From the IMG/VR virus record IMGVR_UViG_3300021142_000101, positions 1 through 34,174 of that record: 34,174 nt of DNA; one strand, 5' to 3'. The notes under the pieces are model-generated. The model searched no databases and was not told the origin of the DNA. It worked only from the letters and a program-made list of their open reading frames with translations. Below are positions 1-34,174 of the stretch, one piece after another (positions within the stretch are counted from its first letter, which is position 1; each line of letters starts with the position of its first letter). Made by a program: the position numbers and the translations under genes. This DNA is from a virus.

Positions 1-14
1 ACCGAAGATAACAA

Positions 15-749
15 ATGGAACTTAAGCTCGTTAAGAAAGATTTTGCCGATAACTTTTTAAGTGTTATAGGTAAAGCTATAGATATTGTGTCTATTAAGCT
101 TAATAAGGATGGCTTATACGCTGTCTGCAATAAGCCCGATACAAGTATTATTTTATTAGCAAAGTATAGTAAAGCATTCGATGTAGAGCAAGAGATTACT
201 CTCAATATCGGGGATGTTAAGAAACTACTTAGAGTAATGGATTGTATCGATGATGACGAGATTACTTTTACTATTGAGTCTAATCATCTTTATTACAATA
301 CTTCTGAATTAAAGTTTAAGTATCATTTTTTAGACGACTCTGTAGTACCTAAAGTTACTCTTAAGAGAGATAAGATTGAATCTCTTACTAGTGATACCTT
401 TTTCAATATTGATGTAAAGAAACTACAAGAAATATTAAAGGCTAGTTCATTTACTACTGACACTAATAAGATTTACCTTTACGGTCAATCAGACGGGGTA
501 TATTGCGAGTTAGGAGATAAAGAAAAGAGCAATACAGATAATATTAGCCTTAAAGTGGCTGATAAAGTAGAAGGCCAACCATTTAATCAAGTTATTCCGT
601 TTAATCTCGATATATTTCGTATATTAACAGGGATAAAGTTTGATTCAGCTAGAGTAGGTATCAACTTAAAGTTCAAAGTAATGTCTTTCTACGTTAAGCC
701 GACTGCAGAGACTGATTTTACTTTTGTAATCTCAGGATTAGTTAAATAA
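15..749 (+). CDS. DNA polymerase sliding clamp, T4 gp45-like (probable)
   Basis: The 244-residue product has the size of T4 gp45 (228 aa) and the alternating strand/helix pattern of a two-domain processivity clamp. Its second half opens with an LQEILKASSF-like helix and ends with the strand FTFVISGL, as clamps do. Such clamps form trimeric rings that tether the polymerase and, in T4, activate late transcription. It heads a plus-strand operon; the next gene starts on its last base (ATAATGG junction). The exonuclease downstream supports a replication role. No catalytic residue can be checked, so the call rests on length, fold pattern and context. The start lies 15 nt into the window, so its promoter is not visible. 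Confidence 0.68.
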   Translation: MELKLVKKDFADNFLSVIGKAIDIVSIKLNKDGLYAVCNKPDTSIILLAKYSKAFDVEQEITLNIGDVKKLLRVMDCIDDDEITFTIESNHLYYNTSELKFKYHFLDDSVVPKVTLKRDKIESLTSDTFFNIDVKKLQEILKASSFTTDTNKIYLYGQSDGVYCELGDKEKSNTDNISLKVADKVEGQPFNQVIPFNLDIFRILTGIKFDSARVGINLKFKVMSFYVKPTAETDFTFVISGLVK

Positions 750-1075
750 TGGCTAATAAGATAACAACACAGAGTTACTTTATTAAAAGGCTTAAAGACT
801 CAGGTTATCTAGTCTATAGACTGTTTGATGAGTACAGTGAAGCAGACCCTCGTAGCTGGACAGTAATGATAGACCCGCACGGGGCATCAGTTATTTGCAC
901 CTGTTACAACAACGATAAAAATTTCGGTGAAAACTATTTTGAGTTATATGATGGTGGACAATTTATTCCTGAGAAGTTTAAGTTGAAAACTGACTCAATT
1001 GAGGTTATAATAAGCTATTTAGTAAAATATGGAATCAACAACAAATCAGAGTTATACATCGGGCGAAAAGTTTAG
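749..1075 (+). CDS. Conserved-looking phage protein of unknown function
   Basis: I do not recognise this 108-residue protein. It is mixed alpha/beta and soluble, with a single CTCYNN segment near the middle, an aromatic-rich centre ([10 protein letters not shown]) and no membrane segment. Its ATG overlaps the last base of the clamp stop codon, so translation is probably coupled. Its 3' end would overlap the longest possible folE frame by 47 nt, but not folE from the internal start preferred here. The location between clamp and folE suggests an early or middle replication-related gene; that is inference only. Confidence 0.6.
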
Positions 1076-1094
1076 GTCCGTAAAATCTTTTAAT

Positions 1095-1751
1095 ATGAAC
1101 GAAGTTAAACACCCAACACTTCCTACAGCTAATAGTAGTATGATTACTACAGAAGAAGATAGGAAAGCAATTATTGATAAAGCAGCAGAAGCGTATTCAA
1201 CATTTCTAGATGCTCTACGCATTGATTGGCGTAACGACGTCAATAGTGCTGATACACCCCGTCGTGTAGCTAAAGCATATGTATGCGACCTTATTAAAGG
1301 TTGTTACGAAGGCCCGCCAAAGATTACTACATTCCCTTCAGACGGTTATGATGGTATTGTTAGTCAGATGAATATACCTGTAGTGTCTATGTGTTCTCAT
1401 CACCATCTATCTTTTACTGGTGTTGCGCACGTAGCTTATATTCCTGATAAAAATGGTCAAGTTATTGGTTTATCAAAACTTAACCGTATTGTAGAGCATT
1501 ATGCTCGTCGTCCTCAAATCCAAGAAGGTCTAACAGTTCAGATTCATAAAGCCATCGACCAACTTTGTACTGGTAATCAAGGTGTAGCAGTTATTCTTAA
1601 ATGTACTCATACTTGTGCATGTCACCGCGGTGTAAAGCATCATGGTTGTGCTATGATTACTTCTAAGTTATCTGGGGATTTTATGAACGAACCACAAACT
1701 CGTAAAGAGTTTTATGACTTCGTAGCTTCCGCTGAGCGAGACACTAAATAA
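1095..1751 (+). CDS. folE: GTP cyclohydrolase I
   Basis: The enzyme converts GTP to 7,8-dihydroneopterin triphosphate, the first step toward folate and toward 7-deazaguanines such as preQ0. The zinc/catalytic signature MCSHHH is present and matches Cys110, His112 and His113 of the E. coli enzyme. The core [20 protein letters not shown], and a THTCACHRG segment supplying the third zinc-binding Cys, are also present. An upstream in-frame ATG at 1029 would add 22 residues and overlap the previous gene by 47 nt. I prefer 1095 because it leaves a 19-nt gap and the extra residues are low-complexity. In phages folE often serves DNA base modification, but no queC, queD or queE lies in this window, so that role is open. 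Confidence 0.95.
1745..1750 (+). promoter_or_regulatory. TAAATA hexamer before gene at 1757
   Basis: TAAATA, spacer ATATTA (6 nt), then ATG. It overlaps the folE stop codon, so the match could be partly coincidental. Confidence 0.35.
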
Positions 1752-1756
1752 TATTA

Positions 1757-2200
1757 ATGGCCGCTAAAAAACCAACGAAGGGTAAGAAGGCTCAAGATAA
1801 AAAGCAAACCAAGGCTAATGAGCCTCTTTCTTCTATTGTTCCTAAAGCCGCTAATGAAATGACTCCAGCAGAGCAGGCTAGTATCAATCAAATGATACAG
1901 CTTGCTAAACTCGAGTACATGAAGACTCTAAAGAATAACATTATCAATGAAAAGCGTAAAGAAATAGACGCTTTAGATATGCAAATTAAGGAGTTTATGG
2001 GTCCTTATATGCTTATCGGTTATGATTTAAATAATCAGCCAGTTGAAATTGTTTCTGCTGAAGACCCAGCTTCTCATGATGCTTTATTGGAACGATTCCG
2101 CCGTGTAATGTTTAAGATCAATAATAATATTGTTCAAACTCAAGGTAACGATCCATATGGTTTTAAAGACAAGCCTCAAAACGATTCTGACGAAGATTAA
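1757..2200 (+). CDS. Lysine-rich N-terminus, helical protein of unknown function
   Basis: The 147-residue product begins with a strongly basic, low-complexity tail (about residues 3-20, Lys-rich). A probable coiled coil follows around residues 45-80 (many Ile/Leu/Lys/Glu with heptad spacing) and the C-terminus is acidic (DSDED). The form suggests a nucleic-acid-associated or scaffolding protein, but no family is recognised. It begins 5 nt after folE. A TAAATA element overlaps the folE stop 6 nt before its ATG, so it may have its own start signal. Its 3' end overlaps the next gene by 44 nt in another frame. Confidence 0.6.
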   Translation: MAAKKPTKGKKAQDKKQTKANEPLSSIVPKAANEMTPAEQASINQMIQLAKLEYMKTLKNNIINEKRKEIDALDMQIKEFMGPYMLIGYDLNNQPVEIVSAEDPASHDALLERFRRVMFKINNNIVQTQGNDPYGFKDKPQNDSDED

Positions 2201-2552
2201 AGATAAGTTTTATCCGCCAGAAAGAAACATATACGTAGTAAGAGAAGGTACATTTAAAGGAGAGTGGTTAGTGCCTGTATCTTTTACTCCTGGCTTTACT
2301 GTCTTTTTTAGCTTGCCTGATAAGCACATAAGAACTATACCTAATGAAGAAGTAAACAACGGTATTAAAAATAAAATAATAGATTTAGTAGAAACTTTAC
2401 CAAAAGGCGTTTATAATACGTGCTTAGCAGAATACAAACTCAAATTAAAACAAAATGACAACGCTTCTAATAGACGGCAACAACACCCTTCATCGGGCGT
2501 ACTGGGTAGCAAACAACATAGGAAAGCCTCTAATAAATTCAAAGGGAATTAA
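2157..2552 (+). CDS. Unknown phage protein overlapping both neighbours
   Basis: The frame is open from an ATG at 2130, but the ATG at 2157 is a likely start because it shortens the overlap with the previous gene. The product (131 aa) has a basic N-terminus. A beta-rich core follows, with NIYVVREGTFKGEW and VSFTPGFTVFFSLPDKHI, recalling small barrel domains. The last 32 residues, polar and low-complexity, are encoded over the start of the exonuclease gene, a 98-nt overlap in another frame. The core reads like a real protein, while the tail may be constrained by the neighbour. Function unknown. Confidence 0.55.
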   Translation: MVLKTSLKTILTKIKDKFYPPERNIYVVREGTFKGEWLVPVSFTPGFTVFFSLPDKHIRTIPNEEVNNGIKNKIIDLVETLPKGVYNTCLAEYKLKLKQNDNASNRRQQHPSSGVLGSKQHRKASNKFKGN

Positions 2553-3366
2553 TACAGGAAGTGTTTTTTCTTTTCTTAAAACTGTCAAATCAAATGCAGA
2601 CCAGTTTAATGCAGATAAAATCTATATTGCTTGGGATAAAAAACTAGGCAATAAAGAAAACTTCCGTAAAACCCTTACAGAAGGTACATATAAAGGTAAT
2701 AGAGATCAGGAACGTAATAAAGCTGTTTACGGAGAAGCAGATGCTATTGTTGAAATAACAACTACCCTTGGAATAAAGAATATATTTCCTGGTAATTTAG
2801 AAGCAGATGATGTTATTAGCTGGTTAAGTAAAGAAATAACAGGTAAAAAGATTATTATAAGTGTTGATAACGACTTTGCACAGTTAGTTAATACGGATAC
2901 TTCTTTCTATAACCCAATTAAAAAGCTTCTTGTAGATGTTAATAACTTTGAAGAACATTATGGATTAACCCCAGAAGAATTCGTTATTTATAAATGTATA
3001 GCTGGGGATAAATCCGATAATGTACAAGGCATTGAAGGAGTGGGTAAAGTTAGAGGTAGAAAACTAGCTAAACAATGGGTAGCTAAAGAACCAAAGGCTA
3101 AAGAACTATGTGATGTAGTTGTAACAACTAATCGTCCGTTAGTAGATCTCGCTCACGGTTTAGCGGTACATCCAGATGAAACAGAACTATATACTGAACA
3201 GTATAATACATTAAATACAACATTGTCAGATTTTAATAAATTTGAAGAATCGTGCAAAAATCTAGAGTTTAACAGTATTCTAGACAAGTTAAACGATTGG
3301 AAGAAAACCTTTAATAAACAAGCAAATAACCAAGCTCTAGTTGATTTCTGTAAGTTGTTCGGATAA
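2455..3366 (+). CDS. 5'-3' exonuclease, FEN/T4 RNase H-like
   Basis: The protein is a flap-endonuclease family nuclease, which removes RNA primers and flaps during lagging-strand synthesis. The metal-binding acidic clusters are in order: LIDGNN at residues 5-10, an AWDKK segment near 60, LEADDVI near 118, SVDNDFAQL near 140, and GDKSDNVQGIEGVG, the helix-hairpin-helix-like DNA-binding turn, near 185. At 303 aa it matches T4 RNase H (305 aa). The start is fixed because LLIDGN must sit at the N-terminus. The gene opens inside the preceding frame, implying coupled translation, and lies in the same operon as the clamp. Confidence 0.92.
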   Translation: MTTLLIDGNNTLHRAYWVANNIGKPLINSKGINTGSVFSFLKTVKSNADQFNADKIYIAWDKKLGNKENFRKTLTEGTYKGNRDQERNKAVYGEADAIVEITTTLGIKNIFPGNLEADDVISWLSKEITGKKIIISVDNDFAQLVNTDTSFYNPIKKLLVDVNNFEEHYGLTPEEFVIYKCIAGDKSDNVQGIEGVGKVRGRKLAKQWVAKEPKAKELCDVVVTTNRPLVDLAHGLAVHPDETELYTEQYNTLNTTLSDFNKFEESCKNLEFNSILDKLNDWKKTFNKQANNQALVDFCKLFG

Positions 3367-3369
3367 GTA
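3364..3369 (+). promoter_or_regulatory. TAAGTA hexamer before zinc-ribbon gene
   Basis: TAAGTA, spacer TAGTAT (6 nt), then the ATG at 3376. Its TAA is also the exonuclease stop codon. Confidence 0.4.
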
Positions 3370-3375
3370 TAGTAT

Positions 3376-3570
3376 ATGAACGAACAAGTATCTATGCGTC
3401 CGGAGAGTTGCCATATCTGCGGATATGGTCCTGTACATCCTAGAGCTGTAAGGGTTAACAAAGGTAGTCAAATTGTTACTGAAGCGCATTGGATTTGCCC
3501 AAAATGTAGCGGTAGATTCAAGATAGGAGTAGTAAGTATTGAGAACCGTGAGCAAAAGAAAAACAAATAA
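3376..3570 (+). CDS. Small zinc-ribbon protein
   Basis: The 64-residue protein carries two Cys knuckles, CHIC (Cys12/Cys15) and CPKC (Cys41/Cys44), spaced as in a zinc ribbon, and a basic tail. Proteins of this type often act as transcription or replication accessory factors, but the partner is unknown. A TAAGTA hexamer sits 6 nt before its ATG, overlapping the stop codon of the exonuclease, so it may have its own promoter. The following gene overlaps its 3' end by 23 nt. Confidence 0.75.
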   Translation: MNEQVSMRPESCHICGYGPVHPRAVRVNKGSQIVTEAHWICPKCSGRFKIGVVSIENREQKKNK

Positions 3571-3943
3571 GATTCTCGAAGAGTCAGAGTATTATACAGG
3601 CGTACAAAGCTCTCAGCGCACACCTGAAACAATGTCTGCTTATGAATATAGCAGTGACAATACGCCTACGCTAGAAAAACTAGCCAATCTTAAAAACAAC
3701 GGTCAAGGCGGAGTTAACCCAGAAGCTCTTCCATACCCTCTACAAGATTCTGTAGTACAACTAGCAAACCTTTATCTACAGACTTTAGACTTAAAAAATA
3801 AAGCAGCTACAGCTGCATCAATGCCTTTATTTAAAGGCAAAGAAAAAGAATTAAAGAAGTTTCGTGCTAAGTTAGCAGGTATTATGGCAGCATATAAAGA
3901 ATTAGCCGCCAGTTTAAATACTTTTACTCTTGCACCTAAGTGA
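3548..3943 (+). CDS. Helical phage protein of unknown function
   Basis: The frame is open from a TTG at 3539, but the GTG at 3548 (VSKRKTNKI) is the more credible start; either way it overlaps the zinc-ribbon gene. The 131-residue product has a basic N-terminus and a polar, disordered-looking first half. The second half is helical (residues about 70-125, with LFKGKEKELKKFRAKLAG and a leucine-rich AAYKELAASL segment). Nothing identifies a family. It is part of the plus-strand early operon; use of a non-ATG start is the one unusual point. Confidence 0.6.
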   Translation: MSKRKTNKILEESEYYTGVQSSQRTPETMSAYEYSSDNTPTLEKLANLKNNGQGGVNPEALPYPLQDSVVQLANLYLQTLDLKNKAATAASMPLFKGKEKELKKFRAKLAGIMAAYKELAASLNTFTLAPK

Positions 3944-3947
3944 ATAA

Positions 3948-3967
3948 GTTACTCTAATACGAGTAAC
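3948..3967 (+). promoter_or_regulatory. Perfect inverted repeat before the start at 3970
   Basis: GTTACTC (3948-3954) and GAGTAAC (3961-3967) form a 7-bp perfect inverted repeat with a 6-nt spacer TAATAC, ending 2 nt before ATG. It may be an operator or an mRNA hairpin masking the start. Confidence 0.5.
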
Positions 3968-3969
3968 AT

Positions 3970-4365
3970 ATGAGACAAACATTAATAACTCTTTTGGGGT
4001 CAGTGCTAAAAGCAGCAGCGGTGAGTACCGTATTTGCAGGCATTGCTCATTTTACTAAGCAATCAGCTTTAGTCTGGTTCTTAACTACCTTTATTGGTCA
4101 GTTTATTCTATTTTATCTTTATGGTATGTTTCTTGATTACCGCGCAACAAAAGATAGTACTGTTATTCGTTTAAAAGAGCTTGAACTGCTCTCGAAAATA
4201 ACGTTTACTATTAACTGTGCTGCTTGTAAACGACCTAATGATGTGGTCATTAATGCTAATGAAGATACAAATTTTGTTTGTGAACACTGCCAGGCTAAAA
4301 ATGCTGTCTACGTCAATGTTGAAGCAGCTTTAGTTACAGACCCACTTAATACAGGTACAAAATAA
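3970..4365 (+). CDS. Membrane protein with C-terminal zinc-ribbon-like domain
   Basis: Two hydrophobic helices (about residues 5-27 and 32-55) form a membrane hairpin. A soluble domain follows with paired cysteines CAAC (83/86) and CEHC (104/107), a zinc-ribbon pattern. The protein would sit in the host inner membrane with the metal-binding domain probably cytoplasmic, because a basic/charged linker follows the second helix. Function unknown; a membrane-anchored regulator or host-interaction protein is possible. A perfect 7-bp inverted repeat ends 2 nt before its ATG and may control its expression. Confidence 0.7.
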   Translation: MRQTLITLLGSVLKAAAVSTVFAGIAHFTKQSALVWFLTTFIGQFILFYLYGMFLDYRATKDSTVIRLKELELLSKITFTINCAACKRPNDVVINANEDTNFVCEHCQAKNAVYVNVEAALVTDPLNTGTK

Positions 4366-4370
4366 TTTTT

Positions 4371-4679
4371 ATGGAAGACTTAATTGAAGAAACACAAACT
4401 AATCCTAGACGTATATCTACGTATGAATTTGCTCGTTGGGCTGCTTTACTAGAAGCTATTGACCTTATAGCTGAAAAATGCGAAGATAGAGGTATTGATT
4501 TCAATAGTAATGAAGGTATGAAGTACATTAAACCTTTAGATATTCAAGATTATGTAGATAATCGTACAGATACATTGTTAATGAAAATACAAACTGCTCG
4601 TGGCATTGAAAAAGCGATTAACAATATTAAAAGCTTGCAAATTGAGAATAAGTTACGATCATTAGATATAAACGAATAA
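4371..4679 (+). CDS. Unknown helical protein
   Basis: A 102-residue soluble protein, predicted mostly helical and acidic, with segments such as RWAALLEAIDLIAEKCEDRG. I recognise no domain. It follows the membrane protein by 5 nt and precedes the next small gene by 5 nt, so it belongs to the same transcription unit. The length and amino-acid makeup are those of a genuine coding sequence. Confidence 0.6.
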   Translation: MEDLIEETQTNPRRISTYEFARWAALLEAIDLIAEKCEDRGIDFNSNEGMKYIKPLDIQDYVDNRTDTLLMKIQTARGIEKAINNIKSLQIENKLRSLDINE

Positions 4680-4684
4680 CTAAT

Positions 4685-4867
4685 ATGTACGTAGAACGAA
4701 CAAACAACGGTTTAATGGTGTATGACAATAATAATAGTCCTTATATGCCTATTTCAGTAGGATTAGATATGACAGGGTTTTATCTTTCTGGTAGCTCTTT
4801 AGTTGTGTCTTATCCGGGCGGTCGTAATGAAGTCTACAATGTAGACAACAATACTCGAGTTAGATGA
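4685..4867 (+). CDS. Small beta-rich protein of unknown function
   Basis: A 60-residue protein rich in Asn, Tyr, Val and Gly with likely beta strands (LVVSYPGGRNEVYNV). It has no cysteine and no membrane segment. Its stop codon overlaps the start of the next gene (ATGA, 4 nt), typical of coupled phage genes. Function unknown. Confidence 0.5.
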   Translation: MYVERTNNGLMVYDNNNSPYMPISVGLDMTGFYLSGSSLVVSYPGGRNEVYNVDNNTRVR

Positions 4868-5118
4868 ACCAGGAATTTATAGTAATGGACGCATCTATAG
4901 TACGTATGAACGCTAAACACGTTCTAGAAGAAGGCTTGTTTTTAGTAGATCTTGAAAAAGATCAATGGTGTAAAAATCATCAAGACGCTAAGAAGTTTCC
5001 TTCTCCAAGTGAAGCTATAACTGCTGCCAAGGCTGCTGGTTTAGACAAACTGCCAAGAATTTTTACAGTACAACAAAACGGTAATAATTACAACATTACA
5101 GAGATAAAGTATCAATAA
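4864..5118 (+). CDS. Small protein of unknown function
   Basis: An 84-residue protein starting in a 4-nt ATGA overlap with the preceding gene; a second in-frame ATG at 4885 is possible. The C-terminal half (PSEAITAAKAAGLDKLPRIFTVQQNG) is an alpha/beta pattern reminiscent of small phage accessory proteins, but no family can be named. It is the last gene of the early operon, ending 10 nt before tRNA-Glu. Confidence 0.55.
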   Translation: MNQEFIVMDASIVRMNAKHVLEEGLFLVDLEKDQWCKNHQDAKKFPSPSEAITAAKAAGLDKLPRIFTVQQNGNNYNITEIKYQ

Positions 5119-5121
5119 GTA
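5116..5121 (+). promoter_or_regulatory. TAAGTA hexamer before tRNA-Glu
   Basis: TAAGTA followed by seven T and then the mature 5' end of tRNA-Glu. As a -10 element it would start transcription at or near the mature tRNA end. Confidence 0.4.
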
Positions 5122-5128
5122 TTTTTTT

Positions 5129-5203
5129 GCCCTCATAGGATAATGGTTAGTCTACCGCACTTTCACTGCGGGTATTCCGGTTCGAATCCGGATGGGGGTA
5201 CCA
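5129..5203 (+). tRNA. tRNA-Glu (UUC), CCA encoded
   Basis: The cloverleaf is complete. The acceptor GCCCTCA pairs with TGGGGGT, and the anticodon stem CCGCA/TGCGG encloses CTTTCAC with anticodon TTC. The T arm is TCCGG-TTCGAAT-CCGGA, the discriminator A is at 5200 and CCA is encoded at 5201-5203. A TAAGTA hexamer ends 7 nt before the mature 5' end. Confidence 0.96.
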
Positions 5204-5209
5204 TTTTTT

Positions 5210-5280
5210 TGCCTGATGGTGTAATGGCAACACAAGCGACTTTGACTCGCTTTTTCCTCGTTCGAATCGAGGTCGGGCAG
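5210..5280 (+). tRNA. tRNA-Gln (UUG)
   Basis: The acceptor TGCCTGA pairs with TCGGGCA. The anticodon stem AGCGA/TCGCT encloses CTTTGAC (anticodon TTG). The T arm is CCTCG-TTCGAAT-CGAGG and the discriminator is G at 5280. The following bases are CTA, so CCA is not encoded, unlike the other two tRNAs here. It lies 6 nt after tRNA-Glu and is probably co-transcribed with it. Confidence 0.95.
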
Positions 5281-5302
5281 CTATTTGATAATATAGTAAC
5301 AA

Positions 5303-5308
5303 TAAGTA
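5303..5308 (+). promoter_or_regulatory. TAAGTA hexamer before methyltransferase gene
   Basis: TAAGTA with a 9-nt spacer to the ATG at 5318; a TTTAAATA overlaps the start codon. Confidence 0.35.
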
Positions 5309-5317
5309 AGTTTAAAT

Positions 5318-5878
5318 ATGGAGCATTATCATTATAAAGTGCCTGGTTGGTTTACATTTCCGAAACTATATTCAGAAATGGTTGAAAAGTACGATAATGC
5401 TCATTTTGTAGAAGTTGGTGCTTGGCAAGGTAGCTCTACTACATTTATGGCTGTAGAAATTATTAACTCTAATAAAAATATTAAGTTTAGTGTTTATGAT
5501 ATTTGGGGTAGATATTCTTTAGCGGGTCTAAATACTAAGAACTCAGAGCAGTTACCGGAAGATTATGTTTATGGGCTATTTTTAAACAATATAGACCCTG
5601 TAAAACATATAGTTAAGCCTACTAAGATGGCTTCTAATCAAGCTAGTCAGTTGCATGAAAACGGCTCTCTAGATTTTATTTTTATTGATGCTAATCATGA
5701 ATATGAAGCTGTAATGACCGATTTAATGTGCTGGTACCCTAAACTTAAAAAAGGCGGTACAATAGCTGGTCATGATTACTATGAAGACGAGGGAGTACAG
5801 AGAGCCGTAAAAGAGTTTTTTGGTGTAAACGATGACAGGCTTTATTGCGGAGAGAGATGCTGGAGAGTTGATGGGTAA
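5318..5878 (+). CDS. Class I SAM-dependent methyltransferase-like protein
   Basis: The 186-residue protein has the Rossmann-fold hallmarks of the Methyltransf_24 type. The glycine loop VEVGAWQGSS (31-40) should bind S-adenosylmethionine. SVYDIWG follows strand 2 (58-64), the FIFIDANHEYE segment is at 120-130 and KGGTIAGHDYY at 145-155. Related enzymes methylate sugars or small molecules on glycan-modifying loci. It leads into the sulfotransferase-like cassette and its stop overlaps the next start (TAATG, sharing one base). A TAAGTA hexamer lies 9 nt upstream. Substrate unknown. Confidence 0.82.
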   Translation: MEHYHYKVPGWFTFPKLYSEMVEKYDNAHFVEVGAWQGSSTTFMAVEIINSNKNIKFSVYDIWGRYSLAGLNTKNSEQLPEDYVYGLFLNNIDPVKHIVKPTKMASNQASQLHENGSLDFIFIDANHEYEAVMTDLMCWYPKLKKGGTIAGHDYYEDEGVQRAVKEFFGVNDDRLYCGERCWRVDG

Positions 5879-6531
5879 TGAACGTTTCAACTAAAGTACA
5901 ACATATTTGGTGGGCTACAGCTAGATGTGGTTCTCGTGCTGTTAGTGAAATATTGAAACACTACGATTTTTTTAACTATAAGGTATCCCCCATATTTACA
6001 CCTGAGTCAGATATAAGAAATGTTTCACACACGCATGATTATGGCGTGCCGAAAGAATATTCAGACTATAAAATAATAATACAGACTCGTAATCCTTATT
6101 CAAGAGAAGTCTCTAACTGGCACCTGGCTTGTTTTAAAGAAACAAAAAACGAACTTATTATTACGAAAGGCTTTGAAGAATGGGTATATGCAAATCAAAA
6201 AGCCGTAGTTGAGCAAGAGCTAAGAACATACAAACCGGATTATTATATAAGATACGAACATTTACAAGAAGATATACTGAATTTACCCTTTGTGGATATA
6301 AACAACCCTAATGTTTTGAGAGACTATCATTCTAATATATTAGCTAATCAATACAAATATGAAGGTGTTGATGATCCACGCGGAGATATTAGACGAGACA
6401 ATAAAGATGGTAGGTACGCAGATTGGAAATCATATTACATATATAACCCGAGAATAGCGGGTATCGTGCATGAAAAATACAAAGAACAGTTTAAGCTGTT
6501 TAATTACGAAAAAGATAGCTGGAAGCAATGA
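5878..6531 (+). CDS. Sulfotransferase-like protein (paralogue 1)
   Basis: The 217-residue protein has a candidate 5'-phosphosulfate-binding loop TARCGSRAV (14-22) after the first strand. It also has a 3'-phosphate-binding motif QTRNPYSREVSNW (69-81), the two signatures of PAPS-dependent sulfotransferases. The later block YIRYEHLQEDI.NLPF and the tail LFNYEKDSWK recur in the two paralogues at 6932 and 8441. It is expected to transfer sulfate to a sugar or other acceptor; the acceptor is unknown. It overlaps the methyltransferase by one base and the next gene by 4 nt (ATGA), so the three are coupled. Confidence 0.75.
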   Translation: MNVSTKVQHIWWATARCGSRAVSEILKHYDFFNYKVSPIFTPESDIRNVSHTHDYGVPKEYSDYKIIIQTRNPYSREVSNWHLACFKETKNELIITKGFEEWVYANQKAVVEQELRTYKPDYYIRYEHLQEDILNLPFVDINNPNVLRDYHSNILANQYKYEGVDDPRGDIRRDNKDGRYADWKSYYIYNPRIAGIVHEKYKEQFKLFNYEKDSWKQ

Positions 6532-6914
6532 ATCATTGTTGTGAAAAATGTCTAGGGTTTGAAGGTAATCATGGTGGTTGTTGCCAACTTGATGATAGAG
6601 ATTTTATAATAGGGCCAGTATCAGATCCAGCTGCTTTTTTACAAAGAGTACAAAATAAGTTTTCTGGGGTAAAAATAGAATGGAAAGACGTCTTTATAGA
6701 TTATGAGGAAGGTTCTAAAATGTTCCCGGAGAGATCTTTATATCAAAATCCAGCCCACTACCCTTCCCTAAGAGTTGACATAAAACACGAAAGAAAACCG
6801 TGTATTTTTTATAACTCTACTCTTAAATGTTGTAGTGTATACAGTATTAGACCTGATATGTGTAAGTTTTTTTCGTGTGATTATTTAAAAAATATAAAAA
6901 ATAACACTCAATAA
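6528..6914 (+). CDS. CxxC-rich metal-chelating protein (YkgJ/UPF0153-like)
   Basis: The 128-residue product has an N-terminal cysteine cluster (Cys4, Cys5, Cys8 and a later Cys-Cys pair near 18-19) and C-terminal cysteines in CIFY, KCCSVY, MCKFFSC. The YSIRPDMCKFFSC block is typical of the YkgJ family of putative zinc- or iron-binding proteins (the RP.xCR.F motif). In this family the cysteines are thought to hold a metal, and its biochemical role is unclear. It begins within the sulfotransferase stop (ATGA overlap), tying it to that cassette; it could support a metalloenzyme or modify proteins. Confidence 0.75.
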   Translation: MNHCCEKCLGFEGNHGGCCQLDDRDFIIGPVSDPAAFLQRVQNKFSGVKIEWKDVFIDYEEGSKMFPERSLYQNPAHYPSLRVDIKHERKPCIFYNSTLKCCSVYSIRPDMCKFFSCDYLKNIKNNTQ

Positions 6915-6919
6915 TAACA

Positions 6920-6925
6920 TAAATA
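6920..6925 (+). promoter_or_regulatory. TAAATA late-promoter-like element (CATAAATA)
   Basis: CATAAATA, spacer TACTAT (6 nt), then the ATG at 6932 of the second sulfotransferase-like gene. Confidence 0.6.
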
Positions 6926-6931
6926 TACTAT

Positions 6932-7564
6932 ATGGTTACATACAACGCACTTTCCGCTGTTCAAATTTTTACCTTTTATACAGGTAGTGAATATGTACAT
7001 AATTTTTTAACTGCTGTACAGTATGATTTTGTTAAGGGACACCCACACAAATATACCCCAGAATATCCTGTTAATACTAAAGTGTTTGTAGATACTACTA
7101 TACCTGAAGGTAAAACCTACTGTGTTGTAATTAACCCATACACTTATTTTGTTGGTATGTGGAACGCTAATTCAGTTAAAAGAACTAAAGACGGGTTTAC
7201 ACCTTTTACTTTTGCAGAATTCACTAATGATTATGTTAGTAGATATGCCACTTCTCGTGCACTTTCTGGTCGTTCCGCTCCTATCACGTATCAGTTAACC
7301 ACCGCTCAAGTAGCACCAAGTGCGGTACGCTTTTTAAAAGCCGAAACTATTGCAGATGGAATCAAACATTTGCCGAAAATTGATTTAACGATTACTGCTC
7401 AACTTCTTGCGTTTAATGAATTTATTGCAAATGGAGCAGCTACTATCGGTAATAGTACTGCTTGGAAATCTCAATACAACCAAACACTAGCAGATTTAGT
7501 CTACAGCACCAATTTTGTTTCCGATTTTACTGCATTTGGTTACGAAAAAGATAGTTGGAAATAA
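6932..7564 (+). CDS. Degenerate sulfotransferase-like protein (paralogue 2)
   Basis: The 210-residue protein aligns end to end, by eye, with the two other sulfotransferase-like proteins of this cassette. TFYTGSEYV (14-22) sits at the position of the phosphosulfate loop and VVINPYTYFVGMW (65-77) at the position of TRNPYSR.VSSW. The ETIADGIKHLPKI block corresponds to E.FNEDIIKIPFI, and the C-terminus FGYEKDSWK is nearly identical to the others. The conserved Arg of RNPYS is missing and the first loop lacks the basic residues, so it may be inactive or a binding/regulatory protein. A TAAATA hexamer precedes the ATG by 6 nt. Confidence 0.6.
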   Translation: MVTYNALSAVQIFTFYTGSEYVHNFLTAVQYDFVKGHPHKYTPEYPVNTKVFVDTTIPEGKTYCVVINPYTYFVGMWNANSVKRTKDGFTPFTFAEFTNDYVSRYATSRALSGRSAPITYQLTTAQVAPSAVRFLKAETIADGIKHLPKIDLTITAQLLAFNEFIANGAATIGNSTAWKSQYNQTLADLVYSTNFVSDFTAFGYEKDSWK

Positions 7565-7571
7565 TCTATAA

Positions 7572-7646
7572 GCGGGGTTAATTCAGTGGTAGAATATCTC
7601 GTTGCCAACGAGGATGTCGACGGTTCGAGCCCGTCACTCCGCTCCA
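7572..7646 (+). tRNA. tRNA-Gly (GCC), CCA encoded
   Basis: The acceptor GCGGGGT pairs with ACTCCGC. The anticodon stem TCTCG/CGAGG encloses TTGCCAA (anticodon GCC). The T arm is GACGG-TTCGAGC-CCGTC, with discriminator T at 7643 and CCA at 7644-7646. It lies 7 nt after the stop of the preceding gene and 2 nt from the end of the convergent SGNH gene. Confidence 0.96.
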
Positions 7647-7648
7647 TT

Positions 7649-8386
7649 TTATTTTAACGCTTCATTAATTTTTTCAACCGCATAATCTGAAAGCAGCTGG
7701 TTTTGTACTTTACCTGCATGTTCTAAGTCTCGAGCTAAATCTTTCTTCCATTGCATTTTATATTCAGTTAAGTTAACAAACTTAATATTATTTTTTAAGC
7801 AAATATATTCTATCGCTAGAGAATTTTTTAAGTGGTTGAGCTCGTAATTTTCTTCTGCAGCAAACCACTTTTCTAAAAACGGTTTGTATTCTGGAAACTT
7901 TTTTATTGATTGCGGTATTAAAAATTTATAGTTATAAGGATCTTTTTGATTTACAGCTATCTCTAAACGAAGCTTCATAGGAGCATAAAGAACTACAATT
8001 TTAGGCTTTAGTCTTTCTACCCAGTATGTACTTAACCTAAACATCGTATCTAACGCAGCCCCGCCCACCCCTAAATTCATACATTTTAAATTTATTCTTT
8101 TAGAAGTAAGTCGTGGCCATGTATCTTCAACAGGCAACCCAATCCCCACTGTATGGCTGCATCCGAGATACATTACCGATGGTTCATCAGTAAATTCTTC
8201 AGATCTAAAACCATAACTATTAATACTATACTTAAATTTATAATTTTCTAACCATCCATGCTTTTCTAGTTCTTTTTTGTTGTTTAATAAATTGTTGTTA
8301 TACCTTTCCTCAGTATCCATTGGTAACCAATCCAATACTTGTCCTTTATAAGCATAGTAGTAAGAAGGTATTTGCATTTTTTGCAT
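7649..8386 (-). CDS. SGNH/GDSL-like hydrolase
   Basis: The 245-residue protein shows the SGNH blocks. Block I is VMYLGCSHTVG with the candidate nucleophile Ser77, block II is MNLGVGGAALDT with the conserved Gly near 106, and the terminal catalytic pair is D220-L-E-H223. Enzymes of this family remove acyl groups from lipids or glycans, or act as acyltransferase partners. It is the only minus-strand gene in the cassette and converges on tRNA-Gly. Two in-frame ATGs occur (8386 and 8377); a TAAATA hexamer 7 nt upstream supports 8386. The substrate is probably a glycan on virion or host surface, by context only. Confidence 0.75.
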   Translation of the reverse strand: MQKMQIPSYYYAYKGQVLDWLPMDTEERYNNNLLNNKKELEKHGWLENYKFKYSINSYGFRSEEFTDEPSVMYLGCSHTVGIGLPVEDTWPRLTSKRINLKCMNLGVGGAALDTMFRLSTYWVERLKPKIVVLYAPMKLRLEIAVNQKDPYNYKFLIPQSIKKFPEYKPFLEKWFAAEENYELNHLKNSLAIEYICLKNNIKFVNLTEYKMQWKKDLARDLEHAGKVQNQLLSDYAVEKINEALK

Positions 8387-8393
8387 TAATAAA

Positions 8394-8399
8394 TATTTA
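8394..8399 (-). promoter_or_regulatory. TAAATA hexamer before SGNH hydrolase gene
   Basis: TAAATA, spacer TTTATTA (7 nt), then the ATG at 8386. Confidence 0.45.
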
Positions 8400-8408
8400 A
8401 GACAAAAT

Positions 8409-8436
8409 TTGAAAAAACAAGCTTATGTAGTATAAT
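8409..8436 (+). promoter_or_regulatory. Sigma70-type promoter for sulfotransferase-like gene
   Basis: TTGAAA (8409-8414), 16 nt, TATAAT (8431-8436). The start of transcription should be about 8442-8444, at the ATG 8441 or before the ATG 8447. Confidence 0.6.
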
Positions 8437-8440
8437 ATCA

Positions 8441-9307
8441 ATGCAAATGAATTTACTTTCAAACGGTTATATATGGCTACTACCGTGGAGAACAGCTTCT
8501 CGGGAAACATATAATATTATACTTAATAATAATTTAACTGTTACTCCTTTCGTAGAAGACAAACCTAAAGGTTATAGTCATTATATAGCGATTCAAAAAA
8601 ACTATGAAAACTGTCCGGTTATTATTAATACTCGTAACCCGTACTCGCGTATAGTTTCTTCTTGGAAACTTAATCAAATAATTAATCTGAACGCTCCAAC
8701 AAACCATACATCAATGTTATTAATTCTTTGTACCCCTATCGAGTATTCGTCGTTAAATATAAAATTAAACACCCCTTCCTATTTACCGTTTGAAGAATGG
8801 CTCAAGACAGCGATATGGTGGGATAGAAGCGTACCAGATATAAACTATGCCCATATAGTAAGATTTGAAAGTTTTAATGAAGATATTATAAAAATACCGT
8901 TCATTAAAAATATTCCCCCCACTTTAAAACATAAAAACGATGAAGGCTTTATGTTATCATATATAACCATGCACATGATATTATCTGCTAACAACGGTAC
9001 ATTTAATAAAAACTATTATATAGATTTTTTAGATAAAAATAACCTACCCGATAGCCCGGTAAATAGAAATGCAAAAATGTGGTCTAAACTGAGGTATTAT
9101 TTGCCTGAATATAGTGATAAGCATGTAGAAGCTATAAAACAAATTTTTCCCATAACTAATGCCGATAATGTAACGTTAGCAGAGCTTAATGAGTTTTTTA
9201 ATCCAAGCTGGAAACGTATGTATAATGAAAAGACAGCAGCTCTAGTTTATAACAATATGAAAACCTGGTTTACTAAGTTCGGCTATGATGAAGACAGCTG
9301 GAAGTAA
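8441..9307 (+). CDS. Sulfotransferase-like protein (paralogue 3)
   Basis: The 288-residue protein is the longest of the three sulfotransferase-like paralogues. It has PWRTASRETY (15-24) at the phosphosulfate loop and NTRNPYSRIVSSW (63-75) as the 3'-phosphate motif. The block IVRFESFNEDIIKIPFI lies near residue 150 and the shared tail FGYDEDSWK closes the protein. The basic residues of both loops are retained, so it may be active. The insertion relative to paralogue 1 lies in the acceptor-side region, suggesting a different substrate. A sigma70-type promoter (TTGAAA, 16 nt, TATAAT) ends 4 nt before the ATG, predicting a leaderless or near-leaderless transcript. A second ATG at 8447 is possible. 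Confidence 0.72.
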   Translation: MQMNLLSNGYIWLLPWRTASRETYNIILNNNLTVTPFVEDKPKGYSHYIAIQKNYENCPVIINTRNPYSRIVSSWKLNQIINLNAPTNHTSMLLILCTPIEYSSLNIKLNTPSYLPFEEWLKTAIWWDRSVPDINYAHIVRFESFNEDIIKIPFIKNIPPTLKHKNDEGFMLSYITMHMILSANNGTFNKNYYIDFLDKNNLPDSPVNRNAKMWSKLRYYLPEYSDKHVEAIKQIFPITNADNVTLAELNEFFNPSWKRMYNEKTAALVYNNMKTWFTKFGYDEDSWK

Positions 9308-9634
9308 TCAACTCGACCAAGGTGGTGGTAAGTTAAGTGTTTGAGGCGCCATCTGTATATTGAGATTGTCCTGCAACTGTGCCAAAACACTGTCTAAGTT
9401 TATATACGGTAGTATCCAACTTAAAACTTGATCTTGAGTTAATGATGTATAAGGTGTAAAATTAGGTAAAGTAGATACGTTTAAGTTGGTTTGACCTTTA
9501 GTGAAAGTAGTATACGTTTTACCGTCTTTTGTCTCTTGTGCGTTAATTTTCCAGTTAACTGCGTATACAACATTATCATAACCAGATAATGAAGAATAAA
9601 CTGTAAGCGGGTTAAGATCCCAAGTGTATGTCAT
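9308..9634 (-). CDS. Unknown beta-rich phage protein
   Basis: The 108-residue product begins MTYTWDLNPLTVYSS and has a central strand pair (VVYAVNWKINAQE and KTYTTFTKGQT) with a C-terminal helix ending in PPPWSS. I recall similar small proteins with this N-terminal pattern from marine T4-like phages, but the function is unknown. It abuts the sulfotransferase-like gene end to end in convergent orientation with no gap and no terminator hairpin. TAAATA lies 2 nt before its ATG. Confidence 0.6.
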   Translation of the reverse strand: MTYTWDLNPLTVYSSLSGYDNVVYAVNWKINAQETKDGKTYTTFTKGQTNLNVSTLPNFTPYTSLTQDQVLSWILPYINLDSVLAQLQDNLNIQMAPQTLNLPPPWSS

Positions 9635-9639
9635 AGTAT

Positions 9640-10056
9640 TTAAATTTTTAAGCTTTCAGGTTTTGTAGCGCGAATATATACTTCTCCCCAAACTTCTAGC
9701 TCTCCCATAAGAGCTTGAAACTCTTTTTGAGATAACTTATCTAAATCAGCTAATTTAGCATAAACTTCTTCTGCCATTTTTTTATAATGAGCGTTTGCTT
9801 TATCATGATTTTCTGTATATTCTTTTTCAGTTTTTTCACAATCAGCATAAGGTTTAGCTTTAGCAGCAAAGTGAATAGCGGTTAGAGTAGCAAACCCGCC
9901 TTTTTCTTTTGAGCTATGAGCAATCTTAGCAGCACCAGCAGCTCTTTTAGTTAAAAACTGCTGAAAGGACTCTTCAGTGGTAGGATCAGGCTGAACGCGT
10001 TTTTCTAGAATTGTTTCATAAGCCTCTGCTAATACTTTATAGTTGCCTTTAGTCAT
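9640..10056 (-). CDS. Helical protein of unknown function
   Basis: A 138-residue, highly charged, almost entirely helical protein, probably a helical bundle (AKIAHSSKEKGG, AHYKKMAEEVYAKLADL, QKEFQALMGELEVWGEVYIRA). It has no cysteine cluster, signal or membrane segment. It is read in tandem with the gene at 9308-9634 with a 5-nt gap. Its upstream region carries a TAAGTA hexamer 13 nt before the ATG. No family is recognised. Confidence 0.6.
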   Translation of the reverse strand: MTKGNYKVLAEAYETILEKRVQPDPTTEESFQQFLTKRAAGAAKIAHSSKEKGGFATLTAIHFAAKAKPYADCEKTEKEYTENHDKANAHYKKMAEEVYAKLADLDKLSQKEFQALMGELEVWGEVYIRATKPESLKI

Positions 10057-10098
10057 AAATATCTTATATTACTTATTGTTACTTGACATATTTTAAAC

Positions 10099-10481
10099 GG
10101 GCCTGTACCAGATTCGACTCTGTGGCAGATGTATTAGAAGCAAGCAGGATTAGTAAATCCTTTATAAATTACTACAAAAACAAACGGCATTATTCAAAGC
10201 CTCAAGAACGCAGTCGCTTCCGTGAAAGAATCTCTTTCATTCGGCGATAGCTTCGCACTCGCAGCTGCTTAAGCTCGATCGGTTGCAATATAGATTCTCG
10301 CTATATATTACAACCGTCATTCAGCGAGACTGACTATTCAATGGTAGTAGAATAGCAGGAACACTACCAAACAACTTGTATATCAGCACTATGGGTATGC
10401 ATTTTATTAATAGTGCTAAGCTTGTAGAAACTGGTAAGAACGTTACAGAACACAGGGGTGCAACTCCCCTCAGGTCCACCA
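10099..10481 (+). ncRNA. ssrA: Transfer-messenger RNA (tmRNA), one-piece
   Basis: A 383-nt one-piece tmRNA. The 5' GGGCCTG (10099-10105) pairs with the 3' CAGGTCC (10471-10477), followed by A and an encoded CCA (10478-10481). The T arm is AGGGG-TGCAACT-CCCCT (10454-10470), and the 5' part has the tmRNA-specific CAGATTCGACTCTG. CAAGC (10141-10145) can pair with GCTTG (10420-10424) as helix P2, next to the conserved CTAAGCTTGTAG. Two pseudoknots follow the tag. One has stem CGGTTG/CAACCG with its loop TCTCG (10296-10300) pairing to CGAGA (10325-10329). The other is H-type, CTATTC/GAATAG (10334-10355) interlocked with GGTAGT/ACTACC (10343-10368). tmRNA rescues stalled ribosomes together with SmpB, which is not encoded here. 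Confidence 0.93.
10180..10272 (+). other. tmRNA proteolysis-tag reading frame
   Basis: The in-frame stop TAA is at 10270-10272 and the tag ends GDSFALAAA, a C-terminus like the ALAA degradation signals read by ClpXP/ClpAP. The frame is closed by TAA at 10165-10167, so the resume codon lies between 10168 and the tag body. The ACA-AAC at 10180, within ACAAAAACAAACGGC and about 82 nt from the 5' end, is my best estimate by analogy with E. coli (about nt 90). That would give a tag of about 30 residues, long but within the range seen in other tmRNAs. The exact resume codon is uncertain. Confidence 0.65.
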
Positions 10482-10485
10482 TTTT

Positions 10486-10527
10486 AAATCCAAATAGAAG
10501 TGATAGTTTATTCCTATGGATTTTTTT
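10486..10527 (+). terminator. Rho-independent terminator after tmRNA
   Basis: AAATCC (10486-10491) pairs with GGATTT (10518-10523), extended by ATAG/CTAT with a small bulge, followed by a run of seven T (10521-10527). It starts 4 nt after the CCA of the tmRNA and fits its 3' end formation. Confidence 0.7.
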
Positions 10528-10549
10528 AATATTATATAAGAAACACAAG

Positions 10550-10555
10550 TAAGTA
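10550..10555 (+). promoter_or_regulatory. TAAGTA late-promoter-like hexamer with structured leader
   Basis: TAAGTA lies between the tmRNA terminator and the small gene at 10630. A start about 5-6 nt downstream would place the hairpin TGCTGG/CCAGCA (10560-10580) at the very 5' end of the transcript. A GC-rich palindrome (10591-10602) and an unstructured CAA-rich stretch up to the ATG follow. Confidence 0.45.
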
Positions 10556-10629
10556 TTTGTGCTGGTGACATTATCCAGCATAACAACCAAAGCCCCCGGG
10601 CTGCGGTTCTAAACAAAACAACAACACAT

Positions 10630-10815
10630 ATGCAAGCAATAATCATAACAAGTTATCTTGCTGTTGGTGGTCTTGTTAGACTCGCGTACGAGGACTATAA
10701 GATAGGAAACAGTAAGACAAAAGCAAAGTTCGTTGAAAGTGTTAAAAAGTTTTGGGTAGGGTTTAAAGAAGCTTGGAAAGAAGCTATCTCAGCCCCGCAC
10801 CAACATCTATTTTAA
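10630..10815 (+). CDS. Small membrane-associated peptide
   Basis: A 61-residue product with an N-terminal hydrophobic stretch (residues 2-20) and a basic/aromatic amphipathic helix (about 30-55, with FWVGFKEAWKEAI), ending SAPHQHLF. It could be a single-span inner membrane peptide or a peripheral one. The gene is isolated: a tmRNA terminator lies upstream and its own strong terminator downstream. A roughly 70-nt leader with a 5' hairpin and no Shine-Dalgarno precedes it. Function unknown; candidates are a lysis accessory or host-takeover peptide. Confidence 0.6.
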   Translation: MQAIIITSYLAVGGLVRLAYEDYKIGNSKTKAKFVESVKKFWVGFKEAWKEAISAPHQHLF

Positions 10816-10837
10816 TACTATAAGTTAGAATAATAAC

Positions 10838-10876
10838 GCCCGGCTTGGAGCAATCTGAGCCGGGTTCCTTTTTTTT
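10838..10876 (+). terminator. Rho-independent terminator
   Basis: CCCGGCT (10839-10845) pairs with AGCCGGG (10858-10864), with flanking G-T pairs, followed by TTCCTTTTTTTT. It closes the small gene at 10630 and its T-run touches the convergent gene ending at 10875. Confidence 0.9.
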
Positions 10877-11675
10877 ATATTTCGGGTAACTCAGGACAAT
10901 CGTGATTAAGTTTTATCCATTCAGGAAAAACAAATATATCACCGTGCCAAGTAAAGCGATCTCTACGGTCATTGCATACTACATTAGTAGCGTTACTTAA
11001 CATACCCATCCACCAACAAAACGTACCCTCACTTAAGACAATATTATCGAAGTCCTTTACAAAGTTAATCTTTTCAATAGGTACATCATTATAATAAGGT
11101 TTAAGACCATAGCGGTTTATAAGTTCTATTACATCCGGGTGATTCATACTATCAGAAGTAATATACCCACCTGTACATCCTTTTTTAATTAAAAGCTCTA
11201 TTGCTTCTATATAATAAGATAGAGGTAGTCTCTGTCTTCTATGCGCTACATCTCCTAACCGTACAACCACCATCATCTGGTCTTTTGATTGGGGTTTATA
11301 TTCAATCTCAAACATACCTCGTATTTCATTACGATATTGTAATACGTAGTCTTTTATTTGAAACCAATGTAAAAAATGATAGTGCGCATCAGGTATACTG
11401 TCCTTGTTTAATAGCTCCATTAAATTTAAATCATGTACCGATACAACTGGTTCGGTAAATCGTTTAGTACCAATATTAGGTATAGTGTGTAATGGTTTAC
11501 CCGGTTCATTAAACCCTGAAGTTACTATTTGCGGTTTATCTGGAGATAAAGCAAATCCATAGAGAGGTTCAGGCTCAAAAACATATCCAAACTTTTTAGC
11601 AAATAACTGAGCGGTAACGTACATGAGCATTTGATTACCTGTTCTGTTACCATCTCCATAGTATACTGTTACCAT
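10875..11675 (-). CDS. Fucosyltransferase-like glycosyltransferase (GT11-like)
   Basis: The frame is open back to 11792, but the ATG at 11675 gives a clean N-terminus (MVTVYYGDGNRTGNQM, like the GxGNQMFQY opening of alpha-1,2-fucosyltransferases). It also removes overlap with the divergent gene at 11750. VVVRLGD (136-142) matches the HxRRGD motif. SYYIEAIELL follows, and LSEGTFCWWMGML (about 213-226) matches the NSTFSWW motif near the C-terminus. The 266-residue length fits GT11. It should transfer a sugar from a nucleotide donor to a glycan, probably decorating virion or host surface. The donor is inferred; RRGD has diverged to RLGD. Confidence 0.75.
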   Translation of the reverse strand: MVTVYYGDGNRTGNQMLMYVTAQLFAKKFGYVFEPEPLYGFALSPDKPQIVTSGFNEPGKPLHTIPNIGTKRFTEPVVSVHDLNLMELLNKDSIPDAHYHFLHWFQIKDYVLQYRNEIRGMFEIEYKPQSKDQMMVVVRLGDVAHRRQRLPLSYYIEAIELLIKKGCTGGYITSDSMNHPDVIELINRYGLKPYYNDVPIEKINFVKDFDNIVLSEGTFCWWMGMLSNATNVVCNDRRDRFTWHGDIFVFPEWIKLNHDCPELPEI

Positions 11676-11737
11676 ATCCTTAATTAGAGAAACATAAAAT
11701 ATTTGCAAGGAAGTTGCTATTTTTTGTTTATAATATA

Positions 11738-11743
11738 TAAATA
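11738..11743 (+). promoter_or_regulatory. Late-promoter-like TATAAATA upstream of outer-membrane protein gene
   Basis: TATAAATA (11736-11743) is an exact match to the T4 late promoter octamer. It ends 6 nt before the ATG at 11750, so initiation would fall at about the start codon. An overlapping TATAAT (11729-11734) has no good -35 at 16-18 nt. Confidence 0.65.
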
Positions 11744-11749
11744 TAGAGT

Positions 11750-12481
11750 ATGAAGAAACTATTAACATTCCTCGCATTGTCATTAATCGCAATCGTTGTA
11801 AATGCTGCTCCAGTTAGCGGTGACTTAGACCTCGGATTTACTTCAAAGTTAATCCAACAAGGTCAATTAGTTGGCACTAACTATGCAACAGCTGGCGTTG
11901 ATACAAATGTATACGGCATTGATCTTGCTGTAACAGCATTTGACAAAGTTAGCGACACAACCACAACATCAGTTGTAGCTGGTAAAACAGTATCGACAAC
12001 CGATGCTTCTGGTCTAAAGCGTGTTTATCTCGATGCTGGTTATAAATTCACGTCTCCTCTCGCTGACTTAACACTCGGTGCAGAATTAAGACACGTAAAC
12101 GTAGCAGAAGCTGCTGGTCAAGCTAATCACAACCTCTTACCATTCGTTAAATTAAGTGGTAGCTGGTTTGGTGGTCATCTTAACTGGCAAGGCCGTGCTC
12201 TTAACGATACGGTAAATCGTAGCAACAACTATGAATTCGGTGTTAATACACCAATTAATACATTTGGCGCTCTTAAAGTTGTTCCAGCACTAGTTGTTGG
12301 CTTTAACGATCCAGGTGCTGCTACTATTGCTGCTTTAAAGAACGTTAAGAAGTACTATCAACCAGGTGTTGGTCTTGAGTTCCACGGTGTAACAGCAAAT
12401 CTATTTGCTCAACGCACCTCATTAACAGACTCAGCCGCTCAAATCACTGGTTATAACGTTGGTTACAAATTCAAGTTCTAA
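11750..12481 (+). CDS. Secreted outer-membrane beta-barrel-like protein
   Basis: The 243-residue protein starts with a classical Sec signal peptide (MKKLLTFLALSLIAIVVNA, cleavage after residue 19, VNA-AP). The mature part alternates polar and hydrophobic residues in many short strands (SGDLDLGFTSKL, VYLDAGYKFT, LTLGAELRHV, GHLNWQGRAL). It ends NVGYKFKF with a terminal Phe, the signature recognised by the BAM machinery. It therefore looks like a small outer-membrane barrel inserted in the host envelope, not a virion protein. It is monocistronic with a late-type promoter and a strong terminator. Possible roles are altering surface receptors against superinfection or nutrient entry. No porin family can be named. 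Confidence 0.8.
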   Translation: MKKLLTFLALSLIAIVVNAAPVSGDLDLGFTSKLIQQGQLVGTNYATAGVDTNVYGIDLAVTAFDKVSDTTTTSVVAGKTVSTTDASGLKRVYLDAGYKFTSPLADLTLGAELRHVNVAEAAGQANHNLLPFVKLSGSWFGGHLNWQGRALNDTVNRSNNYEFGVNTPINTFGALKVVPALVVGFNDPGAATIAALKNVKKYYQPGVGLEFHGVTANLFAQRTSLTDSAAQITGYNVGYKFKF

Positions 12482-12513
12482 GACCTAGAACAATTCACAC
12501 CCGACAAACATCT

Positions 12514-12543
12514 AACCCCTCACTTCGGTGCAGGGGTTTTTTT
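12514..12543 (+). terminator. Strong rho-independent terminator with TTCG tetraloop
   Basis: ACCCCT-CAC pairs with GTG-(C bulge)-AGGGGT around the tetraloop TTCG (12524-12527), followed by seven T. It ends the outer-membrane protein gene 33 nt after its stop codon. The convergent gene's stop codon lies inside the hairpin. Confidence 0.92.
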
Positions 12544-12744
12544 ATGTTCTGAAATATGAAACTGTAATGCTCTATTAAGTTTATGTGAAAACTTTTCAGG
12601 GGTAATACCTGCTTTTTCTTGTAAAGCAATTTCAGCTTTAAGTGCTTTAAGAAATCCTTCAGACAGATTAAAGTTTTTAGGGTAGAACATACGCTGTTCT
12701 TTCTTTATCATGCCATACTGTTCCATTAGCTCTTGAAACTTCAT
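12520..12744 (-). CDS. Small basic helical protein of unknown function
   Basis: The frame is open to an ATG at 12783, but I prefer the ATG at 12744 (MKFQELMEQYGM). The longer N-terminus is atypical (MFKHCTHISIVNN), and a TAAGTA hexamer lies 11 nt before 12744. The 74-residue product is basic and helical (SEGFLKALKAEIALQEKAG, HKLNRALQFHISEHKK). Its last residues TPAPK and stop codon are encoded within the terminator hairpin of the convergent outer-membrane protein gene. No family is recognised. Confidence 0.5.
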   Translation of the reverse strand: MKFQELMEQYGMIKKEQRMFYPKNFNLSEGFLKALKAEIALQEKAGITPEKFSHKLNRALQFHISEHKKTPAPK

Positions 12745-12755
12745 ATTATTGACTA

Positions 12756-12761
12756 TACTTA
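12756..12761 (-). promoter_or_regulatory. TAAGTA hexamer supporting start at 12744
   Basis: TAAGTA with an 11-nt spacer to the ATG at 12744. It lies inside the longer frame from 12783 and favours the shorter protein. Confidence 0.35.
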
Positions 12762-12803
12762 TGTGTGTACAGTGTTTAAACAAGAAAAATCCAAGGATTA
12801 TAC

Positions 12804-12829
12804 TTGATTAAGTAAAAATATGGTATAAC
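12804..12829 (+). promoter_or_regulatory. Possible extended -10 sigma70 promoter
   Basis: TGGTATAAC (12821-12829) is an extended -10 element with a weak TTGATT 14 nt upstream (12804-12809). Initiation near 12836 would give a leader of about 20 nt for the gene at 12856. Confidence 0.45.
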
Positions 12830-12855
12830 ATAGTACCTGTAACCAATAACATACT

Positions 12856-13350
12856 ATGTCAAAAGAAGAATACGTTAAATTACAAGCTGTAGTTGCAGCG
12901 CTGCAAAAGACTGTAGATAACCAAGAGACGATTGATGAAATCCTCGAGCTCTTAAGTAATGCTACAGTAGCTGTTGATGAAGCAGCTAAAACAGAAGAAG
13001 AAGCAGTTGATGTTTCTAAAGAAACTGGTAATGATGAAGAAGGTGAACCAAAGCCAAAACAACAGTTCGTTATCTTAGTATCTGATACAAACGGTATTAT
13101 TAATAAAGACTTAGTAGGTTGGGTATTACAGATTCCAGAAAATGATGATGTAGCTACTGTATTAGACTCTATTAAGAGCGGTGCATACAACTTTAACGCT
13201 TCTAAGAAGGGCCAAAAGTATCCAGTATCATCTATTGGTCAAGCTATTGCTAACGTACCGAACAAGTTCTTTAAGACTAACAATCTTAAGATTAAGACTA
13301 AAGAACCTGTTTACGTTCTTACAACTAATAACGTATTGCCTAGATCTTAA
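12856..13350 (+). CDS. Two-part acidic/alpha-beta protein of unknown function
   Basis: The 164-residue protein has a helical N-terminal part (VKLQAVVAALQKTVDNQETIDEILELL). An acidic, disordered linker follows (about residues 43-68, Glu-rich). A compact C-terminal domain comes last, with QFVILVSDTNGII and a VLTTNN ending, resembling a small alpha/beta fold. The gene points toward the tail module and overlaps the hub/spike gene by 4 nt at the two stop codons. No family is recognised; a virion or assembly role is possible because of the neighbour. Confidence 0.6.
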   Translation: MSKEEYVKLQAVVAALQKTVDNQETIDEILELLSNATVAVDEAAKTEEEAVDVSKETGNDEEGEPKPKQQFVILVSDTNGIINKDLVGWVLQIPENDDVATVLDSIKSGAYNFNASKKGQKYPVSSIGQAIANVPNKFFKTNNLKIKTKEPVYVLTTNNVLPRS

Positions 13351-15512
13351 GCTAGATCTGGTTGTTGGGAACCGGGCCCGTTTGGACCACCAAACGGTGC
13401 ACCGGCAGTACCCGTAACGTAAATAACGGGTGGTGGGATACCCACAGTTTGTATTCTACCATCTACTCTGTCTTCAGATTGAATAGGTGTTGAGTCATTA
13501 GCACCAACCCCAGCCGCTGCAGCTAAACCTTGGTTAATCTTATCTGCGGTTAAGGTGAGAGGTATATTTTTAAATACGTGAGAGTGTGGTTGTGCAATAG
13601 TTAATGTACCAGAACCCGCTGCATTAACGTCTATTTGACCGCCAAGTACTTGTACGTTTACTATTGAGTAAGTAGTTGCACTACCAACCACATTTAATGG
13701 TGGTATAATAAGCTGCATTGTACCCATAACGTCTGAGTTTATTATGTTCCAACCAGAAGCAGGCACATCTGGTGTACCTTCAGGGTTTACTATCGGACCA
13801 GAAGCTATTATTTGAGTGTTTTCAGTTACTTGATACTCTATAGGGGCGGTAATGTGATTAACAAATAATTCACCACCAATATACGCACCACCACCAATAA
13901 TAACGTTATTAGTCACACCCAAAGTACTGTCAACTACTACTTGACCTTTATTAACGTTCTTTAAACTTAGTACATCTGCTTCAATAGTAACTAAACTACC
14001 ATATAATCCTAAGGTTCCATCCTTAGTACCCATTGTAACTAGGTCGCCTCTTACCTCTACTGTACCACCTGATATTTTCATGTTACCGCCGGTTTGCATG
14101 GTCATACCACCGTTACCAGACTGCATTTTAAGTCTGTTCATAGCGAATATGTCATAGTTACCACCAGGCATATCTGGTACACTAAGCTCTTTATAAGATG
14201 CAAAACTAACATAGTTAGCACCGAATTCAAACGGTGCAGCTATAAAAGGACCAACACGAGTAGCAACAGATTTACCCGAAGTAAGCAAGCTAAGATTATC
14301 TAGATAATATGCAGGCGAGGTATTACGAACCAAACCAACTGCAACTGTTTTATGTTTAGATATAAACTCAAAACTATTACCACCAAATCCCATATCCTTT
14401 TCATGGTTTGATAATGGGTTCGTTAGACTTTGTAATGTAGCTTGATATGCATTTAAATCTGTTATATTAGCTAGACCCGATTTAGAGAATAAGTCATACC
14501 ATTTAGCAGCAGCTTTAGTATTAAAATTACCTACTTTAAGGTAATGATCGCCTTGTACTATGTTATCAAAGTCTCTCTGTACAAAAAGATTGTTGTGGCC
14601 ATTAACTGTTTCGAACTTATCGGCTAGTGTTAACAACTGAAAATTATCAGGGTTAAACATAGCAGTATACTTGTTATTTATTTCGTAGTAACCACCTTTG
14701 TAATGAGTTACCTTGTAAGATTCCCTATCAGTAGTGTTAATGATTTCAATAGCAGCACCCTTTTGATTGAGTACCATTTTGTTTTGATATCTTACATTAT
14801 CGTTTGTAATAGGACCGGCTCTGCGGTCTTTATTTTCAAACGCATCAGGATAATCTGGATAGATATTATCTCCAGATTTGAATATACTATTAAAATCAGC
14901 ACTACCAAATGATGCACCAAAATAAACCGGAAACAATGGTGAACCTTCTTTAAAGAATACCCAAACATGCGCACCTACATTAGGTATAGAGAATAAACCT
15001 TTAGCAGAGTTGGAATAAGTGGCAGGTTTATATGTATTTGAAAACTGATTGAAGTGAGCGCTATTTATTTTAGAAGTATTCCCAAAAGCATCACTTACCG
15101 GGTTAGTCTCAAAATATGCCCCGGGCTTACCTCCCTTTTGTTCAGGGTCTAAATTAGTAGCAGAAGAAGAGTTAGCGTAATTGCTATTAGGGTGTGCATA
15201 TGCTAGTGGTGCATCTGAAACTGTATTAGTATCTGTTGCAGCATTGTAGTAACCAGCTGTAGAAGCACCTACAATAGGACTAGCAAATTCAGCCCAAGGT
15301 AACGCGTCTTTTAGTTCTGGTAATATAGCACTAATGTTCTCTCCACCAGGAGAACCAGGAAACGAGAACGATTGGTCTTGTTTTAACTGACTCCACTTAT
15401 CATACACGTTTAATGATACGTGCGGTACCCAAACCTTAACCCTGCCTCTATGTTCTGGGTCATTGTTTTGTACTACTATTCCTAGATAAATACTGTTAAA
15501 TTTGTCTACCAT
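13347..15512 (-). CDS. Baseplate hub/spike protein, gp5/VgrG-like
   Basis: The 721-residue protein begins with a gp5-type OB domain (LGIVVQNNDPEHRGRVKVWVPH at 10-31, then FSIPNVGAHVWVFFKEGSPLFPVYFG near 180-200). A region of KGAAIEIINTTDRESYKVTHYKGG and VQGDHYLKVG repeats follows, as in gp5-family proteins of marine T4-like phages. A long beta-helix then runs from about 470 to 570 (GGMTMQTGGNMKISGG, VEVRGDLVTMGT, GAYIGGELFVNH), and the end is Pro/Gly-rich. It would form the membrane-piercing spike beneath the hub. I see no lysozyme insertion like that of T4 gp5. AGGAA lies upstream of the ATG as a Shine-Dalgarno. Confidence 0.88.
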   Translation of the reverse strand: MVDKFNSIYLGIVVQNNDPEHRGRVKVWVPHVSLNVYDKWSQLKQDQSFSFPGSPGGENISAILPELKDALPWAEFASPIVGASTAGYYNAATDTNTVSDAPLAYAHPNSNYANSSSATNLDPEQKGGKPGAYFETNPVSDAFGNTSKINSAHFNQFSNTYKPATYSNSAKGLFSIPNVGAHVWVFFKEGSPLFPVYFGASFGSADFNSIFKSGDNIYPDYPDAFENKDRRAGPITNDNVRYQNKMVLNQKGAAIEIINTTDRESYKVTHYKGGYYEINNKYTAMFNPDNFQLLTLADKFETVNGHNNLFVQRDFDNIVQGDHYLKVGNFNTKAAAKWYDLFSKSGLANITDLNAYQATLQSLTNPLSNHEKDMGFGGNSFEFISKHKTVAVGLVRNTSPAYYLDNLSLLTSGKSVATRVGPFIAAPFEFGANYVSFASYKELSVPDMPGGNYDIFAMNRLKMQSGNGGMTMQTGGNMKISGGTVEVRGDLVTMGTKDGTLGLYGSLVTIEADVLSLKNVNKGQVVVDSTLGVTNNVIIGGGAYIGGELFVNHITAPIEYQVTENTQIIASGPIVNPEGTPDVPASGWNIINSDVMGTMQLIIPPLNVVGSATTYSIVNVQVLGGQIDVNAAGSGTLTIAQPHSHVFKNIPLTLTADKINQGLAAAAGVGANDSTPIQSEDRVDGRIQTVGIPPPVIYVTGTAGAPFGGPNGPGSQQPDLA

Positions 15513-15513
15513 A

Positions 15514-16761
15514 TTAATTTCCTGGAGGTTGTTGTAATGTTGAAATCTTTACTACGGCTGGATCGCCATTAGATTTAACTGTTCCTGGTACAATAGTCAC
15601 AGCATTCTTACTTAGACCGACTGTTTGATTAGGCAGCTGGTAACTTAAAGAAGCATCAGCACCACCTACATTCACCACAGCATTAGCACCGGTAACTGCT
15701 CCAGGAGCTCTTACCACTGTATTAACCACACTTGTAATTTGATTTGTTTCTTTGTTAATAGTGCTTGCCACTGAAGCTATACCTTGTTGTACCGCGGTCA
15801 ATGTACCTTGTACCTGTCCTATAGTAGCATTTATAGCACTACCATACTGTTGTAACGTCTTGATAGTGTTACTTATAGCCGTTACATTAACTTGTGGTAT
15901 ACCCAGTAACTTACTAATATTAGGTAGAGAGATTTTATTTAAGTATTCTTTAATATTTTTCTTAAAGTCATTCAATGCATTAGATATCATTCTACCAGGA
16001 GAATGCTCTGTAATAAACTTGTTAGCCTTATCAACTGCAGCTTGTATGTTGTTAATAGTAGATTTATTACTCCATAACGGATCTGCATTTAAGTTACCAC
16101 CAAGTATAGTATCCAATGGTAGTTTTGCTGTTAATGCACCGAACTTACCCTTTACTTGAAGCTTAATACTATATGAACCACTCTGTCTAGATAGTACTTG
16201 ACCTAAGAATGTATCGCTCTTTAAACCAAGCCCTTTAGGTGTAGCTGCTTGGTACAACTTGAACATATCGTTGTTTAGCTTGTCCATTTCATTAAACAAG
16301 TCTGATATTACTTTATGCTGTATAGAAGGATTAATTGTGTCTCTACCAAATGCAGGACTATTATAATCTTGTTCAGTAGGGGCATATGCTAGGGTACCTA
16401 CTGAGTCTGAAAAGTCTTGATATATGTTAGGGTAGTTAGCACTTAACTGCTCTTTGACTAATGGGTGAGAGTAGTACATTGCCTGATCCCACCAACCGCT
16501 AAACCATTGAGGGTCTAATGCGGATAAAGGCTTAGGTATAGTAAAAATCGGGTGAGGTGCAACAATACTAACACAAGGGTCGTTTAAATGAGTAAAAAAG
16601 TCTATTTTAGAACCAATAGGGTTAGAAGAAAAGTCTGTACTATAGTGAGCCTTAGTAATGTACTGCTCATCTTCGTAACCAGGCACCGTGTAGCCAGGTA
16701 TAGTTAATAGAGTATTGTAATAGTCTATTGATTGTACTACAAACTGTGCACTAAGAGACAT
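15514..16761 (-). CDS. Baseplate-associated structural protein (unknown)
   Basis: A 415-residue protein with a globular, aromatic-rich N-terminal half (WFSGWWDQAMYYSHPL near 87-102). A long helical, Ala/Gln/Thr-rich region follows (about 285-345, with QVQGTLTAVQQGIASVASTIN), and then a beta-rich tail. It sits between the hub/spike and hub-like genes, 1 nt before the spike start, with its own start overlapping the stop of the upstream gene by one base. It is therefore almost certainly a baseplate or hub component. No named T4 protein can be assigned. Confidence 0.6.
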   Translation of the reverse strand: MSLSAQFVVQSIDYYNTLLTIPGYTVPGYEDEQYITKAHYSTDFSSNPIGSKIDFFTHLNDPCVSIVAPHPIFTIPKPLSALDPQWFSGWWDQAMYYSHPLVKEQLSANYPNIYQDFSDSVGTLAYAPTEQDYNSPAFGRDTINPSIQHKVISDLFNEMDKLNNDMFKLYQAATPKGLGLKSDTFLGQVLSRQSGSYSIKLQVKGKFGALTAKLPLDTILGGNLNADPLWSNKSTINNIQAAVDKANKFITEHSPGRMISNALNDFKKNIKEYLNKISLPNISKLLGIPQVNVTAISNTIKTLQQYGSAINATIGQVQGTLTAVQQGIASVASTINKETNQITSVVNTVVRAPGAVTGANAVVNVGGADASLSYQLPNQTVGLSKNAVTIVPGTVKSNGDPAVVKISTLQQPPGN

Positions 16762-18317
16762 TAGGTTATATTGCTCCTTATATCAATGTTATCGTTAGCA
16801 TGTACACGAACAGCTGTTATATCGTTTGTATACTGACCTAAAGTAAAATGATGTACTACTGTATGTACAAACCATTGCCCGAGCAACTTGTTATGAAACT
16901 CGTCCATATTAATGCCTTTGCCCTTTTCAACGCTAATAAACGTACCAGACTCTCTAATAGGAGAACCTAAAGCTGTAAAACTTACTGCAGTATTATAATA
17001 TAATGCAGACATTAACATAAAGTTTCTACTTTCTGCCAATCTACTTGTTTTATCTGGGCTTAAAGAGTAAACGTTCTTAACCGCTAACGTGTCTGTTTTA
17101 GTTTTATTTAATGTGACAAGAGTATCAGGTTTTGCACTAATACGCATCTTATTAGAATAGTTCTTATCAATATAATTCTTTACATTGGTAATATCATTGC
17201 TAACTACTTCAAGATTAAATACTTTATTGTTGTAATCATTACTATAACAAGGAGTTGTCACCATATCTTGAGTACTATCAATGGTAGACATGTCTGTAAA
17301 ATTAATATTAGTTATATTGCTTGTGGTTGGGTGCTGTATATTGGTTTTTCCGTCGCTTCTACCGAAAGGAGATTGAGGTAATTCAAATAAGAAGCCGCCA
17401 CTATCGTTACCGCCAGGGTAAGATAGAGTAATAATTTCTCTTTGCAAATTACCAGCAACAGCTGTTGAGAAGTTATATTTTACCGCACTATTAAATATAT
17501 TACAAAATGAAGTTAAGCTCCACACAGTATCATATCTAGAACGATTAATAATACAAGGGTCTGCGCCTCCATCAGCCCCTATTTGAGAGCTAACATGCTT
17601 TTTTAACAAGTAATTTAAGCTATCATAAGCAGTGTAGTTAGCCGGAGCACTATAAAACGCTTTACTAGAACCTATATCCCAGTTTGTTGAAAATACTGGT
17701 GGTTCTGAATGTGCTAAAGCTTTATTTAATAGACTTTTAATAGCAGTACCAGTATTAACTAGCTTTTGATCATCTGTAGCATATGCTGGTATAATATTAG
17801 TAGGTAGTGCTTCATTAGTAGACCACTGTAAAGCGGTTTCGTTTAATATTTGCTGATCATATTCCCACAAATAAAGCTTAAGTGTTTCTTTAGCGGGGCT
17901 ATCACCGGGGGTATCTTCTTTGTCGTATATAGCAAACTTATACTGCATACCCCACACATTATAATCTATATTAGCAGGTGCAACGTTTATATCTGTGTCG
18001 TCTATAATCTTAAAACGTATATAAACAATATCTCTACCATCGTTCCTGAACTTATAGTACTGATTTTTATTAGTACTTGGAGTTATTTTTTGCTCAAATA
18101 TTTTTTCTGGATTGCTTATAACTAAACTAGCTCTTCTAAACCAATCAGTAGTGTTTTCCTGTATGTCTAAAGAAACCATACTTGCAACATTAAGCTGAAA
18201 AGTATTACCCTGTAAGTTATCAAATATAATATCTAACTGATACTTTTGGTTATTATACTTTAAAGTATTAATAGTCGATGGAGCTATTCCATTAAAAACT
18301 GTGCTAAATTGAGGCAT
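16761..18317 (-). CDS. Baseplate hub protein (gp27-like, probable)
   Basis: The 518-residue protein has a beta-rich N-terminus (YQLDIIFDNLQGNTFQLN) and a central YDSLNYLLKKHVSS helix, common in hub proteins. The closing segment LLGQWFVHTVVHHFTLGQYTNDITAVRVH is characteristic of phage tail hub proteins that sit on the spike. In T4, gp27 (391 aa) links tube, tape measure and gp5. It starts on the stop base of the gp53-like gene and is followed by the spike region, which fits. The assignment is by pattern and position. Confidence 0.6.
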   Translation of the reverse strand: MPQFSTVFNGIAPSTINTLKYNNQKYQLDIIFDNLQGNTFQLNVASMVSLDIQENTTDWFRRASLVISNPEKIFEQKITPSTNKNQYYKFRNDGRDIVYIRFKIIDDTDINVAPANIDYNVWGMQYKFAIYDKEDTPGDSPAKETLKLYLWEYDQQILNETALQWSTNEALPTNIIPAYATDDQKLVNTGTAIKSLLNKALAHSEPPVFSTNWDIGSSKAFYSAPANYTAYDSLNYLLKKHVSSQIGADGGADPCIINRSRYDTVWSLTSFCNIFNSAVKYNFSTAVAGNLQREIITLSYPGGNDSGGFLFELPQSPFGRSDGKTNIQHPTTSNITNINFTDMSTIDSTQDMVTTPCYSNDYNNKVFNLEVVSNDITNVKNYIDKNYSNKMRISAKPDTLVTLNKTKTDTLAVKNVYSLSPDKTSRLAESRNFMLMSALYYNTAVSFTALGSPIRESGTFISVEKGKGINMDEFHNKLLGQWFVHTVVHHFTLGQYTNDITAVRVHANDNIDIRSNIT

Positions 18318-18673
18318 TAGCTTTTATTAATTTGCTGTAATATAGCAGATACGTATGTAGGGGTTAAGACTTTTAAAACTGTACCGGCTTTTGGAAAATA
18401 TGTAGGATCTTGTATGTTGTTAGTGCAGCATATTAACCACCATAAAGCAGGCGCGTTGTAAACCTTTTGAGCTATTAAAGGCCAAGGCATATAATCACTC
18501 GTCACCACAAAGTTAGTATACACACTATTATCTAAGTTAGAAGGTATATTAACAGTACCTATTAAGTTATAGAAATAGTTCTGCCCATCATTATACACAT
18601 TAAACAAGTTTTCCAGGTACTGCTGGCTTAATGTAGGTAACGTAGATATACTGTTTTGTTTTTGTCCGTCCAT
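18317..18673 (-). CDS. Baseplate wedge protein, gp53-like
   Basis: The 118-residue protein has the gp53/LysM-like pattern FVVTSDYMPWPLIAQKVYNA-PALWWLICCTNNIQDP with a closing KAGTVLKVLTP strand, as in T4 gp53 and related wedge proteins. In T4, gp53 joins wedges into the six-fold baseplate. It lies 1 nt after the gene at 18675-20144 and overlaps the hub-like gene by one base. Confidence 0.78.
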   Translation of the reverse strand: MDGQKQNSISTLPTLSQQYLENLFNVYNDGQNYFYNLIGTVNIPSNLDNSVYTNFVVTSDYMPWPLIAQKVYNAPALWWLICCTNNIQDPTYFPKAGTVLKVLTPTYVSAILQQINKS

Positions 18674-18674
18674 A

Positions 18675-20144
18675 TTAAGGGTTTGGGGTATTGAGTTTGT
18701 TTATATAATTTTGCGTAGTATTCACCGCTATGTTTGCGCTTTGCAGATTTTGCTGGGCAGTTGTGTTTGCTGCGTTTAAGTTTTGACCTGTTACAGATTG
18801 ATCCCAATTAGTAGGGAAGTATGATTTAAACGTGTTTAAATCTTCAGCTGCTGCATCTGCATCAATTTTAGCGTTTTCAGCTATTTTTTGATACTGATTC
18901 AACGTATTAGTAAGTTCTTGGTTTGAATTATTAATAGTATCCGGACTTGTTATAACATTTATACTAGCCCCAGCACCTTTAGGGTCATAGTTATAATAAA
19001 ATAAATTACGGGAATTCGTTAATAAACTTTGAATAGTAACAGTTACTCTATACGCTTCAGGTACAATTTTTACGTTTTTACTATCAGTAGCTTTATCTAC
19101 TGACATCATTTCTCCGGTAGTTATATCTACCAATCTTGTAGTGCCTACATTATCTACTTTTAAGCCAGTTATTACCGCGACTGGAAATCTTTTGAACCCT
19201 GGAACTGTAACTGTGTATATACATGGTGGGTCCATTCTACTTAATGATTTTCTATTAGGTAAGTTTTGATAAGTCAATGTAAAAAGAAAATTCCAGTTGT
19301 TCGCCATTTGAGCCTGGTCTTGAGTATTAAACAGGTAAAACGTTGTAACAATTGAGTCTCCTGTGTCGTTTGGTGCAAATGCTTTTATAGTTTCTTTAGA
19401 TATACCAGGCGCATTTAAACTAGAGGCAACATTAGCCACGCTGTTAATAGCATCAAGTTTTAATCCTAAATTCTGAAATTCCTTAACTAAATCAGAGCCA
19501 GTCGGCCCAAATTGTAATCCACCTAATTTATCAGCTGCAACATTACTGACATCTTTTGCAACATTACTACCATCAATTCCTTTCCATGTACCTAAGTTAG
19601 AAGTCATGTTTTGCGGGTTCAAGTAAGGTAAATAATACTTGTTACCGGTTTCTTTACCTTGATAAAGACCGTAATACGGATCTGCATTACTAAACCCCCC
19701 TGGTTGTGCTACTCCGTTATTTGGCCCTAAATACTTATCTACTGAACCGGTTGGTAAAACGCCACTGTTAATAAGAGATGCAATATTAGAAGTAACAGTA
19801 TTAGGTTGTCCTGCAACACCTACTTGGTTTATATTTGCTATATTAAGTTGATCTTGAGCTTGAGATAAAAATAACTTATATGCGTTTAACTGAGAACTAG
19901 ATGTAAGATCATACTCTACCAACTCAATTTTAGGTATATAATTTCTTATATCCCCATTATTCGGACCTAAATTTAAAGCCCAGTTATATTCCTCGTGCAC
20001 CTTCCATTCTTTAACTGGTATTTTAGGCGCGCCGGTATAACTTGCTTTCGGGTTGTAACCGCTACTACTAGTATTACTCTGTTCTGGTATTACAGCTGTT
20101 GAGCCTGTTTCAGATGTACCACCTATTAAACCAAATAGATCCAT
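18675..20144 (-). CDS. Baseplate structural protein (unknown)
   Basis: The 489-residue protein has a disordered N-terminus (1-45). Its central low-complexity region is rich in Asn and Gly. Its structural core is at about 270-390 (TFYLFNTQDQAQMANNWNFLFT, VPGFKRFPVAVITGLKVDN, EAYRVTVTIQSLL) and a C-terminal coiled coil at about 400-480. The core resembles tube-proximal baseplate proteins, but no exact T4 counterpart is clear; gp48/gp54-type tube initiators are one possibility. TAAATA lies 5 nt before its ATG. Confidence 0.6.
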   Translation of the reverse strand: MDLFGLIGGTSETGSTAVIPEQSNTSSSGYNPKASYTGAPKIPVKEWKVHEEYNWALNLGPNNGDIRNYIPKIELVEYDLTSSSQLNAYKLFLSQAQDQLNIANINQVGVAGQPNTVTSNIASLINSGVLPTGSVDKYLGPNNGVAQPGGFSNADPYYGLYQGKETGNKYYLPYLNPQNMTSNLGTWKGIDGSNVAKDVSNVAADKLGGLQFGPTGSDLVKEFQNLGLKLDAINSVANVASSLNAPGISKETIKAFAPNDTGDSIVTTFYLFNTQDQAQMANNWNFLFTLTYQNLPNRKSLSRMDPPCIYTVTVPGFKRFPVAVITGLKVDNVGTTRLVDITTGEMMSVDKATDSKNVKIVPEAYRVTVTIQSLLTNSRNLFYYNYDPKGAGASINVITSPDTINNSNQELTNTLNQYQKIAENAKIDADAAAEDLNTFKSYFPTNWDQSVTGQNLNAANTTAQQNLQSANIAVNTTQNYINKLNTPNP

Positions 20145-20149
20145 AATAT

Positions 20150-20155
20150 TATTTA
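20150..20155 (-). promoter_or_regulatory. TAAATA late-promoter-like hexamer
   Basis: TAAATA, spacer of 5 nt, then the ATG at 20144. No Shine-Dalgarno is visible. It lies over the 3' end of the tape measure gene, so it would be an internal promoter of the tail module. Confidence 0.5.
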
Positions 20156-21988
20156 AGCGTTAGCCCTCCTATTGTATAAAAAGTTATCTATTCTAAGACG
20201 AGAATTAGTAATAGGATTGCCTTGAGATATTATGTTTATAGTGCTATTTGAAGAATTGTTACTAGAATTCATTAAACCAGTAAGTTTTGATGAAGACTGA
20301 TCGTTATTAGTGTTATTTTTTACATCAAGCTTGTCGCTTATATCTAGCAACGTTTTATTCATAGTTTGTAGTGTACTACTAGAGCTGTCTCCTATATTAG
20401 TAGTATTAGATATAGCCGCTAATTTTTCTGAAGGTAAGGATATAACCTGTGTTAAAAGAGAGGTTATTTTTTCTACTGCAGCAGGGTTCGTTGTATCTTT
20501 TTCTTTACCGGTTAAAAGGTTATTAGGTATTATGTTTCCTGTACTTTCAGGCACAAATATTTCTGGGCCTTCTTCCCCTACCAATACTGGCTTGTTCGGG
20601 GTTTTTATAGGGCCACCCTTTGCCTGTCTGTTTTGAGAATCAGCAAAATAATCCGTCAAAGCTTCTATAACTCCAAATCCAGCACCGGCGAGTAGTTCTA
20701 CAGGTATAAGCGGGGTATTTGCACCAGCTGATGCTACTTCTGCAGCTGCAATACCCGTAGTTGTAACTGCTTCAGCCTTGCCTATGTCTTTTGCTGCAAT
20801 TTTTAAAAAACGAGCCATTGCAGCTTCTTTAATAACGTCCTCAGCAACTGTGGGTACTAAACCAGGACCTTTACTTCCTTTTTTATCTGATGTTGTAGGT
20901 AACCCTTCCCCTGCTTGACCTTCTATGTTTTCATATTGCGGTTTATTTTTAGCTGCGAGGTTATCTATACCTTGACTAACCCGATCTACATTTTTACTAG
21001 CACCCTCTACTTTCTTTTTAACTTCATCAGTATCAGTTTTCGTGTTTTCTCTTTTTTCGGTTAATACCTTTTTTAATGCATTTGCAATTGCATCAGCTGC
21101 TTCATCAGATATTTTTGTTAATACTATTTCAGCAGGGGCATTCTCTTCGCTAACAACTGCCCCACCTTCTTTAACTACTTTACTACCTGTTGAAGTTTCG
21201 TCTACTGTTATAGGAGAAGTTGTTATAGCAGAGTTGCCGTTAACAGGTAGTAAAGTAGGTGTTTCTGTTTTTACTTCCTGTTTTTCATCAGCAGTAGTAT
21301 CGTCTGGAGCCTTAACCGGTGGTACTCCTTTAGAAACATCGCTTAAATTATCTTCAGTGGTTACACCGTACTGTTCGCTAAGCTCTTTGTTTAAATTATT
21401 AAGATCCTGCCCGCTCGCTGCTTGTAGTTTTTTTTGCTCAAGAGTTTTTTTATTTATTTTTCTTTCTAACTCTTTTATTGCTTCTGCTTCTTTAAGCTCT
21501 TCTCCAGTAAACAAACCTTGAGCTTTTTCTATAACAGCTTTATTAAGACTCTCAAGTATTTCCTTACCACCGATAAACCCTAATATATTTTGTACAGTTT
21601 TCGGAATAAATCTACCAATAAAACCTTCCACTTGTTTTAACTTATCTGAAGTTATATCTTCAACTCTTTTTAATTTTTCTTTTGTTGAGCGTTCTGATTC
21701 ATCTTCTCCCTTGTCTTCAAACTTAGCTTTACGTTCATTTAAAATTGCCTGCGCATAATTTAAAGCGCTCTTATTATATCCTTCTTCAGTATTATTCTTA
21801 TTGTTTGTTCTAGTAGAAGCTTCTTCAGTTTTTCTAGTTAACTGATCAACATTTTCGCTTAATTTTTTTATCGTTTCTTTTAGAGATGGATTTGATCCGT
21901 CTCCTTTAACTAAAGCATCCGTGAGCGTGTTTAAAGCAATTTCAAATTTTGCTTTGTCACCAGATTCTACGTCTGCAGTGTCGCTCAT
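20153..21988 (-). CDS. Tail tape measure protein (gp29-like)
   Basis: The 611-residue protein is close to T4 gp29 (590 aa). It has long charged coiled-coil segments (about 1-110 and 170-215), a hydrophobic section near 395-440 (GIAAAEVASAGANTPLIPVELLAGAGFG) and the hallmark KPVLVGEEGPEIFVPE block (about 460-480), found in the C-terminal part of tape measure proteins. A Ser/Asn-rich tail follows. It would span the tube lumen and set tail length. The two upstream gp26/gp51-like proteins and the downstream baseplate genes fit. TAAGTA lies 5 nt before its ATG. Confidence 0.85.
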   Translation of the reverse strand: MSDTADVESGDKAKFEIALNTLTDALVKGDGSNPSLKETIKKLSENVDQLTRKTEEASTRTNNKNNTEEGYNKSALNYAQAILNERKAKFEDKGEDESERSTKEKLKRVEDITSDKLKQVEGFIGRFIPKTVQNILGFIGGKEILESLNKAVIEKAQGLFTGEELKEAEAIKELERKINKKTLEQKKLQAASGQDLNNLNKELSEQYGVTTEDNLSDVSKGVPPVKAPDDTTADEKQEVKTETPTLLPVNGNSAITTSPITVDETSTGSKVVKEGGAVVSEENAPAEIVLTKISDEAADAIANALKKVLTEKRENTKTDTDEVKKKVEGASKNVDRVSQGIDNLAAKNKPQYENIEGQAGEGLPTTSDKKGSKGPGLVPTVAEDVIKEAAMARFLKIAAKDIGKAEAVTTTGIAAAEVASAGANTPLIPVELLAGAGFGVIEALTDYFADSQNRQAKGGPIKTPNKPVLVGEEGPEIFVPESTGNIIPNNLLTGKEKDTTNPAAVEKITSLLTQVISLPSEKLAAISNTTNIGDSSSSTLQTMNKTLLDISDKLDVKNNTNNDQSSSKLTGLMNSSNNSSNSTINIISQGNPITNSRLRIDNFLYNRRANA

Positions 21989-21993
21989 AAAAA

Positions 21994-21999
21994 TACTTA
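21994..21999 (-). promoter_or_regulatory. TAAGTA late-promoter-like hexamer
   Basis: TAAGTA, five T, then the ATG at 21988 of the tape measure gene. No Shine-Dalgarno is visible. Confidence 0.55.
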
Positions 22000-22020
22000 G
22001 GTACTAAACCAGTCTTTATG

Positions 22021-22761
22021 TTATTCAGCTAAAAAGAAATCCGCATTTATATAAAATTGAAAGCGAGTACCGTCACTGTTTAATACATTAGTAACGCTAT
22101 CCTGTAAATTAGTTACTTTTTCTGCAAAACTTTGAATACTGTTTAATGTACTAGCTGGTAAGTTTTCAACTAATCTTATACGTTCTTTATAATTAAAAGT
22201 TTTAAAATTTAAATCAGTGTCCTCAACTTGTATATTTTTTATAAACTTACAGCAACCACCGATAATAAGATTTTCAGTTAAAGTATTAATAGTGACTGTT
22301 TCTTCTTTAAGATCCCCTCTAAGTTCAACTTCCATTTCATATACTTCTTTTAAAGTTGGTATTTGAGTATTAATTTTTATATTATCAATAGTTAATAACA
22401 CCTCTTCAGGTAATGCTATAGTTGAAGCAAGTGCCAAATTAGAACTAAAGTCGATATTTTTTACTGTAGTGCCTAAAATATTTTTTCTTAATGCTAATAA
22501 AATAAACGCTCTATCGATAATGTTTATTTGATCTAGTATATCTGGTTCTAAGCAGTTATCTTTAATAATGTTATACGTTACTATAACAAACTTAGTATTA
22601 TACAGTATATTGTCTTTAATACAAGCGTACAGATTTTTATATTGCTTTGTACTAACAGGTTTAAACTTCACTATTCTTTGAAAGCTAGGTAAAAACACCT
22701 CTATGGAGTTTTTTACCGCATTAGCATTAATACTTGCAATAAATTCATTTATATCAGACAT
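22021..22761 (-). CDS. Baseplate hub assembly protein, gp26/gp51-like
   Basis: The 246-residue protein resembles the T4_baseplate family (gp26, 208 aa; gp51, 249 aa). It has an N-terminal strand pair IEVFLPSFQRIVKFKPVSTKQYKNLY, a central ALRKNILG region, then beta strands, and a helical C-terminus starting at ERIRLVENLPASTLNSIQSF. Those T4 proteins act in hub assembly, probably as tape-measure chaperones. It sits directly before the tape measure gene. The upstream gene is a likely paralogue with the same layout (Q.P.K.Y..L at the N-terminus, ELPL at the same late position). TAAGTA lies 5 nt before its ATG. Confidence 0.68.
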   Translation of the reverse strand: MSDINEFIASINANAVKNSIEVFLPSFQRIVKFKPVSTKQYKNLYACIKDNILYNTKFVIVTYNIIKDNCLEPDILDQINIIDRAFILLALRKNILGTTVKNIDFSSNLALASTIALPEEVLLTIDNIKINTQIPTLKEVYEMEVELRGDLKEETVTINTLTENLIIGGCCKFIKNIQVEDTDLNFKTFNYKERIRLVENLPASTLNSIQSFAEKVTNLQDSVTNVLNSDGTRFQFYINADFFLAE

Positions 22762-22766
22762 AAAAG

Positions 22767-22772
22767 TACTTA
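22767..22772 (-). promoter_or_regulatory. TAAGTA late-promoter-like hexamer
   Basis: TAAGTA, spacer CTTTT, then the ATG at 22761. It lies in the 21-nt gap between the two gp26/gp51-like genes. No Shine-Dalgarno is visible. Confidence 0.55.
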
Positions 22773-22782
22773 CATTAATATA

Positions 22783-23703
22783 CTAAAAGCCTAGTTCTGA
22801 ATTCGGGGTGCTGGTAGGCATATTCAATCCGCCACCCGGTCTTACCGCGTTATTTTGCTCTTGCTGCTTGGCGTTATCTTGCATAAGATACATCCAATAT
22901 ACCTGTAACTCAATAGGGGTAATACTATCTGCATATTCTGCAGAAAACCCTAGATACTTTACTACATTGTAAAGAGTTCTGTAAATGTTGTTTAAACTTT
23001 CAGTATATAAAAACTCTACCATTTTTTGCAACATTTCAAATGTTATATTACAATTAAATCTTAATATAATACTACCAGTATTAGGGTCTTTTATTAGAAG
23101 TAAGTCAGTGTCATATAAATGATCAGTTTTTTCAATATCCCTTACAATAGCCTTAATTACTATAAGTGGTAACTCTTGTATTATTTTAACTCTAGCTTCT
23201 AATGTTAAATCCTTGAATATAACGATTGTTTCTTCTATTTTAAGGCTATCTATAATAGAAGCTAAATTAACAAATGTATCTCTGTTGTTATTAAGGAAAA
23301 CATGTTCGTCTCTAACTTTATAACTAGAATATTGCACAGTAATATCGTTGCAAACAACTGTACTGGATTTATTAATACTTTTAACTTTACTTAATATAGT
23401 TTCTATTGGTACTGTAAAACTATAAGACGTTCCATCTTGCAAATTACATTTAAGTTTTAAATCCGGACTTACGCAATAATTACGTATGGTTAAAAGCAAG
23501 GATAGCTTATCTTCAAAAGTAATATCATATCCAGCTATATCCGGACAAAGATCTTTTAAAATAGCGTTATACTGTAATATAGTTTCTTTTTTATCAGTAT
23601 TATGCAAGCTTTTCACAAGATCTCTATATTGTTTGTAATGAAGCTCGCTTATTAATACTTCCTGCTTTTTGCTAGGCAAGTATGCATTTAACTTAAAAGA
23701 CAT
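22783..23703 (-). CDS. Baseplate hub assembly protein, gp26/gp51-like (paralogue)
   Basis: The 306-residue protein shares the layout of its downstream neighbour. It has an N-terminal FKLNAYLPSKKQEVLISELHYKQY block, a central helix (DKLSLLLTIRNYCV), beta strands, and EARVKIIQELPLIVIKAIV matching the ERIRLVENLPASTLNSI block. It carries an extra helical C-terminal extension and a Gly/Asn/Pro-rich tail. The likely role is hub assembly or tape-measure chaperoning. A TAAGTT variant hexamer lies 7 nt before its ATG. Confidence 0.65.
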   Translation of the reverse strand: MSFKLNAYLPSKKQEVLISELHYKQYRDLVKSLHNTDKKETILQYNAILKDLCPDIAGYDITFEDKLSLLLTIRNYCVSPDLKLKCNLQDGTSYSFTVPIETILSKVKSINKSSTVVCNDITVQYSSYKVRDEHVFLNNNRDTFVNLASIIDSLKIEETIVIFKDLTLEARVKIIQELPLIVIKAIVRDIEKTDHLYDTDLLLIKDPNTGSIILRFNCNITFEMLQKMVEFLYTESLNNIYRTLYNVVKYLGFSAEYADSITPIELQVYWMYLMQDNAKQQEQNNAVRPGGGLNMPTSTPNSELGF

Positions 23704-23708
23704 TTATA

Positions 23709-24350
23709 TTAACTTATTTCATATGTAGAGTATGTCCATGTAGTCTTAATATTACGAGCAGTAACTTTAGATCCACCATAACTTGCACTATAACCTTCTA
23801 TACTTGTTGGTACAGCATCTTTAAACACTATAGTTTTACGATTTACCGGGTCGTTAGAATTAGATGACGTGTTTTTCTTAAAAGCAACAGTTACATCTGT
23901 TTTAAAATTTTGTTTTGAATCTTTTTTTCTAGCAAATAGACCGTAATGAGCTGCATTAACTATCCATGGCCTTATGACTTGATCTGCAAACGACTGGCTT
24001 GTTTCTAAAAACACTATTTCGAAATTAGTTAAGTTTGAACGACCGGTTAAAACTGGGCCTGAAAGTAAACCACCATACAGTCCGTCTCCTCCTGCAGAAA
24101 ACCCAGCTTTACTAGAAGTAACTGTTTCCCCTGGTATAGTAACACCATTTGCAAAGAAAATATCGTACCCCTCTTTAACTATACCCCAATCTCCGGTTTT
24201 AATTATTCTATCAGGTATTGTAGAGTTTAAATTACCTATAATATGATCTAAATTGTCAAACCCTACAACAAAGTTTGCCTCTATAGGTATATGAAAGTCA
24301 GGACTAGCTAATACAGATTTTAAAAATTGACTTATGTTTGAAATTATCAT
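23709..24350 (-). CDS. Tube-like tail/baseplate protein
   Basis: The 213-residue protein has features of the tube fold. FVVGFDNLDHIIG is near the start, GYDIFFANGVTIPGETVTSSKAGF (62-85) resembles the LPSR loop that opens tube proteins, and the second half is beta-rich, ending TWTYSTYEIS. It is the last of four tandem genes following the sheath. In T4, gp48 and gp54 are baseplate proteins with tube-like folds, and this is the likeliest type. Its start overlaps the upstream gene region, with 1 nt between stop and ATG. Confidence 0.6.
   Translation of the reverse strand: MIISNISQFLKSVLASPDFHIPIEANFVVGFDNLDHIIGNLNSTIPDRIIKTGDWGIVKEGYDIFFANGVTIPGETVTSSKAGFSAGGDGLYGGLLSGPVLTGRSNLTNFEIVFLETSQSFADQVIRPWIVNAAHYGLFARKKDSKQNFKTDVTVAFKKNTSSNSNDPVNRKTIVFKDAVPTSIEGYSASYGGSKVTARNIKTTWTYSTYEIS
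23711..23716 (-). promoter_or_regulatory. TAAGTT variant hexamer
   Basis: TAAGTT, spacer AATATAA (7 nt), then the ATG at 23703. It is a weaker match to the recurrent TAA[A/G]TA element and overlaps the end of the upstream gene. Confidence 0.35.
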
Positions 24351-24351
24351 T

Positions 24352-25029
24352 TTAACTGAAAAGATTGTTTAAAGAAAATAACTGAAAAGGTTTAATTTCT
24401 TTTACGTCAGGTACCCCGTTTGAACCTGGTGCACCACCCGGGTATTTATCATCTGGGTTTTCATTAACAGGTGCTTTTATTTCAGATTCCCAAGTTTGAT
24501 AACCGAAGACCACTTTTACTTCTTGTATTTTGCCGCTACCTGATACATTATAACCTTGATTAGGTAATTCTTTTATAAATAACCCCTTTATAGTGTACGT
24601 AATTACTTGGTTTAACAAATCATCGTATACTGATACTTGTGCAACGTCTTTAGCTTCATTTGGTATATGGTTTATAGTACCAGGGGTGTTAGCTGCCGAT
24701 TCAATAAGTCTATCTTCAAGCCAAGACCTTACCCGTAAATATGTATCTACATAAAACGTTACTTCCCAGCTTTTACTGTTACCAAAGTCTCTTGTGCTAG
24801 GTGCGTTTATGTCTACCCCTTTGTATTTTACTGATGCAATTGATTTTTTTGTTCCGGGTAAAGAAAACTCTTTAATATACAAATAAGCTGTATCATTAGC
24901 TTTACCTGTAAGAAAAAATTCGAAACCATTAAGTTTTATTAAGTCAATTCTTGCTTGAAAATCTCTTGAGAACCCAAACTCACTAGCGGCTAGGTAAAAT
25001 TGTTGTAAATTTTGAGTAGTATCAGCCAT
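24352..25029 (-). CDS. Tail tube-like protein (paralogue)
   Basis: The 225-residue protein keeps the tube pattern: LQQFYLAASEFGFSRDFQARID, AYLYIKEFSLPGTKKSIASVKYKGVDINAP, SWEVTFYVD and a late KGLFIKELPNQGYNVSG strand. It also has a Pro/Gly-rich C-terminal extension. The YKGVDINAP block matches YMGLDFNFP of the main tube protein. It may form a specialised ring of the tube or its tip. It starts 2 nt from the stop of its upstream neighbour. Confidence 0.78.
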   Translation of the reverse strand: MADTTQNLQQFYLAASEFGFSRDFQARIDLIKLNGFEFFLTGKANDTAYLYIKEFSLPGTKKSIASVKYKGVDINAPSTRDFGNSKSWEVTFYVDTYLRVRSWLEDRLIESAANTPGTINHIPNEAKDVAQVSVYDDLLNQVITYTIKGLFIKELPNQGYNVSGSGKIQEVKVVFGYQTWESEIKAPVNENPDDKYPGGAPGSNGVPDVKEIKPFQLFSLNNLFS

Positions 25030-25031
25030 GA

Positions 25032-25592
25032 TTATGTAAAATATTGAAATGCTAATGTTACTGGTAATCTAGCTACTGTTTCTCCGTTATCTCCTACGTT
25101 GTATTCAATACCTTCTACAAGTACTGGAAATACCCCATGTAAGGTAATTGTTTTAACAGTTACGTCTTTATCGTTTTTTAAATCTAAAGTTAATTCACAA
25201 TCTCCAAACGGCCCGTTAAACAGATCTGCTGCATTAGCAGGATTTGCATATATACTTGAGTCACTATAGTTATTAACTGGTTCGTAAAGAGAATTACTCC
25301 ATTTTTCGAATAGATTTTTAATTAATAAGTTTTCATCTGAAAAAAACGTTACTCTCCATCTACTAGATTCCGGAAAACTTGCATTAGTAGGTACATTAAA
25401 ATCAAACGCTTTATAAGGCACTGTTGTAGTGTTCGTCTTTCTTGATGGTAAAGTAAAAGTTTCTACGTACAATAAAACCGAACCACCTATTACTATCCCT
25501 GCTGGCGCGCCTTTAATATCAGCAACTTGGAAGTTATATTTCTTTCCAAATCCTAATGTATTAGCTGCTGTAATGAAGTCCTGCAAGGCCAT
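25032..25592 (-). CDS. Tail tube-like protein (paralogue)
   Basis: The 186-residue protein aligns by eye with the main tube protein: LQDFITAANTLGFGKKYNFQV, LLYVETFTLPSRKTNTTTVPYKAFDFNVP, RWRVTFFSDENLLIKNLFEKW and LHGVFPVLVEGIEYNV. LPSR and the FN.P blocks are shared. A terminator hairpin separates it from the main tube gene, and a TAAGTA hexamer lies 5 nt before its ATG. It is therefore probably expressed at a different, lower level. Confidence 0.8.
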   Translation of the reverse strand: MALQDFITAANTLGFGKKYNFQVADIKGAPAGIVIGGSVLLYVETFTLPSRKTNTTTVPYKAFDFNVPTNASFPESSRWRVTFFSDENLLIKNLFEKWSNSLYEPVNNYSDSSIYANPANAADLFNGPFGDCELTLDLKNDKDVTVKTITLHGVFPVLVEGIEYNVGDNGETVARLPVTLAFQYFT

Positions 25593-25597
25593 ATTAA

Positions 25598-25603
25598 TAC
25601 TTA
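25598..25603 (-). promoter_or_regulatory. TAAGTA late-promoter-like hexamer
   Basis: TAAGTA, spacer TTAAT, then the ATG at 25592. It follows directly after a terminator hairpin for the upstream tube gene, which is where a new promoter is expected. Confidence 0.6.
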
Positions 25604-25616
25604 AGCTTAGAACAAT

Positions 25617-25641
25617 AAAAAACCCGACTTACGCCGGGTTT
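25617..25641 (-). terminator. Rho-independent terminator after tail tube gene
   Basis: Read on the minus strand, AAACCCG pairs with CGGGTTT around an 8-nt loop and is followed by a run of T (complement of the A run at 25617-25622). It lies between the main tube gene and its first paralogue. Confidence 0.8.
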
Positions 25642-25663
25642 AATAATATAAGCTTTATTGGAA

Positions 25664-26185
25664 TTAACCTTGTGTCCAGTAATGATATGCTAATGTAGCT
25701 GAAAATGTTAAAGGCTTACCTGTACCTGTAATATCGTATTTCACATCGCCAATCTTCTGGATATAAGCTCCGTATAGGTTGTATTTGTTGATCTCTGTTA
25801 ACTTATCATCAACTTGTACAAGAGTGATAAGTGCTTCAGGACCTCTTACTGATAAGTCGCCAGTACTTGTTAAATCATTGAATACTTGACCTCTTTGCCA
25901 AGCTTCGAGTTTCTGCCGGATAAGACTAGCCTTGTCAGCACGAAACTCAACTGTCCAAGCATTACTACCAGGGTATTTTACGGTACCAGGGAAGTTAAAA
26001 TCAAGACCCATATAGGTAGCTGTTTGATTTTGAATGTCTCTTGAAGGTAGAGTAGCTGTAGTAATATATACGAAATCGTCTTCGTTAAAAATATTATTAC
26101 CTAGAGAAGTTACTCGTAGCATGTAGTCACGAGCGAAATCTCTTTGCTGTGCTACCCTGTAGAAGTCTTGTATTGTTTGTGACAT
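25664..26185 (-). CDS. Tail tube protein, gp19-like
   Basis: The 173-residue protein matches T4 gp19 in size (163 aa) and pattern: IQDFYRVAQQRDFARDYMLRV, VYITTATLPSRDIQNQTATYMGLDFNFPG, AWTVEFRAD, and LYGAYIQKIGDVKYDITG near the end. It is immediately downstream of the sheath gene, the T4 order 18-19, and is followed by a terminator, consistent with the highest expression among the tube-like genes. TAAATA lies 6 nt before its ATG. Confidence 0.9.
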   Translation of the reverse strand: MSQTIQDFYRVAQQRDFARDYMLRVTSLGNNIFNEDDFVYITTATLPSRDIQNQTATYMGLDFNFPGTVKYPGSNAWTVEFRADKASLIRQKLEAWQRGQVFNDLTSTGDLSVRGPEALITLVQVDDKLTEINKYNLYGAYIQKIGDVKYDITGTGKPLTFSATLAYHYWTQG

Positions 26186-26191
26186 ATTAAA

Positions 26192-26197
26192 TATTTA
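26192..26197 (-). promoter_or_regulatory. TAAATA late-promoter-like element (CATAAATA)
   Basis: CATAAATA, spacer TTTAAT (6 nt), then the ATG at 26185 of the tube gene. It is one base from the T4 late consensus TATAAATA. Confidence 0.65.
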
Positions 26198-26205
26198 TGT
26201 TGAGG

Positions 26206-28488
26206 TTATTGTAATAACTCTTGGAAGTTTTGAGATGTTTTCGTGCAGTAGAAGTTAACTAGAATGAACTCTGCTGTACGAACTGGCTTAATGTAAATGT
26301 CTACAACAAGCGAGTTATCATCAATAACGTCTGGAGTATTATTTGTGTCGTTACATACAATTAAATAATCGTAAACGCCTTGAGTATTCTTAGCTAAGTC
26401 AAATACTGGATTAATTGTATTAACCAATCTGTTGCGTGTAAACGTTGTGTTTGGTTCAAATAAGAACGATTTGCTTGTCTGTAGTACTGATTTCTCTAAG
26501 AAGAGGAATAAACGACGAACATTAATACGATCAAATGCACTCGGTGTCTGTAATAAAGTCTTTTGACCTTGAATTGAGAAACCAGTACCAGGAGTGTTTA
26601 CTACTGGGTTGATTGCAATCTTGTAAAGTAAATCGCGCTGCTTTTGATTTGGGTTAACTGCAATATCAACAATACCAGTTACGGTACCACGATTTGCACC
26701 AGCAGGTGCTGCCCAAGGATAAGCTACTGCATCGTTACTTGTATAGATTGCTGCAGCAAAACCAGAGAATGGCAACCAAGTAGCTTTTGAAGTAAATGAA
26801 TCAATAACTTTGACCCAGTTACCATATGTTGTAGCATAGCTTGTATTAACCCCTTGATAGGAGTTACGTAGCGGCCAGTAAATGTTGCTTGAGAAGTTTG
26901 TTGAAGGATCTTTTAATGTCTTGAAGTCTGCACCTTGTACGAAAATTTGACGTAATGGGTCAGAAATAAAGATACAATCTTTACGTTGGAATGTAGTAAA
27001 GTCTACAAACTTTTGAGTAATTTGAGACCAAGTACCGACAATAGTATCTGGTGTATAGTTACCATCAGATTCTGTTAAATTGTCTACTGCAGATTGAACT
27101 GCTGTACCGTATGCTGTATCATCAAATGTGCCTGTTTGTGCAATAGCTGCAACAGTCGATAAACCACCGTCTACTACAACGTCAATATTGTATACATCTG
27201 CATTACCAGCTAAACTTAAAGCGTTATCAAGTTTTGCACCAACATCACCGATTGTCTTTACGTTAGTTGTATCTAACGAAGGAGCATAAACACCTAATGG
27301 GAATAGGCTAGTTGCTGCTTTATAGTTGCCTGTTTGATTAAAAGGAGTTAATACTCTGACTTGTTTTGCAGCATTACCGTCATTGTCTAACCATTTAATA
27401 TTGTTTGAAATGTTAGGGTTAAGGAATACTATTAAGTTAGGTGAAGTATTGTTGATTACTGTTTCAATAAAGTCGCTCTTAGCTGCACCACCGTTTTTGT
27501 CTTGTACTGTACGGTTAGCATAGAACGATGTAGCATAACCTTCTTGTAAGCTATATGATAACTGTAATGGGTTATTACCGAAAGGAGATGTTCTTACTTT
27601 AATAAGAGAAACGATCGCTAAGTCATCAAAGCCTGTACCACCTACATTTGAAATGTCGTATTGTGGAATGTTTTCGATTAACTGTGAAACGCTTGGCTTT
27701 GGATCTGCTGCTGTAGCTGATAATTGGAAGCTTAAACGGCTTGATGGAATCTCTTGATAAACATTAGCACCTGTTAAACCAAACGATGATTGTTCAGCTG
27801 TAATACTGAATACGTTTTGAACAGCAGACATTGCTGTTGTTGGGTTTAAGTTAAGATTATCAGCAAGATTTAAATAAAGACCTTCAAACTTTTCGTTAAT
27901 AGTTGTTTGAGATTCGTTTAATACTACTAAACCGATACCGTTTGCTGTTAAATCAGCAACACTATTAATAGTTGGAGCTGCACCACCGCCAGTTGTGCTC
28001 CAGTTAATACCGTTTTGTTTTAAAGTTACGTAATCGTCTTGAGAAAGTTCAATAAGTTGTGGGGCTGCAAGATAATATGTACTTGCACTCATGAATGCTG
28101 TAGTTGTTGAAGCTGCAGCTGCTGTAGTTGTGCTTGGTGTTAAAGCTGGTAGTACTGGGAATACTAAAGCACTGTATTTGTTAGCTGCATAACCATCTCC
28201 CATTCCACCACCATAAGGTAAACGATAAACACTTACTTGAGCGTTTGTACCTGCATTAAACTGTTGTTGTACGGAATAATAAAAATAACGTTCGGCTGCA
28301 TTAGTAGGTGTACCGAAAATATTAGTAAAATCGTTACCTGTTGTAAGGCTTATAATTTCATTAGCAGGACCTTGAGCAGCAAAACCTGCAATAAACACAT
28401 TAGTACCATTAGGTACGCTTGTTGTTTGGCTTAGATCGATTTCATTAATTTGTACACCAGGGGATTGTATTTGACGTAAAGTAGCCAT
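26206..28488 (-). CDS. Contractile tail sheath protein, gp18-like
   Basis: The 760-residue protein opens with the typical sheath start (QSPGVQINEIDLSQTT, VFIAGFAAQGPANEI, NIFGTPTN, YYSVQQQF). It ends with the conserved C-terminal domain (FSIQGQKTLL, DRINVRRLFLFLEKSVLQTSKSFLFEPN, VDIYIKPVRTAEFILVNFYCTKTSQNFQELL). It is larger than T4 gp18 (659 aa) because of a variable middle. It polymerises around the tube and drives contraction. Its position before the tube gene matches T4 order. TAAATA precedes its ATG by 5 nt. Confidence 0.96.
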   Translation of the reverse strand: MATLRQIQSPGVQINEIDLSQTTSVPNGTNVFIAGFAAQGPANEIISLTTGNDFTNIFGTPTNAAERYFYYSVQQQFNAGTNAQVSVYRLPYGGGMGDGYAANKYSALVFPVLPALTPSTTTAAAASTTTAFMSASTYYLAAPQLIELSQDDYVTLKQNGINWSTTGGGAAPTINSVADLTANGIGLVVLNESQTTINEKFEGLYLNLADNLNLNPTTAMSAVQNVFSITAEQSSFGLTGANVYQEIPSSRLSFQLSATAADPKPSVSQLIENIPQYDISNVGGTGFDDLAIVSLIKVRTSPFGNNPLQLSYSLQEGYATSFYANRTVQDKNGGAAKSDFIETVINNTSPNLIVFLNPNISNNIKWLDNDGNAAKQVRVLTPFNQTGNYKAATSLFPLGVYAPSLDTTNVKTIGDVGAKLDNALSLAGNADVYNIDVVVDGGLSTVAAIAQTGTFDDTAYGTAVQSAVDNLTESDGNYTPDTIVGTWSQITQKFVDFTTFQRKDCIFISDPLRQIFVQGADFKTLKDPSTNFSSNIYWPLRNSYQGVNTSYATTYGNWVKVIDSFTSKATWLPFSGFAAAIYTSNDAVAYPWAAPAGANRGTVTGIVDIAVNPNQKQRDLLYKIAINPVVNTPGTGFSIQGQKTLLQTPSAFDRINVRRLFLFLEKSVLQTSKSFLFEPNTTFTRNRLVNTINPVFDLAKNTQGVYDYLIVCNDTNNTPDVIDDNSLVVDIYIKPVRTAEFILVNFYCTKTSQNFQELLQ

Positions 28489-28493
28489 AGTAG

Positions 28494-28499
28494 TATTTA
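28494..28499 (-). promoter_or_regulatory. TAAATA late-promoter-like hexamer
   Basis: TAAATA, spacer CTACT, then the ATG at 28488 of the sheath gene. No Shine-Dalgarno is visible. Just upstream, a hairpin with stem TTTTC/GAAAA (28510-28529) lacks a T run and may be a weak processing or stop site. Confidence 0.6.
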
Positions 28500-28537
28500 C
28501 TATTATTTAGGCTTTTCCGCGAGAAAACCTTGTTGTT

Positions 28538-29149
28538 TTACAGTAATTCTGAAGTCAACTGGCTGAACGAGAACGTAAATGAAGACTCTAACTGATCAGC
28601 ATCTCTATAACTATAAGCTATGCCTGTTAAATTTGTAATAAAGGCTTTGCTATACGTCCAACGGATTTTCTTATTGTTATATTCATCCAACCCCTCCACC
28701 ACTACGCTTGTTTGGTAAGGTTGTAGATTTGCTAAGCCTGTATATTGAGTTGGTGTTTGAGGTAGTTGTGTTAGGTTATCTGGATCCATAGTACTACTTG
28801 TAGCGCCGTTTATATAATCCAACCACTTCCATAATACCCACCAGTTGTTATAATTGTTATCTACTGTAAAGTTTACAGTAATGTTTTGGTACTTCTCTCT
28901 TTTGTTAGAAGTTACGCTTAAAGTTTGACCGGAAAATGGTAAATCGACAGGATTTATTGCGGTAGCAGGTACAACTGTACCGTAAACCGAATATTGCAAA
29001 GAATCTAGATATACTCCATCATTTGTTCTGTCGCTTTGATTTAATATATTAATCTTTTTAAGAGCGTCAGGCAGGTTTAACGTGAGTAGAAATTTATCTT
29101 TTCTACTTTTATTAAGAATAGACTGTTGTGTTATAGGTCCGAGTGCCAT
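28538..29149 (-). CDS. Tube-like tail protein upstream of sheath
   Basis: The 203-residue protein has LDSLQYSVYGTVVPA, a later strand ITVNFTVDNNYNNWWVLWKWLDYINGA, and a C-terminal strand pair ending SSFTFSFSQL, a pattern seen in tube-fold proteins of marine T4-like phages. It overlaps the nucleotidyltransferase gene by one base and precedes the sheath gene. It could be a tail terminator or baseplate tube element; the exact T4 equivalent is unclear. Confidence 0.6.
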   Translation of the reverse strand: MALGPITQQSILNKSRKDKFLLTLNLPDALKKINILNQSDRTNDGVYLDSLQYSVYGTVVPATAINPVDLPFSGQTLSVTSNKREKYQNITVNFTVDNNYNNWWVLWKWLDYINGATSSTMDPDNLTQLPQTPTQYTGLANLQPYQTSVVVEGLDEYNNKKIRWTYSKAFITNLTGIAYSYRDADQLESSFTFSFSQLTSELL

Positions 29150-30216
29150 TATTTGCCTTTTTCTTTCTTTTCTAAATAGTGTCTTCTTACAATTGGATCA
29201 AAACCGAGTACAATGCCACTAGTACTTAGACCGCGAGGCTCGGTATTTACCTTATCCATATTCATACTATAAAAACGAGCAATTGCTTGAGCGGTTTGAG
29301 GTATAATATATATTTTACCACGTGGTTTCTTTTTTAAGTTTTCAATTTCAGGAAAAGGAGTCTCCATCTCTCTGTGAGTCTTAGCAATAATACTGACCGA
29401 TTTTGTATCGTGTCTAGTTAACTTGCTCATACCCGCCGTAGGAGATTGATGTCTTGGACCGCGACTACCTTTACCGCTAGTCATGCCTGGTTGAGACATA
29501 AACGTCTTGAAAGTTTCGGCTTCTTGGTTTAAAGATAGCTCTTTATCTCTCTTAGCTATTACGCCTTGTATTAACCTATCAATATCTTTAGTACGTCTCA
29601 ACTCTTTATACGCTAAATTTTCTATAGAGTACTCCCCGCCTTTAACTAGACCAGCTTGTCTAGTTTTTAAAATTTTATCTTTTACATTTTCAGCACACTC
29701 TAAGTCACATTTATCGCTTAAAGCATGGTCAATCATATGTCTCATCGCTTCAGCCTTTTTAGCTAACTCTTTTTTATCTATATGACCTGATTTTTCAGGT
29801 TTATGCACCCAAGTATCGTTCTTTAACGAATATACACCTGTAGAATGATGCGGTTCAAGTATATCTTGTATATATACTTCTACATCATAGTTTTTAACTT
29901 TAATTTCATGAGTACTGTTCCAAACAGTCTTTTTAGCTTTAAAATAGTCTTTAAGTAAAGCCTCGTCTATATTATACTCTCTACAGTCTGTTATAACATG
30001 TAAATCAAAGTCACTATATTCAGTATAGTTATAGTTAGCTAAAGAACCAGTCAAAGTTATATCTTCAACATCGACTGGTATTTCTATAGATTCTAAAAAT
30101 GCTTCAGCTACTTCTAATAATTTGTTCTTAACATCTGGGTTAATAGTATTCCCGTTCCACACTAATGGATTAAGAGTGTCGTGGTATTCAAACGTAAGCT
30201 TATCAACGGGTAACAT
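29149..30216 (-). CDS. Nucleotidyltransferase-fold protein
   Basis: The 355-residue protein has the polymerase-beta-type motif: LTGSLANYNYTEYSDFDLHVI (residues 55-75) gives GS, then D69-x-D71, and VKNYDVEVYIQD at 107-118 supplies the third acidic strand. The fold transfers nucleoside monophosphates onto RNA, protein or antibiotics. A helical middle (150-235) and a basic C-terminal region (240-355, with RGPRHQSPTAG and KKKPRGKIYI) follow. It sits between the terminase and sheath genes, directly coupled to the tube-like gene, so a virion or late role is possible. Target unknown. Confidence 0.78.
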   Translation of the reverse strand: MLPVDKLTFEYHDTLNPLVWNGNTINPDVKNKLLEVAEAFLESIEIPVDVEDITLTGSLANYNYTEYSDFDLHVITDCREYNIDEALLKDYFKAKKTVWNSTHEIKVKNYDVEVYIQDILEPHHSTGVYSLKNDTWVHKPEKSGHIDKKELAKKAEAMRHMIDHALSDKCDLECAENVKDKILKTRQAGLVKGGEYSIENLAYKELRRTKDIDRLIQGVIAKRDKELSLNQEAETFKTFMSQPGMTSGKGSRGPRHQSPTAGMSKLTRHDTKSVSIIAKTHREMETPFPEIENLKKKPRGKIYIIPQTAQAIARFYSMNMDKVNTEPRGLSTSGIVLGFDPIVRRHYLEKKEKGK

Positions 30217-30218
30217 AT

Positions 30219-30232
30219 TATTTAAATACTTA
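30219..30232 (-). promoter_or_regulatory. Tandem TAAGTA and TAAATA hexamers
   Basis: TAAGTA (30227-30232) and TAAATA (30219-30224) lie in tandem, 10 nt and 2 nt before the ATG at 30216. Either could be the -10 element; the spacing differs from the usual 5-7 nt. Confidence 0.4.
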
Positions 30233-30249
30233 CGTAATATCTAAATGTA

Positions 30250-30924
30250 TTAGACCTCCCAGGAAATCATTTTTTGATTGTCTTTAGGTATGCCTAAAAA
30301 GTTACACTTCCAAAATCCCTGTGCAAATAAATCTAAATGTCCCCACTCATTTTTACGTTTAATCATTTGTTTAGCAATATCATCCCAGTCTTTATTTAAA
30401 AATACAGGTTCAACTAAGATTCTTCTTTCCTCTATTTTTTCATAGCTAAATTCATCATGTTCATAGTGTAAAACCTCTATACAGTTACCCTCTTTATCAG
30501 TGTAGTCTATAGAAAAATCTAAACCCCATTTTGGCCTCAACTTAATGAGCTTGTAAAGTTGAGTATTCCATTGTGCCCACAGTTTAAGCTTTTCTAGTGC
30601 TTCTCCTTTAAAACCTCTCCGCTCAAATAACAAGCTGTGATTAAGATTGGTACCCTCAAACACTACCCCTTCTTGTTTAATCCACGGTTGCCGTAAACAT
30701 TCTTGATCAGTGTAGTGAGTTGATAGAGTTTCTTTATTTGCATTTGCAAACCATTGTTCTATATTGCTCATAGCAAAACCGTCCTGATCAAATAACTCTA
30801 AATGTTCAGGGCCAGGGTATATAATCTGACCACCAGCTGTTGGAAACTTATCAAAACCCTCAATAGTTTTTACCCAGTAACCATTAGAATTAAACTTATT
30901 ATTAGTAACAACTAAATTGTTCAT
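30250..30924 (-). CDS. Unknown protein, probably late
   Basis: A 224-residue soluble protein with an aromatic-rich sequence (IEQWFANANK, LKLWAQWNTQLYKLIKLRPKWGLDFSIDYTD, HYEHDEFSYEKIEERRILVEP, WGHLDLFAQGFWKCNFLG). The regular HYEHDEF acidic patch could bind metal, but no enzyme family is recognised. It is divergent from the terminase gene with 48 nt between, and both start codons have the TAAGT hexamer at 5-6 nt. Function unknown. Confidence 0.65.
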   Translation of the reverse strand: MNNLVVTNNKFNSNGYWVKTIEGFDKFPTAGGQIIYPGPEHLELFDQDGFAMSNIEQWFANANKETLSTHYTDQECLRQPWIKQEGVVFEGTNLNHSLLFERRGFKGEALEKLKLWAQWNTQLYKLIKLRPKWGLDFSIDYTDKEGNCIEVLHYEHDEFSYEKIEERRILVEPVFLNKDWDDIAKQMIKRKNEWGHLDLFAQGFWKCNFLGIPKDNQKMISWEV

Positions 30925-30929
30925 ACTAT

Positions 30930-30935
30930 AACTTA
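30930..30935 (-). promoter_or_regulatory. TAAGTT variant hexamer
   Basis: TAAGTT, spacer ATAGT, then the ATG at 30924. It pairs with the plus-strand TAAGTA at 30961 in the divergent region. Confidence 0.45.
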
Positions 30936-30960
30936 CTTTTGACTAGTGCTAGATCCATAG

Positions 30961-30966
30961 TAAGTA
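30961..30966 (+). promoter_or_regulatory. TAAGTA late-promoter-like hexamer
   Basis: TAAGTA, spacer TATATA, then the ATG at 30973 of the terminase gene. No Shine-Dalgarno is visible. Confidence 0.6.
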
Positions 30967-30972
30967 TATATA

Positions 30973-33210
30973 ATGGCAAAAGCAAAAGGAGATCAGACTA
31001 CATATTATTTGGGTAATAAGAACTTGCCTGTACCCGAAACTCAGTTTAACTGGACACCGGAAATGGTGGAAGACTTGGAGAGAGCGCGCAAATCTATTTT
31101 ACACTTCTCTCGTTTCTTTTACATTGTTAGTTTGGACGAAGGTAAGCAGCCAATCAAGCTTTATAACTTTCAAAAAAGAGTGCTTAAAGCGTTGGTAGAG
31201 AATAGGTTTAACGTTGTATTAGCTTCTAGACAGATTGGTAAAGCGTTAGCACTAGATACCCCTATACCCACCCCTAATGGTTGGACTACAATGGGAGATT
31301 TAAAAACCGGTGATAAGGTTTATGGTTTAGACGGTAAAGCTTGTAACGTTACTCAAGCACACGATATACTACAAGATAGGGATTGCTATAAAATTACTTT
31401 TGATAGCGGTGAAGTCATTACAGCCGATGCTGAGCATTTATGGTTTACTCAAAGTAGAGACGAAAGACATAGTGGTGGTACGGTAAAAACTACTAAACAG
31501 ATATTTGATACATTAAATACATATGGTGGAGAGCCTAACCATAGAATACCAGCATGTAAAACGTTTACTCTAAATAATAAATGGCATTATATTAAAAACG
31601 TAGAAAAAATAGATTCGGTTCCGGTACGCTGTATAACAGTAGATAGCCCAGACAGCTTGTATCTTTGTGGTAAGCAATATATTCCTACTCATAATACCAC
31701 TATCCTAACCATATTTGCTTTATGGATGATTTGTTTTCATGACGATTATAGAGTATTACTGATTGCAAATAAACAAGAAACAGCTAAGAACATCTTTAAA
31801 CGTATTAAGTTAGCGTACGAAATGTTACCTAACTACATGAAACCAGGTGTAATAGCTTACGCTAAAGAAGGTATGGAACTAGAGAACGGCTCATCGATTG
31901 GTATTAGTACTACAACGTCTGATGCTGCTAGAGGTGAGTCTATTAACTGCCTACTCTTGGACGAAGCTGCATTTATCCCATCAGAGTTTATGGATGACTT
32001 TTGGGAGTCAGTATTCCCTGTCATTTCGTCCTCTAAAAAGTCTAAAATCTTTATGTTATCTACTCCTAATGGTGTAGGTAATCTTTTCTTTAACACCTAT
32101 ACAGATGCAGTAGCGGGTAAAAACGGTTGGCACCACGAGCGAGTAGATTGGCACGAGGTTCCAGGTAGAGATGACAAATGGAAAGAAATGACTATGAGAG
32201 CTCTTGGTTCCGAGGAGTCCTTTAATCAAGAGTATGGTAACGAGTTTAGAGCTGCTGGTGAAAATATTTTCGATAAAGACCAGTTAGATGAATTAACTAG
32301 TAATGCCCCAGAACCCGTCTATGAAGATGATGACGGTACATTTAAAATTTATAAAGATCATATTGATGGACATTTTTATAGTATAGGGGTTGACGTTGGC
32401 GAGGGTATAGGTAGAGCTAACTCTACTATACAAGTAGTGGATGTTACTGATTTAACTAACATAGAACAAGTAGCTACATATGCTAATAACAAACTAGACC
32501 CATTTAACTTTACTGGGAAGCTCGTAGAAATAGCCGGTCAATGGGGTAACCCTCCATTATTAGTAGAGCGTAACAACTGCGGTGCTTCAGTAGTAGATGC
32601 ATTAGTTAATACTCATCAATATCCTAATATAGTAAAGTATACTCCAAGTATGGGTTCGTTTACTGAAAAAGTAGAAAAAGATAACCGTTTAGGTGTTTAT
32701 TCCCATACTAATAGTAAGTTCAACTCCATGGCTAACTTTAGATACTGGATGAACGTACTAAGGTGTGTTAAGTTGTATGATAAAGCCACTATAGAAGAAT
32801 TTAAAACCTATATACGTCAAGCTAATGGGGTATGGAAGAAGCAATCTGACAAGTACTTGGATGATAGAGTAGAAGCTCTTATATGGGCAATGTTTATACT
32901 AGACCCTAAAGTGGTAGAACAGTTTTACGAGGTTACCCAACAAGACAGCAATGGTAGACCATTACACATGATACCTAATAACTGGGACCCGTTTGTAGTT
33001 AGTATGCCAAAGCCTTCTGAAATGTATAATAAGTTTAGTAAAAATAAAGAACCAGATGTTACTGCTCGTAACCCTGTTATCATATCTCAAGGACCAAGCA
33101 ATAGCAACCCTGATATGGATGAACTGTTTGAACAGGGCTGGAGATTGCCTCATGGTAGTCCTGCTGCGGCTATGTTAGATAAAAGGTTTATAAACGATAG
33201 ACCTTATTAA
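30973..33210 (+). CDS. Terminase large subunit, gp17-like, interrupted by an intein
   Basis: The 745-residue precursor is an ATPase/nuclease that packages DNA. The ATPase has Walker A SRQIGK-[intein]-TT with Lys90, Walker B LLLDEAAF with Asp330/Glu331, and the coupling motif LSTPNG at about 362-367. The RNase H-like nuclease has Asp474 (GVDVGEG), Glu532 (LVERNN) and Asp630/Asp631 (YLDDRVEALIW). Residues 91-241 are a 151-residue intein; removal leaves 594 aa, close to T4 gp17 (610 aa). Splicing is needed to restore the ATP-binding loop. The gene is divergent from the tail module and is the only plus-strand gene in the right third. Confidence 0.96.
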   Translation: MAKAKGDQTTYYLGNKNLPVPETQFNWTPEMVEDLERARKSILHFSRFFYIVSLDEGKQPIKLYNFQKRVLKALVENRFNVVLASRQIGKALALDTPIPTPNGWTTMGDLKTGDKVYGLDGKACNVTQAHDILQDRDCYKITFDSGEVITADAEHLWFTQSRDERHSGGTVKTTKQIFDTLNTYGGEPNHRIPACKTFTLNNKWHYIKNVEKIDSVPVRCITVDSPDSLYLCGKQYIPTHNTTILTIFALWMICFHDDYRVLLIANKQETAKNIFKRIKLAYEMLPNYMKPGVIAYAKEGMELENGSSIGISTTTSDAARGESINCLLLDEAAFIPSEFMDDFWESVFPVISSSKKSKIFMLSTPNGVGNLFFNTYTDAVAGKNGWHHERVDWHEVPGRDDKWKEMTMRALGSEESFNQEYGNEFRAAGENIFDKDQLDELTSNAPEPVYEDDDGTFKIYKDHIDGHFYSIGVDVGEGIGRANSTIQVVDVTDLTNIEQVATYANNKLDPFNFTGKLVEIAGQWGNPPLLVERNNCGASVVDALVNTHQYPNIVKYTPSMGSFTEKVEKDNRLGVYSHTNSKFNSMANFRYWMNVLRCVKLYDKATIEEFKTYIRQANGVWKKQSDKYLDDRVEALIWAMFILDPKVVEQFYEVTQQDSNGRPLHMIPNNWDPFVVSMPKPSEMYNKFSKNKEPDVTARNPVIISQGPSNSNPDMDELFEQGWRLPHGSPAAAMLDKRFINDRPY
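31243..31695 (+). other. Class 3-type mini-intein in the terminase Walker A motif
   Basis: The insertion separates Lys90 and Thr242 of GK|TT. Block A is ALALDTPIPTPNGW with Ala1 rather than Cys/Ser. The middle holds GDKVYGLDG, and block B is ITADAEHLWFT with His65 and Trp67. Block F is VPVRCITVDSPDSLYL with Cys130, and block G is YIPTHN with Thr149 and the terminal Asn151, followed by extein Thr. Ala1 with Trp/Cys/Thr at these positions is the WCT signature of class 3 inteins, which splice through the block F Cys. There is no homing endonuclease domain between blocks B and F (about 50 residues only). Confidence 0.93.
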
Positions 33211-33218
33211 GCAGCCAT

Positions 33219-33246
33219 AAAAAAAGCCCTTATTACTAAGGGCTTT
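33219..33246 (-). terminator. Terminator between convergent genes
   Basis: A 10-bp stem AAAGCCCTTA/TAAGGGCTTT with loop TTAC (33223-33246) carries a seven-base T run on the minus strand (33219-33225). On the plus strand it has only TTT, so it mainly ends the minus-strand gene and perhaps also the terminase. Confidence 0.88.
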
Positions 33247-33268
33247 GTGAATTGTCTATGCCTGAAAC

Positions 33269-34174
33269 TTATTTAGTAAAGGCGTTACTTTCACCTTTAT
33301 CAGGTGTAAGATTACCTACTGTATGTAATTTGTGACCGTCTTTTAAATGAGCTGATTCTTTTTCTTTCTTAGGAGCTGGCTCGTTCTTAAAGCTTGCACC
33401 CTGCTCTGAAGCAGCGCCTTTAACTTTAGTTACGCCAGAACCACCGACTTTGTGAATCTTGTGACCATCTTTAAGTTCTTCTGATTTAGCACCTTCGAGT
33501 GGGTGACCTAGGTCTTCAGCTTCAACAGCTTCTCCCATTGCACCGTCTCCATCACCGCCACCGGTGAATGCTTGATCTTCATCACCTAAATCACCATGTT
33601 CTTTATCATATGCTGTATCCTTCTTAAGGAACTTTAAAAGTTTTTCTACCATTTCGATAGCTTCTTCGTGTGTGCAGCATGCTTCTTCACCTTCATCACC
33701 CTCAGGACCACCCATTGCTGGTTCTTCATGATCAGCAGCTGGCTCGACTGGAGCGATTTGTTCTTCTTCTTGAGCAACGAAAGGCACGCCATTAACTGCG
33801 TCCTCATATAGTTTTTGGAATTTTGATTTAGGCATAGTAAAATGTTGTTTATTATATTTAGGAGTTCTGGAACTAGAATCTACAGCCTCCTCTACTTTTT
33901 CTTTTTCAGGAGCTTCTTCATTCTTTTCTGCAGCTTCCATATCTCCTTCTTCTTGCTTTGTTTCTTTAGCTGCTTCTTGTTTTTCTTTAGCTTCGTTCTT
34001 CTTAAAGCCTTCAGCTGCATCAGGACCTGTACCTTTAGCTAGCTTTTCTTCTTTCTTACCAAAACCTTCTCCTACTTTAGGGGCGTTTTCATTAAGAGCT
34101 TCTTGCTTTGAAGATGTAGGTAAGTACATTGAAGCGTCTGTTAAAAGAATATCAGGCTGCTTATTGCTAGTTTG
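33269..34174 (-). CDS. Acidic, repeat-containing phage protein (5' end outside window)
   Basis: The frame stays open through the right edge, so the listed part is a fragment of at least 301 residues (an ATG at 34129 exists but is not needed). The first 110 residues are Lys/Glu-rich and disordered. From an internal ATG at 33835 a second segment starts, MPKSKFQKLYEDAVNG, with an acidic region, a CCTHEEAIEMVEKLLKFLKKD helix and a tail. The tail carries the repeat LKDGHKIHKVGG / LKDGHKLHTVGN. The charge pattern resembles phage prohead core or scaffold components, but this is inference; portal and protease genes are not in the window. Confidence 0.6.
   Translation of the reverse strand, partial: QTSNKQPDILLTDASMYLPTSSKQEALNENAPKVGEGFGKKEEKLAKGTGPDAAEGFKKNEAKEKQEAAKETKQEEGDMEAAEKNEEAPEKEKVEEAVDSSSRTPKYNKQHFTMPKSKFQKLYEDAVNGVPFVAQEEEQIAPVEPAADHEEPAMGGPEGDEGEEACCTHEEAIEMVEKLLKFLKKDTAYDKEHGDLGDEDQAFTGGGDGDGAMGEAVEAEDLGHPLEGAKSEELKDGHKIHKVGGSGVTKVKGAASEQGASFKNEPAPKKEKESAHLKDGHKLHTVGNLTPDKGESNAFTK

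Follow-up and report, generated by a model that had tools for sequence, protein, structure and literature searches.

The terminase large subunit (TerL) gene in the 34,174-nucleotide viral stretch analyzed here (IMG/VR record IMGVR_UViG_3300021142_000101, positions 1 to 34,174; referred to below as the window) is very probably interrupted by a cis-splicing class 3 mini-intein, a former homing element lacking its LAGLIDADG domain, as judged from sequence and a structure model. The gene is of the T4 gp17 type (positions 30973 to 33210, plus strand), and its open reading frame (ORF) matched Pfam Terminase_6N (PF03237; E = 9.5e-12) as well as PHROG terminase families. It encodes a 745-aa precursor, of which 594 aa are predicted to remain after splicing. 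The N-extein (30973 to 31242, plus strand; 90 aa) ends at Walker A SRQIGK, the point at which empty alleles join; it is followed by the 151-aa putative intein (31243 to 31695, plus strand; precursor residues 91 to 241), which was recognized by its residues, phmmer matches, relatives, and structure model, and by a C-extein with the remaining ATPase domain and the nuclease domain (31696 to 33210, plus strand). The insertion lies in frame between the Lys and the Thr of the Walker A motif, with junctions reading SRQIGK/ALALDTPIPTPNGW...YIPTHN/TTILTIF. The original prediction, made from the letters alone, had placed a 151-residue insertion at exactly this point and was right to the base, and every residue that it had named (Ala1, His65, Trp67, Cys130, Thr149, and Asn151) is found at its claimed position. 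The G+C content of the intein does not differ from that of the extein (0.366 versus 0.377). The same insertion is present in two further contigs, L001 and L002, at 99.97 to 100% identity to the window, so the intein is not a quirk of a single assembly, and the reading frame is open across it in all three.

Judged by sequence comparison and the modeled fold, the insertion is a class 3 intein. Its first residue is the non-nucleophilic Ala1 (31243 to 31245, plus strand) rather than Cys, Ser, or Thr. In alignment with the Msm and Mch DnaB inteins, it has the WCT residues, namely, Trp67 in block B (B:12; 31441 to 31443, plus strand), Cys130 in block F (F:4; 31630 to 31632, plus strand), which is the predicted initiating nucleophile, and Thr149 in block G (G:5). 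Thr149 belongs to the terminal Thr149-His150-Asn151 (31687 to 31695, plus strand), which also supplies the penultimate His and the cyclizing Asn and is followed by Thr+1 (31696 to 31698, plus strand), the predicted second splicing nucleophile and, once the protein is spliced, the Walker A Thr. His65 of block B (B:10; 31435 to 31437, plus strand), Trp67, Cys130, Thr149, and Asn151 are invariant in an alignment of 65 unique inteins (63 collected here plus two from the PDB), a set gathered by similarity to the window intein and hence biased toward it; within this set, position 1 is Ala in 57 inteins, and position 48 (Cys48; 31384 to 31386, plus strand) is Cys in 55.

A phmmer search of the PDB returned three full-length matches (residues 1 to 151), all of them mycobacterial DnaB class 3 mini-inteins (6rix, E = 1.7e-30; 6riy, E = 8.2e-30; 6bs8, E = 2.5e-28), the next match being the class 1 gp41-1 intein. 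The predicted structure has the HINT fold, whose lack the original prediction had named as grounds for dropping the class 3 assignment: the AlphaFold model, built on an input alignment of 39 inteins (the window and the loci), has a mean pLDDT of 96.3, and its best Foldseek matches are again 6riy, 6rix, and 6bs8 (E = 6.5e-14 to 8e-13; target TM score up to 0.93), with other Hint proteins ranking below them. Scanned with Pfam and NCBIfam models, the intein drew only subthreshold Hint matches or none (best Pfam Hint E = 0.035), and the identification therefore rests on phmmer, structure, and the residue alignment.

At 151 aa, the putative intein consists of a splicing domain without an endonuclease domain; no LAGLIDADG motif and no endonuclease Pfam match were found in it. 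Residues 104 to 112 form a short linker (ACKTFTLNN; 31552 to 31578, plus strand) in the place where relatives hold about 196 more residues with a LAGLIDADG endonuclease, and the alignment to one such relative, L008, breaks at 31554/31580. The window intein thus has no endonuclease of its own with which to home, as had been foreseen, and Pfam revealed no helper homing endonuclease elsewhere in the window, with the structural genes at 12.5 to 23.7 kb partly scanned. It had also been proposed that the element was either a relic or kept by cis-splicing; both descriptions hold, and the choice between them is a false one, since a homing relic in this position must still splice.

Intein-free alleles, which the original prediction had suggested looking for in related phages, were found and are precisely empty. 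Three of them (L003, L004, and L048) align to the window up to base 31242 and pick up again at 31692 to 31696, which identifies the window element as a precise 453-bp insertion. L048, from a 140-kb contig aligning to window positions 10.3 to 34.2 kb, is 97 to 100% identical to the window over 12 to 18, 23 to 29.5, and 33.5 to 34 kb, and over many kilobases this intein-free phage reaches 98 to 100% identity. The intein itself lies in a mosaic tract with approximate ends at 29700 and 33500, where identity to L048 is 76 to 93%, versus 97 to 100% in most of the flanks. Further low-identity tracts, which hold no intein, occur at 18300 to 23000 and 10500 to 11500, so we rejected a reading in which divergence next to the intein would prove homing coconversion; what the tract demonstrates is recombination. 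The phage population is strongly mosaic, with several divergent tracts in a backbone that is 97 to 100% identical.

Using the complete TerL as query, we recovered 69 loci from viral contigs. The P-loop was readable in 64 TerL ORFs, of which 59 (31 distinct sequences) were empty and 5 carried an intein. With just the intein as query, 80 loci were recovered, most of them with inteins of 328 to 410 residues bearing LAGLIDADG motifs; PF14528 was detected in that of L008. Those in T4-type terminases mostly share the same insertion point between Lys and Thr or Ser, and class 3 inteins at the exact TerL site occur widely among uncultured T4-like phages. Class 3 inteins, mini-inteins included, are also common in actinobacterial genomes, and an earlier census counted 1701 class 3 inteins, 82.5% of them with LAGLIDADG motifs (PMC7891396).

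Short forms were found in four lineages, i.e., the window (151 residues), L073 (157), L080 (146), and L096 (145), and the intein of L098 is shortened to 281 residues. On a tree of splicing domains, the four short forms fall apart from one another: the closest to the window mini-intein are the 347-aa forms of L065/L077, the closest to L073 is the 346-aa form of L082, and the closest to L080 are the 352-aa forms of L086 and L087. Forcing the short forms into one clade cost 99.7 log-likelihood units (AU test, P = 1.4e-6), by which we rejected one common origin for all the phage mini-inteins sampled. As the short forms stand apart on the tree and their leftover linkers differ, these sequences indicate that the endonuclease was lost repeatedly, separately in the four lineages, the window's included. 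The descent of the window intein from endonuclease-bearing inteins at the same site bears out the suspected relic status. The window mini-intein is not a recent deletion of the L008 copy, an origin rejected on a splicing-domain dS of about 0.8, as high as that of the extein. Identities between mini and full forms were taken per segment, because aligning whole inteins over the deletion depresses the values.

The endonuclease-bearing form bears the marks of having spread recently at the site, its flanks being exchanged in the process. The 347-aa intein is 99.7 to 100% identical over 1041 nt in L007, L008, L074, L075, L076, and L077, and the exteins of these carriers include pairs as low as 78 to 81% identical. 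In L007 and L008, the C-exteins are 99.9% identical and the N-exteins 80%, with the break at the intein. On the extein tree, which recombination may distort, intein-bearing alleles occupy three separate places inside the terminase clade of the window.

We infer splicing and its chemistry from the residues of the element and from studied relatives, and we likewise infer a lack of regulation. In the TerL precursor as translated, the Walker A loop would be split, and the Hint domain would fold; Cys130, activated by His65 in the WCT site, would attack the bond between Lys and Ala1 and form a branched thioester at block F, from which the N-extein would be taken over by Thr+1. Cyclization of Asn151 and an acyl shift would then leave the exteins joined as GK-TT and the ATPase restored. 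For the DnaB mini-inteins of Msm and Mle, the class 3 pathway has been demonstrated (PMC5222942); a mechanism involving His65 has also been proposed (PMC7664689). Its ancestor at this site was a homing intein with an endonuclease, and the LAGLIDADG domain was probably lost by in-frame deletion. The remaining mini-intein may persist because splicing costs little and precise removal seldom happens, and it would now travel only together with its flanking sequence, through ordinary recombination among phages. The dN/dS of the mini-intein against L008 is 0.10 to 0.12 in the splicing segments (exteins, 0.06 to 0.16), values that come from divergent pairs with high dS and average the time before and after endonuclease loss; a ratio of about 0.1 in both segments indicates that the fold has been kept under selection.

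That the intein no longer splices and TerL is dead is extremely unlikely. T4-type phages need gp17, the catalytic residues are all intact, the frame is open with dN/dS of about 0.1, and the same allele recurs in two more contigs at 99.97 to 100% identity. The original prediction had gone further and suggested that splicing might act as a late-stage control on packaging. This finds no support here, since the intein is polymorphically absent, both from L048 (98 to 100% identical over many kilobases) and from 59 of the 64 TerL ORFs; nor is dN/dS of about 0.1 a sign of regulation, because an intein in the P-loop of an essential gene must be under purifying selection whether it is regulated or not. 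A more specific version is a conditional intein in which redox or metal conditions (a Cys48-Cys130 disulfide or zinc on Cys130) slow splicing and time the packaging ATPase. In its favor, Cys48 occupies the same position as in Mycobacterium smegmatis DnaBi1, whose splicing is blocked by a disulfide between Cys48 and Cys118 (PMC6195587); zinc also blocks splicing of DnaBi1 and binds Cys118, Val119, and Tyr128 (PMC7360933), with which Cys130, Ile131, and Tyr140 of the window intein align, and unspliced TerL, interrupted in its P-loop, should be without ATPase. However, Cys48 is a family-wide residue (55 of 65 inteins), present in selfish endonuclease-bearing forms too, and so is no sign of phage control, and most close relatives, including the near-identical one, do without the intein. 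We therefore consider conditional splicing very unlikely.

Compatible with our preferred reading of a spliced homing relic, to which it would add a reason for persistence, is the idea that the mini-intein is a drive-resistant allele, occupying, and thereby destroying, the target of the endonuclease-bearing form and sparing TerL from cleavage in coinfection. The recent spread of the 347-aa form at the exact site and the emergence of short forms in four lineages speak for such a benefit, but the homing cycle alone predicts endonuclease decay without one (PMC1654191), and we rate the idea as decidedly improbable. We likewise put forward as speculative, and on balance unlikely, the wider picture of one T4-like clade with one P-loop site at which empty alleles, a recently sweeping full form, and separately disarmed mini-inteins kept as resistance alleles coexist; if true, it would amount to a natural gene drive with its resistance alleles, all stages of the homing cycle being present at one site. 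The intein itself is an ordinary member of a well-known family and is notable mainly for its coexisting empty, full, and mini alleles. They form a natural series, in which near-identical phages either have or lack the insertion, an endonuclease form has recently spread at the same site, and short forms exist in four lineages; with it, both the homing cycle and the drive-resistance idea could be tested in phages.

Other insertions were observed in TerL genes of the survey. Ten loci (L088, L089, L092, L093, L098, L101, L105, L106, L111, and L116) carry, besides a class 3 P-loop intein, another insertion that begins with Cys and lies farther downstream, at one of at least two sites (immediately before Walker B and after ...KVEFE), and their TerL ORFs stop about 25 to 50 residues into it. 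These genes apparently have two inteins per TerL, the second split early; partner halves of the second inteins were not found. In L061 (710 to 2046), the P-loop is empty and a different intein lies at EFGN/C...HVHN/CFRA, made up of a short N-part some 37 codons long, a separate ORF encoding about 300 aa (816 to 1736), and a 103-aa C-part that matches intein splicing domains. The separate ORF has, by eye, the look of a Vsr/PD-(D/E)XK-type endonuclease, with no Pfam match, and the whole resembles the atypically split AceL-TerL intein.

Elsewhere, the window encodes a phage-borne tmRNA at 10099 to 10481 on the plus strand (Rfam RF00023; 73 bits; E = 9e-27; no ARAGORN call), whose frame finishes in what looks like a normal degradation tag, ...KESLSFGDSFALAAA-stop. 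Three tRNA genes (Glu, Gln, and Gly) lie within 5129 to 7646 on the plus strand, and the first 9 kb also contains genes for GTP cyclohydrolase I, a 5'-3' exonuclease, and a methyltransferase, along with weak sulfotransferase matches. A nucleotidyltransferase-domain protein (29149 to 30216, minus strand; PF01909, E = 4.7e-6) adjoins the tail tube and sheath genes.

Among known systems, the mycobacterial DnaB mini-inteins (Msm DnaBi1, 6BS8; Mch DnaB1, 6RIX; and Mle DnaB) share with the window intein Ala1, the WCT residues, His65, Cys48, the THN end, the lack of an endonuclease, and a P-loop insertion between Lys and Ser or Thr; they are 139 to 145 aa long and about 40% identical to it in structural alignment. 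Their host differs, being a replicative helicase with Ser+1, whereas here it is a terminase with Thr+1. The terminase P-loop is also the site of the TerL1-a inteins reported in mycobacteriophages (PMC5050341). Terminase P-loop inteins likewise occur in the Escherichia phages kvi and ECD7 (Krischvirus) and in Synechococcus phage B23; in the cultured phages kvi and B23, a class 3 intein with the signature residues is inserted at the exact site, between Lys and Thr, but these inteins are 330 to 331 aa long, have LAGLIDADG motifs, and are 35 to 47% identical to the window intein. Another counterpart is the 347-aa intein of the uncultured L007, L008, and L074 to L079, which sits in the same gene at the same site with a splicing domain 84 to 85% identical to that of the window and differs in keeping its homing endonuclease and in its recent spread.
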